Assembly: GCF_029318685.1 (NCBI RefSeq)
Contig: NZ_CP119677.1
Location: 3,711,001-3,775,000 of the forward strand
Source of the DNA: Ruminiclostridium papyrosolvens DSM 2782
Lineage (GTDB): Bacteria; Bacillota; Clostridia; Acetivibrionales; DSM-1351
Length of the DNA stretch: 64,000 nt
Direction of reading: 5' to 3'
Position numbers and translations under genes: made by a program. The notes beneath the pieces were generated by a model. That model did not search any database, was not told the DNA's origin, and saw only the letters and a list, made by a program, of their open reading frames with translations. Of the stretch, positions 1-64,000 are shown piece after piece (the first letter of the stretch is position 1; each line of letters starts with the position of its first letter).

Positions 1-1761
1 ATAATAATATGGTATTTGGGGTACACCCTCAACTTTTGGAAAGGATTGTAGATATCTGGCAGTTGCCAGCCATTCCTTTAGCTCGGTGGTATGTCCCCCT
101 GAATTAGTGTAAATAATACGAGAATTAAAATTCTTAATGGGCTTACCGTCCCTTGTTTTAGGTATTATGGGCAGAAGTCCGAAAGACCTGTCACCCACAG
201 TAGAGAGCATTTGTGCATTATATAAACCGCTTACTACCCTATATAGTTTTTTATCATTGATTTTTTCTTTTGTTCCGTCATGCTTTTGCAGGTAAGCTTC
301 TGTAACCCTATTGAGCATCATTCTGTTAGGATTAAAGGTGTAGCTGATGCCTGACATATACAGTTGAGCATAACTCAGCATAGGAGATATGGAGGCATCC
401 AGTTCACATAAATTTTTCAGTTCTTTTCCAGTAAGATACACTGATATAAGGGGATAGCCGGATATGTCATCAGGACCAATTCCAAGGCAGCTTGAAATAA
501 AAGCATCCTGTACGGTTATTTCACCCTCTACAAAAGAGCCTCTAATTGTTCCCACAGGTGCAATAGCAACAGCTACAGGTTCGTAGGCTCCCCCCTCCGC
601 CTGCTTGACGGAATAAATATATCCGTCGGAAATAAGGTTCCCCAAGGTATCCTCTTGCAGTTTTTTTCCTATTTGGTCAGTAGCAATGAAACTAAAAGGA
701 GACTTGCACAAAACTTCATCAAATTGCAAGTCAAAATAATTAAGATATTTTTGCTGAACCATATCCTTGAATTTGCTTATGGTTTGGGAAATTTCTATGT
801 TCTCATTAATTGATTGGTCAATATTCTTCAAATGGTAATCCTTTAGCGACCATCCTTTGCCGGAAGTCTGAACAAGTTCAATAACTCCCAGATTATTTCC
901 ATATTCGCCACAGGAACCGATTACAGTATTTCCATGTATAATAGGCTTTTGTAAAAGGGTATGTGTGTGTCCGCTTATTATAACATTAATTTCAGGAACC
1001 TTCTTTGCAAGTATTTCATCCTCTGATTTTGAAGACTTTTCCCATGTACCTGAGTGAGAAAGGCATACTATAAGGTCTACGCCCTCCTGTTTGAGCTTTT
1101 TTACCACTTTTTTTGAACTCTCAACAATATTATCAAAGGTAATCTCCGAGGCTGTTCTGCAACTGTCAGCGTCCCTTCCCATAAGGCCGAATATACCAAT
1201 CCTGATTCCTCCTTTGTTGAGAATAGTATATTCTTTCACTCCATATGCTTTCATTGCCTGCTGCAGCTCATAGGAGGATTTATTCATTTTTTTCACATCC
1301 GGAAATTCAATATTCGAGGTGACTATCTGAGGAAGTTTGTCACCACTGTTTTTTGCAGCATACAAATGACCGGACAGACCGGTATCTTTAAATTCAAATT
1401 CATGATTGCCAAATGTGGTTACATCATAACCCATTTGCCCCATAATTCTAAGCTCCGGTGCATCTGTTGAAAACAATGATTGAAATAAATCTCCCATTGA
1501 ATAGTCTCCGGCATCTACCAGAACTGTATTTTTGCTGTCCGCTTTTTCCTTGTCAATTGCCGTTTTCAGTCTTGAATATCCCCCTGTCCAGACAGTGTTG
1601 CCGTTATATTCTCCCTTGTTTGGAAGCAGGTGATCATGTATGTCATGAGTAAATAGAATTTTTATTTCCCTTGCCTCCTGATATGCAAATGTTTTTGAAA
1701 ATACTGAAATAATAATTATTATGATTGTTATTGCAAATAAAGCCAGAATTTTATACCTCAT
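1..1761 (-). CDS. 5'-nucleotidase / 2',3'-cyclic phosphodiesterase family protein, C-terminus beyond window
   Basis: Exported metallophosphoesterase that would dephosphorylate nucleotides or nucleotide sugars outside the cell. The frame is open from an ATG at 1761, preceded by GGGGAG, down to base 1, so 587 codons are visible and the stop lies outside the window. A hydrophobic N-terminus (about residues 4-21) is a signal peptide or anchor. The calcineurin-like metal motifs are visible: FTHDIHDH near residue 37 (the usual first Asp-x-His motif), VDAGDYSMGD, GNHEFEF and ISGHTHTLL. The C-terminal half follows the usual 5'-nucleotidase substrate domain. The family is normally 500-650 residues, so little may be missing. 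It is transcribed leftward, divergent from the dehydrogenase at 1889. The family is clear; the exact substrate is not. Confidence 0.88.
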   Translation of the reverse strand, partial: MRYKILALFAITIIIIIISVFSKTFAYQEAREIKILFTHDIHDHLLPNKGEYNGNTVWTGGYSRLKTAIDKEKADSKNTVLVDAGDYSMGDLFQSLFSTDAPELRIMGQMGYDVTTFGNHEFEFKDTGLSGHLYAAKNSGDKLPQIVTSNIEFPDVKKMNKSSYELQQAMKAYGVKEYTILNKGGIRIGIFGLMGRDADSCRTASEITFDNIVESSKKVVKKLKQEGVDLIVCLSHSGTWEKSSKSEDEILAKKVPEINVIISGHTHTLLQKPIIHGNTVIGSCGEYGNNLGVIELVQTSGKGWSLKDYHLKNIDQSINENIEISQTISKFKDMVQQKYLNYFDLQFDEVLCKSPFSFIATDQIGKKLQEDTLGNLISDGYIYSVKQAEGGAYEPVAVAIAPVGTIRGSFVEGEITVQDAFISSCLGIGPDDISGYPLISVYLTGKELKNLCELDASISPMLSYAQLYMSGISYTFNPNRMMLNRVTEAYLQKHDGTKEKINDKKLYRVVSGLYNAQMLSTVGDRSFGLLPIIPKTRDGKPIKNFNSRIIYTNSGGHTTELKEWLATARYLQSFPKVEGVPQIPYYY

Positions 1762-1888
1762 TATTTTATCTCCCCTGTTCAATAAGCTATACTGCTACTT
1801 ATTCATGCACTTAGCAGTTTATGCATTTTATATGTGTTTTTGATATACTCTAGATATTATACTAAAAACAGAGGAGGTTTTGTAATAT

Positions 1889-2658
1889 ATGTATAAATTT
1901 ACAGATAAAACCATAATTGTAACAGGTGCAGGTCAGGGTATCGGAAGAGCAATATCAAGAAAATTTGCCCAAGAAGGGGCTAAAGTTGTAATCGCAGATA
2001 CAGACGAAGAAGCAGGCTTGGAAAACGAACAACATATAAGGAATGAAGGTTTTGAAGCTGTTTTTATTAAAACTGACGTTTCTGACACGGCCTCTGTGGA
2101 AGAAATGGTAAATTATTCGAACAAGAAATACGGCAGTATTGATGTACTTGTAAACAATGCCGTTCTCACAGGCTTTGGTAATATATTTGATACAACTGTT
2201 GAACAATGGGACAAGGCTATTGCGGTAAACCTGTCCGGTGCATATTATTGTGCAAAATTCTGTGCCGGATTTATGAAAAGCCAAAAAAGCGGGTGCATAA
2301 TTAATATGGCCTCGACAAGAGCCTTTATGTCAGAACCGGATACTGAGCCGTACTCTGCCTCCAAGGGAGGAATTATAGCACTGACCCACTCCATGGCATC
2401 TCCCTTGGAAAGTACGGCATAAGAGTTAATTCCATCAGTCCGGGCTGGATAGATGTTTCATCCTGGAAAAAAAGCTCTGCTGCAAGTCAGGAGATTTTAT
2501 CAGCAGACGACCATGCCCAGCATCCTGCCGGAAGAGTGGGTGTTCCCGATGACATAGCTGAATTATGTATTTTTCTGGCATCCGACAAATCCGGCTTTAT
2601 AACAGGCGAAAACATAACCGTAGACGGCGGAATGACTAAAAAAATGATTTATGTATAG
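1889..2658 (+). pseudogene. short-chain dehydrogenase/reductase, single-base frameshift
   Basis: NAD(P)-dependent short-chain dehydrogenase/reductase of the FabG / glucose dehydrogenase type. The first frame (1889 to about 2400) carries the Rossmann motif VTGAGQGIG, an NNAV version of the NNAG motif and the catalytic YSASK. It then stops at 2420-2422 after MASPLEST. A second frame continues without a gap as LGKYGIRVNSISPGW and ends with ITVDGGM and a stop at 2656-2658, which is the normal C-terminus of the family. One base is missing near 2408-2412; restoring it gives about 256 residues, the usual size. A ribosome site GAGGAGG lies 11 bases before the ATG. The catalytic half is intact but the C-terminal helix and substrate loop are lost. 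Real mutation and sequence error cannot be separated here. Confidence 0.85.
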
Positions 2659-2666
2659 GCCTGCTG

Positions 2667-3551
2667 TCATCCCTCAACCTGAAAGCTGTTAACAGGGTGC
2701 TCAAGGGTAGACTTGCCATATTTTCTGGGAGACATACCGTACATTTTGGAAAAAGTGCGTACAAAGCTTGAATAGTCGTTAAATCCGCATTCTCCTGCTG
2801 CATCAGAGGGAGCTTTTCCCGACTTTATAAGAGCAGCACTTTTTTGAAGCCTCTTGTTATTTACGTAACTATGGATTGAGAACCCTGTGTTAGCCTTGAA
2901 TTTATGCATCAGATAATACTTGTTAATGTAGAACCTTTCGGATAGAGTTGCTATGCTCAGATCCCCTGACAGGTTCTCATTAATAAAGTGTATTACCTTC
3001 TGAATCTGTTCATCAAACTCTACTTCTATGTCCTCTACTTGTTTATCCGGCTTTAAAAATAATCTGTTTATGTATACCATGAATTGCACGAAAAGTGCAT
3101 TTGCAAGAATACCCGAACCGAAGGTTATTTTTTTAAGCTCTTTTTCAAGATTCACCAATATAGGCTTAATATTATTAAGGGAATTAACACCCAACCTCAC
3201 CAAATGCTTTTTGTCTCTGGCCATGTTAAAGCATGTCAGAAGATCATTATCGCAATTTCCATGCTCCTCTAAAAATCTATTGTTTATCCATATAACTATT
3301 CTTTCATAGTCACGGTCAGGTGCTATTATAGGCTTATGTACCTGATTTGCCGGAACAAAAAGTACATCCCAAGGTTTGAGTTTATAGTTTTTACCTTCTA
3401 TATTGTATATAACGTCACCAAGTAAAAATATTATTATTTTATTAAAATCGTGATAATGGTGTTCAAACTGAATATTGTTTCTGTCCTTCAAGTGAAAGAA
3501 TTTAAAATCATCCTCCAGATAGCCTCTTTTGATACCCGGCTCCTTTTCCAT
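2667..3551 (-). CDS. AraC-family transcriptional regulator
   Basis: Cytoplasmic DNA-binding regulator of 294 residues. The N-terminal part is a cupin-like ligand pocket (HHYHDFNKIIIFLLGDV, then PWDVLFVPANQVHKP). The C-terminal 100 residues hold two helix-turn-helix motifs ending in the AraC signature GECGFNDYSSFVRTFSKMYG followed by MSPRKY. I place the start at the ATG at 3551 because GAAGGG lies 9 bases upstream; an ATG at 3560 directly abuts that GAAGGG and is too close. It converges on the broken dehydrogenase (8 bases apart) and diverges from the EamA transporter at 3734. AraC/EamA divergent pairs often mean that the regulator controls the exporter; the inducer is unknown. Confidence 0.9.
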   Translation of the reverse strand: MEKEPGIKRGYLEDDFKFFHLKDRNNIQFEHHYHDFNKIIIFLLGDVIYNIEGKNYKLKPWDVLFVPANQVHKPIIAPDRDYERIVIWINNRFLEEHGNCDNDLLTCFNMARDKKHLVRLGVNSLNNIKPILVNLEKELKKITFGSGILANALFVQFMVYINRLFLKPDKQVEDIEVEFDEQIQKVIHFINENLSGDLSIATLSERFYINKYYLMHKFKANTGFSIHSYVNNKRLQKSAALIKSGKAPSDAAGECGFNDYSSFVRTFSKMYGMSPRKYGKSTLEHPVNSFQVEG

Positions 3552-3672
3552 CTTAATCATCCCTTCATAACTTGTGAAAATACTAAGTAATACTATTTTA
3601 TTATATGTTTAAAATAAAATAAATGGACAAAAAGCACTTTTTGCATATTTTTAAACAGTTTATGCAATAAAC

Positions 3673-3700
3673 TTGGCTAAAAGTTAGAATATAATATAAT
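3673..3700 (+). promoter_or_regulatory. predicted sigma-A promoter for the EamA gene
   Basis: TTGGCT at 3673-3678, a 16-base spacer and TATAAT at 3695-3700, which overlaps an earlier TATAAT at 3690. It lies 33 bases before the EamA start. The intergenic region is shared with the divergent AraC gene, so the regulator may bind here; no clear repeat was found. Confidence 0.5.
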
Positions 3701-3733
3701 ATGTAAACTAATAAATTCAGGCGGGTACATATT

Positions 3734-4654
3734 ATGAACATTATTACGAAAAACAACGCTCAAATATTTCTTATATTAAATGCCGTACTGTGGGGTTCAT
3801 CATATATATGGTCCAAAATGCTTCTGGGCTTTTTGCCGCAGTTCTCAATACTCTTTATATGTGCTGTATTGGGGCTTGGTTCAACAGTAGTACTATTCAG
3901 AAAAAAGCTACAGGGTTTCAGTAAAAAGATTGTTGTCACCTGCGTACTTATAAGCCTTGTTTCAGTGGTAAGCAACACCTTCTGTATGCTTGCACTAAAA
4001 AGAACCTCCGGCTCAAACACGGCATTTATAGTACAGCTGGCTATAGTAATAACACCTGTTATAATGGCTGTATTAGAGAAAAAAGCCCCTACCCGTAAAA
4101 CAATAATTCTGGCAATGACAGCTATGATAGGTATTTACTTTATTACTTTTGCCGGAAAGGGTTTCAGTATAAATATAGGAGATATTTTCGCACTATGTAA
4201 TGCAATTTTTTTCTCCTTGTTTATTGCACTTCAAAATAAGTTCTCAAATGTATTTACCCCGGTACAGTTTACATTTATACAGCATAGCACCAACATAGTA
4301 AGCTTTTTGGCTCTGGCTCTGATATTTGAAACAGGTAAAATATACTTATCAAATGTAGTAAATCCGGTATTCCTATTACTTATTTGTCTTAATGCCGCTG
4401 TTACTATATTTACCTCTCTGTTTCAAAGCTCTGCAATCAAATTTGTGCGACCCGAAAATGCAGCTATTACATATGCCTTAGAGCCTGTTGTTACTGCATC
4501 TCTGGGTATATTACTTCTTGGAGAACGCTTCACAGGAATTCTTTCTGTTATAGGCTGTGTGATTATATTGTTTACCATAATCGTTTCAGCTTTTAAGAAA
4601 GGTAAAGCTGTTACAAGACAATCACTAAAAATACGTATTACAACAAAGGCATAA
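3734..4654 (+). CDS. EamA/DMT-family membrane transporter
   Basis: Integral membrane protein of 306 residues with about ten hydrophobic segments arranged as two repeated five-helix EamA halves. The first half begins with LILNAVLWGSSYIWSKMLL, typical of the drug/metabolite transporter superfamily, and the second half contains PENAAITYALEPVVTASLG and LLLGERF, the usual end signature. Such proteins export metabolites, amino acids or drugs, and the sequence alone does not give the substrate. It is a single gene with its own promoter, divergent from an AraC-type regulator that may control it. Length is normal for the family. Confidence 0.88.
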   Translation: MNIITKNNAQIFLILNAVLWGSSYIWSKMLLGFLPQFSILFICAVLGLGSTVVLFRKKLQGFSKKIVVTCVLISLVSVVSNTFCMLALKRTSGSNTAFIVQLAIVITPVIMAVLEKKAPTRKTIILAMTAMIGIYFITFAGKGFSINIGDIFALCNAIFFSLFIALQNKFSNVFTPVQFTFIQHSTNIVSFLALALIFETGKIYLSNVVNPVFLLLICLNAAVTIFTSLFQSSAIKFVRPENAAITYALEPVVTASLGILLLGERFTGILSVIGCVIILFTIIVSAFKKGKAVTRQSLKIRITTKA

Positions 4655-4733
4655 ATATTTTAAGGATATATTCCCAATAATTTGAACTACTCATATTATA
4701 CTATATATTTTATTTGTTCCGGAGGAATCAGAT

Positions 4734-4922
4734 TTGAGCAGCGATTTTTTCAACCTTTCTCCTGAAGAGTACACAATTTTGTCTCTGGCATTAGCATTTT
4801 TACTTGCAGAAAATCTTGACGACAGAAATCGTCTCATATTGGGTGAATTTTTAATTTCAACAGGTGTAAACCTGACTCATTTGACTGCTGAAGCCTGGAA
4901 TTCCAACTTGTACGAGAATTAA
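4734..4922 (+). CDS. small hypothetical protein (62 residues)
   Basis: I do not recognise this protein. It starts at TTG 4734 after a good GGAGGA site and ends just before a strong hairpin, which together support a real gene. The product is acidic and mostly helical (SPEEYTILSLALAFLLAENLD), with a leucine-rich middle that is too polar at its edges to be a clear membrane span. Small clostridial proteins of this size and composition are often sporulation-related, but nothing here proves that. Confidence 0.65.
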   Translation: MSSDFFNLSPEEYTILSLALAFLLAENLDDRNRLILGEFLISTGVNLTHLTAEAWNSNLYEN

Positions 4923-4926
4923 AAAA

Positions 4927-4958
4927 GGACGCATTTTTGTTAATATGCGTCCCCTTTT
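4927..4958. terminator. bidirectional rho-independent terminator
   Basis: GGACGCAT (4927-4934) pairs perfectly with ATGCGTCC (4945-4952). The 3' side is CCTTTTG on the + strand and a run of A before the stem gives a U-tract on the - strand. It can end both the small gene at 4734 and the leftward gene at 4970. Confidence 0.8.
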
Positions 4959-4969
4959 GTCATATAAAA

Positions 4970-5470
4970 CTAATTATTTTGTTTATTATCCGGCTTGTCA
5001 ATCTTCAAATTAGGAAAATCTTTGCCGTCCCACTCATCAAGCTCTTTTTTTAGCTCCGTCAGAAACTTTTGGCCTTCCTCATTTGTCAATTTTCCTTCTG
5101 AAACCTTTCTTTCAATGTGCTTCTGGAATCTGCTGTAGATTTTTTCTTTCTTCTCGGAAAGAGGCAAGCTGTTAAACTCATTGATTTTTTGTATGCGATG
5201 CTCTATTTCCTTTATCTTTTCGTCAGCTTCCTCCTTGGAAATACGACCTTCCTTCAAATCTTTTTCTACGCTTTGCTTTTTATCTTCAAGATATTTAATT
5301 GGATTCTTACGACACTTCTGACATTTGTCTTTGTCCTTAATCTCTTCTTTATGTTGATCAACTGCACCATCTTGTGATTTTGAACCTATGTCTGACTCAA
5401 CTGCAAAGACATTAGAAGATAGCATTGAAATAACAAATGCGATAGTAATAAGAAGTTTAATATTTTTCAC
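4970..5470 (-). CDS. secreted hypothetical protein with helical repeats (DUF2680/YckD-like)
   Basis: Exported protein of 166 residues. The start is GTG 5470, 7 bases after AGGAGGTGATAGTA; an upstream GTG at 5479 lies inside that ribosome site. A signal peptide covers about residues 1-24, ending around SSNVFAVES. The mature part is highly charged and helical. It has a CQKCRKN motif and two related segments, LKEGRISKEEADEKIKEIE and VSEGKLTNEEGQKFLTELK, which resemble the repeat of YckD/DUF2680 proteins. Function is unknown. It follows a two-component system on the same strand, separated by 94 bases that contain PhoP-like hexamers, so it may be a target of that system. Confidence 0.7.
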   Translation of the reverse strand: MKNIKLLITIAFVISMLSSNVFAVESDIGSKSQDGAVDQHKEEIKDKDKCQKCRKNPIKYLEDKKQSVEKDLKEGRISKEEADEKIKEIEHRIQKINEFNSLPLSEKKEKIYSRFQKHIERKVSEGKLTNEEGQKFLTELKKELDEWDGKDFPNLKIDKPDNKQNN

Positions 5471-5510
5471 TACTATCACCTCCTTTCTACACTATCTTTC
5501 TCAACTAATG

Positions 5511-5536
5511 TGTAAATATTGTGTAGATTTTGTAAA
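5511..5536 (-). promoter_or_regulatory. possible response-regulator boxes before the secreted protein gene
   Basis: Read on the - strand, the hexamers TTTACA (5531-5536), TCTACA (5522-5527) and TTTACA (5511-5516) are spaced 9 and 11 bases start to start. They resemble TT(A/T/C)ACA boxes bound by PhoP-type regulators and the pair upstream of the regulator gene at 7760-7791. A weak -10 (TAGTGT) follows 16 bases later. The assignment is inferred from pattern only. Confidence 0.35.
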
Positions 5537-5563
5537 TTGCTTCAAACAATTTTTTCCATGGCA

Positions 5564-7045
5564 CTATGCCAAATCAGTTTCAAACCAAAACATAACACCT
5601 TCTGCCTTGTTTATAACACCATAAGCATTGTTATGGGCTTTCTGAATTGCTTTTACAATGGACAAGCCCAGACCTGTTCCTCCGTACGCTCTTGTTCTTG
5701 CCTTATCAACTTTAAAAAAGCTCATCCAAATGCTTTCTATAACTTCATCAGGAATGTTTTTTCCTGAATTGAATACCTCAACACGTGCCTTTGTATCTGT
5801 TATTTCAAGGTCGACATTTATTATCTTTTTATCATCCATGTGATTAAGTGCATTGCTGAGATAGTTCATGAAAACCTGTTCAATATAATAGTAATCCGCA
5901 TTCACAATTACATTATCCTTGCCCTTTGAATTGAAGGTGACTTTCGCATCTTTTTCGGCAAAAAGAATGGCTTTCTTTTTTAAAACATCAGTTATAAGCT
6001 CATTTATGGGAAAGTTATCCCGCTCAAGAGAGATTTGATTGAATTCAAGTTCTGATAGTTCAAGAAGCTTTCTTACCATGCTATCCATTTTGTTTGCTTC
6101 ATCAATTATAACGTCACAGTAAAAGTTCTTGTTTTCCTCGTCATCATTAACATTGAGCCTAAGTCCCTCTGCATAGCCTTGTACAATAGCAATAGGCGTT
6201 TTCAGCTCATGTGATACATTGCTGATAAATTCCTTTCTCATTTCATCAATCTGTCTTTCCTTCTGTATATCCTGCATTAACTTAAGGTTGGCTTGTTGCA
6301 AATCTCTTATTGAGGATTCCAACTGCTTCGACAGTGAATTTATGCTTTCTCCCAGTGTCCCTATTTCGTCGTTTCTGTTTACATAATATTTCTCACTAAA
6401 ATCAAGGACAGCCATTTTTTTTGCAATAACATTCAGCTTTACAATTGGTTTTGTAACTCTTGAAGTAAGAATGTAAATAATTAGTCCTCCAAGTACCAGG
6501 GTCAGAAGGCCTGTAAGAATAGAAAAGCTTATAGCTATTTGTGAGCTTTCCTGAATAGCGGCGAAGGGTGTTCCCATGTATATATATATATTATCATCTA
6601 TTTTGGCATAGAGTGATACAAAGTTTGATTCCATCCTTTTATCGTATCTGATTTCTATTTTGGGAGTATCCGTTTGAAGTCTGCTAATTTTGTCTTTTAT
6701 AAACTTTCTGTCAATAGACGGAGCAGTCCCCATAATATGTCTGTTTTCCCTTAACATTTGCAGGTTTCTCTGTCTGGATTGATAAATTACATTTAAATCC
6801 TTATCAAACAATAGTATGGCTGTTCCTCTCAGACTTTCAATTTTTTCTATATCCATCATTATATTGTCGGAATCGTTATTATAGGCATCCTTTATAATAT
6901 TATAGCTCTGCCTCATAGTATTTCTCTGGTTATGATAGTAATACTTTTGAAGAAGAGTACTGTTTAGAACCCACGTCAGAACCACCGAAAATACTATCAA
7001 GCCAAAAAATGCCCCAAAGAGCTTCGTTTTTAATGAGATTTTCAT
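5564..7045 (-). CDS. sensor histidine kinase (two membrane spans, HAMP)
   Basis: Membrane sensor kinase of 493 residues. Membrane spans are at about 11-29 and 168-193, enclosing an extracellular sensor region of about 140 residues. A HAMP linker follows (about 194-246), then HisKA with phospho-acceptor His279 in FISNVSHELKTPI, and an ATPase domain with NALNHM (N box) and GGTGLGLSIV (G box). The ATG overlaps the end of the upstream response regulator by four bases (ATGA), so the two are translated together. The kinase would phosphorylate that regulator. The stimulus is unknown; the nearest possible target is the secreted protein at 4970. Confidence 0.93.
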   Translation of the reverse strand: MKISLKTKLFGAFFGLIVFSVVLTWVLNSTLLQKYYYHNQRNTMRQSYNIIKDAYNNDSDNIMMDIEKIESLRGTAILLFDKDLNVIYQSRQRNLQMLRENRHIMGTAPSIDRKFIKDKISRLQTDTPKIEIRYDKRMESNFVSLYAKIDDNIYIYMGTPFAAIQESSQIAISFSILTGLLTLVLGGLIIYILTSRVTKPIVKLNVIAKKMAVLDFSEKYYVNRNDEIGTLGESINSLSKQLESSIRDLQQANLKLMQDIQKERQIDEMRKEFISNVSHELKTPIAIVQGYAEGLRLNVNDDEENKNFYCDVIIDEANKMDSMVRKLLELSELEFNQISLERDNFPINELITDVLKKKAILFAEKDAKVTFNSKGKDNVIVNADYYYIEQVFMNYLSNALNHMDDKKIINVDLEITDTKARVEVFNSGKNIPDEVIESIWMSFFKVDKARTRAYGGTGLGLSIVKAIQKAHNNAYGVINKAEGVMFWFETDLA

Positions 7046-7722
7046 TTAGTCACCTCAAACTTATATCCCAAGCCCCTTATGGTTTGTATGAAATCGCCCT
7101 TTTCTCCCAGTTTCAGTCTCAATTTTTTTATATGGGTATCAACAGTTCTGACATCGCCAAAATAACCATAATCCCAAACGGAATTAAGGATTTTCTCTCT
7201 GGACAGAGCTATTCCGTCATTATCACAAAGATAGAGCAACAGTTCAAATTCCTTTGGGGTAAGCTCTATTTCTTGACCGCTGACATGCACTGTATGAGCC
7301 GGAAGATCAATCTCCAAACCGTCAAAGGATTTTTTACCGTTTATATTAATATTTAATCTTTTAAGCAGAGCTTGTACTCTTGCCAATAGTATCATCAGGC
7401 TGAAAGGTTTGGTTATGTATTCGTCTGCTCCAATACCAAAACTCAGCAGCTCATCTGCTTCTGTACATTTTGCTGTCAGCATTATTACGGGAACCTTTGA
7501 ATATTGGCGAATACTCCGCAATGCCTCCCATCCATCCATTATGGGCATCATTACATCAAGAATTACCAGACTGATTGTTTCTTTTTGCTCAATAATTATC
7601 TGTAATGCCTTCATTCCGTTATCTGCTTCAATTACGGCATATCCCTGTTTTTTGAGAAAATCGGCAACCAGTCTTCTCATTCTTTCCTCATCATCTGCAA
7701 TAAGAATTTTAATTAAACCCAC
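7042..7722 (-). CDS. OmpR/PhoB-family response regulator
   Basis: DNA-binding response regulator of 226 residues. The receiver domain has the acidic pocket ADDEE near residues 10-13, phospho-acceptor Asp56 in LVILDVMMPIMDG, and conserved ITKPF. The C-terminal winged helix contains LTPKEFELLLYL and the recognition helix region VRTVDTHIKKLR, ending IRGLGYKFE. It is translationally coupled to the downstream kinase. Its own promoter region carries two direct hexamers of PhoP type (7775-7791), which suggests autoregulation. Confidence 0.94.
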   Translation of the reverse strand: MGLIKILIADDEERMRRLVADFLKKQGYAVIEADNGMKALQIIIEQKETISLVILDVMMPIMDGWEALRSIRQYSKVPVIMLTAKCTEADELLSFGIGADEYITKPFSLMILLARVQALLKRLNININGKKSFDGLEIDLPAHTVHVSGQEIELTPKEFELLLYLCDNDGIALSREKILNSVWDYGYFGDVRTVDTHIKKLRLKLGEKGDFIQTIRGLGYKFEVTK

Positions 7723-7759
7723 GAAAAGTATGCCCCTTTCATATGAACTATTAAATAAA

Positions 7760-7791
7760 ATTATAGTTTATATTTGTGAACGATACGTGAA
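7760..7791 (-). promoter_or_regulatory. predicted promoter with tandem response-regulator boxes
   Basis: On the - strand TTCACG (7786-7791) and TTCACA (7775-7780) are 11 bases apart start to start and lie 9 bases upstream of TATAAT (7760-7765). The hexamers sit where a -35 element would be, as in activator-dependent promoters of the OmpR/PhoP class. Direct repeats with one-turn spacing match how this family binds DNA. Autoregulation is inference. Confidence 0.5.
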
Positions 7792-7817
7792 TTTCCCCGG
7801 TATATTTCGTCATAAAT

Positions 7818-8471
7818 TTAAGCTTTGTCGGGCGTACCTACCTTTTTATTTTTTAAGTATGCTATAAAACCCGGTAATATAGATATTGCAATTATAGCCA
7901 GTATTACAAGTGTAAAGTTATCCTGAACAAGGGGAACATTTCCGAAAAAGTACCCTGCTGTCAGAAATAATGAAACCCAAAGGACACCACCAATAATATT
8001 GTAGCTTATGAATTTCATATAGCTCATTGAACCCATACCTGCTACAAAGGGTGCAAATGTTCTGATTATGGGTATAAATCTTGCAAGTATTATGGTTTTA
8101 CCACCGTGTTTTTCATAAAAATTATGGGTTTTTATCAAATGTTCCTTTTTAAGGAATCTGACGTTATCCTTTCGGAATACCATAGGGCCGAATATTTTAC
8201 CTAAATGATAATTACAGGTATCTCCGAGAATAGCAGCTGAGATTAATACCATTGTTATAATCTTCAAATCAAGCTCACCGCTGGCTGAAAGAGCTCCCAG
8301 TACAAATATCATGGAGTCCCCGGGTAAAAAAGGAGTTACAACAAGGCCTGTCTCACAAAAGACTATGGCAAACAAAATCACATAGGTCCAAATACCAAAG
8401 TTATTCGCCAACATAGTCAGATTCTCGTCCAAGTGCATTACAAAATTAAAAAAATTTACAATAATATCCAT
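7818..8471 (-). CDS. DedA-family membrane protein
   Basis: Polytopic membrane protein of 217 residues. It carries the DedA signatures FCETGLVVTPFLPGDS near residues 39-54 and ARFIPIIRTFAPFVAGMGSM near 125-145, with an acidic residue and arginines placed as in the family. DedA proteins are scramblase- or transporter-like, help recycle phosphatidylethanolamine or undecaprenyl phosphate, and support membrane charge and antimicrobial peptide tolerance. It lies upstream of the two-component pair on the same strand, but 95 bases and a separate promoter lie between them. The lipid handled cannot be read from the sequence. Confidence 0.9.
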   Translation of the reverse strand: MDIIVNFFNFVMHLDENLTMLANNFGIWTYVILFAIVFCETGLVVTPFLPGDSMIFVLGALSASGELDLKIITMVLISAAILGDTCNYHLGKIFGPMVFRKDNVRFLKKEHLIKTHNFYEKHGGKTIILARFIPIIRTFAPFVAGMGSMSYMKFISYNIIGGVLWVSLFLTAGYFFGNVPLVQDNFTLVILAIIAISILPGFIAYLKNKKVGTPDKA

Positions 8472-8587
8472 CTCTACCTCTTTAATTTAGTTTATATGTT
8501 TACCTGCTTTATTCAATATACTTAAATTTAACCCAAAAGTCTGTAGATATATACTAAATTTTTTTATTTTTCTTTATTTTTGGGTAA

Positions 8588-8628
8588 AATTAAACAGGAC
8601 AGCTGATTAAAAGCAGTCCTGTTTAATT
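8588..8628 (-). terminator. rho-independent terminator of the ferritin-like gene
   Basis: AATTAAACAGGAC (8588-8600) pairs perfectly over 13 bases with GTCCTGTTTAATT (8616-8628). On the - strand it lies 13 bases after the stop at 8641 and is followed by TTTTACCC. Confidence 0.8.
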
Positions 8629-8640
8629 ATCTAACTGATA

Positions 8641-9429
8641 TTAATATTTGCAATCATTATTGTGAATTAAAAGATTATATAAAGAAGCATGCCTTAATTC
8701 ATCCGTAATTATTTCTACCATCATGTTTATATGTTTTCTGTTTTTCATGGCAGCTAATATCCTGCGGTATTTTTTTACCGCATTAGTTTCACCCATAAGA
8801 GCTCCTCTAAGCCCGTCACAATATGTTTTAGGTTTTTCAAAGGTAACATTTTCATCAGGTTTTACGGTCTTTCCCGTATGTTCGAAATAAATCTGTCGGA
8901 ACATCTTTGCATGTTTTATTTCATTGTCCCTTATCTCTGTGATAATTTCTTTGTCCAGCATCGCCGGGGCATTGTCTAAAAGATATTGATAGAATAATTT
9001 GTCATGTATCTCACCTTTTATCGCTTGTTGAATTAACTCCAACGCCTCCGACATATCTACATCCATTTTATCCTGTTGCATCATATCAGGGCTCATACCG
9101 CAATTCATCATATCCTGCTGCATCTTGTCGGGACACATCCCTGGCTGCATCATACCCTGCTGCATCATGTCAGGACACATTCCGGGCTGCATCATACCCT
9201 GCTGCATCATATCAGAACCCATTCCGGACTGCATCATGCCCTGCTGCATCATGCCAGGAGCCTTTTCATCTTCATCGTGATTTATATGTGGTGTATAGCC
9301 CGGTTGTATATCAGGACTATTGGTCTGCATGGTCCAAGGGTTTGTCATCCCTGAACCTTGATTTTTATTTGAAGGGCCCGGAGCCATCATATTACTGCTT
9401 ACATATGGCCAATTTACGTAATTATGCAC
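8641..9429 (-). CDS. methionine-rich ferritin-like (rubrerythrin/DUF2202-type) protein
   Basis: Protein of 262 residues, started by GTG 9429 after GAGGAGG. Residues 1-56 are Asn/Pro/Gly-rich and end in HDEDE. Residues 57-126 form imperfect 15-residue repeats of the form MMQQGMMQPGMCPD, with 23 methionines and three cysteines in 70 residues. Residues 128-262 are a four-helix ferritin-like domain with the metal pattern E..(IKGEIHD), ExxH (NEIKHAKMF), E (GETNAV) and ExxH (DELRHASLY). Such domains bind di-iron and are common in clostridial spore-coat or peroxide-defence proteins. The Met repeats resemble copper-binding Met motifs, so metal binding is plausible. No signal peptide is seen. It is monocistronic with its own terminator. 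The domain call is firm; the role is not. Confidence 0.75.
   Translation of the reverse strand: MHNYVNWPYVSSNMMAPGPSNKNQGSGMTNPWTMQTNSPDIQPGYTPHINHDEDEKAPGMMQQGMMQSGMGSDMMQQGMMQPGMCPDMMQQGMMQPGMCPDKMQQDMMNCGMSPDMMQQDKMDVDMSEALELIQQAIKGEIHDKLFYQYLLDNAPAMLDKEIITEIRDNEIKHAKMFRQIYFEHTGKTVKPDENVTFEKPKTYCDGLRGALMGETNAVKKYRRILAAMKNRKHINMMVEIITDELRHASLYNLLIHNNDCKY
9052..9261 (-). repeat. in-gene tandem repeat encoding Met/Gln/Gly-rich units
   Basis: About five imperfect 45-base units (the + strand reads CTGCTGCATCAT with variations) encode residues 57-126 of the ferritin-like protein. The unit length is a multiple of three, so copy number can change without breaking the frame. Antisense open frames here are only shadows of the repeat. 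Confidence 0.85.
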
Positions 9430-9596
9430 AATTATACCTCCTCTTTTATTAACATAAATTCCTTATTACATGTTATGTAAAATATACAGGAATGTTTCCC
9501 CCTACTAAGAAGAGTTTTCAAGTCCGATATAATATTTTTTATGTTAATATATTTCGGTAACAGTATATACACACGTTAACTTTAATTAGTGATTAA

Positions 9597-10334
9597 TTAG
9601 ACAATAAAATCAGAACAGTGATTATCCTTTTGGCTTTCTATTACATAATGCATGTAAGCACATTTTATCTCTTTCCTGCCTGACTGTCGTATGGGAATAG
9701 TGAAGCTGTTTTTCAGAACAAACTCATTTTCTTTGGTTGCAATTATATGCTGCATATTTACGATAAATCCTCTATGGGACCTTAAGAATCTTTTGTCCTT
9801 AATAATATCACAAATTTTTGCCATAGGCATATGAATTTTATATTCTTCGATTTCGGTAGTTATGACAATACCATTCCTTACAGCTTCAATGTACATGATA
9901 TCCCTAAGTCTGATTTTCACAGTCTCTTTCCCCAAAGGCAATTCTATGTACTTTGCATCAAAGGCTAAAATCTTTTTGCAACGGTTTAAGGCTTGTTCCA
10001 CACGTTTATATGTTATAGGCTTAATAAGATAGTGTGTTGCAGCAACCTCAAAGCCTTCACCTTTGTGGTCCAAGCTGGAGGTTGTGAAAATAATTTTACA
10101 GTCCTCATCAGTTTCACGTATTTTCTCAGCAACTTCAACTCCGTCTATACCTTTCATGTATATATCCAGAAATACAATTTTATATTTTTCCTCTAAAAAA
10201 GACGTCAACATTTCTTCACCACTGTCAAACTCCACAACTTCAATATTGACAAAATTATTTTTTGCATACTGCAGTATGTACTCGCACAGCAATGTACGAT
10301 CAAATCTTAAATCGTCGCAAATGGCTATTTTCAT
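9597..10334 (-). CDS. LytTR-family response regulator (orphan)
   Basis: Response regulator of 245 residues in the AgrA/LytR class. The receiver domain starts MKIAICDD, has phospho-acceptor Asp57 in IVFLDIYMKG and a conserved Lys in LIKPI. The LytTR DNA-binding domain covers about residues 130-235 (RLRDIMYIEAVRNG, then FLRSHRGFIVNM). I place the start at ATG 10334, after AGGAAGG; an in-frame ATG seven codons upstream lacks a site. No histidine kinase is adjacent. The divergent region towards the beta-helix gene contains two 11-base direct repeats typical of LytTR operators, so regulation of that gene and of itself is likely. Confidence 0.92.
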   Translation of the reverse strand: MKIAICDDLRFDRTLLCEYILQYAKNNFVNIEVVEFDSGEEMLTSFLEEKYKIVFLDIYMKGIDGVEVAEKIRETDEDCKIIFTTSSLDHKGEGFEVAATHYLIKPITYKRVEQALNRCKKILAFDAKYIELPLGKETVKIRLRDIMYIEAVRNGIVITTEIEEYKIHMPMAKICDIIKDKRFLRSHRGFIVNMQHIIATKENEFVLKNSFTIPIRQSGRKEIKCAYMHYVIESQKDNHCSDFIV

Positions 10335-10413
10335 CGTAACCTTCCTAAGATGCAATAATAATTGGAATATCTTTCCTTTTAGAATTATAACATGAAAGAT
10401 TTGATTTTTTCAA

Positions 10414-10444
10414 TCGTATTGCACTTTTTGCCGTCGAATTGCAC
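10414..10444 (+). promoter_or_regulatory. LytTR-type operator: two direct repeats
   Basis: TCGTATTGCAC (10414-10424) and TCGAATTGCAC (10434-10444) match at 10 of 11 bases and are 20 bases apart start to start, putting them on the same face of the helix. They end eight bases before the -35 element of the predicted rightward promoter. LytTR regulators such as AgrA and ComE bind paired direct repeats with about this spacing. The link to the divergent LytTR gene is inference. Confidence 0.6.
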
Positions 10445-10451
10445 ATACCGC

Positions 10452-10480
10452 TTCACTTTTGTCCAAAATACTGATATCAT
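10452..10480 (+). promoter_or_regulatory. predicted activator-dependent promoter
   Basis: TTCACT (10452-10457), a 17-base spacer and TATCAT (10475-10480). The weak -35 and the paired repeats just upstream fit a promoter that needs an activator. The transcript would start near 10487 and carry a leader of about 130 bases before the gene at 10616. Confidence 0.45.
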
Positions 10481-10497
10481 TAGCTTTAATAGGAATA

Positions 10498-10569
10498 ATG
10501 GGTATGGAGGGGATATTCTCGAAAAAACTAACCAAAATTAATCATTATGCATATAGTTACCTTGTTTAA
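10498..10569 (+). CDS. possible leader peptide of 23 residues
   Basis: An ATG at 10498 in the predicted leader opens a 23-codon frame ending TAA at 10567-10569 (begins MGMEGIFSKKLTK, ends YSYLV). The upstream AGGA is close and weak, and an alternative ATG lies two codons in after GGGT. The product is basic with a Tyr-rich end. Its place between a LytTR-type promoter and the target gene is suggestive of a signalling or attenuator peptide, but chance is a fair alternative. Confidence 0.2.
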   Translation: MGMEGIFSKKLTKINHYAYSYLV

Positions 10570-10615
10570 AAGCTTTCTTTCATTAAATTTAAATGTTTTT
10601 ACTTAAAGGTTAATA

Positions 10616-11440
10616 ATGGTGTTTACATCAAAATTTCAAACAAAGAGGCGAGGCAAATTGGATAGAATTAAGAAACTACGGTTAAGACCTATTGTAGATT
10701 TAAAGGTTGACACCATTTTGCCGCATTACGAAATCACTAAATGTGAAGCATGTAATCAGGCAAAAGTAGGTAATAAAGAATTTCCTACACTGCAAAAAGC
10801 ACTTAATTCCATAGAAAGCCCAGAAGAAACAATTATTACTCTGCTCACAGATGTGAACCTTGGTGAATCTACTCTGACACTGGATACTAATACTAATGTA
10901 GTACTTGATTTGGCAGGTCATAAAGTCACCAGTAGAAATTTTGACGGTACAATATATCTGGAGGGTGCATTAACCGTACAAGACTCCAGCGAAAAGGAAA
11001 CCGGCGTAATTGAAAATTTATATCCAAAAGGTATGGGAATCTATTTTAATAAATCCGGTGTTCTAAAACAAGAAGGTGGAACAATAAAAGGCTATAGTGC
11101 ATTATACAATTGGAGTAATACACCCGCGCCTTTTGTAATAATGAACGGCGGAACATTAAAAGGCAGTTGGTACGGAATATCATATCTGGATGCAGCAAAT
11201 ATAATAATAAACAATGGAACAATACAAGGCGGAGTAATGGCTTTTAACAATTGGGGCAAATCTAAGCATTCATTTTACATTGGAGAATCCAGTTACATAA
11301 AAAAGGGTGCATTGCTGCACAATGGTATAGCTAAGAAATATGATGCTACTGAAAATATTGTTATAGTTAAAAATCAATATGAAATTGTTAACCCTTTTTT
11401 TAAACACAGTACTATTACCTCTTCTTTTTCATTGGCTTAA
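10616..11440 (+). CDS. right-handed beta-helix (pectin-lyase-fold) protein of unknown function
   Basis: Protein of 274 residues. After a basic N-terminus (KRRGKLDRIKKLRLR) and a CEACNQ pair, it contains FPTLQKALNSI then TIITLLTDVNLGESTLTL and VVLDLAGHKVTS. This pattern is common at the start of parallel beta-helix repeats in clostridial surface proteins. Repeating short strands with Gly/Asn turns continue to about residue 235 (EQ/NGGTLKG, NNGTIQGG). No signal peptide, anchor or catalytic lyase residues are recognisable, so export and activity are uncertain. It is a single gene between the LytTR operator and a strong terminator, and is the likely target of that regulator. An alternative TTG start at about 10657 follows GAGGCGAGG. 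Confidence 0.7.
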   Translation: MVFTSKFQTKRRGKLDRIKKLRLRPIVDLKVDTILPHYEITKCEACNQAKVGNKEFPTLQKALNSIESPEETIITLLTDVNLGESTLTLDTNTNVVLDLAGHKVTSRNFDGTIYLEGALTVQDSSEKETGVIENLYPKGMGIYFNKSGVLKQEGGTIKGYSALYNWSNTPAPFVIMNGGTLKGSWYGISYLDAANIIINNGTIQGGVMAFNNWGKSKHSFYIGESSYIKKGALLHNGIAKKYDATENIVIVKNQYEIVNPFFKHSTITSSFSLA

Positions 11441-11483
11441 CTTATTTTTTGATTAGTTGCAAAATACCTGATAAATATATCGT

Positions 11484-11525
11484 CCGGTTAGGAAGCTTAA
11501 ACTTCTAAACCGGATCTTTTTATAT
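11484..11525 (+). terminator. rho-independent terminator after the beta-helix gene
   Basis: CCGGTTAGGAAG (11484-11495) pairs with CTTCTAAACCGG (11502-11513) with two weak positions, followed by ATCTTTTTAT. It lies 44 bases past the stop. Confidence 0.8.
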
Positions 11526-11645
11526 TGTTCAAATTACTACATTTCGAATAAAAAAATTAATAAAGCAAATAATTTTTATATCTTATATTTTTTTATAGGG
11601 TTAATTTTTCTCTTTTCATAACAATAATTATACTTGGAGGTAGCT

Positions 11646-11837
11646 ATGAATAAAAAAGATAAGCAACTGGACGGACGGGACAACAGACGAAGAACAGCGT
11701 ACAGACCCACTGACAATGAGGGAACGGCTGCCTGGACAAATGAAGCCGCAAAGCAAAAGGACACTAATGTTGTCATTCCAACAGTGGAAGGTGTTTCAGA
11801 AGCAAAAAGCTGGGTAGATAATGGAAGTAAACTATAA
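11646..11837 (+). CDS. small DUF3787-like protein
   Basis: Hydrophilic protein of 63 residues from ATG 11646; GGAGG lies 7 bases upstream, and a TTG at 11634 falls before that site. The C-terminus, with TNVVIPTVEGVSEAKSWVD, matches my recollection of the clostridial DUF3787 family, whose function is unknown. The centre has an Ala/Trp motif (EGTAAWTNEAAKQKD), also typical. It ends 18 bases before nifJ and probably shares its transcript. Family assignment is from memory of the motif. Confidence 0.7.
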   Translation: MNKKDKQLDGRDNRRRTAYRPTDNEGTAAWTNEAAKQKDTNVVIPTVEGVSEAKSWVDNGSKL

Positions 11838-11855
11838 TACGGGGGTGTTTTTTAA

Positions 11856-14800
11856 ATGTCGAAAATCAAAATGACGGTTGACGGTAATACTGCAGCTGCA
11901 TATGTGTCCTATGCTTTTACCGATGTCGCTGCAATTTATCCAATAACACCATCATCAAACATGGCAGAATCAGTTGACGAATGGTCTGCCAAAGGCAAAA
12001 AAAATATATTCGGGCAAAAAGTCCGAGTAGTTGAAATGCAGTCAGAAGCAGGTGCAGCAGGTGCCCTTCATGGTTCTCTTCAGGCAGGTGCCCTTACTAC
12101 TACGTTTACTGCTTCCCAAGGCTTGTTATTGATGATTCCGAATATGTACAAGGTTGCAGGGGAACTGTTGCCTGCTGTTTTCCATGTGAGTGCAAGAGCT
12201 ATTGCAACTCATGCTCTCTCCATCTTCGGCGATCATCAGGATGTAATGGCAGCAAGGCAAACCGGTGTAGTCCTGCTTGCTTCCGGTTCAGTTCAGGAAA
12301 TAATGGATTTGGCACCTGTAGCTCATTTGGCTGCAATTAAAGGACGACTTCCTTTCCTTCATTTCTTTGACGGCTTTAGAACATCTCATGAAATACAGAA
12401 AGTCGAAGCACTTGAATATGAAGATTTGGCAAGTCTGGTTGATTACGAGGCAGTTAAGGAATTCAGAGACAGAGCCTTGTCTCCAAATCATCCTGTTACA
12501 AGAGGTACAGCTCAAAACCCTGATGTTTATTTTCAGGGTCGTGAAGCCTCTAATCCTTTTTATAATGATATTGTCGGTATTGTTGAGGATTACATGAATA
12601 AGGTTGGGGCTCTTACAGGCCGTAAATATAGCCTTTTTGATTATTACGGAGCACCTGACGCCGAAAATATAATTGTTGCAATGGGTTCAATTACAGATGT
12701 TGTTGAAGAAACTATAGACTATATGAACAGTCAGGGTAAAAAGTACGGACTTGTAAAGGTTCACCTTTACAGACCATTCTCTGTAAAACACCTGCTTAAT
12801 GCAATTCCTAAAACAGTTAAAAAAATAGCTGTTCTGGACAGGACAAAAGAACCGGGTTCCATAGGAGAGCCTTTATACCTTGATGTTAAAACTGCGTTTT
12901 ACGATGTTCCTAATGCACCTGTTATAGTCGGGGGAAGATTTGGTCTTGCTTCAAAGGATACTACTCCTTCCGATATTAAGGCAGTATATGACAATCTGGA
13001 ACAGCAGAATCCTAAAAACCAGTTCACCATCGGTATAGATGATGACGTTACTCATACATCCTTGGCAGCAGAAGCAAAAATTAATGCAGAACCAAAGTCA
13101 ACTATCAGATGTAAGTTCTGGGGACTTGGTTCCGATGGAACTGTAGGAGCAAACAAACAGGCAATAAAGATTATAGGTGATCATACCGAGAAATATGCTC
13201 AGGGCTACTTTGCATATGACTCTAAGAAATCAGGCGGAGTTACCATGTCCCATCTCAGATTTGGAGATGAGCCTATAAAATCTGCGTACCTAATAAATGA
13301 GGCGGATTACATTGCTTGTCATAATCAATCCTACGTAAACCAGTACGACTTACTCAAAGGTATTAAAAAAGGCGGTATCTTTGTCTTAAACTGCCTGTGG
13401 GACGAAAAGGAATTGGAAGACCACCTTCCTGCTGAAATAAAACAGCAGATATCCAAAAATAATATACAGTTCTACACAGTTAATGCAACAAAGATTGCCG
13501 AGTCAATAGGTCTAGGAAACAGGATAAACATGATAATGCAGGCTGCTTTCTTTAAGCTTGCCGATATTATTCCTCTTGAAGAAGCTGTTAAGTACCTCAA
13601 GGATGCCGTTGTAAAAAGCTATGGCAAAAAGGGCGAAAATATTGTTAAGGTTAATCATGAAGCAATCGACAAGGGTATTAACGCCATAGTCAAGATAAAT
13701 GTTCCAGACAGTTGGAAGGATGCACAGGATACGTCCAATACTGACATTAATGAGCCGGAATTTATAAGCGAAGTCATGAGGCCTATGAATGCAATGAAGG
13801 GTGAAGAACTTCCTGTAAGTGCATTTAAAGGAATAGAAGACGGAACTTTGCCAAATGGAACCTCAGCTTATGAAAAACGAGGCATTGCAGTTAATGTCCC
13901 CGAATGGCAGCCAGAAAGCTGCATACAGTGTAATATCTGCTCTCTGGTATGTCCTCATGCGGTTATCAGGCCAACTCTGGCAACCGAAGATGAGTTAAAG
14001 GCCGCACCTGAAGCCTTTGTTACAAAAAAAGCTGTGGGCAAGGGAATGGAAGAATACCAGTTCAGAATACAGATAAGTCCTATGGACTGTACAGGCTGTG
14101 GCAACTGTGCTGACGTTTGTCCTGCTAAGCCAAAAGCTCTGGTTATGAAAAAACTGAGCACCCAGACAGAACGAGAAATACCTAACTATGACTATGCTAC
14201 CAACAAAATAGGATATAAAGGCGGTAACTTTGGAAACAAGACCATTAAGGACAGTCAGTTCAGAAAGCCTTTAATGGAATTCTCCGGAGCTTGTGCCGGC
14301 TGTGGTGAAACCCCATATATTAAGCTTATAACACAGCTTTACGGTGACAGAATGATGATTGCAAATGCAACCGGTTGTTCATCAATATGGGCTGCCTCAT
14401 ATCCTACAAGCTCATATACGGTAAACCATGAAGGCAAAGGCCCTGCTTGGGCAAATTCCCTGTTTGAGGATAATGCCGAATTCGGTTATGGTATGTACCT
14501 TGGGGTAAAGCAAATCAGAGAACGTCTCAGAGATGTTGCAAATGAGCTATTGGAGCTGGATATTGATGAAAAGCTTAAACCTTTATTAGCAAAATGGCTG
14601 GAAAGTGTTGAAGACGGTGCAGCCTCCAAAGGAGCCAGCGAAGACTTAATTAGTGCTCTGCAGAGCTACTCAAATAAGGATCAGAAGCAAATGCAGCTGG
14701 TTAATGAACTTCTGGAAAAGAAGGACTATCTTATTAAACGTTCCATATGGGTAGTAGGCGGTGACGGATGGGCTTACGATATAGGCTATGGCGGACTTGA

Positions 14801-15383
14801 CCATGTTCTCTCTACCGGAGATGATATCAACATGCTTGTATTTGATACAGAAATTTATTCAAATACAGGCGGCCAGGCCTCAAAGGCAACTCCTACGTCC
14901 GCTATTGCAAAGTTTGCTTCTTCCGGTAAGAAACAGGCTAAAAAGGATCTAGCCGCTCAAATGATGACCTATGGCAATGTATATGTTGCTCAGGTGGGAA
15001 TAGGTGCGGACAGAAACCAAATGCTAAAGGCAATTGCTGAAGCCGAAGCCTACAAAGGGCCTTCTATTATTATTGCATATTCTCCATGTATAAGCCACGG
15101 TATCAAAGACGGCATGGGAAGAAGCATAGCAAATTCAGCAGCCGCTGTATCAGCGGGATACTGGCATTTGTTCAGGTATAATCCTGATTTGAAGCAGGAA
15201 GGAAAGAATCCGTTTATTCTGGATTCAAAAGAGCCTAAGGAAAGCTTCAAGGAATTCCTGATGTCTCAGGTAAGATATTCCTCTCTTGCAAAGATGTTCC
15301 CTGAAGAGGCGGAAGAGTTGTTTACTCTTGCAGAAGAACATGCAAAAGATAAGTACCAGCGTTTAAAGCGTATGGCGGAGTAA
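11856..15383 (+). CDS. nifJ: pyruvate:ferredoxin (flavodoxin) oxidoreductase
   Basis: Single-chain enzyme of 1175 residues that oxidises pyruvate with CoA to acetyl-CoA, CO2 and reduced ferredoxin, the central step of clostridial fermentation. Domain order is the standard one: pyruvate-binding domain I (AYPITPSS-like AIYPITPSSNMAES near 27-40), domain II, the gamma domain, a two-cluster ferredoxin domain (Cys motif CIQCNICSLVCP from residue 689 and CTGCGNCADVCP from 745), then the TPP domain (GACAGCGE, and GDGWAYDIG near 969-977, ending YSNTGGQ). All cluster and TPP residues appear present. Length is typical. It follows the DUF3787-like gene by 18 bases and ends in a strong terminator. Confidence 0.98.
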   Translation: MSKIKMTVDGNTAAAYVSYAFTDVAAIYPITPSSNMAESVDEWSAKGKKNIFGQKVRVVEMQSEAGAAGALHGSLQAGALTTTFTASQGLLLMIPNMYKVAGELLPAVFHVSARAIATHALSIFGDHQDVMAARQTGVVLLASGSVQEIMDLAPVAHLAAIKGRLPFLHFFDGFRTSHEIQKVEALEYEDLASLVDYEAVKEFRDRALSPNHPVTRGTAQNPDVYFQGREASNPFYNDIVGIVEDYMNKVGALTGRKYSLFDYYGAPDAENIIVAMGSITDVVEETIDYMNSQGKKYGLVKVHLYRPFSVKHLLNAIPKTVKKIAVLDRTKEPGSIGEPLYLDVKTAFYDVPNAPVIVGGRFGLASKDTTPSDIKAVYDNLEQQNPKNQFTIGIDDDVTHTSLAAEAKINAEPKSTIRCKFWGLGSDGTVGANKQAIKIIGDHTEKYAQGYFAYDSKKSGGVTMSHLRFGDEPIKSAYLINEADYIACHNQSYVNQYDLLKGIKKGGIFVLNCLWDEKELEDHLPAEIKQQISKNNIQFYTVNATKIAESIGLGNRINMIMQAAFFKLADIIPLEEAVKYLKDAVVKSYGKKGENIVKVNHEAIDKGINAIVKINVPDSWKDAQDTSNTDINEPEFISEVMRPMNAMKGEELPVSAFKGIEDGTLPNGTSAYEKRGIAVNVPEWQPESCIQCNICSLVCPHAVIRPTLATEDELKAAPEAFVTKKAVGKGMEEYQFRIQISPMDCTGCGNCADVCPAKPKALVMKKLSTQTEREIPNYDYATNKIGYKGGNFGNKTIKDSQFRKPLMEFSGACAGCGETPYIKLITQLYGDRMMIANATGCSSIWAASYPTSSYTVNHEGKGPAWANSLFEDNAEFGYGMYLGVKQIRERLRDVANELLELDIDEKLKPLLAKWLESVEDGAASKGASEDLISALQSYSNKDQKQMQLVNELLEKKDYLIKRSIWVVGGDGWAYDIGYGGLDHVLSTGDDINMLVFDTEIYSNTGGQASKATPTSAIAKFASSGKKQAKKDLAAQMMTYGNVYVAQVGIGADRNQMLKAIAEAEAYKGPSIIIAYSPCISHGIKDGMGRSIANSAAAVSAGYWHLFRYNPDLKQEGKNPFILDSKEPKESFKEFLMSQVRYSSLAKMFPEEAEELFTLAEEHAKDKYQRLKRMAE

Positions 15384-15407
15384 TAATATGAATTAAATCA
15401 ATAAAAT

Positions 15408-15450
15408 AAAGACTGATATCTGTTAATTTCAGGTATCAGTCTTTGTTTTC
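15408..15450. terminator. rho-independent terminator between nifJ and the ABC ATPase
   Basis: AAAGACTGATATC (15408-15420) pairs with GTATCAGTCTTT (15433-15444), followed by GTTTTC. The upstream A-rich stretch gives a U-tract on the other strand, so it can serve both convergent genes. Confidence 0.8.
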
Positions 15451-15487
15451 TAAACAACATATCAGTTCTGAGTAACAGATAAAAGTA

Positions 15488-16408
15488 TTAAGTAATCCTA
15501 AACGACCCGCCTGTCAGCTGTAGAAAATAATCTTCCAAAGTGTCATTCATTACACTTATTTCACTCACCTCTACCCCATTTTCAGATAATGTACGGTTAA
15601 AGGCGGAAGATTCGTTCAACTTTTCGTAAACCCTTATAACTCCTTGTTCAATAACCTTGTAATCTGTAATTCCCATTTTTTCAAGCAAAAATGATGCCTT
15701 CTTGTCGTCGCCTGTCTTAATTTGAATATAGCTCCTGCTCTTCTTTTTCAGAGACTCAAAATCAATTTCCTCTAACAAAGTTCCTTCATTTATTATGCCT
15801 ATTTTTGTGGCTGTCTGCTGTATCTCACTAAGTATATGTGAAGATACCAGAACCGTAATTTTCCTTTTCACAGAAAGGTCTTGAATTAATTTGCGGATTT
15901 CCTTTATTCCCACTGGGTCAAGGCCATTTGTAGGCTCATCAAGTATCAGTAATTCAGGCTTATGCAGCAGCGCCCTTGATATTCCAAGTCTCTGTTTCAT
16001 CCCAAGAGAAAAGCCCTTGACCCTCTTGTTTCGTACATCTGTCATACCCGTTATTTCAAGGGCTTCTTCAATATAGCTTTTATTTGTGACACCCATAAGT
16101 CGCCTATGTATCTCCAGATTTTCAACAGCTGTCAGGTTTGGATAAAATCCGGCTGTTTCAATAACCGAACCTATTCTTCCGTAATGTTCATGCTGACCTT
16201 GGGAAATTCTCTCTCCGAACAGAAATACCTCTCCCTCTGTTGGCTTTACGAGTCCCATTATCATTCTGATGGTTGTTGTTTTACCAGCTCCGTTCTGACC
16301 GAGGAATCCATATATATCTCCCTTGGCAACATTCATATTTACACCGTTTACAGCTTTTTTATTTTTATATAATTTCGAAAGATTTTGAGTTTTTAATACA
16401 TAATCCAC
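15488..16408 (-). CDS. ABC transporter ATP-binding protein (BcrA/LanF type)
   Basis: ATPase subunit of 306 residues. Walker A is GQNGAGKTT near residue 36, the signature is SLGMKQRLGISRALL and Walker B is LLILDEPTNGLDPVG. A C-terminal extension of about 90 residues is typical of BcrA-like subunits. The start is GTG 16408, seven bases after GGAGGG; the TTG at 16423 overlaps that site. It is last in an operon with two small permeases (16429, 17181), a layout of lantibiotic-immunity or bacitracin-type exporters. A two-component pair lies just upstream, so peptide-antibiotic defence is likely. Confidence 0.92.
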   Translation of the reverse strand: MDYVLKTQNLSKLYKNKKAVNGVNMNVAKGDIYGFLGQNGAGKTTTIRMIMGLVKPTEGEVFLFGERISQGQHEHYGRIGSVIETAGFYPNLTAVENLEIHRRLMGVTNKSYIEEALEITGMTDVRNKRVKGFSLGMKQRLGISRALLHKPELLILDEPTNGLDPVGIKEIRKLIQDLSVKRKITVLVSSHILSEIQQTATKIGIINEGTLLEEIDFESLKKKSRSYIQIKTGDDKKASFLLEKMGITDYKVIEQGVIRVYEKLNESSAFNRTLSENGVEVSEISVMNDTLEDYFLQLTGGSFRIT

Positions 16409-16428
16409 ATTTACGCCCTCCAATTATT

Positions 16429-17160
16429 CTATTTATACACATCATGCTTTGAATAATAAACAGCACTAATTAAAACCGAAAATATAAAAACTGAGGCAAC
16501 CACTGCCAAAATACCCTTTATATCACCCCTGCCAATATTTTCTGTCAAGAAATAATAATCAACAAGCCTGTTAGGTGTACAGGTAGGTATATAAAGACTG
16601 TTTTTTATATTTATAAAGCTCATATATGAAATAAAGTAACCCATCCCGGTAAAAATGCTTGTTCCCACCGATTTAACCACCAGACATATAAAGGATGTGA
16701 GAGGAACAAGAACAAAATTCAGTCCAGCCATAATAAATATCAGCCTTAAAAGTTTCAACATTAGTTTCCATTCAGGAACACCAATAAATATGATACCAAA
16801 TAAGAATGCCGCTACCAGAAATGAAATATACAAGCATATGCTAAAAATCAGCATTACTGCTTGTTTTAACGTAAATAGCCTTATCCTTGAGACGGGATAT
16901 GTAAACAATATGCCTATAGTACTTTGGTGATACTCACCAGATATAACGTACCCTGTTATTACTGCAATGACCAACAGCGCCACGAGGTTTATACCATTCA
17001 GCCCCGCCACTGCAAAATCATCCCATGTTGCAACAGCTTTTTGTGATGTTACAAGGAGCATTGCAGTACCTGCCGAAAGAAACCCTCCTATTGCAATTAT
17101 CCAGAAGACAGGTGTTCTTTTGTATTTTATCAGCTCTGTATAAATCAGATTCAGAAACAT
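16429..17160 (-). CDS. ABC transporter permease (LanE/G type)
   Basis: Membrane subunit of 243 residues with six hydrophobic segments, in the ABC-2 family. Conserved features include an N-terminal YTELIKYKRTPVFWI and GYVISGEYHQSTIGILFTYPVSR in the first cytoplasmic loop. ATG 17160 follows GGAGGAGGG, so I prefer it over an ATG five codons upstream. It pairs with the permease at 17181 and the ATPase at 15488, which together form a transporter that removes peptides from the membrane. The gap to the upstream permease is 20 bases. Confidence 0.88.
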   Translation of the reverse strand: MFLNLIYTELIKYKRTPVFWIIAIGGFLSAGTAMLLVTSQKAVATWDDFAVAGLNGINLVALLVIAVITGYVISGEYHQSTIGILFTYPVSRIRLFTLKQAVMLIFSICLYISFLVAAFLFGIIFIGVPEWKLMLKLLRLIFIMAGLNFVLVPLTSFICLVVKSVGTSIFTGMGYFISYMSFINIKNSLYIPTCTPNRLVDYYFLTENIGRGDIKGILAVVASVFIFSVLISAVYYSKHDVYK

Positions 17161-17180
17161 CAGACCCTCCTCCATTTATA

Positions 17181-17942
17181 TTATAAAATTGCATCCGATT
17201 TTTGGTATGCTATCAGGCCCAAACCCAATGAAACTGCTGCCAAAGCAATAATAAACATTGCTGCGGCTGTAGTATTTACAGTTACGTCCCTGAAATAGCT
17301 GACCAATATGTAGTTGTCTGAACCGAAAATCCGGGCGGCCACTGCCGCAGGCGTCATAAAAGGAGATATGTAAATATTATTCTTTAAATGAAAGGGGAAA
17401 ACCAGCATCAAATATCCAAATAAAATAACGGATGTAAGAACAAATCGTTTGGTTAATACTGAAATTAAAACAACTGTAGTTGACAGTAATCCATAGGACA
17501 ACATATACCAGACTGTCACTTTAATTAATTTTAATAGCAAAGCTTTGGGAATAGCAGCTTTTATTGTTATAACCCCAAACAGCAGCTCTGATACCAAAGT
17601 TACCGCAAAAATCAATACTACCACGGCAAATATAGTCAACAGCTTGGCCATAAAAATCTGGATTTTAGGAACCCTTGAAGTATAGATATACGAAGCTGTA
17701 CCATATTGGTATTCCATATTGAAAATGAAGCTTGAAGATAAAATAACTGTTATCAGCACTCCAAAAACCATAATTTCCTGCCTTGAAGCCAAAAACCACT
17801 GCCAGCTGTCGACTTTATCCGTGTTTCCTGAGAGAAATTGAAGAAATTTGACTATAGAAGGAAGAATACCGGCAATTAAAGCATAAATTAACAGCTTTGA
17901 CCTTCTCAGCTTTAAGAATTCCGTTGAAATTGTTTTGTACAT
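17181..17942 (-). CDS. ABC transporter permease (LanE/G type)
   Basis: Membrane subunit of 253 residues with six predicted spans and the ABC-2 N-terminal pattern STEFLKLRRSKLLIYALI; FNMEYQYGTASYIYTSRVPK is the cytoplasmic loop equivalent to that of its partner. It is first in the three-gene transporter operon. Upstream, 134 bases separate it from the kinase gene and contain an 11-base tandem repeat (18005-18026) that may be the binding site of the neighbouring response regulator. Confidence 0.87.
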   Translation of the reverse strand: MYKTISTEFLKLRRSKLLIYALIAGILPSIVKFLQFLSGNTDKVDSWQWFLASRQEIMVFGVLITVILSSSFIFNMEYQYGTASYIYTSRVPKIQIFMAKLLTIFAVVVLIFAVTLVSELLFGVITIKAAIPKALLLKLIKVTVWYMLSYGLLSTTVVLISVLTKRFVLTSVILFGYLMLVFPFHLKNNIYISPFMTPAAVAARIFGSDNYILVSYFRDVTVNTTAAAMFIIALAAVSLGLGLIAYQKSDAIL

Positions 17943-18004
17943 TGCATCACCCCGCAGTTTTTTCTTTTATAATACAATATACACCTTACACTGTTTTAAA
18001 GAAA

Positions 18005-18026
18005 TTCTTACAAATTTCTTAACAAA
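18005..18026 (-). promoter_or_regulatory. possible response-regulator tandem repeat before the ABC operon
   Basis: On the + strand TTCTTACAAAT (18005-18015) is followed at once by TTCTTAACAAA (18016-18026), one helical turn apart. TATTAT lies nearer the permease gene as a possible -10. OmpR-class regulators bind such tandem repeats. The cognate pair is encoded directly upstream (18077-19712). Inference from arrangement. Confidence 0.45.
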
Positions 18027-18076
18027 AAAGATATTGCAAATAAGAGTGAATATTATATTTACAACATCCTCAACAG

Positions 18077-19009
18077 CTATATGTGATATTTTATAAGACT
18101 GAAGGAAAAAACCGTTTTCTCACCAAGGACACTGGATACTTCAATCTCCCCATTTTGCTTCTCAACCAGCTGTTTTGTAATTGCAAGTCCCAAGCCGGTA
18201 CCGCGCATACTGCTGTTTCTAGAAACTTCGGAGGTGTACAGCCTATTAAACACAAGCGGTAAATCTTGCTCAGGTATACCTTTTCCCCTATCCCACACAT
18301 CCACCCATACCTTGTCGGACACTTCTCTCAAAGAAATACCTATTACCCTTCCGTCTTTTCCATACTTTAAAGCGTTGGACACAAGATTGTTCAGTATTCT
18401 CTGCAAGCTTATCCTGTCCCCCAAAACATATACTCGCTGCTTGGGAAGCTGAATCTCCGGTGTTATCCCATTCATAACAAAATCCTTATAAAAGGCTGCA
18501 ACAGCTTCTTCTGCTAAATCTGTCAAATCCGTTTTAACAAGCCTGATAGGCGTATCTTCCGATTCAAGCTTTGACAGCTCAAAAAAGTCCTGAATCATTT
18601 GATAAAGATTCTGTGCTTTTGTCTGGATAATATCCAGATATTCCTTTTGCTCAATACTGCTGATACCATCACCTTTTTGAAGTACCTCTACAAAACCAAG
18701 AAGTGACGTTAGGGGTGTACGAATGTCATGGGATATATTTGCAATGAGCTGTTTGTGGGCAATTTCCAGAGTTTGTTTTTCGTCAAGTGTTCTCTGAAAT
18801 TTATCGAGAAGTATATTAAGCTGACTGCTTATGTCCTTGAGTGATTTATATTTCAAGCCCATATGTATTCTTCTGTTTGATCTGAAATTGCTTATGTCAG
18901 CCAACACCTCGCCAATGCAGCTCATACCTTTTTTATTAACTATAATTCTCAAGGCTAATATAATATTTAAAAGTACTGATAAAGTTACAATTCCGATTAA
19001 TATACTCAT
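18077..19009 (-). CDS. short sensor histidine kinase
   Basis: Kinase of 310 residues with a single clear N-terminal membrane segment (about residues 3-24) and no extracellular domain. HisKA follows with the acceptor His in LIANISHDIRTPLTSLLGF, then NALKYGKDGR (N box), GKGIP and GTGLGLAITKQLV. Kinases without an outer sensor domain that sit beside peptide ABC transporters commonly sense through the transporter or within the membrane. ATG 19009 follows AGAGGAG and lies one base after the regulator stop. It should act with the regulator at 19011 on the transporter operon below it. Confidence 0.92.
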   Translation of the reverse strand: MSILIGIVTLSVLLNIILALRIIVNKKGMSCIGEVLADISNFRSNRRIHMGLKYKSLKDISSQLNILLDKFQRTLDEKQTLEIAHKQLIANISHDIRTPLTSLLGFVEVLQKGDGISSIEQKEYLDIIQTKAQNLYQMIQDFFELSKLESEDTPIRLVKTDLTDLAEEAVAAFYKDFVMNGITPEIQLPKQRVYVLGDRISLQRILNNLVSNALKYGKDGRVIGISLREVSDKVWVDVWDRGKGIPEQDLPLVFNRLYTSEVSRNSSMRGTGLGLAITKQLVEKQNGEIEVSSVLGEKTVFSFSLIKYHI

Positions 19010-19010
19010 G

Positions 19011-19712
19011 TTACTCCTCTACAAGCTTGTAACCTATTCCCCATATAGTCTGTATATATCTGGGATTTGAAGGGTCTTTCTCAATTTTTTCACGCAACCT
19101 TCTTATATGAACCATTACAGTATTCTCGTCGTTTATATAGTTTTCACCCCATATGGATTTAAACATCTGGTTTTTTGTAAATACCTTCTTGGGATTCTTT
19201 AAGAAGAGTTTTAGTATCTCAAACTCCTTGGCTGTCAATGTAACGGAGTTGCCCCCTACTTTCACTTCATACGTATTTATATCCATTTCTATGTCCATAT
19301 GTCTGACTATTTGTGTTTGCAGCTGGGGTTCACATGAAAATTTCAAAAATCTTCGTAGCTGTGCTTTTACCCTAGCTGTTAATTCGCCAATGCCAAAGGG
19401 CTTGGCCAAATAATCATCAGCGCCAAGCCCCAAACCAATTATTTTATCTGTTTCCTCACATTTTGCAGACAATATGAGTACGGGAGTATTTCCTTTCTCC
19501 CTTATTTTTTGCAACACTTCGTAGCCACCTATCTTTGGAAGCATTATGTCCAAAATAACCAGTTGGAATTTGTCAGCCTCAAAATATTCTATAGCGGCTG
19601 CACCATCATATGTGCTTGTTACACAATATCCTTCCTTGACCAGATTGTCAGCTATAAGTCTGTTGATATCCCTATCATCTTCAACAATAAGAATTTTTAT
19701 TTTCTCCACCAT
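19011..19712 (-). CDS. OmpR-family response regulator
   Basis: Response regulator of 233 residues. Receiver domain with VEDDRD, phospho-acceptor in LVILDIMLPKIGG, and YLAKPF; winged-helix domain with LTAKEFEILKLFL and NTVMVHIRRLREKIE, ending TIWGIGYKL. It is first in an operon with the short kinase and is followed by the three-gene peptide-type ABC transporter on the same strand, its probable target. A GGGGG site precedes ATG 19712. Confidence 0.93.
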   Translation of the reverse strand: MVEKIKILIVEDDRDINRLIADNLVKEGYCVTSTYDGAAAIEYFEADKFQLVILDIMLPKIGGYEVLQKIREKGNTPVLILSAKCEETDKIIGLGLGADDYLAKPFGIGELTARVKAQLRRFLKFSCEPQLQTQIVRHMDIEMDINTYEVKVGGNSVTLTAKEFEILKLFLKNPKKVFTKNQMFKSIWGENYINDENTVMVHIRRLREKIEKDPSNPRYIQTIWGIGYKLVEE

Positions 19713-19742
19713 GAAAGCCCCCGGATTTTTTATTACACAGCT

Positions 19743-20654
19743 TTACTGATTCTCCTTAAAAGCCTTAACCAAAACCTTCAGATTCTCATCCATAGTCTTG
19801 ATATAGCTGTCTGCAGGTGCATTTTTCTCTCCTGTTACAACAGGGTCAAGAAGATAGACTTTTGCTCCTGTTTGTTTTGCGATTGATTCCGCTGCTTTTG
19901 CAGAATACTGAGGCTCTGCAAAGAGTATTTTTACCTTTGAACTTTTTATCTTGTCAATCAGTGCTGCCAGCTCTCCGGCACTTGGCTCCGTACCGGGTTC
20001 ACGTTCTACCACAGACACTATATTCAACCCGAATTCCTTTGCGAAATAGGGAAAAGCCTCATGGAAGGTGATTACATTCTTGTTTTTAAACCCATCCAAT
20101 TCTTTGTGCATTTTTTCTCTCTGAGCCTCAAGCTGCTTTACATAATCAGAAGCATTTTTCCTGTAGGCTTCAGCATTTTTTGTATCTGACTTTGCAAGTC
20201 CTTCAGAAATATTTTTGACTTCTTGTATCGCATCCGAAATACCAACCCAGACATGAGCATTATCTTCTCCGTTGGCATCTTTTAGCAGCTTCATGTCTTT
20301 TGAGGCTTCTATTATTTTGAGGGCAGGCCTCTGCTTGATTACTTTGTCCATAAAAGCTTCCATCCCTGCCCCGTTAATTACAAATATGTCTGCTCTCTCA
20401 AGGGTTTTTAAATCAGCAGGAACCATCTGGTAATCATGAAGACAGCCTTGCTGTGGTTCAGTCATGTTTTCAACCTTTACACCGGGTATATCCTTTACAA
20501 GGTTCTGAGTAAAAATATACATGGGATAGAATGAAGTCACTATTGTAGTTTGTGTTTTTTCTGTGGTATTTGCTGTTCCATTGGAACAGCCTGCTAATAT
20601 AAATGAGAACGACAACGTTATTAACAGTGTCCTTAAAAGTTTACCTTTTTTCAA
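19743..20654 (-). CDS. zinc/manganese ABC transporter substrate-binding lipoprotein (ZnuA-like), orphan
   Basis: Lipoprotein of 303 residues in the cluster A-I metal-binding family. The signal peptide ends in the lipobox LAGC (about residues 20-23). Expected metal ligands are visible: His in CLHDYQMVPAD, His in NAHVWVG, His in TFHEAFPYFAKEFG, and the acidic segment near VYLLDPV. There is no His-rich loop. TTG 20654 is preceded by GGAGG. No znuB or znuC permease or ATPase gene is near, so it must share a transporter encoded elsewhere. A 21-base imperfect palindrome over its promoter could be a Zur- or Fur-type site. Confidence 0.85.
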   Translation of the reverse strand: MKKGKLLRTLLITLSFSFILAGCSNGTANTTEKTQTTIVTSFYPMYIFTQNLVKDIPGVKVENMTEPQQGCLHDYQMVPADLKTLERADIFVINGAGMEAFMDKVIKQRPALKIIEASKDMKLLKDANGEDNAHVWVGISDAIQEVKNISEGLAKSDTKNAEAYRKNASDYVKQLEAQREKMHKELDGFKNKNVITFHEAFPYFAKEFGLNIVSVVEREPGTEPSAGELAALIDKIKSSKVKILFAEPQYSAKAAESIAKQTGAKVYLLDPVVTGEKNAPADSYIKTMDENLKVLVKAFKENQ

Positions 20655-20684
20655 TTAAATTACCTCCGATAAATGTTATGTACT

Positions 20685-20705
20685 AAATGGGAACTATTCG
20701 CATTT
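20685..20705 (-). promoter_or_regulatory. possible metalloregulator palindrome before the ZnuA-like gene
   Basis: Read on the - strand, AAATGCGAA, a three-base spacer, then TTCCCATTT: eight of nine positions are symmetric. It begins next to a TATAAT at the same promoter, so a bound repressor would block transcription. Its size and place suit a Zur/Fur-class repressor, but the half-site is not a textbook match. Confidence 0.4.
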
Positions 20706-20739
20706 ATATTATATACCACTTTTACGGTTTATAAAACCA

Positions 20740-21642
20740 TTAATTATTAATCAGCTTATTTATTGTTTCCAAATCAGGGGGATACAATGCCAGAGGGAAT
20801 CTGCTGCACACAGTCGCCGCCGTTGCTGCGGCGAATTGTACTATTTTTTCGTCACTCATATTTTTTAGCACTCCATATATTGCTCCGGCCTTGAAAGTGT
20901 CTCCAGCACCCAAAGTACTCTGAACTTTAACCTTATATGGTTTCATTCTTTTTATGGGTTGATTTCTTCGTCCGAACATAATTTCCCGGGAACCAAAAGT
21001 AAATATTACCAGCCCCTCTGTGTTTGCCGTATACTCTTTAAAGAGTTCATCTATATCCTTCTCAGGATAATTACCCTTTATAAACTCATTTGATAAAATA
21101 TTAACTTCCGAATATTTATGAATCACTGTATCGTACTTACAGTCAATGGTAACATACTTCTTTCCTAATTCATGGCAGTAGTCTGCAACCTGTTCGGACT
21201 CATCCATAAAAAATGGGTCCAAGCCCACAACCTCGCAGCTTTCAATGTCCTTACGATTAGGCTTGTTCCATCTTTTTATATCATTACTGAAATACGCACC
21301 AAATCTACCGAAGCAGGTTCTGGTATTTGTCCCTATTAACACCATGTCCTGAACTCCGTCAAAAGTCTCGTCGAAATATACACCCGACATATCAATTCCG
21401 AATTTCCTCACAAGGTATTCATCCAGAACTTTCTGAGTTTTTGGTCCCTGATAGTTTCCGTCAAGCTTTACTGTACAGCCCAGTGAAGACAGTACTACTG
21501 CACAGCTTCCGGTTTCCCCTCCCGGAAGTACATAGCTTTCCTTTATTTCGGAATAAGTATCAGCTTCCGGGTACCCTCCTACCAACAAATTCATGGTTGA
21601 AGCTAAAGTCATGCCGTAAAGGTAAATATCATTTTTTCCCAT
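20740..21642 (-). CDS. PfkB-family carbohydrate kinase
   Basis: Cytoplasmic sugar kinase of 300 residues in the ribokinase/PfkB family. The first signature is visible as LPGGETGSCAVVLSSLG and the second as VQSTLGAGDTFKAGAIYG, whose Asp is the catalytic base. It would use ATP to phosphorylate a sugar or nucleoside hydroxymethyl group. Substrate cannot be assigned. It is flanked by the ZnuA-like gene and a kinase/regulator pair on the same strand, with 28 bases to the kinase gene at 21671, and there is no clear functional link. Confidence 0.88.
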   Translation of the reverse strand: MGKNDIYLYGMTLASTMNLLVGGYPEADTYSEIKESYVLPGGETGSCAVVLSSLGCTVKLDGNYQGPKTQKVLDEYLVRKFGIDMSGVYFDETFDGVQDMVLIGTNTRTCFGRFGAYFSNDIKRWNKPNRKDIESCEVVGLDPFFMDESEQVADYCHELGKKYVTIDCKYDTVIHKYSEVNILSNEFIKGNYPEKDIDELFKEYTANTEGLVIFTFGSREIMFGRRNQPIKRMKPYKVKVQSTLGAGDTFKAGAIYGVLKNMSDEKIVQFAAATAATVCSRFPLALYPPDLETINKLINN

Positions 21643-21670
21643 TACTTAACCCTCCTGATTATTTATTATT

Positions 21671-22915
21671 TTAAAGGGGTTGTTTCATGAGTCTCACCGT
21701 AAATCTAGTACCTTTTCCCAGGGTACTGCTTACATATATTGACCCACTCTGACCTTCCACAATAGTCTTGGTAATGTATAGTCCTATTCCGATATTTGTT
21801 GGATTGCAGCTGTAAGACCCTTTATAGAATCTGTCAAAGATTCTTGGAAGCTCATCTTTTGGAATCCCCTGTCCCTCATCTTGAATAATTATCTGCGCAA
21901 AGACACTATTTTCGTCCCAGGATATATTTATATCTCCTCCTGCTTTACTATGTTCTATACAATTTTTGATAATGTTTGAAAATGCTTCTGTAGTCCAGTT
22001 TATATCATGCTTTACCATAATGTTTGAAGAACCGTGAAGCCTGATGTCCACATTTTTTTCAGAAGCAATTGCTTTAAGCGGGGAAAGACTTCTTTGTACG
22101 GTTTCAGACACATCTGCTTCCTCCATTGTAAATTCAACTACTCCTGCCTCAAGTTTTGCCATTTTCAGTATGTTTTTTATAAGCCATTCCATCCTATCCA
22201 GCTGATTCTTACTCTCTAAAACAAAACCATCCCTTTCCTCTTCAGAAAGGGTACTGTCATTTTTCATTATATCATTAAACATTATAAGAGACGCAAGAGG
22301 CGTTTTAAGCTGATGTGAAATGTCCGCCATAATACGTTTTAAAAATATCTTTTCATTTTCCAAAGCATGAACGTTTTCGCTTAAACGTTCACTCATACAA
22401 TTTATCTGATATATGAGATATCCTATATCTCCTTCTTGGGTATCCCCTTTTATTGAATCGTAATTTCCTTCTACAATGTCTTCAGCACTCACACTAATCT
22501 TTCTTATTTTGTAGAAAATTCTGTTAAAACAAAATACGCACAAGGAAATCAGAACTGCCCAAAACACTATAAGGGTTATTCCTATTGTGTTGTTTGCCTT
22601 TCTATAGGTATTTTCAAGCATATAGTTTTTTTCCAGGCTAAGATTTTCGTCATAGGAGTATTTCTTTAAAATTGATTTTCCATACTCATATTCTTCCTGA
22701 AAACCTTTTGTGAAGTTCTTAACGATATCGCTTTCAGACTTTGGATATTGCTTTGCAATAGCACCTATTACCCCGATATTCTGCTGTATCTGTATTTTAT
22801 TAACGGAATCTGCAAAGTTTTTAACCGTGTAATAAGAAACAGCACCAAAAGCTATAAGTAAAACCGTAACTATCCCTATGATAAGCTGTATTTCTTTATT
22901 TTTCAGAAGCTTCAA
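21671..22915 (-). CDS. sensor histidine kinase
   Basis: Membrane kinase of 414 residues. Two membrane spans (about 10-30 and 110-130) enclose an outer region of about 80 residues. A HAMP-like linker (VEGNYDSIKGDTQEGDIG) follows, then HisKA with the acceptor in IMADISHQLKTPLASL, and the ATPase domain with NCIEHS, DEGQGIP and GIGLYITKTIV. It starts at TTG 22915 after GGAGG. The regulator gene lies 24 bases upstream. Next upstream is an ABC operon behind a terminator, making this another sensor/transporter module. Confidence 0.92.
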   Translation of the reverse strand: MKLLKNKEIQLIIGIVTVLLIAFGAVSYYTVKNFADSVNKIQIQQNIGVIGAIAKQYPKSESDIVKNFTKGFQEEYEYGKSILKKYSYDENLSLEKNYMLENTYRKANNTIGITLIVFWAVLISLCVFCFNRIFYKIRKISVSAEDIVEGNYDSIKGDTQEGDIGYLIYQINCMSERLSENVHALENEKIFLKRIMADISHQLKTPLASLIMFNDIMKNDSTLSEEERDGFVLESKNQLDRMEWLIKNILKMAKLEAGVVEFTMEEADVSETVQRSLSPLKAIASEKNVDIRLHGSSNIMVKHDINWTTEAFSNIIKNCIEHSKAGGDINISWDENSVFAQIIIQDEGQGIPKDELPRIFDRFYKGSYSCNPTNIGIGLYITKTIVEGQSGSIYVSSTLGKGTRFTVRLMKQPL

Positions 22916-22939
22916 TATTAAACCTCCATCTGTGTGCTA

Positions 22940-23611
22940 TCATTCTTTCCACATATACCCCAAACCTCTCACTGTCTCTATATGCTTTTCATCTTCTGTT
23001 TCTATCTTTTCACGGAGTCTTTTCATATAAACATTAAGAGTATTATAATCAACAAAATTACTGTCAATATCCCAGAGCTTTTCAATAATAGTGTTTCTGC
23101 TTATTACAATCCCTTTATTTTCAAGCAGTACAAGCAACAGCTTATATTCAACAGCTGTAAGAAAAACCTCTTGTAAATTCACATAAACCTTGCATTTCAA
23201 GGGTTCAACCACAACATTTCCACTGGTAATTTTCCCGGTATCAACGCCCTCAATCTGCTTCTGCCTTCTCATAATGGCATTTATCCTTGATATTAATTCG
23301 CTGGTTCTTACAGGCTTTGAAATATAGTCATCACCGCCTATATCAAGTCCGAATACTACATTAGGCTCATCATCAAGTGCTGTCATAAAAATTATAGGCA
23401 CATTGCTGGTCTGCCGTATCTGCTTGCAGAAATCATATCCGTTTCCGTCCGGAAGAGTAACATCCAGCAGAATTAATTGTATGTCTTCATTAAACATCCT
23501 GTGTGCATCTTTAATATTCTTTGCTATTGATACTGCAAAATCCTGCTTTTTCAATGCATATTCAATCCCCATAGCAAGGGGTGCATCATCTTCCACAAGT
23601 AATATATTCAT
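22940..23611 (-). CDS. OmpR-family response regulator
   Basis: Response regulator of 223 residues beginning MNILLVEDD, with phospho-acceptor in LILLDVTLPDGNG, YISKPV and a winged helix (LTAVEYKLLLVLL, then YNTLNVYMKRLREKIE, ending TVRGLGYMW). ATG 23611 follows AGGAGGAG; an open frame upstream of it lacks a ribosome site. It is the first gene of a regulator/kinase operon. A terminator at 23676 separates it from the ABC permease operon, which may be its target. Confidence 0.93.
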   Translation of the reverse strand: MNILLVEDDAPLAMGIEYALKKQDFAVSIAKNIKDAHRMFNEDIQLILLDVTLPDGNGYDFCKQIRQTSNVPIIFMTALDDEPNVVFGLDIGGDDYISKPVRTSELISRINAIMRRQKQIEGVDTGKITSGNVVVEPLKCKVYVNLQEVFLTAVEYKLLLVLLENKGIVISRNTIIEKLWDIDSNFVDYNTLNVYMKRLREKIETEDEKHIETVRGLGYMWKE

Positions 23612-23675
23612 GGATTGTCTCCTCCTGTTATACATTAGGATATAAGTATAATTATACACTATAAATAAAAAATAC

Positions 23676-23703
23676 ATAGCCTGCCGGAAATCCGGCAGGC
23701 TAT
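23676..23703 (-). terminator. rho-independent terminator of the FtsX-type ABC operon
   Basis: ATAGCCTGCCGGA (23676-23688) pairs perfectly with TCCGGCAGGCTAT (23691-23703) around a two-base gap (practical loop AAAT). On the - strand it is followed by GTATTTTTTATTT. The GC-rich stem stands out in this AT-rich DNA. Confidence 0.9.
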
Positions 23704-23729
23704 ATCAAACTAAATCAACCGACTTTAAT

Positions 23730-26231
23730 TTACTCCTCAACACGAAGTGATTCCACAATGTTCATATCGTTTAATTTTCTCAATGGGAACAGTGCAGCTA
23801 AAAGTGTAATTCCAATCATTCCCAATCCTCCGTATAAATATGGCCACCAAGCTGCTTGATAACCAATATCACCAAGCGGATTATTGCTGAGTATACCAAG
23901 GTAGGTAAGAAGGAAGGCGATTGGCAGTCCTATTATACAAGCAATTATTCCGAACAAAGCTCCTTCTAAAAGCACCAGCTTCTGAAATTGTCCTTTTGTC
24001 ATACCTATGGCCTTAAAAGTAGCGTACTCCCTCTTCTTTACAAGAAGATTGATTGTTACCGTATTAATTATATTTACAGTTGATATAAGTATTATAAGGC
24101 TGATGAAACCGTATACAAGAATCAACATCTGGTTCATCTGGTCGTCAGACTGTTTTTTCTGCTTATATACATCCATGTACTGGGCTTTGTGTTCATCAGC
24201 AAGCATATTAAGCTTCTCATAATTTTTTTCAGCATATTCAGGTGAATTAAAGTTTATAGCCAATATTGATAGTTCATCTGCTCCCGTTAATTTCTTAAAA
24301 CTGTCATGGGACATTATTATGCCGCAACTGTTGTATGGGATATTTTGTAATACTGACTCATACTCAACCACACCGACTACCTTAAAGGTAATTGTATTTC
24401 CATTATCAATAAGACGCTTCAACTGTTCGGCATCAGGGCTCTTCATATAACTGCTGTTTAAAACAGGCATTTTTATTTCGTCCCCTACCTTGTATTGTGT
24501 AAAGCTATCATATATTGTTTTTTTATCTATACTTCCTCTTGCCTTATTTACAATGATTACCTCATTGTTATTTTTAAAGTTGTTATAGTCAATATTTGTT
24601 TTATTTTCTTTATTAAAGAGTTTGAGACAACTCTCGTCATAACCAAAGAGATTAACATTGTTGATAAGATAGTTCTGTCCATATTCTTCCAACTTATTTT
24701 TACTTTTCAAAGAATCCTTGAATTTGTCTGAAAGCATTTTTTTATCAATAGTATACGTAATATATTCGCTGGACATTTCATATGTCTCTTTTATTCCCTC
24801 CAGCTCTTTAACCTGTTTTGGAAGATTGCCCAGATATACGCCGCCGTTGTTGATAAAAGTACTTTCAACCTTTACAGCCTGACTTGCTATCTTGTTGCTC
24901 TGGAGGAATATATCTATAAAGTTCGAGAAAAATACGAACATAATAATGGATATCATAAGTGATATACAGGTAATATAAAATCTTTTTCGGTTCCTTTTAA
25001 TGTTCTTGTAGGCAACCTGACCTTCAAAGCTGAAAAGTAGTTTTGCCCAACGTCCGCCTCTTCTCTTGGCCTTATCTCCCTTTACAACTACAGTACCCCT
25101 TATTGCATCTATAGGTGACACCTTTGATGCTGTTCTCGCCGGAAAAAATGCAGAAATAAACACTGTGAATATTCCTAAAAGAGCAGCAACAATAATTACC
25201 TGTGGGTAAAATCCAATTTCAAAAGCTCCTAAAAAGCCGTGCATAACCAGCCTGAAGGTGATAAATATCCCTGCAAAGCCCGCAATAATACCAATAGGTA
25301 CAGATATTGCACTCATTATTGCAGCTTCTTTGAAAACCAATCTTCTTATCTGAGCTTTGGTGGCTCCTATACTGCGAAGTATACCGAAATGCTTGATTCT
25401 TTCCATTACAGATATATTAAATGCATTGTATATAACCACAACCGTACATACAATAACAAATCCTGCAATTATGGCAAATATCTTATCCATACCGGCATTT
25501 CTGGTTTTATCAGGCCCTTCACCCATAAGGTATAAGAGACGTGTGTTTATATCTATTTTTACATCGTTTGCTTTTGCTATTTTTTGTGCATTATCAACTA
25601 TATTTTTTTCGCTTTTCATATTTGCATACAAGAAATAATCCTTTGAATCAGAAGAAGTCTTTATGTCCAGATAGCTTAATGCGGTATTAGTGATGTAGTT
25701 GCTGTCGTATACCCCTACAATAGTGTACTCTTTGACACTTGAAGACTCGTTCTTGCCTGTCAAGGTACCTTTTAGCACATTGCTTATTTTTTTATCCTTT
25801 ATAACAGAGCTTATTTTTTTGTCTATCAATATTTCCGAGCTATTCTTAGGGAGTCGCCCTTCCACTAACTTAACCTTGAAAATATCTTTAAAAGCTGCGG
25901 CATCATAGCTCTTAATATCAAGTGTTCTCAAGGATTCTGTTAACTTATCACTTTCAAACTTGTAGGTTCCTTCCTGCTTTGTGATTCCAATGTTTTTAAA
26001 TTCAGCATTGGAAGCTAATGTATTAACATTTTCTTTTCCCAATTCAAAAAAGTAAACTTGAAAATCACCATTTGCCTTTGCGTTTTGAATTTCACTATTA
26101 ATTCCACTGTAGTAAATACTGCCTATAGCCGTAAACATTGCTATGGCTATAATAATTCCTATAAGAGTAAGTACAGTTCTTCCTTTATGCTTTTTTAAGT
26201 ACCGTGAGGTAAGTGCTGAATAGTTTTTCAT
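23730..26231 (-). CDS. ABC transporter permease, FtsX/MacB type
   Basis: Large membrane permease of 833 residues. An N-terminal span (LTLIGIIIAIAMFTAIGSIYY) is followed by an outer domain, a first FtsX block of three spans (IIAGFVIVCTVVVIYNAFNI onwards, with MERIKHFGILRSIGATKAQI), a further outer domain and a second FtsX block near the C-terminus (KREYATFKAIGMTKGQF). Both blocks carry the usual I(R/G)SIGAT-like coupling motif. Such permeases act with a LolD/MacB ATPase in antibiotic resistance or in lipid or peptide removal. The start overlaps the end of the ATPase gene by four bases. Confidence 0.9.
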   Translation of the reverse strand: MKNYSALTSRYLKKHKGRTVLTLIGIIIAIAMFTAIGSIYYSGINSEIQNAKANGDFQVYFFELGKENVNTLASNAEFKNIGITKQEGTYKFESDKLTESLRTLDIKSYDAAAFKDIFKVKLVEGRLPKNSSEILIDKKISSVIKDKKISNVLKGTLTGKNESSSVKEYTIVGVYDSNYITNTALSYLDIKTSSDSKDYFLYANMKSEKNIVDNAQKIAKANDVKIDINTRLLYLMGEGPDKTRNAGMDKIFAIIAGFVIVCTVVVIYNAFNISVMERIKHFGILRSIGATKAQIRRLVFKEAAIMSAISVPIGIIAGFAGIFITFRLVMHGFLGAFEIGFYPQVIIVAALLGIFTVFISAFFPARTASKVSPIDAIRGTVVVKGDKAKRRGGRWAKLLFSFEGQVAYKNIKRNRKRFYITCISLMISIIMFVFFSNFIDIFLQSNKIASQAVKVESTFINNGGVYLGNLPKQVKELEGIKETYEMSSEYITYTIDKKMLSDKFKDSLKSKNKLEEYGQNYLINNVNLFGYDESCLKLFNKENKTNIDYNNFKNNNEVIIVNKARGSIDKKTIYDSFTQYKVGDEIKMPVLNSSYMKSPDAEQLKRLIDNGNTITFKVVGVVEYESVLQNIPYNSCGIIMSHDSFKKLTGADELSILAINFNSPEYAEKNYEKLNMLADEHKAQYMDVYKQKKQSDDQMNQMLILVYGFISLIILISTVNIINTVTINLLVKKREYATFKAIGMTKGQFQKLVLLEGALFGIIACIIGLPIAFLLTYLGILSNNPLGDIGYQAAWWPYLYGGLGMIGITLLAALFPLRKLNDMNIVESLRVEE

Positions 26232-26914
26232 TGTCTCACCACCTCATCGGAAGAAATTTTACCGTCCACTATAGTTATAACCCTGTCTGCCATACTTGCT
26301 ATATTCATATCATGTGAAATGAGTATAAGTGTCTGATTGTATTTTTTTGCAGAGTATTTTAACAATTCCAGAACCTCTCTGGAGTTTTTTGTATCAAGGT
26401 TTCCTGTAGGCTCGTCAGCTAGAATTATTGATGGTTTATTTGCAAGTGCTCTTCCTATTGAAACACGCTGCTGCTGTCCTCCTGAAAGTTCTGATGGCAG
26501 GTGCTTTCTTCTTTCTTTTAAATCAAGTATATTTAGTAGTTCGTCAATGTATTTCTTATCCTCCTTCCTGCTGTCCAGAAGCAGAGGCATGAGAACATTC
26601 TCTTCTGCTGTCAATACGGGGATAAGGTTATATGCCTGAAATACAAAACCCACTTTTCTTCTTCTGAGTATTGATAAATCTTTTTCCCTTAGTCCGTAAA
26701 TATCCTTGTCATCAATATATACTTTACCGGAAGTGGGTTTATCAACTCCCCCTAATAAATGCAGCAATGTACTTTTACCGGAGCCGCTTGGCCCTATAAT
26801 CGCAACAAACTCACCTTTTTCAACTGAAAAACTTATATTGTCAACTGCTGTTACCTCATTTTGTCCTTTACCATATTTCTTTGTCAAATTTTCGATTCTT
26901 AAAACTTCTTTCAT
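26228..26914 (-). CDS. ABC transporter ATP-binding protein, LolD/MacB type
   Basis: ATPase of 228 residues. Walker A GPSGSGKST near residue 40, signature LSGGQQQRVSIGRAL and Walker B IILADEPTGNLD, with the switch His in LISHD. This is the short ATPase form that pairs with FtsX permeases. ATG 26914 follows GGAGG. It is first in a two-gene operon with the permease. A 12-base perfect direct repeat lies upstream of a TATAAT (27007-27052) and may bind the neighbouring response regulator. Confidence 0.93.
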   Translation of the reverse strand: MKEVLRIENLTKKYGKGQNEVTAVDNISFSVEKGEFVAIIGPSGSGKSTLLHLLGGVDKPTSGKVYIDDKDIYGLREKDLSILRRRKVGFVFQAYNLIPVLTAEENVLMPLLLDSRKEDKKYIDELLNILDLKERRKHLPSELSGGQQQRVSIGRALANKPSIILADEPTGNLDTKNSREVLELLKYSAKKYNQTLILISHDMNIASMADRVITIVDGKISSDEVVRQ

Positions 26915-27006
26915 TTTACTACCTCCATATATTCTTTAGTTCATTTAAAGTAATAGTGAATTATTTTAAAAGCAATCCGCGGCATTGCTTATCTTTCATA
27001 CACTTG

Positions 27007-27052
27007 ATTATACGGAGTTAAAATTACAATTGCATAAATTTTAAAATTACAA
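27007..27052 (-). promoter_or_regulatory. predicted promoter with 12-base direct repeats before the ABC operon
   Basis: On the - strand TTGTAATTTTAA occurs perfectly twice (27041-27052 and 27018-27029), 23 bases apart, and TATAAT follows at 27007-27012. A regulator gene pair lies downstream of the operon it would control. It could be the binding site of the regulator at 22940. Inference. Confidence 0.4.
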
Positions 27053-27081
27053 ATCTGTAAGTTAAAATAAAAAAGTGCAGA

Positions 27082-27230
27082 GGAGCTGTTGCAAAAAAGA
27101 AAGTTTTCCTGTTTTAACAAAGGTAACTCCCGTATAAAATTATATCAATGATTGCTTCCAAGCTTCCATTGATACAATTTATACTCTCGTACAAGTTAAA
27201 AAGGATAGAACTTAATTTTGCGACAGTCCC
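27082..27230. repeat. 149-base element with terminal inverted repeats (MITE-like)
   Basis: The ends GGAGCTGTTGCAAAA (27082-27096) and TTTTGCGACAGTCCC (27216-27230) are inverted repeats matching at 12 of 15 positions. The inside is a long imperfect palindrome, and 35 bases of it (27126-27160) recur exactly at 32888-32922. There is no coding frame. It looks like a small non-autonomous transposable element; the ends resemble those I associate with IS1182-type insertion sequences, which is recollection only. It fills most of the 343-base gap between the ABC operon and GH8. Confidence 0.6.
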
Positions 27231-27257
27231 ATCTACACTTTTTACACATCTTAAAAA

Positions 27258-28388
27258 CTATATATATATTCTGTATTTGCCTGCCAGCATCAGCAAGCTG
27301 AAAAAATAAAGACAGTTATCGTAATATCTGCGCTCTCCTTTTCTTAAAGGGAGTTCCCAGAAATCCTTGACCCACTGATGACGATATTTCCCTTTTGCCG
27401 CCAAGGAACCGGCAGCATTAGTTGCAATTATTGCAACCGGGTGCATGGCAGGCTCATCAAAAGGTTTTCCCGTAATAGTATAGGCCTTGTATTCGCCTAG
27501 TTTTGTATTTTCGCTGAAAAAGGCCTGCAATTTATCTACCGTTTCTCCCAGTGAATTATCCTTGTTGAACCAGGCAGCATCCAAACCTATATTCATTGCT
27601 ACCCTATAGGCATCGGAATAAAATTCATAATCCCTGAACAGCAGCTTGGGAGTACCATCAAATTTTGCATACTCAGGAGCCATTCCGGTATCCTTGTTAC
27701 ATGACATATGCAGATATTTTCTGCTTTCTTCTGCGGCTTTTTTCCAAAAAGGCCTATCCTGTTCATCTGCTTTTAGTGCAAAAAGCTCGTAAAAATGAGG
27801 CAGATGATAAGATGGGTCTGAATAAGCCGCTTCCGGGACAAATTTGATGTAGTAGTTTGAATTGTCCCACATGGCTTTTCCGCCTTTAACAATTTCAGCC
27901 TGATGCAGGCAATGTCTCAAAATCTCTCTTGCCTGAGCACTGTAGTCAAAAGGCGGAATCCCGTCCCCCCATCTGCTGCTTGCAAAGAAAAGAGCCATTG
28001 CGAAATACTCTTCACCGTCAGGCGCAGGGCCATCATAATTCTTTGTGCCGTCAGTTGCCACAGACCATGCAAAATAACCCTGGTACTTACCCTTGGTATG
28101 TTGCATATATGTTTTTGAGAAAAGCCACAGTCTGTCAAATATGTCTTTTCTGTCCATCTGGACGGCCATCATCATGCCGTAACTCATTCCCTCAGTCCGT
28201 GCATCATTGTTGCCTGTATCCATTATGTACCCCATGTCTTTACCCATTTCAAAATAAAGCTTATCCTCGGGGTCAAAAAACATGGTATTGAAAGTTTCAT
28301 CTATTTTCTTTTTGATTAATTCATGGGAAATACCTATTTCAGAAAACAAATCAGGATATTGTTTTGTATAGTATGCTCCGTCTGTCAT
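27258..28388 (-). CDS. glycoside hydrolase family 8, reducing-end xylose-releasing exo-oligoxylanase type
   Basis: Enzyme of 376 residues without a signal peptide, so it acts inside the cell on imported xylo-oligosaccharides. Motifs fit GH8: ARTEGMSYGMMMAV near residue 65 holds the general acid Glu, and DGPAPDGEEYFAMALFFAS the catalytic Asp region. Length and the lack of extra modules match the Rex enzymes, which remove xylose from the reducing end. ATG 28388 follows AGGAGG; an upstream frame extends into corA without a ribosome site. It follows corA by 29 bases on the same strand. Confidence 0.88.
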   Translation of the reverse strand: MTDGAYYTKQYPDLFSEIGISHELIKKKIDETFNTMFFDPEDKLYFEMGKDMGYIMDTGNNDARTEGMSYGMMMAVQMDRKDIFDRLWLFSKTYMQHTKGKYQGYFAWSVATDGTKNYDGPAPDGEEYFAMALFFASSRWGDGIPPFDYSAQAREILRHCLHQAEIVKGGKAMWDNSNYYIKFVPEAAYSDPSYHLPHFYELFALKADEQDRPFWKKAAEESRKYLHMSCNKDTGMAPEYAKFDGTPKLLFRDYEFYSDAYRVAMNIGLDAAWFNKDNSLGETVDKLQAFFSENTKLGEYKAYTITGKPFDEPAMHPVAIIATNAAGSLAAKGKYRHQWVKDFWELPLRKGERRYYDNCLYFFSLLMLAGKYRIYI

Positions 28389-28417
28389 TATGTAACCTCC
28401 TTCAATTTTTTTGTTTA

Positions 28418-29482
28418 CTACCACCACTTTTTCTTTTTAAAATAATAAAGCATGAAGGCAACAATTGCAATCATCACTCCCCATAAAACAGGGTACATGT
28501 ATGGCCAGCCCAGTTCGGGCATATTTCTGATATTCATGCCATATATACCTACAATAAAGGATAAGGGCATAAAGACAGTGGATATAATAGTTAGTACCTT
28601 CATTATTTCGTTCATGCGGTTACTGGTGCTTGAAAGATATATGTCCAACATACTTGAAAGTATATCTCTGATGGTTTCGGTCGTATCCATAGCCTGAACA
28701 ACGTGATCATACAAATCTCTTATAAATATGTTAGTAGACTCATTTATAAGCTCACTCTCACCCCGTTCAAGGGAAGACAAAACATCTCTTAAGGGCCAGA
28801 CAGCCTTGTGAAGGAATAGAACCTGCCTTTTTAGCTTATGTATGGTTTTAAGTGTCTTTGAAGTAGACTGTACTATCAGCTCATCCTCTGCAACCTCAAT
28901 CTCTTCACTGAAGTCCTCCAGTACGGTAAAATAATTGTCCACAATTATATCCAGCAGACAATACATAAGGTAATCTGTGCCAAGCTTTCTTATTCTGCCT
29001 GCGCTAAGGCTTAAACGCTTAATTACCGGCGCAAAAATATCCGTATCCTTTTCACAAAAGGATATAACAAAATTCTTACCCAGAACAAGGCTGATTTGCT
29101 CTATGTCAAATTCACCGAGCTTCTTGTCATAGTTAAGCATCTTTGCACAAATGTACATATAGTCCTGGCTAAACTCGATTTTGGGACGTTGGTCGGTATT
29201 AAGAATATCCTCCATTACCAGTGGATGCAGACCGAATTTATCGCCTATTTGGGCCAGAACTTCAGTCTCATTCAAGCCTTCAATATTCAACCAAATCGCT
29301 TTTCCTTCAGATTGCTTTATTTCAGACAAATCTTTTGAAGAAATATTACTTTGATTGCAAGTATCTTCTCCGTACTCAATCCGGGTTATAACTGTGGTAT
29401 CCCTTTTTTTGTCACCAATGTGAACAAGACTCCCCGGAGGAAGTCCTATTGTTTTTAAACGGGATTTAACAATTTTTTGCAT
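28418..29482 (-). CDS. corA: CorA-type magnesium/cobalt transporter
   Basis: Membrane protein of 354 residues forming a pentameric divalent-cation channel. A large acidic N-terminal cytoplasmic domain is followed by a long helix and two C-terminal spans. The invariant YGMN motif lies at the end of the first span (IVGIYGMNIRNMPE). The C-terminus ends in KKKKWW, the usual basic cap. Length is typical. It lies between the XRE regulator (21 bases upstream) and GH8, and functional linkage to them is not obvious. Confidence 0.95.
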   Translation of the reverse strand: MQKIVKSRLKTIGLPPGSLVHIGDKKRDTTVITRIEYGEDTCNQSNISSKDLSEIKQSEGKAIWLNIEGLNETEVLAQIGDKFGLHPLVMEDILNTDQRPKIEFSQDYMYICAKMLNYDKKLGEFDIEQISLVLGKNFVISFCEKDTDIFAPVIKRLSLSAGRIRKLGTDYLMYCLLDIIVDNYFTVLEDFSEEIEVAEDELIVQSTSKTLKTIHKLKRQVLFLHKAVWPLRDVLSSLERGESELINESTNIFIRDLYDHVVQAMDTTETIRDILSSMLDIYLSSTSNRMNEIMKVLTIISTVFMPLSFIVGIYGMNIRNMPELGWPYMYPVLWGVMIAIVAFMLYYFKKKKWW

Positions 29483-29503
29483 AGTATAAACCCTCTGCTT
29501 TTC

Positions 29504-30196
29504 TTAAAGAATTACTTCCAGTTTTACCAGTCTGGCAACTATCTTGATTTCCTTAGTACTTACAGTCTCAGTTATAAGTGTTCCCCTATTGTAAACCAGA
29601 AGTAGCTTGTCTCCCTGAAGTTTCTTCACCTGTCTTACAGCTCTTTCTCCATTGTATTCAATAAGAAATATGCCGTCTTTATCTATCTGGTTTTCAAGAA
29701 CACCGAAGGCTCTGTCCCCTTTAAATATCCTGAATCCTGCCATATCAGTGTCTTCTATATTCAGATAGAAGACCTTTTCCTTTGCATAACCCTCAACCTT
29801 GTTCTTTTCTATGGGAAGCAATTTTTTGTCTATAATCTTGTCCATTTTGTAGCCGTAAACAGGAACTGTTTTCAAAATATTTCCGAAAGCATCATCCCAT
29901 ACCTGTTGTACAGGTTCATTAGTGGCAACAGACGCCACTTTTTTAACAGGACGGACACTATCCTTATTTCCGGTACTCGGTGCGAACTTATCATCCGAAG
30001 CAAAAAGTCCTATAGGCCCAAGTTCAAAGTCAAGTGCTTTAGAAATCCTGCCAATCATGTCGTCACTAACTATTTTTTTACCTGATTCTATATCCAGTAC
30101 AAAACTCTCTGAAACTCCCAATGCCTTTGCGAGCTGCTTTGGAGTCTTTCCTTTTTTTAACCTCACCTTATTTATTTCTTGGCCTATCCTGCTCAT
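29504..30196 (-). CDS. XRE regulator with degenerate S24/LexA-like C-terminal domain
   Basis: Regulator of 230 residues. The N-terminal helix-turn-helix of XRE type spans about residues 2-58 (IGQEINKVRLKKGKTPKQLA, GVSESFVLDIESGKK). After a linker, the C-terminal 110 residues follow the S24 peptidase-like fold (FRIFKGDRAFGVLE, DGIFLIEYNGERAVRQVKKL). The usual GDSM serine is replaced (DTDM), and the usual catalytic lysine position reads Arg in AVRQVK, so self-cleavage is unlikely. It may instead bind a ligand or partner. ATG 30196 is preferred because the upstream TTG sits on the ribosome site. Confidence 0.8.
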   Translation of the reverse strand: MSRIGQEINKVRLKKGKTPKQLAKALGVSESFVLDIESGKKIVSDDMIGRISKALDFELGPIGLFASDDKFAPSTGNKDSVRPVKKVASVATNEPVQQVWDDAFGNILKTVPVYGYKMDKIIDKKLLPIEKNKVEGYAKEKVFYLNIEDTDMAGFRIFKGDRAFGVLENQIDKDGIFLIEYNGERAVRQVKKLQGDKLLLVYNRGTLITETVSTKEIKIVARLVKLEVIL

Positions 30197-30248
30197 AAAT
30201 AACAATCCCTTCCCCCGTTAAATTACATCACCATATACTAAGGACCTG

Positions 30249-30974
30249 CTATCTTGCCCAAAGTACCAACATAAATGAGTTATACTTGTCAAACTCATTC
30301 CCGCTAAAATCAGCAAAAAGCTTTACTCTTTTAAAGCCTGCATTCAAAACTGCTTCTACCAGTTCATCCTCTCTAAGGGGATAAAGAGGTATTTCATTTT
30401 CATATACCTCACCGTCAACGCTAAGACAAGTATTAAAATATATCCTGTTGCAGCTCCTGTCATATCTGTAGTTTCTCTCAAAAGTAAGTCCTGCATCTTT
30501 GTTTTCAATAGTCGGCAGACCTTTAATGTCTCTAAGTATTATTCTGTCAAAGTTTATTATCTGAAGCACGAGGTTGCCTTCTTTACCGGTCAATTTCTTT
30601 GCTGTCTTTACAAACTCCCTTATCTGCTCCAGATTTTCAAGATGCACTATTGAATTTCCAATGCAAAATACCAAATCAAAGCTATCAGAAATCTTATTCT
30701 GCAACTCAAGCATATTTCCCTGCATAAATTTTACTGATTGATTATTTTCCTTCGCCTTAACCTCAAGCCGGCGTACCATTTCTTTGTCTAAATCCACCGC
30801 CGTAACATTGTAGCCCCGTCTGTCCAGTTCAAGAGAGTACCCCCCTGTCCCACAAGCTATATCCAGTACTGATTTTGGCGGTTTCCCTGCAATCTCCTTG
30901 AGAAAATCAAGCTGCTCTTTTCCCGTCGGAAAAATGTAATCATAATATTTAGATATCTTTTCATAAAATGACAT
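30249..30974 (-). CDS. class I SAM-dependent methyltransferase
   Basis: Cytoplasmic methyltransferase of 241 residues. Motif I is VLDIACGTGGYSLEL near residues 37-51, motif II is the acidic end of VTAVDLDKEMV, and motif IV is FDLVFCIGNSIVHL. The substrate is not evident; the C-terminal part is typical of small-molecule or protein methylases of the Methyltransf_25 kind. It follows trmB by two bases and is certainly cotranscribed with it. Confidence 0.85.
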   Translation of the reverse strand: MSFYEKISKYYDYIFPTGKEQLDFLKEIAGKPPKSVLDIACGTGGYSLELDRRGYNVTAVDLDKEMVRRLEVKAKENNQSVKFMQGNMLELQNKISDSFDLVFCIGNSIVHLENLEQIREFVKTAKKLTGKEGNLVLQIINFDRIILRDIKGLPTIENKDAGLTFERNYRYDRSCNRIYFNTCLSVDGEVYENEIPLYPLREDELVEAVLNAGFKRVKLFADFSGNEFDKYNSFMLVLWAR

Positions 30975-30976
30975 AG

Positions 30977-31687
30977 TTAATTTTCCTCTTTTGTATTTAT
31001 ATCACTGAAAGTAACTTCAGGTGTTTCCATTATATATTCTGCAATCAGGAATTTTATTAGAATTCCATCTTCAGAGAACATTATTTCATGTTCTGTAGGA
31101 ACATTCTCCTCAAAACCACTTTCATGTAAATTCAAGGTCTTATATTTTATTATAAACCCATTTTCTTCAAAATATTTTACTGAATCTTCAAAAAGACCGT
31201 CGTCATCAGTCTTAAACCATATTTCCGCACCTTGCGCCATAAATTGCTTGTACTTTATAAGCTGTTTACCATGTGTCAGTCTTTTTTTCTTGTACGGAGT
31301 CTTAGGCCACGGATTACAGAAGTTAATATAAATCTTGTTAATTGCATCTGTTGTGTCCAGCATATTATCAATTAATTCAATATTCTGGGACATAAGCCTG
31401 ATATTCTTTATTTCCTCAATACCTTTTTCATTATATTCCTTCTCAATCTTTCGCTTTGCCAGTCCAAGAACTTCACTTTTTATATCTACAGCAATATAGT
31501 TAATATTTTGATTGTCAGCAGCAAGCCTGGATATAAAACCTCCCTTGCCGCACCCCAGTTCCAGATGTATCGGATTATTGTTTCCAAAAACCTCCCTCCA
31601 TCTGCCCTTATAACCGGGCGGATCCTTCACATAAAAATCACATGCCGCCAGTTCAGGTCTTGCCCATGGTTTTCTTCTAAGCCTCAC
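30977..31687 (-). CDS. trmB: tRNA (guanine-46-N7)-methyltransferase
   Basis: Enzyme of 236 residues that makes m7G46 in the variable loop of tRNA. Start GTG 31687 gives the usual N-terminus (V)[12 protein letters not shown] and follows GGGAG. Motif I is [15 protein letters not shown], and the family signature [19 protein letters not shown] is complete, including the PWPK core. The C-terminus continues with [12 protein letters not shown], also conserved. Cotranscribed with the methyltransferase at 30249. Confidence 0.95.
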
Positions 31688-31984
31688 AGTATACACTCCC
31701 GTTTTATAAAATAAATATATAAAAATATTTTACAGTCCTCACACCCCCCTGTCCATAATAATTTATACCCATTATGCCATAAATAAATTAAATTTTGTTA
31801 TTTCCTATACAATTATATTGAAATGGGAACATTTCAGACAATGACATGTCTAAAATCGTAACATTAATTGTTATTACCCGGTGCCAAAGTTTGCTTGACT
31901 AACTTTGAGTATTTAAGTAACCTATATACAAAAGGCAATTGGCAGGAAATACATTATTAAATTAATCTGAAAAGGTGGTAGGAA

Positions 31985-32830
31985 ATGGATACTTTGTTAT
32001 TTGTGCTTAAATCAATAGTTCTGGGAATTGTTGAAGGTGTAACGGAATTTCTCCCTATTTCTTCAACAGGGCATTTGATTATATTTGAAAAGCTGATGAA
32101 ATTTGAAAGTGTCAGCCCAAACTATGTTGAAATGTATACATATGTAATTCAGTTAGGTGCCATATTGGCAGTTGTTCTCTTATATTGGAAAAAGATAAGG
32201 GAAACTATTGTAAATTTCTTTCCTCAGAAGGTTGGGTATGAAAAGTCGGGTTTCAAATTCTGGTTTATGATTTTTATAGCGTGTATCCCCGGAGCAGCTG
32301 TTAAGCTTCTGCTGGATAAGCCTGTTGAAAAATATCTCATGTCTACCGTACCGGTAGCTATTGTTCTTATACTTGGCGGTTTTTGGATGATATATGCTGA
32401 AAAGAAGTTCAGAAACAACAATCTGGGTAAACAAAAGCTAAGCGTAACCCCAAAGCAAGCCTTGATAATTGGTGCTTTTCAGTGTCTGGCAATAATTCCG
32501 GGTATGTCCCGTTCCGCTTCAACAATAATAGGTGGATGGGTTGCAGGTCTTTCTACTGTCATAGCGGCAGAGTTTTCATTCTTCCTTGCCATTCCTGTTA
32601 TGTTTGGGTACAGTCTATTGGAAATAATAAAAATAGGGGGCCTGACCTCACTTCCGGCGGCTGAGCTAATTTCTCTTGCAGTTGGGTTTGTTGTAGCGTT
32701 TTTAGTATCTGTGGCTGTAATCAGTCAGTTTATTTCTTATTTGAAAAGAAAGCCTCTCAAATCCTTTGCAATATACAGAATGATTTTTGCAGTTATAGTT
32801 TTAATAGCAGGCTTTATGGGATTCTTTTAA
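31985..32830 (+). CDS. uppP: undecaprenyl-diphosphate phosphatase (BacA)
   Basis: Membrane enzyme of 281 residues that hydrolyses undecaprenyl pyrophosphate to recycle the cell-wall lipid carrier; overproduction gives bacitracin resistance. Both signatures are present: GIVEGVTEFLPISSTGHL (residues 14-31) and PGMSRSASTIIGGW (about 170-183). Seven to eight spans are evident and the length is normal. AGGTGG precedes the ATG. The 290-base upstream region is AT-rich and holds a small hairpin (CAAAGTT / AACTTTG near 31887-31909) but no riboswitch that I can name. Confidence 0.96.
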   Translation: MDTLLFVLKSIVLGIVEGVTEFLPISSTGHLIIFEKLMKFESVSPNYVEMYTYVIQLGAILAVVLLYWKKIRETIVNFFPQKVGYEKSGFKFWFMIFIACIPGAAVKLLLDKPVEKYLMSTVPVAIVLILGGFWMIYAEKKFRNNNLGKQKLSVTPKQALIIGAFQCLAIIPGMSRSASTIIGGWVAGLSTVIAAEFSFFLAIPVMFGYSLLEIIKIGGLTSLPAAELISLAVGFVVAFLVSVAVISQFISYLKRKPLKSFAIYRMIFAVIVLIAGFMGFF

Positions 32831-32847
32831 ACAATGACATTTCAAAA

Positions 32848-32949
32848 GGTTGTCGCAAAACATATAGTTTTTTGTTTTAACACCTATACTCCCGTATAAA
32901 ATTATATCAATGATTGCTTCCATTGATATAATTTTATACGGGAGTATAG
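32848..32949. repeat. second copy of the dispersed repeat, with a perfect 29-base palindrome
   Basis: GGTTGTCGCAAAA (32848-32860) resembles the left end of the 27082 element. The arms 32884-32912 and 32921-32949 are perfectly complementary over 29 bases around an 8-base loop ATTGCTTC. Bases 32888-32922 are identical to 27126-27160. The right terminal repeat seen in the first copy is missing. It lies between convergent genes, where it could also act as a terminator, though it lacks a U-tract. Confidence 0.75.
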
Positions 32950-32965
32950 TGAAGATTAAGCCTAT

Positions 32966-33103
32966 TTATTCCGATACACGAGTTTCCTTACCAAATTTTG
33001 CTCTGGCACTTTCACCTTGAGGATCATGTTTTATATTTTTTGAGTGGAAAGCACCGTCTTCTTTCTGTTTATCACTTTTTTTATTTTTTTTATTACCGCT
33101 CAT
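32966..33103 (-). CDS. small basic protein of 45 residues (CPC_1213-like)
   Basis: A short gene with AAGGAG before ATG 33103. The product begins MSGNKKNKKSDKQKEDG and continues FHSKNIKHDPQGESARAKF, ending TRVSE. The KHDPQ-ESARA-FG pattern matches my memory of a conserved family of tiny clostridial proteins named after CPC_1213, function unknown. It is lysine-rich and has no membrane segment. It is divergent from the reductase gene at 33256. Confidence 0.75.
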   Translation of the reverse strand: MSGNKKNKKSDKQKEDGAFHSKNIKHDPQGESARAKFGKETRVSE

Positions 33104-33183
33104 GTCATTACACTCCTTATACCTATTTTTTTAATCAGATATGCTTATTTTACCTGTAATTTACTTTAATATTCGTATAATTA

Positions 33184-33213
33184 TTGACAGATGAGCAGCT
33201 TATATCGTATTAT
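33184..33213 (+). promoter_or_regulatory. sigma-A promoter of the reductase/ArsR operon
   Basis: TTGACA (33184-33189), an 18-base spacer and TATTAT (33208-33213). It is the cleanest -35 element in this part of the window, 43 bases from the start codon. Confidence 0.65.
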
Positions 33214-33234
33214 TTAAATATAATGATATTAAAA
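33213..33234 (+). promoter_or_regulatory. possible ArsR-family operator
   Basis: TTTAAATAT, four bases, then ATATTAAAA: a 9-4-9 imperfect palindrome with one mismatch, directly downstream of the -10. A repressor bound here would block the operon. The ArsR gene at 35754 is the second gene of the same operon, so feedback control is plausible. Confidence 0.4.
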
Positions 33235-33255
33235 TATTATAGGAGGTCTTAATAT

Positions 33256-35706
33256 ATGAGCAAAAAAGTGATAATAGTAGGCGGAGTTGCAGGAGGCGCA
33301 AGTGCTGCTGCAAGACTTAGAAGACTTGATGAAAACGCGGAAATCATACTTTTTGAGAAGGGACAGCATATTTCTTTTGCTAACTGTGGCCTTCCCTATT
33401 ATGTTGGTGAAGTCATAACCCAGAAAGAGAATCTTATTGTAGTCACTCCCGAAAAAATGAAGGAACGTTTCGGAATAGATGTAAGAGTCAATAGTGAAGT
33501 TCTGAGAATCGACCCAGTAAATAAAATAGTTGAAGTTAAAGACCTTTCCGGAAACAGCACCTATACAGAGTCCTATGATAAACTTGTGTTATCTCCCGGT
33601 GCAGAGCCTATCAGGCCACAGCTTCCCGGAATTAATTCCTCAAGGATTTTCACTTTGAGAAATATACCTGATACATACAGTATCAAGGACTATGTGGATA
33701 AAATGAATCCTCGAAGAGCGGTAGTTGTAGGGGCAGGCTTTATAGGTCTTGAAATGGCAGAAAATCTCCATATGAGAGGAATTGACGTTTCAGTTGTAGA
33801 GCTGGCAGACCATGTTATCGGACCTATGGATTTTGATATGGCAGCCCTTGTCCATAACCATCTGAGGATGAAAAACGTTGAACTTATCCTAAAGGACGCA
33901 GTATCAGCCTTTGATGACAACGGAACTCATATAAACGTAATGCTTGCAAGCGGCAGAGCCATTAATGCCGATATGGTCATTATGGGAATTGGTGTTCGCC
34001 CCGATGTACGTCTGGCGGCAGATGCAGGACTTACTATCGGAAGTTCAGGCGGAATCAGCGTCAATGAATATCTTCAGACTTCTGACCCTGACATTTATGC
34101 TGTGGGAGATGCTGTACAGGTGAAGGATTTTATAAGCCAAAATCCTGCTCTTATTCCTCTGGCCGGGCCTGCAAATAAACAGGGTAGAATTGCCGCCGAT
34201 AATATCTGCGGAGGTAATGAAAAATATGAAGGCACTCAGGGAACCTCTATTGTAAAAGTCTTTGATTTGACAGTTGCCATTACCGGTAACAGTGAGCGCT
34301 TACTGCAAAGAAACAATATTGAATATGAAAAATCCTTTACACATTCTGCCTCACACGCAAGTTATTACCCGGGAGGTATTCCCATGGCAATCAAGATTGT
34401 TTTTGAAAAAAACAACGGTAAGCTTTTGGGAGCGCAGATTGTAGGATATGACGGAGTAGATAAAAGAATTGATGTTCTCTCAACTGCCATAAGGGTAGGA
34501 ATGACTGTATATGATTTAGAAAAGCTTGAATTGGCCTATGCTCCGCCATTCTCATCTGCTAAGGACCCTGTGAATATTGCAGGTTTCACTGCTTCAAATA
34601 TTCTAAAGAACAAATGCAGTATTTTTCACTGGAATGAAGTTGACAGCATAAATAAAGATACCGGACTATTGTTGGATGTTAGAGAACATGCAGAGTATGA
34701 ACTTGGAACCATAAAGGGTGCAGTTAACATTCCCTTGGATGAGCTTAGAAGCAGGCTTAATGAGCTGCCAAAGGACAAAACAATTTATGTATTCTGTCAG
34801 ATTGGTTTAAGAGGCTATCTCGCAGCAAGAATATTGATGCAAAAGGGTTACAATGCAAAAAATCTCAGCGGAGGCCTGAAGACATATAAAATGGCTGTTG
34901 AAAAGCAGACAAATGAAGGTATATTTGAAAGCCATTTACCTCAGGAGCGTCACACTTTGGCAGAAAACCCTTCTTCCATAATTGAACTTGATGCATGTGG
35001 ACTTCAATGCCCCGGCCCTATTATGAAAGTATTTGACACAATTAAGACTCTTAATGATAACGATATTATGGAAGTCAAAGCTACTGACCCGGCCTTTCAG
35101 GAGGATATTAAAACCTGGTGCAAATCCACCGGAAATGAACTTCTTGAGGTTAAATTTGAAAATAAAGCCTTTATTGCTAAAATAAAAAAAGGAGCAAAAG
35201 AGGATAATTCAATAGCAATGCAGTATAAAAACAGGAATAATAAATCAATGATTGTTTTCAGCAACGATCTTGATAAGGCTATAGCATCTTTTATTATAGC
35301 AAACGGAGCAGCTTCAATGGGAAGAAAGGTTACTATGTTTTTTACCTTTTGGGGACTTAATATCCTTAGAAAGCCCAAAAACTCCGGCATTGTAAAAAAA
35401 GACTTTATTTCCAGAATGTTTGGTGTTATGATGCCTAAGGGATCAGTTAAATTGTCACTGTCCAAAATGAATATGGCAGGCATGGGCCCAAAAATGATAC
35501 GCTCTCTAATGAATAAAAAGAACATATATTCATTGGAAGAGCTTGTTGCTCAAGCCCAGAATAACGGAATTGAATTTGTAGCCTGCAATATGTCAATGGA
35601 TATAATGGGTATTAAAAAAGAAGAACTTATTGAAGGAGTTACTATTGGAGGCGTGGCCTCATTCTTGGGTTCTGCCGAAGAATCTGATATGAGTTTGTTT
35701 ATTTAG
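33256..35706 (+). CDS. CoA-disulfide/persulfide reductase fused to rhodanese, TusA and DsrE domains
   Basis: Four-domain protein of 816 residues. Residues 1-450 are a FAD/NAD(P)H disulfide reductase (IIVGGVAGGASAAARLRRL; single active Cys44 in SFANCGLPYY, as in CoA-disulfide reductase and Npsr). A rhodanese domain follows with active Cys514 in VFCQIGLRGY. Next is TusA with Cys585 in GLQCPGPI. Residues about 655-816 are a DsrE/DsrF-like domain (MIVFSNDLDKAIASFIIANG). Together these parts can accept, pass on and reduce sulfane sulfur on CoA or protein cysteines, so a role in persulfide or sulfide handling is likely. It is cotranscribed with the ArsR regulator 47 bases downstream. Confidence 0.9.
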   Translation: MSKKVIIVGGVAGGASAAARLRRLDENAEIILFEKGQHISFANCGLPYYVGEVITQKENLIVVTPEKMKERFGIDVRVNSEVLRIDPVNKIVEVKDLSGNSTYTESYDKLVLSPGAEPIRPQLPGINSSRIFTLRNIPDTYSIKDYVDKMNPRRAVVVGAGFIGLEMAENLHMRGIDVSVVELADHVIGPMDFDMAALVHNHLRMKNVELILKDAVSAFDDNGTHINVMLASGRAINADMVIMGIGVRPDVRLAADAGLTIGSSGGISVNEYLQTSDPDIYAVGDAVQVKDFISQNPALIPLAGPANKQGRIAADNICGGNEKYEGTQGTSIVKVFDLTVAITGNSERLLQRNNIEYEKSFTHSASHASYYPGGIPMAIKIVFEKNNGKLLGAQIVGYDGVDKRIDVLSTAIRVGMTVYDLEKLELAYAPPFSSAKDPVNIAGFTASNILKNKCSIFHWNEVDSINKDTGLLLDVREHAEYELGTIKGAVNIPLDELRSRLNELPKDKTIYVFCQIGLRGYLAARILMQKGYNAKNLSGGLKTYKMAVEKQTNEGIFESHLPQERHTLAENPSSIIELDACGLQCPGPIMKVFDTIKTLNDNDIMEVKATDPAFQEDIKTWCKSTGNELLEVKFENKAFIAKIKKGAKEDNSIAMQYKNRNNKSMIVFSNDLDKAIASFIIANGAASMGRKVTMFFTFWGLNILRKPKNSGIVKKDFISRMFGVMMPKGSVKLSLSKMNMAGMGPKMIRSLMNKKNIYSLEELVAQAQNNGIEFVACNMSMDIMGIKKEELIEGVTIGGVASFLGSAEESDMSLFI

Positions 35707-35753
35707 GGAATAATTTATATCAGGGCTATGCTTTAAAAAGGGGGATTACAATT

Positions 35754-36044
35754 TTGATAGACTTAAAAATTTATGAAAAGAAAGCCGATAAAATAAAAGC
35801 ACTTGCTCATCCTCAAAGGCTGTGTATTGTAAAAGGCTTAATAGAAGGGGGCTGTAACGTAACCAAAATTCAGGAATGTCTTGGTCTTCCCCAGTCTACA
35901 GTATCACAGCACCTTGCAAAACTAAAGTCGGCAGGTATAATTGACGGAGAGCGAAAAGGGCTTGAAATTTGCTATCGTGTTATTGATGATGAAATTATCG
36001 ACATTGTAAAAGTCCTTCTGAAAGATGAAATTGCTAAAGTCTAA
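35754..36044 (+). CDS. ArsR-family regulator, possible persulfide sensor
   Basis: Winged-helix repressor of 96 residues, starting TTG 35754 after AAAGGGGG. The recognition helix is in GLPQSTVSQHLAKLKSAGII. It has cysteines at 24, 34, 42 and 73. The classical ELCVCDL metal motif of arsenic sensors is absent (CNVTKIQECLG instead). Regulators of the BigR/SqrR type use a cysteine pair to sense persulfides, and the neighbouring gene is a persulfide-type reductase, so a sulfane-sulfur sensor is a reasonable inference. Which cysteines react is unknown. Confidence 0.85.
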   Translation: MIDLKIYEKKADKIKALAHPQRLCIVKGLIEGGCNVTKIQECLGLPQSTVSQHLAKLKSAGIIDGERKGLEICYRVIDDEIIDIVKVLLKDEIAKV

Positions 36045-36069
36045 AACTAAACAGCCATACAAACGAAGC

Positions 36070-36106
36070 AGTCTCTTCACATCATCAATATGAATGTGAA
36101 GAGACT
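36070..36106. terminator. bidirectional terminator
   Basis: AGTCTCTTCACAT (36070-36082) pairs perfectly with ATGTGAAGAGACT (36094-36106), followed by TTTATTTATT. It lies between the convergent ArsR and radical SAM genes. Confidence 0.85.
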
Positions 36107-36114
36107 TTTATTTA

Positions 36115-37203
36115 TTATAAGCCCGTAAGTGCGTCTACTTCTGCTTTTTTCTCAAATAGCATGCAGCCTCCCTTGTGGTCGCCCATCAGCAGTCCTCCGC
36201 TGTCAAGTCTTAAGAACAATGGCGATTTCAAAGCGTCTTTAAGACTGACTTCCCCGAGGTTTGTATCTGATTGAGGCGAAAATGGGCATGGCTCTGCTCC
36301 ACCATCAGAATTTATATGGAAAAAGCCTCTTCCTGCCGCCAAACAGCCTCCTGTTGCTTTTTCATCTCCCGGAAACGACAAAAACAGTATGTCCTTGTAT
36401 TCCGACCGCAGCTCTTTAAGCCTTTCTGCCAGCGACTCACGTTCCTTTTCCGTTGGAGCGAGATAATATGTTCCTTCTTCTGCCGGAACATATTCCACGT
36501 AAAAAATTATTTTACATCCCATATTTGATAGAATATCAATAAATTTTTTATCAGAAACCTCCCCAACATTTTGTGTTGTTACCGTTACCGATGTCCCGTA
36601 CACTATTCCATTGTCATTCAGTCTGCTCATTACTTCTAACAATGCTCTATATGTACCCTGTCCCCGTCTTTGATCAGTTTCCTCCTGATACCCTTCAATG
36701 CTTAATACAGGTAGCAAATTTCTATTTTTTTTGAACAAATCTATGTAAAAGTCATCTATTAGTAATCCGTTGGTAAATATGGGGAAAATTATATTTTTTC
36801 TGTCCGCAGCTTTTACAACCACATCTCTTCTCATCAAAGGCTCTCCTCCAGCCAAAAGTATAAAAGATATCCCCAAATCCTCAGCCTCACCAAATACTTC
36901 CTCCCACCTCTCCCATGTCAACTGACTGTTCCTCACTCCATCAGAGCAAGAATGCAACTCTCTTGCATAGCAACCGCTGCATCTTAAATTGCAGCTTTTA
37001 GTTATGCTTGCTATGAGGAATGGAGGAATATGAAGCCCTGCTTTTTCGCTTCTCTGTCGTTTTGCTGCTGCTTTTTTTGCAGTAAACATATATTTCATTA
37101 AAAAAGCTGTTTCCTTGGGGTTTTTTAAAGTTGACTTGATGGTATGGTTCACAATATTCTCTACGGTTCTGCTCATATATTCAGAAAGACTGCTGCTATC
37201 CAT
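36115..37203 (-). CDS. radical SAM protein with C-terminal cysteines (SPASM-like)
   Basis: Radical SAM enzyme of 362 residues. The cluster motif is Cys71-x3-Cys75-x2-Cys78 in SCNLRCSGCYAREL, followed by LLAGGEPLMRRD, the usual GGEP motif. The C-terminal third has further cysteines (GGCLAAGRG, AEPCPFSP, GGCMLFEKK), which may hold an auxiliary cluster as in SPASM/Twitch proteins that modify peptides or make cofactors. No precursor peptide gene was found next to it. An AAGGAG site precedes ATG 37203. Substrate unknown. Confidence 0.88.
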   Translation of the reverse strand: MDSSSLSEYMSRTVENIVNHTIKSTLKNPKETAFLMKYMFTAKKAAAKRQRSEKAGLHIPPFLIASITKSCNLRCSGCYARELHSCSDGVRNSQLTWERWEEVFGEAEDLGISFILLAGGEPLMRRDVVVKAADRKNIIFPIFTNGLLIDDFYIDLFKKNRNLLPVLSIEGYQEETDQRRGQGTYRALLEVMSRLNDNGIVYGTSVTVTTQNVGEVSDKKFIDILSNMGCKIIFYVEYVPAEEGTYYLAPTEKERESLAERLKELRSEYKDILFLSFPGDEKATGGCLAAGRGFFHINSDGGAEPCPFSPQSDTNLGEVSLKDALKSPLFLRLDSGGLLMGDHKGGCMLFEKKAEVDALTGL

Positions 37204-37309
37204 AAATTTCTCCTTGACCTTTCATATATAATATTTAGAATTTTATAAAAAAATATTATTATTATATATTTACGCACAAATAACGATTTTGTCTACAGAG
37301 AAATTAAAC

Positions 37310-37347
37310 AAAGGGTAAACTCACTATTTTAATGGGTTTACCCTCTT
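37310..37347 (-). terminator. terminator of the small gene at 37351
   Basis: AAAGGGTAAAC (37310-37320) pairs with GTTTACCCTCTT (37336-37347). On the - strand it lies four bases after the stop and is followed by TTTGTTT. Confidence 0.7.
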
Positions 37348-37350
37348 TAG

Positions 37351-37590
37351 CTAATATACTTTTTTTGTATCATCATCTTTACGGGACTTTAATTCATGTT
37401 CCGTAAGCTCATCAACATAGGACTTCAAGAGAAATTCTTCTGCAATGCAACTTTGCTTATAATACCAATCCTTAACGGTTTTCTCAATCTCTTCATCCGT
37501 ACCGTCAATTTTATAGGGATATACAGCAAGAAGCTGTCTGGTCTCCTTATCCCTTATCCCGACTTTTTCAGCGCCTTCGAATCTTCCCAT
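37351..37590 (-). CDS. hypothetical protein of 79 residues
   Basis: I do not recognise this small acidic protein. It starts at ATG 37590 after AGAGGGG. It contains KVGIRDKETRQLLAVYPYK followed by an acidic helix (TDEEIEKTVKDWYYKQSC) and a charged tail. No signal peptide or membrane segment is present. It has its own terminator. The good ribosome site and terminator support a real gene. Confidence 0.65.
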   Translation of the reverse strand: MGRFEGAEKVGIRDKETRQLLAVYPYKIDGTDEEIEKTVKDWYYKQSCIAEEFLLKSYVDELTEHELKSRKDDDTKKVY

Positions 37591-37659
37591 AATAAGTATC
37601 CCCTCTTTAATATTTAATGTTAATTACTAAATAGGTTTACCTAGTTTATGTGATTAAAT

Positions 37660-38163
37660 TCAAATTTTTGATTTTTCTATTTCAAGAAGCTTTTGCTTTA
37701 TTTCCAGACCGCCTCTATACCCTGTGAGATTTCCGCTTGTACCTACTACACGATGACATGGTATAAATATGGGAATTGGATTTTTATTATTGGCCATTCC
37801 TACAGCCCGGCATGCCTTTGGATTTCCTGCCGCCTCTGCAATCTGTTTGTAGCTTTTTGTAGCTCCATATGGTATTGTAATCAGACAATTCCAAACGGCT
37901 TTCATAAAATCTGTTCCTTTTGGGGCCAGCGGTAAATCAAACTCTGTTCTTTTACCTTTCAGATACTCATCAAGCTGCTTAGCCGCATCTGTCAAAAGTA
38001 CTGTTTCTTTTAAGTCGAATCCTGACTGTTGAAGGAACTTATTTTTGTCTGAAACAACCTCCATATTGAAATCTGTTTCAAAAAATACGTTGGTTATTCT
38101 GTGACTTTCTTCTGCAATGCCTATTGACCCTATTTGTGTTTCAAAAAAGTATACGTTTTTCAT
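37660..38163 (-). CDS. ogt: methylated-DNA-[protein]-cysteine S-methyltransferase
   Basis: DNA repair protein of 167 residues that removes the methyl group from O6-methylguanine in a single-use reaction. The acceptor is Cys136 in IFIPCHRVVG, and the helix-turn-helix region contains IPYGATKSYKQIAEAAGNPKACRAVG. The N-terminal domain is of the short Ogt type, without an Ada DNA-binding part. Length is typical. It stands alone downstream of the GH3 terminator. Confidence 0.95.
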   Translation of the reverse strand: MKNVYFFETQIGSIGIAEESHRITNVFFETDFNMEVVSDKNKFLQQSGFDLKETVLLTDAAKQLDEYLKGKRTEFDLPLAPKGTDFMKAVWNCLITIPYGATKSYKQIAEAAGNPKACRAVGMANNKNPIPIFIPCHRVVGTSGNLTGYRGGLEIKQKLLEIEKSKI

Positions 38164-38206
38164 AGTATTTCTTCCTTTTCCTGAGATAATTTACCGGCTA
38201 ATTATA

Positions 38207-38238
38207 AAGGCATTACCGTTTGTTATCGGTAATGCCTT
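38207..38238 (-). terminator. terminator after the GH3 reading frame
   Basis: AAGGCATTACCG (38207-38218) and CGGTAATGCCTT (38227-38238) form a perfect 12-base stem with an 8-base loop. It lies just beyond the second stop of the GH3 frame (38256), not near the internal TGA, which supports 38256 as the ancestral end. The U-tract is weak (TATAATTA). Confidence 0.65.
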
Positions 38239-38255
38239 ATAACTAATACATACAT

Positions 38256-40430
38256 TTATTTTAAATCAAAATCAGCTTTAAGTAAATCCTTGCAGGCAGA
38301 AGATGCACCAATTAATGCAACATAACCTATATCCTCAACCACCCACTGATTCGATTCGGTACAATAGTAAGCAAGGTCATCCTTATTTATCTCAATTACC
38401 ACAGTCTTTTTCTCTCACGGCTCAAGATGAATTTTAGTGAAGCCTTTAAGATCCTTTACGTGGCGTTCAACCTTTGAAGCCCTGTAGCCAATATACAGTT
38501 GTACAACTTCGTCTCCGGCCATTTTTCCCGTATTGGATACGTCAACCGAAACAGAAATTGTGTCACCCTTCTTGGATACTTTAGGATTACTGTAACTGTA
38601 AGTTGTATAACTTTGTCCAAAGCCAAAAGGATACGACACTGGGTACTTTTCTTTATCTGCAAGGAAGTAACCATGATAATAGTCATATACAATTGAAGTT
38701 GCATCTATATCGTAGTAAGGCAATTGCTGCGGAGTTGCAGGTACTGTGACGGGCAGCTTGGCAGATGGATTCACTTTTCCGAAAAGTATATTTGCCAGAG
38801 CAGTTCCGCCTTCCATACCGGGATACCATTGAATAAGAATAGCCTTTGCAAGATTTTTCCAAGGTTCAACTATAATAGTACTTCCACCTTGTAAAACCAC
38901 AATTACGTTTTTATTTACCTTTGCTACAGTCTCAATAAGATCTTCATCTTCAGGATGTAACCCCAGATACTTCCTGTCCCCTCCGATATCACCGCCATTT
39001 GTAATAAACTCTCCCTCATCAACAGATGTTAACCCTGCCACAATAATAACTGCATCTGCATCCTTTGACAGTTCCTGCGCCTGATGGGGTGTTCTTCCGT
39101 CTGCATACTTAACTTCTGTTCCGCTTCCTGCCTCATTTATAATCCCCTGAAGCGGTGTTATGACATAAGGAGGGAATACGGCACTGCTTCCCTTTAAATC
39201 ACCTGTATTAGGCTCAACTGCCAGTCTTCCGACAACTGTAATTTTCTTAACCTTAGCCTTTTCAAGTGGAAGTATACCTTCATTTTTAAGCAGTACCGTG
39301 GATTTTTCAGAGACTTCCCGAGCCAACTGCGCATGTTCCTTACTTCCCATTTTCTCAGGTGAATATTGTGCCTTATCTCCAACAAAGGAGAATCTGATTT
39401 TTTCTCTCAATATTCTCTTTACTGCTGCATCTATCTTGCTTTCATCTACTTTTCCGTCTTTGACAACTTCGACAAGCCTTTTCCCAAAGAACTGTGTTGC
39501 ATACATCTCCATGCATTGTCCGCCGTTTGCTGCATCTACGGTATCTCTTACACCCCAGATGAAGTCAGACATTACGAATCCTTTGAAACCCCATTCTCCA
39601 TTTAGAATCTGATTCAGCAGGTAGTCATGGTGACCGCACCACTCACCTCTTACACGGTTATATGAACTCATTATTGCTGCCGCACCTGCATCTACACAGT
39701 CTTTGAAATGAGGAAGGTATATCTCCCGCAGAGTTCTTTCATCCATTTCAACACTGACTTTAAAACGTGCATTTTCCATACTGTTGGCAACATAGTGCTT
39801 TATACATGCCATCATATGTTTTTGAACACCCTTTGTTAAAGCAGCACCCATTTTACCTAAAAGAACAGTATCCTCACCATATGTTTCCTGAGCACGGCCC
39901 CATGCAGGATGGCGAAGGAGATTTATACATACTCCTGCAAAAAAGTTTGCGCCCCCTGAGCGGCCTTCTATACCTATTACATTTCCCACACGTTCCTCAA
40001 GTTCAGTATCCCAGGTTGAACCACGAGCAATTGATACCGGAAAAGCCGTGGCATTATAACTCATAACCACACCTGTAGGCCCGTCCGTAAATTTAACGGC
40101 AGGAATATTCAATTCCAAGTCTTCACCTGCGTAGTATGGAATGAAGTTATATCTTGGCGGGTTTAAAGGTGCATACCTTGCGTCGTTATCACATGACATC
40201 TGGTAAACCTTCTGCTCCAGAGTCATTTCAGCTAAAACCTCTTCAGCCAGTTTGTCAATTTCACTCTCTGACATCTCCGGAAGATTTTCAAAACGTCCCC
40301 ATTCGGTATCCAGATGTTTTATAGGATTTTCTTCCAATTCCTTTCTGATAATTCTTTCAAATTCTTTTTTTTCTTCCCTTGGAAGACGGAAGAATTCATC
40401 ACAGTGAAAAATTCGAGTGTTAACAGCCAT
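38256..40430 (-). pseudogene. GH3 beta-glucosidase interrupted by one in-frame TGA near the C-terminus
   Basis: Intracellular glycoside hydrolase family 3 enzyme that would cleave cellobiose or other beta-glucosides. The catalytic nucleophile Asp289 lies in FVMSDFIWG; KHYVANSMEN and the (alpha/beta)6 sandwich domain follow, then a fibronectin III-like domain. Codon 672 is TGA (38415-38417), after FTKIHLEP. The frame continues with EKKTVVIEINKDD and 52 further codons to TAA at 38256-38258. The family usually reads L(E/K)PGE(K/S)KTV here, so GGA has become TGA. The truncated product of 671 residues keeps the catalytic residues but loses the last strands of the C-terminal domain, so activity is uncertain. 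It is last in the sugar operon. Mutation or sequence error. Confidence 0.85.
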
Positions 40431-40484
40431 AGTTTAATCTCCTTTTATTAATATAATGTTTACTGCGAATGTAATGTTTATTCT

Positions 40485-41504
40485 TTATTTATGTTTGGCA
40501 TAAAACTCGTTGTAATCCTGTAACTGCAGCTTAAGAAGATTTGGAGTATCAATGCTGTATGGGCAGTGGTTTTTACATTGTCCGCATTCAATACATTTAT
40601 TTATAAGTTCCATCTTTTCTTTAAACTCATCGCTTAGAAACGGTTGGTAAGGTGCTCTCCGCATAAGTAATGATATTCGTGCCTGAGTAGGAATCTCAAT
40701 TCCAACAGGACAAGGCATACAGTATCCACAGGCCCTGCAGAAATTCCCTGCCAGTTCTGTACGGTCTTTTTTTATGACTTCCCATAATTCATCAGTCAAC
40801 TCGGGAGGGTTCTTTTCTAATTGGAGAAATTCATCAAGCTCGGCTTCCCTTTGTATCCCCCAAATTGGAACAACATTATCAAACTGTCTTAAAAAAGCAA
40901 AAGTGGATGCCGAATTTGTAATCAACCCCCCTGACATAGCTTTCATGGCTATCAGGCCAACATCCTTCTTCTTGCATATCTCAATCAGTTCAAGATCAAT
41001 ATCCGAAGAAATAGAGTTAAGTGGAAACTGCATTGTGTCATACAAACCCGATTCAACTGCTTGTATTGCAGTTTTTATCCTGTGGTTTGTAATTCCTACA
41101 AAACGCACCATACCCTTCTTTTTAGCTTCAATCATACCTGCGTATGAGCTTTCCGGGTCCTCCGGGTCCGGCAGAACCCCGGGGTTATGTAGCTGAAGTA
41201 TATCAACATAATCTGTTTTCATATTTTTTAAGCTGGTTTCAAGGTGCTCAAGCAGTGTCTTTCTGTCTGTTGCAACGCTTTTTGTTGCAATTATTATATC
41301 TTTTCTTATATCAGAAAAAGCATATCCAAGCTTCTCCTCACTATCAGTGTACATACGGGCAGTATCATAAAAATTAATACCGCCCTTGTAAGCCTTTAAA
41401 AGAATTTTTTTAGCTTCATCAAATGAAATTCTCTGTATGGGAAGTGCTCCAAAACTGCTTCTTGTAACCATCAGGCCTGTCCGACCCAATCTTGTTTTCT
41501 GCAT
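40485..41504 (-). CDS. aldo/keto reductase with C-terminal 4Fe-4S domain
   Basis: NAD(P)H-dependent aldo/keto reductase of 339 residues. The tetrad is visible: Asp and Tyr in NFYDTARMYTDSEEKLG, Lys in IIIATKS and His in ILQLHNPG. The C-terminal part carries two ferredoxin-type motifs, CRACGYCMPCPVG and CIECGQCKNHCPY, a clostridial form in which the enzyme may exchange electrons with ferredoxin. It lies between the YesN regulator and GH3 on the same strand (33 and 54 bases), so it is probably part of the sugar operon. Its substrate may be a sugar or aldehyde. Confidence 0.9.
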   Translation of the reverse strand: MQKTRLGRTGLMVTRSSFGALPIQRISFDEAKKILLKAYKGGINFYDTARMYTDSEEKLGYAFSDIRKDIIIATKSVATDRKTLLEHLETSLKNMKTDYVDILQLHNPGVLPDPEDPESSYAGMIEAKKKGMVRFVGITNHRIKTAIQAVESGLYDTMQFPLNSISSDIDLELIEICKKKDVGLIAMKAMSGGLITNSASTFAFLRQFDNVVPIWGIQREAELDEFLQLEKNPPELTDELWEVIKKDRTELAGNFCRACGYCMPCPVGIEIPTQARISLLMRRAPYQPFLSDEFKEKMELINKCIECGQCKNHCPYSIDTPNLLKLQLQDYNEFYAKHK

Positions 41505-41537
41505 GTAAACCTCCGTAAATTGTTCGTGTATTATTTG

Positions 41538-43085
41538 TCATATCTCAGGATTGTTCTGCCTGTCCCTGAATTCTGTGGGGGATAGACCGGTATTCTTTTT
41601 AAATGCCAGAGAAAAATAATTCGTATCATGATATCCTACCTGTTCAGCAACCTCATAGGTTTTAAGTCTTGAAACAGTCAGAAGATGTTTTGCTTTTTCG
41701 ATACGTTTACGAGTAATATATTCGTTGCAGCCCTCTCCCATCTCCTTCTTGAAAAGTCTGGAGAAATAATTTCTTGCAACATGGAACTGTTCCGCCAACG
41801 TAAATACAGTCAAATCCTCCGTAAGTCTTTGGTTTATGAATAAAGTTGCCGCCTCTATTATCTCATGCATTTGCTTCTTATTAGTATACATCAGTTTTAC
41901 GATAAACATTTCGGTAAATACACAGCAATTTTCTAAATCATTGGTTTGTAGTGTTGTAATCAAGGTTTCTAGCCTGCCATCTGCCGGATTTCCTGTGGTT
42001 TTAAGGTATTCCCAATAAAACGCAGATGCCAAATCGTAAAACTTTTGCTCGGCTATAGACTTTGTAACTCCTGATATTTTAACTTCATTTATGTACTTTT
42101 TAAGATATTCCTTTGCTGCTTCAGTATCATGAAAGCTGGAAAGTACCTTTTCTTTCAGAACTAAAAGCTTATCCTTTTTGCTTTGGTATTCATTACCAAG
42201 CTTGGTATTATTAATACCGCACTTTCCCCTTGCTTTTTCATAGGAATATTTTATCCGTGACATGTTAGGAACTACGGGGCCTATACCGACCTCCATTTCC
42301 ACATCAAATTCCACATTAATAATTTCCTGCAATTTTGAAATTTGTTCTTCGGCATTCTCAGATTTTTTGTCTACATAGAATATAACAACTATATCTCCGT
42401 CAGAATTTTGAAAAGTCCAGCCCGAATTTTTTGCATCTACCATGTCAATAAAGAAACTCTTTACTGACAGCATAAGCAAATTCCTATGCTGATTCCATAT
42501 ACTATTCTCAGATATTTCAGGAGTAAGTACTGCAACCTGATATTCACAGTTATCCTCAAATTTTATACCTTCCGGGACTTCAATAGCATAAGCGTTGTCA
42601 ACTGCTTTTTCAGTAAGCTTAATCAGCGACTTTTCAAACTCTCTCTGATTTTCAATCATTCTTTTACGGCTCATAATACTATTTTCAACTGCAGATTGTA
42701 TTTCAGACTGAATATTGTCTATTTGTAGTTTTATACACTTAATAAGGCTGCTTTCATCTACCGGCTTGAGTATAAAGTCCTTAACACCAAGGGAACAGCT
42801 TTTTTGTGCATATTTAAAGTCATCATAGCCTGTCAGGACTATTACTTTTAGGTCAGGCACCTTTTCAAGCATAATTTTAGTCATTTCAAGCCCGTCCATT
42901 TCAGGCATGCAAATGTCCGTGAGCATTATATCTGGTTTGGTGTCCTGTGCTATTTTCAGGGCTTCCTTTGCGCACGATGCTGTCAGAACATCGCTTACTC
43001 CTAAATTTGACCACGGTATCATATTGTAAAGACCATTTCGTATTATACTTTCGTCATCTACAATCAACACTTTGTACAAATTCAT
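41538..43085 (-). CDS. YesN-type response regulator with AraC DNA-binding domain
   Basis: Response regulator of about 515 residues. Receiver domain begins MNLYKVLIVDDE, with phospho-acceptor in IMLTDICMPEMDG and FILKPVDES. A long middle region has no recognised catalytic motif. The last 100 residues are an AraC-type double helix-turn-helix (FTLAEQFHVARNYFSRLFKK, YHDTNYFSLAFKKNTG, LSPTEFR). I prefer ATG 43085 because it gives the usual N-terminus; a GTG at 43109 is in frame and overlaps the kinase end, but neither has a strong ribosome site. Paired with the kinase at 43099, it likely activates sugar-uptake genes. Confidence 0.92.
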   Translation of the reverse strand: MNLYKVLIVDDESIIRNGLYNMIPWSNLGVSDVLTASCAKEALKIAQDTKPDIMLTDICMPEMDGLEMTKIMLEKVPDLKVIVLTGYDDFKYAQKSCSLGVKDFILKPVDESSLIKCIKLQIDNIQSEIQSAVENSIMSRKRMIENQREFEKSLIKLTEKAVDNAYAIEVPEGIKFEDNCEYQVAVLTPEISENSIWNQHRNLLMLSVKSFFIDMVDAKNSGWTFQNSDGDIVVIFYVDKKSENAEEQISKLQEIINVEFDVEMEVGIGPVVPNMSRIKYSYEKARGKCGINNTKLGNEYQSKKDKLLVLKEKVLSSFHDTEAAKEYLKKYINEVKISGVTKSIAEQKFYDLASAFYWEYLKTTGNPADGRLETLITTLQTNDLENCCVFTEMFIVKLMYTNKKQMHEIIEAATLFINQRLTEDLTVFTLAEQFHVARNYFSRLFKKEMGEGCNEYITRKRIEKAKHLLTVSRLKTYEVAEQVGYHDTNYFSLAFKKNTGLSPTEFRDRQNNPEI

Positions 43086-43098
43086 CACCCACTGTTCT

Positions 43099-44862
43099 TT
43101 ATATTTCACTTCGAAGTCTGACGTTAACGGTTACTCCGCCATACTCATTACTTTCGTAATACAGTCCGTAGGGGCTGCCAAGAAATAGTTTGATTCTCTG
43201 GTGTACATTTCTGACACCATAACCCACACTTGGATCATTATCCTCCAAGGTCTGGTTTAACCTGCTGATTTGCTCTGCTGTCATTCCGGTACCATTATCA
43301 ATAGTTTTAACAATAATGTCGTTTCCGTCTCTTTCAGCAGTTATTTTAATGAACCCCTTTGCTTCCCTACCTCTTAATCCATGATATATTGCATTTTCAA
43401 CCAAGGGCTGTAAAGTCATTTTGGGGATATTTATGTCATAAAATTCTTCAGGAATATCAATATAGCTTTCCATTTTTTCTTTATATCGTATTTCCTGAAT
43501 GGTCATATAATTATCCACATGCTCTGCTTCATTTTTTAAAGAAATAATTGCTTCTCCCTTACTAAGGCTGATTCTGTAGAAGCCGGCTAGGGCTTTCACC
43601 ATAGTAGAGATTTCATGGTGTCCGCATAGCAGCGCCTGCCAATGAATTGACTCCAGCGTATTGTAAAGAAAATGGGGATTAATCTGAGACTGCAAAGCCT
43701 TAAACTCTATTTCCTTTAATTGCCGCTGTTCCTCATATATCTTTTTCATTAATTCATCTATATGCTCAACCATTATATTAAAACCCTGCGAAACCTGCTG
43801 AAAATCAGGTCCGTAAGTGGGCAGACTTATTCTCGTTTCCATGTCTCCCGCTGACACTCTTGACATTCTGTATATAAGTTCATCAAAGGGTTTAAATAAA
43901 TGCTTGCTGAAGCCATAAGAGATAAAAATACCAACTATAAATGATAATATGACTATAATAAAAATTGCCAAAAGCATAACATTATTATCACGAAGGAGAT
44001 AACTAATAGGCAAGGTACCTACAACGTACCAGTCCCAATCTTTTACATATTTGTAAACCACCAACTTTCCATTTATCTCCTTTGAGCCGTCCTGTTTGTG
44101 AACTATGTTTTTTAGTCCCGCATCGGCATATATCCTGTTTTTATTCATATGAGATATTATCATGCCGTTTCCGTCCATGATAAAGGTTTCCAGCGGAAGA
44201 TTTGTATTTGAGTGTGAATAGAATCTGGCGACAACATCCTCTGAAACGGATATACCCAGAATCCCTATAGGCTGTCTTATTCTATATATATCAAATATAG
44301 GCCGATAAACGGATAGTGTATATTCTTTATTTATAACAGGGTCTTTCCTGAAACTTGTTCTCATTGGACTACCTGTTACATCGGGTTTGGATAAATATCC
44401 TATACCCGTTGAAAAGTCAGACTTATTTCCAGCTTTTGTGGGTCCAAGATATAACTCTTTACCATTGAGAAGTTTATAAACATATACGTACAGTATATTT
44501 CTTTTTGAACCAAGTATGTTTGACATCAACTTGTATACATCGTCAACCTTTTCAGTAAACTCCAGATTATCTTTATCAGCGTTCGACAGATATTCCTGAA
44601 GACTCTTATCATTAATAATGTTATCCGGTGTACTCTCAATATTTTTAAGATAGTCCTCCAGGTTCAGTGTGTTCTGCTCCAGTTGCTGCATTGTCATGTT
44701 CTTTGCCTGCTCTTTTATTGAGCGACTTGTAATTGTATATGAGAAAGCAACTATAATCAAAACTGTGATACATATCGTTATTACAATAAAATACGTAATT
44801 TTTGATCGGAATGTCAAATTTCTTATTGTTTTTTTTACTGACTGTAACAACCAATTTTTCAT
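43099..44862 (-). CDS. YesM-type sensor histidine kinase
   Basis: Membrane kinase of 587 residues. Spans at about 23-43 and 295-318 enclose a large outer dCache-type sensor region. A HAMP linker follows, then the His_kinase domain with acceptor His397 in SQINPHFLYNTLES, and an ATPase domain (PLVENAIYHGLRG, DNGTGM, GYGVRNVHQRIKLFLG). This class usually senses extracellular sugars, often through a separate binding protein. The gene directly upstream (44874) encodes such a lipoprotein, 11 bases away. Confidence 0.94.
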   Translation of the reverse strand: MKNWLLQSVKKTIRNLTFRSKITYFIVITICITVLIIVAFSYTITSRSIKEQAKNMTMQQLEQNTLNLEDYLKNIESTPDNIINDKSLQEYLSNADKDNLEFTEKVDDVYKLMSNILGSKRNILYVYVYKLLNGKELYLGPTKAGNKSDFSTGIGYLSKPDVTGSPMRTSFRKDPVINKEYTLSVYRPIFDIYRIRQPIGILGISVSEDVVARFYSHSNTNLPLETFIMDGNGMIISHMNKNRIYADAGLKNIVHKQDGSKEINGKLVVYKYVKDWDWYVVGTLPISYLLRDNNVMLLAIFIIVILSFIVGIFISYGFSKHLFKPFDELIYRMSRVSAGDMETRISLPTYGPDFQQVSQGFNIMVEHIDELMKKIYEEQRQLKEIEFKALQSQINPHFLYNTLESIHWQALLCGHHEISTMVKALAGFYRISLSKGEAIISLKNEAEHVDNYMTIQEIRYKEKMESYIDIPEEFYDINIPKMTLQPLVENAIYHGLRGREAKGFIKITAERDGNDIIVKTIDNGTGMTAEQISRLNQTLEDNDPSVGYGVRNVHQRIKLFLGSPYGLYYESNEYGGVTVNVRLRSEI

Positions 44863-44873
44863 ATCCTCACCTG

Positions 44874-46172
44874 TTACTGATTATAGTATTGTTTAGTAAT
44901 CTTTTCCAATTGCTCAGCAGCTTTTTTGGGATCTTCACCTCCGAATATACGTCGGGAAAGGGTTAAATGAGCTTCCGACAGTTTCGGAGGAAGGTACTGG
45001 TCATACCAGAATTGAACATTTGGAGAGTGATTTATATAATCCAATATTTCATTAATCAAAGGATTTTCTATATCCAGATCCTTGACAGGCGGTATTTTCC
45101 CTGCAACTATACGCTTCTTTACTGCAGTATCATCAATTAAGTACTTTATAAGCTCAAAGGCTTTATCAGGATATTCGCAGGAACTGGCAACGGAGTAATA
45201 ATTGTCTCCCAGTGTTCCTATAGTATTACGGGGATCACCTTTTCCCCCTGTAATAGAAGGGAATGGAAATACTCCTATCTTATCAACAAAATCAGGTTTT
45301 TCATACCTGACATTGCTTATAAACCAACTACCCGCCAATGACATACACGCTGAATTATTATACAAAAGATTTCTGGAATCCCCGGCATCTTCATCCATCC
45401 AGTTGAAGCCCTTTGGGAAAGCCCCCATGTTTACAAGCTCCTGCACCATTTTTCCGGCCTTGACAAATACATCGTTATCAAAGGAGCCCTTATTTTTTCT
45501 GTTTGCTGCATTGTCGAAAACGGATGGCCCACCAAGTCTGTCTACAAAATACATGTAGAACATGGACCCCGTCCAAGCGGTCCTGTTTGCAAGTGCAAAT
45601 GGGATATACTGATGTTGTTTAAGTTTAATTATTATGTCCTTGAGCTCATCAAAAGTCTTTGGTTCAGATAACTTCAAGGCATTAAAAATGTCTTTGTTAT
45701 AAAATATGAGTGCAATTGCCATGTTTTCAACAGGAACACCCCATATTCCATTATCATCGGTAACCATCTTTAACGCCTTGTCATTAAACTTATAACTGTA
45801 ATTGTCAGCCTTCATATATTTTTCAAGATTTACTACTCCACCAATACTTATATATTGCTTTAAAATTCCACCGGACCAGGTGGGAAAAACGTCCGGCATT
45901 TGATTAGTTGCCACACAAACAGACAGCCTGTTCTTGTACAAGTCGTTGGGTATGAGTTCATGTACTACCTCAAAATTACTGTTATCCTTTTCAAATCTGT
46001 ACACAGAATCAGCAATTACCTGATTTACAGATGAATCCCCCTGTATGGTATATAAAGTCAATTGTTTTTTAGAAGGGTTTGTCTTAACCAGCACGTTATC
46101 TCCGTCATAAAAGCACCCGGATATAATTAGTACAATCATCAGTATAATAAGGGCTTTAAATATTTTTTTCAT
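44874..46172 (-). CDS. sugar-binding lipoprotein, probably the sensing partner of the YesM kinase
   Basis: Extracellular solute-binding protein, family 1, of 432 residues. Start ATG 46172 follows GAGG. The signal peptide ends in the lipobox ISGC near residue 24. The mature protein is closely similar in plan to the binding protein at 48168: both contain WGVPVEN, FYNKD, WTGSM(F/Y)YMY, and PP...LYDQ-type WYDQYL(P/S)P(K/E)LS. Two paralogous binding proteins in one cluster, with this one 11 bases from a YesM kinase, fit a three-component sensor in which it presents sugar to the kinase. This role is inferred from gene order. Confidence 0.88.
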   Translation of the reverse strand: MKKIFKALIILMIVLIISGCFYDGDNVLVKTNPSKKQLTLYTIQGDSSVNQVIADSVYRFEKDNSNFEVVHELIPNDLYKNRLSVCVATNQMPDVFPTWSGGILKQYISIGGVVNLEKYMKADNYSYKFNDKALKMVTDDNGIWGVPVENMAIALIFYNKDIFNALKLSEPKTFDELKDIIIKLKQHQYIPFALANRTAWTGSMFYMYFVDRLGGPSVFDNAANRKNKGSFDNDVFVKAGKMVQELVNMGAFPKGFNWMDEDAGDSRNLLYNNSACMSLAGSWFISNVRYEKPDFVDKIGVFPFPSITGGKGDPRNTIGTLGDNYYSVASSCEYPDKAFELIKYLIDDTAVKKRIVAGKIPPVKDLDIENPLINEILDYINHSPNVQFWYDQYLPPKLSEAHLTLSRRIFGGEDPKKAAEQLEKITKQYYNQ

Positions 46173-46270
46173 ATTATACCTCATTAGTTAATTTATAGCC
46201 TTATTATATACCATCTGGAGGTTTCTGTCTGTAGAAAACTACTGTAACTTTACCTTGTATATTGTAAGCT

Positions 46271-47107
46271 CTATCCTTTGACTGCACCAGCCATCATTCC
46301 CTTTATTAGTTTATCCTGACCAATGGCAAAAGCAAGAATCATAGGCAATGCGCATAAGGTCAAAACAGCCATAATCATTGGTATATTAGCATTATACTGA
46401 CCCTGATACTCCCATATTGACAGAGGAAGCGTACGGCTTTTTTGTGATTGAGTAAGTACAAGTGCAAAGCTGAACTCATTCCACATGTTAACACTGTTGT
46501 ATATGGCAAGCGTTGCAAGTCCCGGCTTTGAAAGAGGAGCTATAATACTGAAGAAGGTGCGATACTTACCGCATCCGTCAATTTCGGCGGATTCTTCCAG
46601 TTCTTTTGGAATTTGTGCCATAAAACCTGTAAGTATAAACACCGATATTGGCAGATTAAAAGCTGTATATGGACCAATAAGTGCAAATACTGTATCATAC
46701 AGATTCATTTTTTGGGTAAGCTGGAATACCGGAATCAAAGTTACATGTATAGGTACAGCCATTGCAGCAACTATTATTCCGAAAAGAGGCTTGTTAAGTT
46801 TAAATTTAAATCTTGAAAAAGGATATGAAGCAAACAGCGATGTAAATAATATCAATACTAATGATACTCCAACTACAAATATACTATTAAACAGGTACTT
46901 GTAAAAATCACCTTCAATAACCTTGTTAAAGTTCTGCAAATACAGGCCTTTAGGCATTGCAAAAACTCCTGATGTAAATATTTCAAACTGTTCTTTGAAG
47001 GCGGACGCCACCATAAAGTAGAAAGGAGCACCTGCAATTGCAAGCCATATCAAAGCCAGTAAGGCAACGACTATTTTTCCGACTTTAAATTTCTTTTTCA
47101 TGTGCAT
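46271..47107 (-). CDS. sugar ABC transporter permease (MalG type)
   Basis: Inner membrane permease of 278 residues with six spans. The EAA coupling loop is EELEESAEIDGCGKYRTFFSIIAPLSKPG. It starts with ATG 47107, overlapping the stop of the preceding permease by one base (TGATG), so the two are translationally coupled. With its partner it forms the channel for oligosaccharides supplied by a binding lipoprotein. No ATPase gene is in the cluster; a shared MsmK-like ATPase elsewhere is usual for this transporter class. Confidence 0.93.
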   Translation of the reverse strand: MHMKKKFKVGKIVVALLALIWLAIAGAPFYFMVASAFKEQFEIFTSGVFAMPKGLYLQNFNKVIEGDFYKYLFNSIFVVGVSLVLILFTSLFASYPFSRFKFKLNKPLFGIIVAAMAVPIHVTLIPVFQLTQKMNLYDTVFALIGPYTAFNLPISVFILTGFMAQIPKELEESAEIDGCGKYRTFFSIIAPLSKPGLATLAIYNSVNMWNEFSFALVLTQSQKSRTLPLSIWEYQGQYNANIPMIMAVLTLCALPMILAFAIGQDKLIKGMMAGAVKG

Positions 47108-48009
47108 CAGGCCTCCTCTTTTCCGTTTATGACTCTTAGTGTTACCAAGGAAATAACGGTAATTATTATAAACATTCCGGATGCTACTGTGGCACCGTAA
47201 CCCATTTTACCAATGGTAAATGCATTCTTATACATGTACGTCGCCATGAGTTCTGTAGCCCCGTCAGGACCGCCTTGTGTCATAACGTAAATCAAATCGA
47301 AATATTTCAGAGAACCTACCAGTGACAGTACAGCTGCGCTTTTAATAGTTCCCTTCATTGACGGTAAAGCAACCCTCCAAAAATATTGTCCGTGGGATGC
47401 ACCATCAATAATTGATGCTTCATATATTTCAACCGGCAACGAACTTAATGCCGCCAGAAAGTAAACCATGTAAAAAGGTATAAACTGCCAGCAAATAACT
47501 GCTATTACACCAAAAATAGCTCTATGGGGGTCTCCCAGCACATCAATCATTCCCTGTCCGCCTAACATAGTGTCAACTGCGCTGATTAGACCGAACTGAG
47601 GGTCATATGTATACTTGAATAAGAATCCAACTGCTACTGATGACATTAGCATTGGAAGAAAATATATCATTTTAAGGAAATTGAGTTTCTTTCCTCCCGT
47701 ATCAAGAAGAAAAGCAATAGCCATTGCTATAGGGAGCTGAATTACAATGGACAATACCACTATAATCATGTTATTTAAAAAAGCTTTAAAAAAGATTTTA
47801 TCTCCCAGCAGAGTCTTCCAGTTTTCAAGTCCCAAGAAAGTTTTTCCGGAAGTAATGCCGTTCCATTCATGGAAACTCAGCCAAAACGAATCTATTATAG
47901 GATATATAATAAAAATAAGAATAAAAAAGAATACGGGCAGAAGAAATACTGTTGTGGCTGTTAACGTACTCTTTTTTCTGTATTCTGATAATGAGCGGGT
48001 AGTTTGCAT
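47107..48009 (-). CDS. sugar ABC transporter permease (MalF type)
   Basis: Membrane permease of 300 residues with six spans. The coupling loop is PVEIYEASIIDGASHGQYFWRVALPSMKG. ATG 48009 follows GGGGAAG. It is preceded by the oligosaccharide-binding lipoprotein gene, 158 bases upstream, with a stem-loop between them. Permease partner of the gene at 46271. Confidence 0.93.
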   Translation of the reverse strand: MQTTRSLSEYRKKSTLTATTVFLLPVFFFILIFIIYPIIDSFWLSFHEWNGITSGKTFLGLENWKTLLGDKIFFKAFLNNMIIVVLSIVIQLPIAMAIAFLLDTGGKKLNFLKMIYFLPMLMSSVAVGFLFKYTYDPQFGLISAVDTMLGGQGMIDVLGDPHRAIFGVIAVICWQFIPFYMVYFLAALSSLPVEIYEASIIDGASHGQYFWRVALPSMKGTIKSAAVLSLVGSLKYFDLIYVMTQGGPDGATELMATYMYKNAFTIGKMGYGATVASGMFIIITVISLVTLRVINGKEEA

Positions 48010-48089
48010 TATATCTTCCCCTTCCTGAATTGCGTTGATTTTATAGAAATAAGGATTATATATCTTTTTTTCTTACGTTAAGTTTATCC

Positions 48090-48139
48090 GTATAAGTTGA
48101 TTGGGTACCTGTAAGAGAAAGTACCCAATCGTCTTATAC
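48090..48139 (-). other. intergenic stem-loop between binding-protein and permease genes
   Basis: The arms 48090-48108 and 48121-48139 (core GATTGGGTAC / GTACCCAATC) pair over 19 bases with two mismatches around a 12-base loop. On the transcript strand no U-run follows, so it is not a standard terminator. Such hairpins after binding-protein genes commonly protect the upstream mRNA 3' end and raise the binding protein above the permeases; selective RNA processing of this kind has been described in cellulolytic clostridia. Confidence 0.65.
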
Positions 48140-48167
48140 TTTGAATTTATTTTCGAGATACTAATAC

Positions 48168-49526
48168 TTATTTTTTAGCTGCTAACTCCTTAGCCTTTGC
48201 TTCCATTTCCTTATCAACCTGGTCAGGAGTCTTTGATAATCCAAACAGAGCCTGTGTAGTACTCTTATGTAAATCACTTAATTCAGGTGAGAGGTATTGG
48301 TCATACCACAACTGAACAGAAGGAGCCTTTTGAACTGCATCTAAAACATTCTGCAGAAGAGGATCGCTAACTTTTACACCCTTCACTGGAGGAACTCTTC
48401 CTGCTTCAATACGCTTTTCAACTGCTTTATCATCAATCATGTACTGAATGGCTTTAAATGCACCTTCAGGGTCTTTACAAGTCTTTGCAATATGATAGAA
48501 GTTGTCTCCAACAGTACCAACAACTGCATTTGGTTCACCCTTACCGCCTTCAGCAGCCGGGAATGGGAATGAGCCAACTTTTTTCATAAAGTCTTTGTTT
48601 TCACCTGCAGCTGTTGAAAGGAACCATGAACCCATAAGAGTCATAGCTGCTTTTTCAGTGTACAGAAGTGTACGGGATTGTCCGGAATCTTCATCAAGTC
48701 CGTTGAAGCCCTTGTTGAAGTAATCTTTCTTAACCCAATCCTGTATAGTAGCTCCGGCCTGTTTAAATGATTCATCCTCAAATGAACCTGTACGTGCCGC
48801 TGCATTCTTGAATGCATCTGCTCCACCAAAACGGTTAGCAAGGTACATATAGTACATTGAACCAGTCCATTGTGTCTTGTTTGCCAGTGAGAATGGGATT
48901 ATCTTATTTTTCTTTAAAGTGTCACATACAGTTTCAAGTTCTTTTATAGTCTTTGGAACCTGAAGGTTATATTTAGCAAATAAGTCTTTGTTGTAGAAGA
49001 ACATTGCAACTGCTGTGTTTTCTACAGGAACACCCCATATCTTATCTTTGTATGTAGCCTGATTGATGCCTGCATCCATGAAACGTTCTTTATAGTTGTC
49101 TTTATCCATGTAAGGTGTTAAATCTACAATCTTGTCTGCATCAACATATTCATTCATTGAACCGCCGGTCCAGCTAAAGAATATATCAGGTGCAGTATTT
49201 GAACTCAATGCGATTTTAAGCTTTGTTTTGTATGCGTCGTTCTGCATAACCTGAACATCTACTGAATATTTTGGATTTTCTTTAGTAAATCGGTCAATAT
49301 CAGCCTTAACGTTGGATGTCATAGGCTCGGTTGTCTGAATATGCCACAAGGACAATTTTACAGGATCGCCTGATGCTGCAGTACTTGGTGCAGCTGCTGA
49401 TGAAGAACCTGCCGCCGCTGAAGAGGATGATGATTCTGATTGGTTCCCTGAACCACAAGCCGCAAGTGATACTGTCATAGCCAGTGCTAAAGCGGCAGAA
49501 AGGGTTTTTCCAATTACTTTTTTCAT
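48168..49526 (-). CDS. oligosaccharide-binding lipoprotein of the ABC transporter
   Basis: Extracellular solute-binding protein, family 1, of 452 residues. Start ATG 49526 follows AAAGGAGG; an in-frame ATG 13 codons upstream has no site. The signal peptide ends LAAC (lipobox near residue 24) and is followed by a Ser/Ala/Gly-rich linker, typical of lipoproteins that need to reach through the wall. Aromatic residues (WHIQT, WTGGSMNEY, WYDQYLSPELS) suit sugar stacking. It is first in the cluster, upstream of both permeases, so it is the likely transport subunit, probably for cellodextrins or similar beta-glucans given the GH3 gene. Confidence 0.92.
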   Translation of the reverse strand: MKKVIGKTLSAALALAMTVSLAACGSGNQSESSSSSAAAGSSSAAAPSTAASGDPVKLSLWHIQTTEPMTSNVKADIDRFTKENPKYSVDVQVMQNDAYKTKLKIALSSNTAPDIFFSWTGGSMNEYVDADKIVDLTPYMDKDNYKERFMDAGINQATYKDKIWGVPVENTAVAMFFYNKDLFAKYNLQVPKTIKELETVCDTLKKNKIIPFSLANKTQWTGSMYYMYLANRFGGADAFKNAAARTGSFEDESFKQAGATIQDWVKKDYFNKGFNGLDEDSGQSRTLLYTEKAAMTLMGSWFLSTAAGENKDFMKKVGSFPFPAAEGGKGEPNAVVGTVGDNFYHIAKTCKDPEGAFKAIQYMIDDKAVEKRIEAGRVPPVKGVKVSDPLLQNVLDAVQKAPSVQLWYDQYLSPELSDLHKSTTQALFGLSKTPDQVDKEMEAKAKELAAKK

Positions 49527-49707
49527 ATTTTTGCCTCCTTTATTATTATGTTTCAATTCTAACACGATAAAGGAGGCATTTTAATTTAGAAAACTTACTT
49601 CTTCATATAAAATTGTGACATTTATATAATTTTAATACTATAAGTTAGCAGTTTTGCATAATGCGTTTAAAATTTATATCAATTCAGATATGTGGAAAAT
49701 GTTGATA

Positions 49708-50349
49708 TTATCTTTTTTTCTTTCTGGAAACTTTAATAATACAAACATTAATTACAGCACCTAAAACAAAATATAGCATCCAGCACAAACCATAAGTTTT
49801 AAGAGAATTACCTAGCTTTGGTAAAGGAGTATAAGACCAATAAAAGCCCCCTACTTTACCATCCACGAAATTGAATATACATGAAATAGGCATTAATAAT
49901 AAAATCCATGTATTTATCAATAAAAAATACTTTATAGATATTTTTTTAGAATCATTTTCGCCGATTATCATTCCTATCACAAAAATCATACAACCTATAG
50001 CCATTACAATAAATCCTGTTGCAACAGCAGAGGATGTCTGCTTCTCTTTCCATATCATAATTGCTAAAATTAAACCAATAAAATTAATAGCCGTACCCAT
50101 AGCCGCAAAAATAGCAGCACTCGGTTTCTTTTCCGTTGTATCCTTTGGAAGATCAATTCCCTTTAATAAATAATCCGTCGTAATTTTAAAGTACTCACTC
50201 ATCAGAATAATTTTCTCAATATCCGGCATGCTCTGTCCGCTCTCCCATTTAGATACTGCCTGACGGGATACTCCCAATTCATCAGCAAGCTGTTCTTGTG
50301 ATATTCCTTTTGTTTTCCTTAAACTTTGTATTCTGTCTGATATATTCAT
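49708..50349 (-). CDS. XRE-type regulator with membrane domain
   Basis: Protein of 213 residues. Residues 1-60 are an XRE helix-turn-helix (QSLRKTKGISQEQLADELGV, SRQAVSKWESGQSMPDIEKI). The rest has four to five hydrophobic segments (about 80-100, 105-125, 140-160, 185-205), so it is a membrane-bound regulator. Proteins of this plan are common in Firmicutes and often act on nearby transport or stress genes. ATG 50349 follows GAGAGGAG. No clear target; the sugar operon starts 180 bases downstream. Confidence 0.88.
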   Translation of the reverse strand: MNISDRIQSLRKTKGISQEQLADELGVSRQAVSKWESGQSMPDIEKIILMSEYFKITTDYLLKGIDLPKDTTEKKPSAAIFAAMGTAINFIGLILAIMIWKEKQTSSAVATGFIVMAIGCMIFVIGMIIGENDSKKISIKYFLLINTWILLLMPISCIFNFVDGKVGGFYWSYTPLPKLGNSLKTYGLCWMLYFVLGAVINVCIIKVSRKKKR

Positions 50350-50498
50350 CAGTGATACTCCTCTCAAGTTTTGTTGGTACTATAGTAAATAAAATATCGG
50401 TTGCTATCCACCAACTATTAAAGGAAATTTGTCAACCAGTAGTTGCATACCTGTAAAATCAAGGGTTTTAAAACATAAGAGAGTTCAACAAAGTTCAA

Positions 50499-51941
50499 TC
50501 AAAACTGAAAATAAATAAAGGAATTGGTATTAAAAACTCCAAATATAATAATAAAAATTAATGCTGAATAGTAAATAACCCATCTGTATGCAACAGGTCT
50601 ATTGTTTAACTCATTGATAATTTTTCTGTTTCGTTGAAATAACTGCACTACCAGTAATAGAAAAATTACTCCACAGCCTAATGCCAGTTGATATCTGGAA
50701 ACCCCTGCTCTTCCTATGTTAATTTTCAGACTGAAATCCATAAAAATTCGCTTAATAATTGTAACAGCCTCTGTAAAGGAACTCGCTCTGAAGAATATCC
50801 ATGAAAAGCATATCAAATTAAATGTACAAAATACTTTAACCATTTTATTTATATATGGGAATTTATCAATGCCTGTCCTCTTTGTAATTTTGGCTCTTAT
50901 GTCCTTACTGATTATTGCAAATACTAAGTAGAAGCCGTTCAATCCGCCCCAGATAACATAGGTCCAATTGGCTCCATGCCAGAGCCCGCTGAGAAGGAAT
51001 ACTATCATAGTATTCCTAAACCATTTCCATTTAGCGCATCTGTTTCCGCCTAAAGGGATATATACATAATCCGTAAACCAACTTGAAAGGGATATATGCC
51101 ATCTCCTCCAAAATTCAGATATTGTCTTTGAGAAATAGGGCCTGTTAAAATTCTGCATTAATTCAATTCCCATTACTCTTGAAGCACCCCGTGCAATATC
51201 CGTATATCCTGAGAAGTCACAGTATATTTGGAAAGCAAAGAAATAAGTTGCAATTACTAAGGACAATCCATTTACTGAAGTTGGATTCCCATAAACACTA
51301 TTTACTACCAAAGCCAGATTATCTGCTATTACTATTTTCTTAAAGAGTCCCCACGCCATAAGTTTTAACCCGTCTGAAACCCTCTGAGCATCAAAGCTAT
51401 GCTCTTTATGAAATTGCCACAGCATATTTTGGGGTCTTTCAATTGGACCGGCAACTAATTGAGGATAGTACATAACATATAAAGCATAAATTCCAAAATG
51501 CTTCTCCGGCTGTTGTCTACCTCTATATACCTCTATTATATAGCTCATGCTCTGGAACGTATGGAATGAAAGACCTATGGGTAGTATAATTGAAAGACTG
51601 CTTATGGGGTAATTCCAGTTTAACATGTCGGACAAATGCTTTATACTTTCGTTAAAGAAGTTAAAATATTTAAAAACGAATAACATTCCTATGTTTGTAA
51701 TTAAACTTGCAATAAGAAATATTCTCTTACTGTTACCTTGCATTCTGGAAATAATTATTCCTGCAAAGTAATCCACTACTATTGTTACACCTAATATTAG
51801 TATGTATTTGGGAACAAAAGCCATATAAAATATACAACTGCTAATTAAAAGCAAAAACCAACGACTTTTGTGTGGTAATAAAAAGTACAACACTGTCACT
51901 ACAGGAAAGAATATTAAAAACTCCATTGAATTAAACAGCAT
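50499..51941 (-). CDS. MBOAT-family O-acyltransferase (AlgI/DltB type)
   Basis: Polytopic membrane protein of 480 residues with about ten to twelve spans. MBOAT features include the conserved WHGANWTYVIWGG with the active His, and ISEFWRRWHISLSSWFTDYVY upstream. It moves acyl groups across the membrane to polymers such as alginate, cell-wall polysaccharide or teichoic acid. It follows the SGNH protein gene (51944) by two bases. The pair resembles AlgI with AlgJ/AlgX, so acetylation of an exported polysaccharide is the likely job. Confidence 0.92.
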   Translation of the reverse strand: MLFNSMEFLIFFPVVTVLYFLLPHKSRWFLLLISSCIFYMAFVPKYILILGVTIVVDYFAGIIISRMQGNSKRIFLIASLITNIGMLFVFKYFNFFNESIKHLSDMLNWNYPISSLSIILPIGLSFHTFQSMSYIIEVYRGRQQPEKHFGIYALYVMYYPQLVAGPIERPQNMLWQFHKEHSFDAQRVSDGLKLMAWGLFKKIVIADNLALVVNSVYGNPTSVNGLSLVIATYFFAFQIYCDFSGYTDIARGASRVMGIELMQNFNRPYFSKTISEFWRRWHISLSSWFTDYVYIPLGGNRCAKWKWFRNTMIVFLLSGLWHGANWTYVIWGGLNGFYLVFAIISKDIRAKITKRTGIDKFPYINKMVKVFCTFNLICFSWIFFRASSFTEAVTIIKRIFMDFSLKINIGRAGVSRYQLALGCGVIFLLLVVQLFQRNRKIINELNNRPVAYRWVIYYSALIFIIIFGVFNTNSFIYFQF

Positions 51942-51943
51942 TT

Positions 51944-52996
51944 CTATATCTCCTTATCTATTTTAATCCATAAATCTTGTGCAATAAAAGAATATCCATC
52001 CGGCAGTAAATGCACGTGATCGGAAAAAAGCTTATAGTCAACTTTATTATTGTAATTAATAAGTTTTGCATTCTTATCATCAAAAAGCTTTTCTATAGCA
52101 TTTACATTATCCTTATAGCCTTGTTTTGCTGTCTCACTTTTAAGCAGTTGGTTATTCACTGCATTTAAAATAAATGTTATATTTTTACCCTTTTGCAACT
52201 CAATAATCTTGTTAATAAAATAAATTTGAACACTGCTTTCATTAAGATTAAACTTTTTATCAGAGAAATACCATTTATTTTCGGGCTTTGTCATAGCATT
52301 TATTAAATCTGCCTTTGAACTCCATACACTCAAAGTCGGGTTTGATTCTCTTAGCAAGTTATTTGATACTGATTTTATCTTATTTGTTACAAACCCGCTG
52401 TTTCCAATAATCCCGATATTTTTATTGGCAAAATGGTATATTTCAGATTTTATTTTTTTCCAAAGTGAATCTTCTTTTATTGCACCTGCTTCAACCATTT
52501 CGTTATAACTATCATTATCCAGTTCCTTTAAATAATGATTAAACCAGTAAGTTGGTGTCTTTGCATTTATCTCCCAATAAGAAAAATTCAAAATAACATT
52601 CTCTATAGAAACCCCATGCTTTTGAAGTAAGAGTAAAATCGTATAATAATCTCCGAACATGGTAGACGGTAATGCTAAATTAAAAAACCTGATATCTTTG
52701 CCTTCTTTTTTTGAAATAGCATTTAAATAACTACTAATTGTTTTGTCCGGAGGACATGGGGTACCATACCCAACTGAATCACCAATAAATATGTAGTAAT
52801 TATTAATTTTTTCTCTTGATATCGTCTGTTTAATGGCTTTAACAGCCAATTCTATAGAATAAACATTATCCTTGAATACATCATAAGTAATTCTTTGATT
52901 ATACACATATCTTGCAGGGAAAGCATACGCAAAAATAACCTCTGTAGATATAAGAAAGATAATTAAAAAAATAATTGCTTTTCTTAGAATTTTCAT
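51944..52996 (-). CDS. SGNH-hydrolase-like protein (AlgJ/AlgX or DltD type)
   Basis: Protein of 350 residues anchored by an N-terminal span (about residues 7-25), with the bulk outside. The SGNH motifs are visible: block I FIGDSVGYG (Ser near residue 74), and near the C-terminus SDHVHLLPDGY with Asp and His of the triad. These enzymes complete transfer of acyl groups passed by an MBOAT partner. It is cotranscribed with the MBOAT gene. The polymer modified is unknown. Confidence 0.85.
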   Translation of the reverse strand: MKILRKAIIFLIIFLISTEVIFAYAFPARYVYNQRITYDVFKDNVYSIELAVKAIKQTISREKINNYYIFIGDSVGYGTPCPPDKTISSYLNAISKKEGKDIRFFNLALPSTMFGDYYTILLLLQKHGVSIENVILNFSYWEINAKTPTYWFNHYLKELDNDSYNEMVEAGAIKEDSLWKKIKSEIYHFANKNIGIIGNSGFVTNKIKSVSNNLLRESNPTLSVWSSKADLINAMTKPENKWYFSDKKFNLNESSVQIYFINKIIELQKGKNITFILNAVNNQLLKSETAKQGYKDNVNAIEKLFDDKNAKLINYNNKVDYKLFSDHVHLLPDGYSFIAQDLWIKIDKEI

Positions 52997-53101
52997 ATTT
53001 CACCCTTTTATTTAATAATTGTAAAACCCTTGCATATAATACTATATTCTTGTTTATTTTTCAATATATGTAAGTTGAATGTGTTTGCAATTAACAAAAA
53101 A

Positions 53102-53152
53102 ATGCAGAAAGCCCCTTCAGGCTATAATTAACCTGAAATTCACTTTCTGCAT
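53102..53152 (-). terminator. terminator after nspC
   Basis: ATGCAGAAAG (53102-53111) and CTTTCTGCAT (53143-53152) form a perfect 10-base outer stem, with an inner TTCAGG/CCTGAA stem. On the - strand TTTTTTTGTT follows. Confidence 0.85.
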
Positions 53153-53175
53153 CACCAGAAATTCAGTTTATTAAT

Positions 53176-54324
53176 TTACGATAATCTTCCCTCAAAATCC
53201 TCATATCCAAACTGCTTTATTATCTTTATACCTTCTTTTTCACTGTAGAGTGCAATAGCAGGAAGGTTTATGCCGTTAAAGGTATTGTTCTTGACCATCG
53301 AATAATGTGCCATATCACAGAAAACAAGTCTGTCTCCGGGTTTCAGTTTTTGATTAAAGGAGTAGTCCCCGATAATATCCCCAGCCAGACAGGTATGTCC
53401 TCCAAGCCTGTAGGTTACGAGGTTTTCATCCGGCATTCCCGCTCCGATTATGTTTGGCCTGTAAGGCATTTCTAATACGTCAGGCATATGGCAGGCTGCC
53501 GAAGTATCCAATATTGCAATATTCATTCCATTTTCTACCGTATCAAGTACCTTCGCCACAAGATATCCGGTATTTAGTGCAACTGCTTCTCCGGGCTCCA
53601 GATATACGTCAATTCCGTATTTATCCTGAAAGTAATTAATTGAACGAACAAGCGCTTCAATGTCATAATCAGGTCTGGTTATATGGTGACCTCCGCCAAA
53701 ATTCAACCATTTCATGTCCTTGATATAACGTCCGAATTTTTCATCAACCACTTTAATTGTTCGCTCAAGGGTATCTGAATTTTGCTCGCACATAGTATGG
53801 AAATGAAGTCCTTCAATACCCTCCAGTTCTTCGGGCTTAAAATTGGGAAGGGTTACTCCCAATCTGGAGAATTTGTAGCAAGGGTCGTATATTGGATGCT
53901 CCAATTCAGAATACTCGGGATTAATACGTATTCCACAACCTATTTTTTTAGTTGCTGTCTTAACCTTGCCTTTATATTTGCCCCACTGGTGAAAAGAATT
54001 AAACACTATATGGTCACAATATTTCATTATTTCGTCAAACTCTTCTTCTATATAGGCAGGGGCATAAATGTGAACCTCTTTCCCCATTTTCTCGTAACCC
54101 AGTCTTGCCTCAAACAAAGAGCTTGAAGTAACTCCTGCGAGATATTTTCCAATGAGAGGATATACCGAATGCATGGAAAAACCCTTTTGTGCCAGAAGTA
54201 TCTTGCAGCCTGTACGCTTTTGAATTGAGTCCAGAATTTCAAGATTTTTTACAAGAAGACGCTCGTCAACTATGTAGCATGGCGTAGGCAAGCTTTTTAT
54301 ATCAATACCTAAATTATTAATCAA
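53176..54324 (-). CDS. nspC: carboxynorspermidine/carboxyspermidine decarboxylase
   Basis: PLP enzyme of 382 residues that decarboxylates carboxyspermidine (or carboxynorspermidine) to spermidine (norspermidine). It belongs to the alanine-racemase-fold decarboxylases: PLP Lys47 lies in KILLAQKGFSM, with conserved HFHTMCEQNSD and LNFGGGHHITRPDYD. The C-terminal partner Cys is in GHTCLAGDIIGDY. Start TTG 54324 follows GGAGG. It lies 87 bases after the dehydrogenase that makes its substrate, so the two form an operon. Confidence 0.95.
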   Translation of the reverse strand: MINNLGIDIKSLPTPCYIVDERLLVKNLEILDSIQKRTGCKILLAQKGFSMHSVYPLIGKYLAGVTSSSLFEARLGYEKMGKEVHIYAPAYIEEEFDEIMKYCDHIVFNSFHQWGKYKGKVKTATKKIGCGIRINPEYSELEHPIYDPCYKFSRLGVTLPNFKPEELEGIEGLHFHTMCEQNSDTLERTIKVVDEKFGRYIKDMKWLNFGGGHHITRPDYDIEALVRSINYFQDKYGIDVYLEPGEAVALNTGYLVAKVLDTVENGMNIAILDTSAACHMPDVLEMPYRPNIIGAGMPDENLVTYRLGGHTCLAGDIIGDYSFNQKLKPGDRLVFCDMAHYSMVKNNTFNGINLPAIALYSEKEGIKIIKQFGYEDFEGRLS

Positions 54325-54411
54325 TTTTAATTAGCCTCCATGAAACGCCGCCACCAACCCAGCTATTTCTGTAGCTTTCGCATTTGGCAGCGGCTGCATA
54401 ATGTTCTCTTA

Positions 54412-55611
54412 CTAGTCAATAAGCTCCGGTGAAAAGCTTTCTTTCCAAGGAAGTCCGCATCTGTTCAGTTCTTCCATAAACGGATCGGGATCAAATTCTT
54501 CTATATTGAAAACACCCGGTCCTTTCCAAATTCCCTTGAGCATCATCATTGCACCTATCATTGCAGGAACTCCTGTTGTATAGGAAATTGCCTGTGAACC
54601 CACTTCCGCATAGCACTCTTCATGCACACATACGTTATACACATAATAGGTTCTTGGCTTTCCGTCCTTTATACCCTGTATAATACAGCCGATGTTTGTT
54701 TTGCCCTTGGTTCTTGGCCCAAGTGAAGCAGGATCAGGAAGTACAGCCTTCAGGAACTGCAGAGGAATAATCTTCTGTCCTTCAAAATCAATTGGCTCGA
54801 TAGATGTCATACCCACGTTTTCAAGCACCTTCAAGTGTGTTAGGTATTTCTCTGAAAAAGTCATCCAAAACCGAATTCTTTTTACACCTTTTATGTTCAG
54901 TGCCAAAGATTCAATTTCTTCGTGGTGCAGCAAATAAACATCCTTTGGTCCTATTTCTGGAAGATCGTAAACCCTTTTTAACTCAAGTGGCTCTGTTTCA
55001 ACCCAGTCCCCGTTTTCCCAATAGCTTCCTTTTGCAGTTATTTCACGTATATTTATCTCAGGATTAAAGTTAGTTGCAAACGGGTATCCATGATCTCCTG
55101 CATTTGCATCAACTATATCTATATAATGTATCTCATCAAAATAATGTTTCTGGGCATATGCGCAGAAAACACTTGTTACACCCGGGTCAAAACCGCTACC
55201 CAAAAGTGCTGTTATCCCAGCCTTTTCAAATTTATCTTTATAAGCCCATTGCCATTTATATTCAAATTTCGGTATCTCAGGCGGTTCATAATTTGCAGTA
55301 TCGAGGTAGTCCACACCCGTTGCAAGACATGCATCCATTATAGTCAAATCCTGATATGGAAGTGCTACATTTATAACAATGTCCGGCCTGAATTTATTGA
55401 TAAGGTCGATTAGCATATCAGTATTATCAGCATCCACCTGTGCTGTTTGAATTTTAGTTTTGCTTCCTGCCAATTTATTTTTTATAGCCTCGCACTTCTC
55501 CAATGTTCTGCTGGCTATACATATTTCTTCAAATACATCGGGATTCTGACAGCATTTATGGATAACAACACTTGCTACACCACCCGCACCAATTATCAAA
55601 GCCTTTCCCAT
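54412..55611 (-). CDS. carboxynorspermidine/carboxyspermidine dehydrogenase
   Basis: NADPH-dependent enzyme of 399 residues of the saccharopine dehydrogenase family. It condenses aspartate semialdehyde with putrescine (or diaminopropane). The Rossmann motif is ALIIGAGGVASVV at residues 4-16, and the family segment GFDPGVTSVFCAYA is present. ATG 55611 follows AGGAGG and is preferred to an ATG ten codons upstream. A good promoter lies at 55657-55685. With NspC downstream and SpeA at 60363, it supports the carboxyspermidine route to spermidine. Confidence 0.94.
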   Translation of the reverse strand: MGKALIIGAGGVASVVIHKCCQNPDVFEEICIASRTLEKCEAIKNKLAGSKTKIQTAQVDADNTDMLIDLINKFRPDIVINVALPYQDLTIMDACLATGVDYLDTANYEPPEIPKFEYKWQWAYKDKFEKAGITALLGSGFDPGVTSVFCAYAQKHYFDEIHYIDIVDANAGDHGYPFATNFNPEINIREITAKGSYWENGDWVETEPLELKRVYDLPEIGPKDVYLLHHEEIESLALNIKGVKRIRFWMTFSEKYLTHLKVLENVGMTSIEPIDFEGQKIIPLQFLKAVLPDPASLGPRTKGKTNIGCIIQGIKDGKPRTYYVYNVCVHEECYAEVGSQAISYTTGVPAMIGAMMMLKGIWKGPGVFNIEEFDPDPFMEELNRCGLPWKESFSPELID

Positions 55612-55656
55612 ATCATCAATACCTCCTGATTTACATATCATAATTACTTCACGGTG

Positions 55657-55685
55657 ATTATACAGAAAATAATATCAAAAATCAA
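55657..55685 (-). promoter_or_regulatory. sigma-A promoter of the dehydrogenase/nspC operon
   Basis: On the - strand TTGATT (55680-55685), a 17-base spacer and TATAAT (55657-55662). It gives a leader of about 40 bases. Confidence 0.65.
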
Positions 55686-55786
55686 TATAATTTATCTGCA
55701 TATAAGTATATTATGTGATTAACACTAATTTTCTATCCGTTTGCCATCACTCGTAAAGGTTTCTAACGGAATTATAACAAAAAAAC

Positions 55787-55810
55787 AGAACCTGTAGATA
55801 GAAAAGTTCT
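55787..55810 (-). terminator. possible terminator after the Spo0E-like gene
   Basis: On the - strand AGAAC and GTTCT form a five-base stem, followed by GTTTTTTTGTT. A competing hairpin (ATAGAA/TTCTAT) overlaps. Short stem but a strong U-run. Confidence 0.45.
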
Positions 55811-55850
55811 ATTCCTGCAAGTCCCGTTTTATTAACATATTTATTCAATA

Positions 55851-56045
55851 TCAAGCAACTTCATTACTCTCTGTACCAGTGTCAGGCTTTGCCTGCTTCA
55901 TATATTCAACTATTAATTCATCAAGTTTTTGGCTTAAGCCTAAAACTTCCAAGCTCATGCCTCCATTTTCCAGACAATCTTCCAGTTTTAGGTTCAGTCT
56001 TTCTCTTAATGTCTCCATATCCTTATATAATTGTTGTATATCCAA
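55851..56045 (-). CDS. Spo0E-like sporulation regulatory protein
   Basis: Protein of 64 residues in the aspartyl-phosphate phosphatase family that removes phosphate from Spo0A~P and so delays sporulation. The signature LGLSQKLDELIVEYMK (SQxLDxLI) sits near residues 36-51, preceded by a heptad-rich helix (MDIQQLYKDMETLRERLNLK), matching the helical-hairpin fold. Start TTG 56045 follows GGGGGAG. It lies 56 bases after the stalk protein gene on the same strand. Confidence 0.88.
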   Translation of the reverse strand: MDIQQLYKDMETLRERLNLKLEDCLENGGMSLEVLGLSQKLDELIVEYMKQAKPDTGTESNEVA

Positions 56046-56101
56046 TTAATGTATCTCCCCCTTGACATAACAGAGAATACTCCGCATTTGATACGGATGT
56101 T

Positions 56102-56839
56102 TTACTGTGCTGTCTGTCCTGGTGTTGTTGGCTCTGTCGGTGTTGTTGTTGGTTGTGCTGGCATTGTTGTCGTCTCTGCGGGTGTTGTTGTTGATTGTGC
56201 CGGAACAGTAGGAGTCGGGTTTTCAATCTCAACTACCTGTGAATCACTATCCCATTTCACCAATAATCCCATCTTCTCAACAATAAATTTTATTGGAACA
56301 ACAGTTCTTCCGTTTATTGAACATGCTGGTACATCAATCTTTGATTCAACGCCGTTTACATATATTTTATTATTATCTAATTGAAGAACTATTTCAGTAT
56401 TATCTTTTGTAATGAGAACCTTTCTTTCTGCAGAAATCCATTTAACCTCAGCTCCGAAAGCTTCTGATAATGCCTTTACCGGAATTAATGTTCTACCGGA
56501 TTTGATGACCGGTGGTGTATCAAATTTTACTTTTGCACCCTTAACAATTATGTTTTCTACCGGTAATACTGTGACATTTTTATTATTTTTTTTGATTTTA
56601 TCCCCTGTAATTTTCAGCTTTGCAAGCTCATCTTTAGAATAAGTAGCTTTGATAGCTGCCTTCTCTGCAGCTCTATCCTGCTTTTTCATACTGTTGGCAT
56701 TTTTATCCGGTTTATTGCTGTCAGCTATCGTATACTTTGAAGTTGTATTACTGCTCTTTGCCAACACACCCGGCATTACCAAAGACGTCATTAAAATTAT
56801 AAATGCCAACGATCCAATCAATACTTTTTTTAATTTCAT
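56102..56839 (-). CDS. secreted protein with copper amine oxidase N-terminal (stalk) domain
   Basis: Exported protein of 245 residues. ATG 56839 follows GGGGGGA. A signal peptide covers about residues 1-27. After a charged linker (about 28-85) comes a copper amine oxidase N-like domain of two repeats: VKFDTPPVIKSGRTLIPVKA with EVKWISAERKVLITK, and VNGVESKIDVPACSINGRTV with VPIKFIVEKMG and LVKWDSDSQ. The C-terminal 40 residues are Pro/Thr-rich (TTTPAETTTMPAQP), probably a wall-spanning or glycosylated tail. Common in clostridia as a surface-protein module. No amine oxidase catalytic domain is present. Confidence 0.88.
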   Translation of the reverse strand: MKLKKVLIGSLAFIILMTSLVMPGVLAKSSNTTSKYTIADSNKPDKNANSMKKQDRAAEKAAIKATYSKDELAKLKITGDKIKKNNKNVTVLPVENIIVKGAKVKFDTPPVIKSGRTLIPVKALSEAFGAEVKWISAERKVLITKDNTEIVLQLDNNKIYVNGVESKIDVPACSINGRTVVPIKFIVEKMGLLVKWDSDSQVVEIENPTPTVPAQSTTTPAETTTMPAQPTTTPTEPTTPGQTAQ

Positions 56840-56940
56840 TTGTATCCCCCCATAATAAATATAATTTGCAGACAATTATTATCAGCAATATATTCATTCG
56901 TTATAGTTTGTTATTTTAAGGGGGTATTTTTATTAATTTT

Positions 56941-57906
56941 CTACACAATTCCCCACTGATTCATCAGCTTATCAAATATATCGGCACAATTTGCCGTATC
57001 TTCAAGAGGAATTATATCACTTTCAAGCTTGCCTTTTTCAAATAATTTATTAAAATGTTTTATTTGATAGACAAAACCTTCCTGGCAATCATCTTCAAAT
57101 GATTCAACCAGATTATTATTATTGTCGTAAAGCTCACACTTCTTTGAACTGAAGAACTCATATAGAACTATTCTTCCATTAGTACCGTAAATCCCGGCAT
57201 CCCGGTTTACGTCAGCCCTAACTCCACAGCTTAACATTGCCAGTGCACCTGATTTAAAGCTCATATTAATAACCGCAAAATCATCTACACCAGTATCTGC
57301 TTTCGTTGCAAACCCACTTACCATGTCAGGCTTTTCTCCCAAAATTCCGGTTGTAAATTCTATTACATATACACCGACATCATATAGGCTGCCCCCTGCG
57401 AGTTGAGGATTAAAAAGTCTGTGTTCAGGGTCATAAGGTGTGTTAAAGCAGAATTTTGCATCTACAAGCCTAACATCACCTATCCTGCCTGAGTTTACCC
57501 ATTCTTTTGCTTTTTGAAAGGAAGGCAGACAGCGAGTCCACATAGCCTCCATTAAAAGCACCCTCTTACTTCTGGAAAGAGCAACCAGCTCTTCTGCATC
57601 TTCTTTATTTATGGCAAGAGGTTTTTCACATAAAACGGCCTTACCGTTTTCAAGACACATCTTAACTATATTAAAATGAAAATTGTGTGTGAGTGCGACG
57701 TATACGACATCTACTTCGTTATCTTGTATTAATTCAATATAGCTGTCATAAATTTTTGATGCTTCGAATTTTTTGGAAAAAGCCTCTGCTCTTTCCCTGT
57801 TGCCGGAAGCTACAGCCACTAGTTCTGTATCCGGAACGGCATTTAAAGCTCTTGCAAATACCTGAGCTATACCGCCTAACCCTATAATACCATATTTGAT
57901 ATTCAT
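56941..57906 (-). CDS. Gfo/Idh/MocA-family oxidoreductase
   Basis: NAD(P)-dependent oxidoreductase of 321 residues. N-terminal Rossmann motif YGIIGLGGIAQVFARAL, then the family signature ALCEKPLA-like VLCEKPLAINKEDAEEL with the catalytic Lys, and AGGSLYDVGVYVIEF. The fold and length match dimeric dihydrodiol or glucose-fructose type dehydrogenases acting on sugars or cyclitols. ATG 57906 follows GGAGG; the longer upstream frame lacks a site. No pathway partner is adjacent. Confidence 0.92.
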   Translation of the reverse strand: MNIKYGIIGLGGIAQVFARALNAVPDTELVAVASGNRERAEAFSKKFEASKIYDSYIELIQDNEVDVVYVALTHNFHFNIVKMCLENGKAVLCEKPLAINKEDAEELVALSRSKRVLLMEAMWTRCLPSFQKAKEWVNSGRIGDVRLVDAKFCFNTPYDPEHRLFNPQLAGGSLYDVGVYVIEFTTGILGEKPDMVSGFATKADTGVDDFAVINMSFKSGALAMLSCGVRADVNRDAGIYGTNGRIVLYEFFSSKKCELYDNNNNLVESFEDDCQEGFVYQIKHFNKLFEKGKLESDIIPLEDTANCADIFDKLMNQWGIV

Positions 57907-58000
57907 TTGGAACCTCCGCATGTAAATTTCAGCAATATAATTTAACATTATACCACCGTATTTAGCTTTGAAACAACAATTGTTAAAATACTTTTCTAAA

Positions 58001-58672
58001 TCATTTTCTGTAAGTTATTACATTCCATGAAGAATCCAACTCTACGAGGAAAACTTCATTTGTATAATCCTTTATTCCCTGTTTTTTTAACTCCTCTACC
58101 AACCAGACTTCACTCCTGCCAACATACTCAAGATTTTCCTTTACAATTCTTCCATTCATTATCAGTGGCATACTGATTGGCTTATCACACACATTAATAT
58201 TCATATCCTTTTTGGTAACAGGCCTATTCTGTGCCTTAGCAAAAACAGAAAGTGTACCGTTAGGCTCTAAAACTGCTGCTTCAATATCTGAAACCCGGTC
58301 GAACCCTTGCTGCCTCAACATGCCGAAAAGCACATTCAAGCTGATATTCAGTCTCCTCAATTCATTAAAGTCTATCTGACCGTCATTTATAATGATAGAG
58401 GCACTATGCTCCATTACTTTTGTAAATTTGGCTGTAACAGCTATCTTTGATGTTATTAACATTAATAGTATCAACAGACCTGTTCCATAAACAGATTTAA
58501 TCATTACCTTGTCAACCAGTGGTTCAGCTGCAACATTTCCAATAACCATCAGTCCTGCAATTTCATATGCCGTCATCTGAGCGATTGCTTTTTTTGTAAG
58601 TATTCTTGTTGATAAATAAGTAAAAAAGTAAACTAAAACCACTCTTACAGAATAAGTTAAAACTGTTTGCAT
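58001..58672 (-). CDS. DUF421 (YetF/YcaP-like) membrane protein
   Basis: Protein of 223 residues with three N-terminal membrane spans (RVVLVYFFTYLSTRIL onwards) and a cytoplasmic alpha/beta domain of the YetF/DUF421 family. Conserved parts are SIIINDGQIDFNELRRLNIS, LLEPNGTLSVF-like AVLEPNGTLSVFAK and the terminal VFLVELDSSWNV. Function is unsettled; relatives in Bacillus include YetF and YrbG, some linked to spores. ATG 58672 follows GGGAG. It is preceded by a DUF4363 gene (31 bases) and is a paralogue of the divergent gene at 59172. Confidence 0.88.
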   Translation of the reverse strand: MQTVLTYSVRVVLVYFFTYLSTRILTKKAIAQMTAYEIAGLMVIGNVAAEPLVDKVMIKSVYGTGLLILLMLITSKIAVTAKFTKVMEHSASIIINDGQIDFNELRRLNISLNVLFGMLRQQGFDRVSDIEAAVLEPNGTLSVFAKAQNRPVTKKDMNINVCDKPISMPLIMNGRIVKENLEYVGRSEVWLVEELKKQGIKDYTNEVFLVELDSSWNVITYRK

Positions 58673-58703
58673 ATTTTTCTCCCACACTTAATTAAATGCC
58701 GTT

Positions 58704-59078
58704 TTACGGCTCTGCAAATGGCTGTATCGCATATCGGAGTGCTGCTTTCAATAATCCCGCATACTCCAGTGCACTATCCTGTTTATTTTTTACTGCAACA
58801 GATAATTGTTCAACTGTATGGCTGAATGTAATATATATTTCACTTGAATTATTAATTTCAATTAAATACTTTCTTGACTTGTAATTAGCTGTGAATTTTT
58901 CTGTTTCTTTTTCCGCTCTTGGCCAATCTTTATTTGATACTGCTTGTTCAACTGCTTCCAGTTGGCTTTTCATGGCTCCAGTCTTAAAACACACAGAAAA
59001 AACTATCCATATTAAAAGAAATAACACCAGCCACAAAAATACAAGTTTCCTTCTTATGTCAACTCCGATTAACACCAA
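58704..59078 (-). CDS. DUF4363-like membrane-anchored protein
   Basis: Protein of 124 residues started by TTG 59078 after AAGGAGG. One membrane segment (about residues 12-30) is followed by an outer helical domain of about 90 residues (VSNKDWPRAEKETEKFTANY). The KDWPRAEKETE segment is shared with QKDDWDKAVKDTN in the protein at 59915, showing that they are paralogues. Upstream partner of a DUF421 gene. Function unknown. Confidence 0.75.
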   Translation of the reverse strand: MVLIGVDIRRKLVFLWLVLFLLIWIVFSVCFKTGAMKSQLEAVEQAVSNKDWPRAEKETEKFTANYKSRKYLIEINNSSEIYITFSHTVEQLSVAVKNKQDSALEYAGLLKAALRYAIQPFAEP

Positions 59079-59171
59079 ATATCCACCTCCTTGTATTTAT
59101 TTTGCTTTAATTGTATAAAAATTATTTACAACAGAATAATAACTAATTATCGGTAATGGGGAGGAAGCGAA

Positions 59172-59900
59172 TTGAACGAAGGACTGGTAGTATGCGTCAG
59201 GTCAATTATAAGCTTTTTTTCACTGTTGATATTTACCAGAATATTAGGCAAGGAACAAATAAGTCAATTGACATTTTTTGATTATATTCTTGGAATAACT
59301 ATCGGCTCCATAGCGGCGACCTTGTCAACGGACCTTTCCAGCCGTTCTTTGCCCCATTGGATAGGGTTACTGGTATGGGCGGCCTTGGGTCTATTACTGG
59401 AATATATAACTTTAAGATGGAGATATGTTGCCAAGTACTTGGAAAATGAGCCTACCATAGTAATTATGAACGGCAAAATAATGGAGAAGACTTTGAAAAA
59501 AATGAAGTTCAGAGTTTCGGATATTACTGAGTTGCTGAGGAACAAGGATGTATTTGATTTGAATGAGGTCGATTTTGCCATTATTGAGCCAAATGGTCAA
59601 TTATCAGTTCTGAGAAAGCCTGAATTTCAGAATTTTACCCCAAAGGACATGAATATTCAGAAAAAAACAACCGGTATAAGTACTGAACTGATTTATGACG
59701 GAATATTAATAGAAGAAAATCTACGGCAATTGGATAAGGATAAAAAATGGCTTTTAAAGGAACTTAAAAAGCACAAAATATCAAATATTTCAGATGTTTT
59801 TCTTGCAACCTTAGACCCTTCTGGTTCCCTGTATATTGATTTATACAAAGACCATATGAATAAAATCACTGATATCGGTGATTACAAAGGACCATATTAA
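59172..59900 (+). CDS. DUF421 (YetF/YcaP-like) membrane protein
   Basis: Protein of 242 residues, start TTG 59172 after GGGGAGG. Three membrane spans at the N-terminus contain SFFSLLIFTRILGKEQISQL and FFDYILGITIGSIAA, then the cytoplasmic domain VIMNGKIMEKTLKKMKFRVS, FAIIEPNGQLSVLRKPE and VFLATLDPSGSLYID. This is the classic YetF-type arrangement. It is divergent from, and paralogous to, the pair at 58001-59078, and is followed 14 bases later by its own DUF4363 gene. Confidence 0.9.
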   Translation: MNEGLVVCVRSIISFFSLLIFTRILGKEQISQLTFFDYILGITIGSIAATLSTDLSSRSLPHWIGLLVWAALGLLLEYITLRWRYVAKYLENEPTIVIMNGKIMEKTLKKMKFRVSDITELLRNKDVFDLNEVDFAIIEPNGQLSVLRKPEFQNFTPKDMNIQKKTTGISTELIYDGILIEENLRQLDKDKKWLLKELKKHKISNISDVFLATLDPSGSLYIDLYKDHMNKITDIGDYKGPY

Positions 59901-59914
59901 TGGAGTGAAGCAAA

Positions 59915-60280
59915 ATGAGAAAATTTCTGGTTATAACTATTCCTATTGTTACAATAGTTTTGTTTATTTTTGTTATGGAAAGTGATATATTCTTAAAAAA
60001 ACCCTTTGGGAAGAATGACAGTATACCTCAGTCAATAAATGCCGTTATCAATGATATCCAAAAGGACGACTGGGATAAAGCTGTCAAGGATACAAACAAT
60101 CTGTCTGAAGTCTGGAAGAAAATCGTCAGAAGGGTTCAGTTCAGCTCAGAACGTGACGAAATTAATGCATTTAGTATTAATCTGGCAAGACTAAGAGGTT
60201 CCATACTGGCAAAAGACAGAGCAGGAGCTTTTTCAGAGCTATATGAAGCTTATGAGCATTGGGAAGATTTAGGCAAATAG
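59915..60280 (+). CDS. DUF4363-like membrane-anchored protein
   Basis: Protein of 121 residues with one N-terminal membrane segment (about 4-20) and an outer helical domain that includes IQKDDWDKAVKDTNNLSEVW and a C-terminal YEAYEHWEDLGK. Paralogue of the protein at 58704. It is cotranscribed with the upstream DUF421 gene and followed by a strong terminator. Confidence 0.78.
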   Translation: MRKFLVITIPIVTIVLFIFVMESDIFLKKPFGKNDSIPQSINAVINDIQKDDWDKAVKDTNNLSEVWKKIVRRVQFSSERDEINAFSINLARLRGSILAKDRAGAFSELYEAYEHWEDLGK

Positions 60281-60301
60281 TTATTATTGTATTAATAGCA
60301 T

Positions 60302-60346
60302 GGGGAGGCTGCAAAACACAAAGTATTTCTGTTTTGCAGCCTCCCC
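60302..60346. terminator. strong bidirectional terminator
   Basis: GGGGAGGCTGCAAAACA (60302-60318) pairs perfectly over 17 bases with 60330-60346. It lies between the convergent DUF4363 and speA genes. The + side is followed by TTAAAGTCTTTATTTATT. The G-rich outer end resembles the ends of the dispersed repeats, so it may have come from one. Confidence 0.8.
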
Positions 60347-60362
60347 TTAAAGTCTTTATTTA

Positions 60363-62282
60363 TTATCTTTCGTAATAGGTGTACCCTCTCAATCCGTTAT
60401 CATATGCACGCATTATTTCAGGTCTCTCACTGGCACTTATTAAACCTTCATGAATTGCCTGCTCAGCTTTTTCACGGAAGCTTACCAGCATATCCTTAGG
60501 GTCAAATTCTACGTATGAAAGCACATCAGAAACACTGTCCCCATGGATTTCCTTTACAAGGTCATAGGTACCGTCACCGTTTATTCTGACACTGACAACA
60601 TTTGTGTCTCCAAACAAATTGTGAAGGTCCCCTAAGGTCTCCTGATATGCCCCCACCAAAAATACACCAAGATAGTAGTCGTGGTCGCTTTTAAACTCAT
60701 GCAGCGGAAGTGTTGTTCTTACGTCGTGTAAATCTATAAATTGGTCTATTTTTCCGTCACAGTCACAGGTTATATCCGCTATTACCGCATTTCTTTTAGG
60801 CAATTCAAGCAGCCTGTGCAAAGGCATTATAGGGAAAAGCTGATCTATGGCCCAGCTGTCAGGTATTGACTGAAATACAGAAAAATTACAGTAGTAAATA
60901 TCTGCAATTGCACTTTCAATATCCTCCAAGTCAGGGGGAGCATTTTTCAGCTTTTGTTTTTCCTTCGCTATCTGGTTAATAGTATTCCAGAATATCTTTT
61001 CAGAAAATGCACGTTCACGAAGACTGATACGTCCATGTTTGAACATATCACGTATTTCATCCCTATAATAAAGGGCATCGTTATAGCACTCCTGTATATT
61101 TTTGAGTGTTATATTCTTATTTACATCAAACAGGTTTCGTATCTGCTCTGATGTACTTTCGTCAAGCTTGTCAGGTATATCATGCTCTTCAAATTTCTCA
61201 GTATCCAGTACATTAAATATAAGCACCGAATAATACGCAACCGTAGTACGCCCTGACTCTGTAACAATTACAGGGTGAGGTACGTCGCCTGAATCAAGGG
61301 TAGTCATAACAGCCTCTACAATATCCATGCAGTATTCCTCAACAGTGTAGTTTCGGCTGTTGGTGTAATTTGTATTTGAGCCGTCATAGTCTACTGCCAA
61401 TCCGCCGCCCAAATCCAGATACCCCATGGGTGCACCTTCTTTTACCAGTTCCGCATAAACACGGGCTGCCTCAAGAACTGCCGAACGTATATCTCTGATA
61501 TTCGGTATCTGTGAGCCCAGATGGTAATGCAATAGTTTAAGAGAATCCAACATTCCCTCTTCCTTCAGCCTGTCAACCATTGAAATCACCTGAGACATAT
61601 TCAGTCCGAATATACTGCGGTCTCCGCCGGATTCAGTCCAATGTCCCCCCGCTTTTGCAGAAAGCTTTATACGTATACCAATATTAGGCTTAATCCCCAA
61701 TGCCCTTGAACGCTCAAGAACAATATCCAGTTCCCCGGGTATCTCTATTACAAAAAAGCATTTAAAGCCCATTTTTACTGAATACAGGCCTAAATCTATA
61801 AATTCTTCGTCTTTGTATCCGTTACAAATCAGACAGGCTTCCTTATCCTTCATTACCGAAAGTGCGGCAACCAGTTCCGCCTTACTGCCTACTTCAAGTC
61901 CGTGGTGATATCTCTGACCGAATCTTGTCACTTCCTCTACTACCTGCTGCTGCTGATTTACCTTTATGGGATAAACTCCGCGGTATGCACCCTTATAGTT
62001 AAGCTTGTGCATAGCCTCATTAAATGAATTATTTAAAAATGAAATCTGTGAATCCAGCAAATTTTCAAAACGCAATAGTACAGGCATGTCCAGTCCGCGT
62101 TCCCGAACTCCTGATATAATATCCATCAGGCTTACAGCCGCAGAGCTGTTATCCTTGTAAGGATTTACCATAACCTCTCCATTGTCAGATACAGAAAAAT
62201 AGCCGGCTCCCCAATTCTTAATTCCATAAAGTTCTTCGGACTTTTCTTTAGTCCATCTACCCAAAAGTTCTGCTTTATTCAT
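60363..62282 (-). CDS. speA: biosynthetic arginine decarboxylase
   Basis: PLP enzyme of 639 residues of the large SpeA class, converting arginine to agmatine, the first step from arginine to putrescine. PLP Lys107 is in GVYPIKVNQQQQVVEEV. GLEVGSKAELVAAL and YLDLGGGLAVDYDGS follow in the barrel, and the SpeA-specific insert and the C-terminal VGAYQETLGDLHNLFGDTN are present. ATG 62282 follows GGAAGAGG; an ATG six codons upstream overlaps that site. Agmatine-to-putrescine genes are not in the window. The product feeds the carboxyspermidine enzymes at 53176-55611. Confidence 0.96.
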   Translation of the reverse strand: MNKAELLGRWTKEKSEELYGIKNWGAGYFSVSDNGEVMVNPYKDNSSAAVSLMDIISGVRERGLDMPVLLRFENLLDSQISFLNNSFNEAMHKLNYKGAYRGVYPIKVNQQQQVVEEVTRFGQRYHHGLEVGSKAELVAALSVMKDKEACLICNGYKDEEFIDLGLYSVKMGFKCFFVIEIPGELDIVLERSRALGIKPNIGIRIKLSAKAGGHWTESGGDRSIFGLNMSQVISMVDRLKEEGMLDSLKLLHYHLGSQIPNIRDIRSAVLEAARVYAELVKEGAPMGYLDLGGGLAVDYDGSNTNYTNSRNYTVEEYCMDIVEAVMTTLDSGDVPHPVIVTESGRTTVAYYSVLIFNVLDTEKFEEHDIPDKLDESTSEQIRNLFDVNKNITLKNIQECYNDALYYRDEIRDMFKHGRISLRERAFSEKIFWNTINQIAKEKQKLKNAPPDLEDIESAIADIYYCNFSVFQSIPDSWAIDQLFPIMPLHRLLELPKRNAVIADITCDCDGKIDQFIDLHDVRTTLPLHEFKSDHDYYLGVFLVGAYQETLGDLHNLFGDTNVVSVRINGDGTYDLVKEIHGDSVSDVLSYVEFDPKDMLVSFREKAEQAIHEGLISASERPEIMRAYDNGLRGYTYYER

Positions 62283-62393
62283 GGCCCTCTTCCTTTCCAT
62301 ATAACAAGTTATTCTCTACCTAACAACGGATTATTCTTGAAAATATCAAGGTGCTTCACAGAGGTAAGAGTCAAAATTTTTTTCTAGAAGCAG

Positions 62394-62423
62394 ACAATAC
62401 CACACTTAAAGGACTGTTGTCAA
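62394..62423 (-). promoter_or_regulatory. sigma-A promoter of speA
   Basis: On the - strand TTGACA (62418-62423), an 18-base spacer and TATTGT (62394-62399). It leaves a leader of about 105 bases without a riboswitch that I recognise. Confidence 0.6.
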
Positions 62424-62530
62424 TATAGTATAGCACACTTGTAAATATTCCTATTAAATCTCAAATTATACATCTGTATTTTTTAACAAGTATCTGCCAT
62501 TATACAATCCAATAGCCAGTCTGCATATGA

Positions 62531-63757
62531 TTAATTACTATCGTCTAATTTGTTTATACTTAACTTTCCATTATACCTTTTACTTCTTATTATATAACCT
62601 GTAAACGCAATAATTTGTGTTACCAGACCGAATATACATACCCCCGTCCATGAAAAATGTTCAAGACTGAAGGAACCCATAAATGAGCCTGTTGCCCCTC
62701 CCACAAAATATGATACCATAAACACCGTATTTATCCTGTTTCTTGCTTCATTACTCAATGCGTGAACTCTTGCCTGGTTTGAAATCTGACATGCCTGAAC
62801 ACCCAAATCCAGCAATACTATACCTGTTATCAGCCCCCAAAGCTTAAATCCAAGGAATAAAAAACACAGATATGCCGCTGTAACAGTAAACATACCTATT
62901 ACTACCGTAAATCTGGGACTTCTTTTATCTGCAATCCTGCCCACTACAGGAGCTGCCAACGCACCTGTTATTCCTATAAGGCCAAATAATCCGGCGGCAT
63001 CTGCTCCCATTTTGTATGCAGGGCTTTGAAGGAGAAAAACAAGGGTTGTCCAAAATGCGCTAAAAGCAGCAAACATCATAGCTCCGTTAAGAGAAGCCTC
63101 TCTTAAAACCGGCAGCTCCTTAGCCAGCTTACCCATTGACCTGAACAAATCCTTATAGCCAAGGCTTGAAATACCGGGGCATTCCGGTATGAACTTTCTC
63201 AGAAACACAGCCAATACCAGCATCATAACCGCCGCTATCAGGTATACAACCCTCCAGCCCATATATTCTCCTATCAATCCGCTAAAGGTACGTGATAAAA
63301 GTATACCAATAAGTAAACCACTCATTACAGTTCCTATAATCCGGCCTCTCTCCTTGGGGTCAGCAAGCTGTGCAGCCAAAGGTACTATAAACTGAGGTAC
63401 TACAGAAGTAAAGCCTATAGCAAAAGATGAAACTGCAATCATTATAATACTATTTGAAAAAAACATTAGCAAAAGAGAGCCACAGGAGAAACAAAGCATA
63501 GTGATTATTAATTTCCTTTTTTCCTTTATATCTGCAAGAGGAAGTAAAAATAACATTCCCAGAGCATATCCTGCCTGAGTAAGCATAGCCACAAACCCCA
63601 CGCTTACCTGTGTAACATTAAATTCTGTTGCAATTTCCGCAAGCAACGGCTGAATATAATAAAGGTTTGCTACAGTTATTCCGGTTGCTGCAGCCATTAT
63701 CAGTACCAAAAATCTGTTTAATTTAAAGCTGTTGTAAGTAGTGTTATTGTTTTGCAA
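62531..63757 (-). CDS. MFS transporter
   Basis: Membrane transporter of 408 residues with twelve predicted spans. The loop 2-3 motif is LLPLADIKEKRKLI, and PKERGRIIGTVMSG is the repeated half. The plan matches proton-driven drug or metabolite exporters (YfcJ/YgaY-like). Start TTG 63757 lies inside the end of the upstream MFS gene (14-base overlap), with AAGGGG as its site, so the two are coupled. Substrate unknown. Confidence 0.88.
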   Translation of the reverse strand: MQNNNTTYNSFKLNRFLVLIMAAATGITVANLYYIQPLLAEIATEFNVTQVSVGFVAMLTQAGYALGMLFLLPLADIKEKRKLIITMLCFSCGSLLLMFFSNSIIMIAVSSFAIGFTSVVPQFIVPLAAQLADPKERGRIIGTVMSGLLIGILLSRTFSGLIGEYMGWRVVYLIAAVMMLVLAVFLRKFIPECPGISSLGYKDLFRSMGKLAKELPVLREASLNGAMMFAAFSAFWTTLVFLLQSPAYKMGADAAGLFGLIGITGALAAPVVGRIADKRSPRFTVVIGMFTVTAAYLCFLFLGFKLWGLITGIVLLDLGVQACQISNQARVHALSNEARNRINTVFMVSYFVGGATGSFMGSFSLEHFSWTGVCIFGLVTQIIAFTGYIIRSKRYNGKLSINKLDDSN

Positions 63758-64000
63758 AGAGTCTTGCCCCTTTCAATAATATAAGTATGGGAATCATTAG
63801 TACGACTATAGCTGCACCGCAAGATACAAAACCAATCCGTGCATTGTAGAATTGTGTCATTGCACCTGCAAACAAATTGCCTATAGGTGTTGAGCCTGCA
63901 AAAACCAACGTGTATATGCTCATAACTCTTCCCCTGTATTCATTGTCTGTATTAAGCTGTAATGCTGAATTTGAACTTGAGCTGAACATAACGAAGAAAA
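63744..64000 (-). CDS. MFS transporter, C-terminal fragment at window edge
   Basis: The frame is open to base 64000 and ends at 63744, so only the last 85 residues or so are seen. They contain MFSSSSNSALQ and NEYRGRVMSIYTLVFAGSTP, a typical MFS loop 8-9 and spans 9-12 (with IGNLFAGAMTQFYNARIGFV), matching the MFS_3/EntS type. It is translationally coupled to the MFS gene at 62531. The N-terminus lies beyond the window. Confidence 0.82.
   Translation of the reverse strand, partial: FFVMFSSSSNSALQLNTDNEYRGRVMSIYTLVFAGSTPIGNLFAGAMTQFYNARIGFVSCGAAIVVLMIPILILLKGARLFAKQ

Follow-up and report, generated by a model that had tools for sequence, protein, structure and literature searches.

A 64,000-nucleotide stretch of DNA (hereafter the window; positions 3711001-3775000 of the single-contig, 5,027,861-base genome of Ruminiclostridium papyrosolvens DSM 2782) was analyzed in this study and compared with related genomes, which suggests that it carries a dedicated on-switch in which an orphan LytTR response regulator probably activates a single divergent beta-helix gene. 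The regulator gene (9597-10334, minus strand) encodes a protein of 245 aa with a receiver and a LytTR DNA-binding domain, and the beta-helix gene (10616-11440, plus strand) encodes a stand-alone protein of 274 aa, predicted to fold as a right-handed beta-helix. Between them lies a 31-bp candidate operator (10414-10444, plus strand), conserved in an alignment of eight genomes. As described in an earlier note on this DNA, it consists of two near-identical 11-base direct repeats, TCGTATTGCAC at 10414-10424 and TCGAATTGCAC at 10434-10444, which are 20 bases apart from start to start with nine bases between them.

Joint inheritance of the regulator and the beta-helix gene

Relatives of the beta-helix protein at E<=1e-5 were identified in nine of 148 genomes, namely eight of the 11 genomes of the genus and one genome with a weak match in a 4014-aa open frame. 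Close orthologues of the regulator (64-100% identity, at least 327 bits) are found in the same eight genomes, and the relative with the next highest score among 60 genomes reaches 124 bits and 34% identity. The conserved co-occurrence that the earlier note proposed to look for was thus found: the two genes are adjacent and divergent in all eight genomes, with 211-288 bases between them, and the other three genomes (G003, G004, and G007) lack the regulator, the beta-helix gene, and the operator. As judged from these genomes, either the whole unit is present or none of it.

The surroundings of the unit were also compared. In seven of the eight genomes the pair precedes a small ORF (67 aa, 11634-11837 in the window), followed by a gene of the pyruvate:ferredoxin oxidoreductase family; the small ORF is kept in genomes with and without the pair. 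G004 retains the flanks (a 798-aa GH2 glycosidase, the small ORF, and the oxidoreductase) and lacks the pair, and its GH2 glycosidase resembles the one adjoining the pair in G009 and G010. G003 and G007 likewise keep the small ORF and the oxidoreductase gene, which are preceded there by different long ORFs. The G010 pair is flanked by GH2 and GH42 genes on a 6.7-kb contig (L059:5-6362), the regulator sharing a strand with the GH2 gene downstream of it; the oxidoreductase gene of G010 occurs on a separate contig and is preceded by different genes.

Conservation of the operator

With at most one mismatch, the 11-mer matches the 64-kb window twice, both times at the operator repeats, compared with a chance expectation of 2.73. 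A lone 11-mer would be expected about this often by chance, and the evidence is therefore the pair and its conservation. The exact repeat pair is unique in the 5.03-Mb genome. The operator pattern (at most three mismatches) occurs once in each of the eight genomes that carry the two genes and is absent from the other three, and the reversed pattern, used as a control, was found in none of the 11. The genome search for the pair in front of other genes, also suggested earlier, accordingly returned one copy in each of these eight genomes, in every case in the region separating the two genes. All 31 bases are the same in five of the copies; the variant common to G001 and G009 still fits the pattern, and the G010 copy carries two mismatches.

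Invariant columns of the eight-genome intergenic alignment make up 23 of 31 positions in the operator versus 59 of 307 in the rest (Fisher p 8e-10, to be read as a guide only because columns and genomes are non-independent, the eight genomes being few and related and G001 and G009 nearly identical). Among the five close genomes, all 31 operator columns are invariant versus 176 of 266 elsewhere. Within one column, the operator is the best-conserved 31-column window of the eight-genome alignment.

Scored against working LytTR and VirR consensus strings, the repeats rank no higher than out-of-register positions within a common stretch of 55 bases; for the VirR string, the 8 of 12 reached by the first repeat is equaled at three other positions. 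The assignment as a LytTR operator thus rests on geometry and conservation. This poor fit would be expected if the repeats bound another transcription factor and the LytTR gene were adjacent by descent only. However, the operator occurs exactly where the regulator does (8 of 11 genomes) and nowhere else in those genomes, and the placement of direct repeats at a two-turn period directly before a weak −35 is that of LytTR systems, which makes binding by another factor very unlikely.

Promoters and transcript ends

Seven bases after the operator, a putative beta-helix gene promoter (10452-10480, plus strand) consists of TTCACT (10452-10457) and, after 17 bases, TATCAT (10475-10480) within the extended −10 TGATATCAT, reproducing the weak −35, spacing, and −10 reported before. 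The −35 hexamers across loci (TTCACT, TTATTA, and TTAATT) are all poor and were read at a fixed offset, the 17-bp spacer being imposed and not found. The −10 hexamers are TATCAT, TATTAT, TATGAT, TAAAAT, and TAATAT, each preceded by TG. When offsets of 20-44 were scanned, only offset 30 gave TG and a fair −10 in all eight genomes, and among 20,000 random triplets of sequences with the same first-order composition, none shared any such offset, by criteria chosen post hoc when the pattern was already known.

The regulator has its own promoter, TTGAAA-N18-TATAAT (10384-10413, minus strand). The near-consensus form TTGA..-N18-TATAAT was found in all eight orthologous loci with spacers of 16-19 allowed, and by its sequence this promoter looks independent of an activator. 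It ranked first in a generic promoter scan, which found 12 promoters versus 12.4 expected and thus no excess. Its −35 abuts the operator in the five close genomes, as might be expected if the operator mainly controlled the regulator itself by autorepression or autoactivation and the beta-helix promoter were coincidental. That distance, however, grows to 20 bp in G009 and G001 and 41 bp in G010, whereas the distance from the operator end to the beta-helix −10 is 30 bp in all eight, and a near-consensus promoter should need no activator. The geometry therefore ties the operator to the beta-helix promoter, and we regard an operator that acts mainly on the regulator as highly improbable.

In the window, the −10 lies about 135 bases upstream of the annotated beta-helix start, a distance that speaks against the proposed activation. 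A short ATG frame near position 10498, noticed by eye, was considered as a hidden peptide gene between the operator and the beta-helix gene and was rejected because it is not conserved in the aligned relatives; no Rfam family was found within 8500-12000. Downstream of the beta-helix gene, a terminator-like hairpin with a T-run (11471-11521, plus strand) is present in seven of the eight orthologous loci, all but G010, although a simple scan missed the copy in the window; the beta-helix gene is therefore probably transcribed alone. On the other side, no such hairpin follows the regulator gene in the window or in six of the seven other loci (G009 has one), and the regulator transcript may therefore read through into the next same-strand gene, which begins 167 bases on in the window (167-309 across loci) and is rubrerythrin-like or GH2 depending on the clade. 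The claim that no other gene belongs to the unit thus probably holds on the beta-helix side and is less sure on the regulator side. In the window, this next gene (8641-9429) adjoins the regulator gene and encodes a rubrerythrin-like protein with a repetitive, Met/Gln-rich N-terminal half; its orthologous ORFs in four other close genomes range from 210 to 298 aa, which suggests a variable number of repeats.

The regulator and its possible kinase

The regulator matches the Pfam families Response_reg and LytTR with 60.7 and 54.4 bits (cutoffs 30.2 and 22.6) and misses the NCBIfam AgrA cutoff (38 of 400 bits). The start common to the orthologues is ATG 10334 and not TTG 10355; the upstream TTG is unneeded because all eight orthologues align from the ATG. 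With dN of 0.050 and dS of 0.620 (10 pairs), the gene is, by this comparison, under purifying selection. In all eight orthologues, the receiver retains the aspartate pair, Asp57, Thr84/85, and Lys105, which we take to be its phosphorylation residues, making a kinase encoded elsewhere likely.

No kinase gene was recognized beside the regulator, in agreement with the earlier reading: its flanks in the window are the beta-helix gene and the rubrerythrin-like gene, and the neighbor is also rubrerythrin-like in the five close genomes, whereas G009 and G010 have a GH2 glycosidase there. The nearest recognized kinase gene in the window (5564-7045) is separated from the regulator by two genes and adjoins a regulator of its own. 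All five receiver-LytTR genes of the genome were searched for a HATPase_c_5 match within 3 kb; four have one and the orphan regulator has none. As far as its sequence and surroundings indicate, this LytTR response regulator is most likely an orphan dedicated to a single target.

Candidate kinases were collected in the 11 genomes of the genus as HATPase_c_5 and His_kinase matches. Among the matches listed, PF06580 has 15 in the genome of the window and 66, 77, and 58 in G001, G009, and G010, respectively. An unlinked AgrC-type kinase (G000:C1:3167287-3168573, L151:1785-3077), comprising HATPase_c_5 and SPOB_a, is present in the five close genomes (85-100%), and no LytTR match was found in the 5.5 kb around it. 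It was rejected as a proven partner, since it also occurs in the pair-less G007 and G003 (62 and 61%), while the pair-bearing G010 lacks a match at E<=1e-30. The aligned part of a distant copy in G009 (C30) contains nine stop codons. The adjacent kinase and regulator genes at 5564-7722 (HisKA and HATPase_c; Response_reg and Trans_reg_C) were also rejected: they are missing from the sequence inspected around the unit in G002, G006, G009, G001, and G010 and are thus not fixed neighbors.

The beta-helix protein

The beta-helix protein of the window has no Pfam family at E<=1, and hydropathy, used in place of a dedicated predictor, indicated no signal peptide or transmembrane stretch in any of the eight orthologues (largest 19-residue mean 1.06), in agreement with the earlier description of a protein lacking a signal peptide. 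When all eight proteins were searched against Pfam, three families gave weak matches in one or two members each (best E 0.0037, a bHLH model), which were judged to be chance. A single NCBIfam match was below its cutoff (16.2 of 100 bits), a PDB sequence profile search gave only two matches, both at E 0.46, Foldseek returned nothing for the model at E<=0.001, and no relative was found in the phage collection or, by profile, among the ORFs that surround other LytTR regulators at 22 loci (L020-L041).

The AlphaFold model has a mean pLDDT of 65.6, with block means of 79-95 over residues 51-190 and low values in both tails. Compared with solved beta-helices by VIA-align 2, it gave a best Z of 15.1 with an rmsd of 3.4 over 189 residues (3uw0), consistent with a predicted right-handed parallel beta-helix. 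The structural matches are scattered over many beta-helix families and thus carry no information on function. Pectin methylesterase-type beta-helices have the same right-handed parallel fold; the protein of the window falls in no Pfam family at E<=1. The first 45 residues of the beta-helix proteins form a basic tail, with 9-12 Lys/Arg versus 2-5 Asp/Glu.

Stand-alone beta-helix proteins of the genus are 198-274 aa long. When 391 genomes of the class were searched with a profile, 21 had matches, of which five have the beta-helix gene and 16 are others; of the 18 matches in those 16 genomes, 17 fall within open frames 643-4014 aa long and the remaining one within a 265-aa frame interrupted by a stop. 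The beta-helix is thus recognizable as a module of long ORFs elsewhere in the class, whereas a clear stand-alone form was seen only in this genus among the 391 genomes. A scan of named genomes identified one locus, in R. papyrosolvens C7.

The dN/dS of the beta-helix gene is 0.22 overall and 0.18 in the core (10 pairs, five genomes), indicating that the ORF encodes a real protein; in codons 15-45, dN is close to dS, as in a fast-evolving linker. The frame opens close upstream of the start in the five close genomes, so no longer, secreted form is hidden there. Within the annotated ORF, AAAGAGGCGAGG aligns with sequence that precedes the ATG of three distant orthologues, and TTG 10658 may therefore be the real start.

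The dS of the gene is low (0.235 versus 0.465-0.896 for five neighboring genes in the same five genomes), with dN ordinary, and is lowest in codons 1-45 and 136-180; two further genes, compared in three genomes only, have dS of 0.563 and 0.382 versus 0.143 for the beta-helix gene. An overlapping RNA or ORF was considered as a cause: in comparisons with the distant clade, codon identity at shared residues is 0.59, 0.40, and 0.53 in three beta-helix pairs, 0.43-0.50 for the regulator, and 0.47 for a single oxidoreductase pair, which does not support deep constraint, though one beta-helix pair is above this background. Recent exchange between species or codon choice are possible explanations of the low dS.

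Proposed mechanism and comparison with known LytTR systems

In the mechanism that we propose, the regulator would be made steadily from its own near-consensus promoter, and its receiver would be activated, most likely through phosphorylation by a kinase encoded elsewhere. A dimer of the activated regulator would then bind both direct repeats and recruit RNA polymerase to the adjacent promoter with its extended −10 and poor −35, giving a single-gene transcript for the beta-helix protein. We infer the binding, activation, and phosphorylation steps from sequence. The product may remain intracellular or be exported by a route without a signal peptide and could serve as a binding or scaffold protein; that it is the effector of the switch is the weakest step, a tentative assignment that we hold to be doubtful.

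LytTR regulatory systems (LRS) consist of a LytTR regulator without a receiver and a co-transcribed membrane protein that inhibits the regulator. In this locus, the regulator has a receiver, and its partner gene is divergent and encodes a protein without a transmembrane stretch. A related arrangement may nevertheless be considered, in which the beta-helix protein restrains the kinase-less regulator or presents a signal to it. The strict joint presence and absence of the two genes (eight versus three genomes), the single operator per genome, the failure to recognize a kinase beside the regulator, and a beta-helix protein that is soluble and has a basic tail would all fit such feedback, and pairs of a LytTR regulator and a membrane protein are described in the available part of PMC6193735. 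The conserved phosphorylation residues in all eight receivers, however, are as expected if a kinase still acts, and the LRS partner is a membrane protein from the same operon whereas here it is soluble and divergent; feedback of this kind therefore appears unlikely. Its fullest form, a self-contained module in which the two proteins regulate each other and the beta-helix protein is both the sole target and the sensor or brake, is a quite unlikely reading; if true, a module otherwise found in long ORFs would have been recruited as a signaling part.

The switch favored here, in which the regulator activates the beta-helix gene, has close counterparts. VirR of Clostridium perfringens is also a LytTR response regulator, and its boxes are immediately upstream of the −35 (PMC2838878, in the text available); it has the kinase VirS and several targets, whereas here no adjacent kinase was recognized, each genome has one operator, and the repeat sequence is different. 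According to the accessible portion of PMC6193735, direct repeats lie 8 nt upstream of the −35 in the hdrRM promoter of Streptococcus mutans, which has a putative extended −10, and these repeats are 11-13 bp apart and also diverge from the consensus. The promoter layout was thus rightly likened to that of LytTR-activated genes, as far as these partial sources go. HdrR and BrsR resemble the present case in repeat placement and extended −10, but belong to autoregulated operons of a regulator and a membrane protein, in contrast to a receiver-domain regulator with a divergent gene for a soluble protein.

CdtR of Clostridioides difficile is likewise an orphan LytTR response regulator, encoded inside the locus that it up-regulates (PMC4944984, in the part available), and its target differs. 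The LytTR response regulator AgrA of Staphylococcus aureus is part of the agr quorum circuit, and two-component systems of the AgrA and VirR type have an adjacent cognate kinase gene, which was not recognized here. The LytTR regulator ComE, at a high level, can work without phosphorylation (available text of PMC12323615).

The regulatory layout is of the ordinary LytTR kind, and therefore only the target and the pairing look new: this would be a switch of the kind known from VirR, AgrA, and HdrR with a new target and two-gene inheritance. The earlier suggestion of a compact unit is supported by co-inheritance and by the fixed distance from operator to −10 in all eight genomes, but that of a signaling system is not, as no sensor was found. 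A beta-helix target in a strict two-gene unit was not described in the papers searched, which left most subscription papers uncovered, and LytTR is not mentioned in the available main text of PMC10701907. Among the tags Ccel_1162 to Ccel_1168, which we take to be this locus in R. cellulolyticum, only Ccel_1164 was found in the papers searched, in the pyruvate-catabolism table of the accessible part of PMC3561251.

Biological implications

These results give an orphan LytTR regulator of cellulose-degrading Ruminiclostridium bacteria, which are cultured for laboratory study, a precise and testable single target and operator, and define a two-gene unit that is present or missing as one. If the proposed switch is confirmed, the operator would be a ready reporter for finding the missing kinase or signal and would provide a first handle on the function of the stand-alone beta-helix family.
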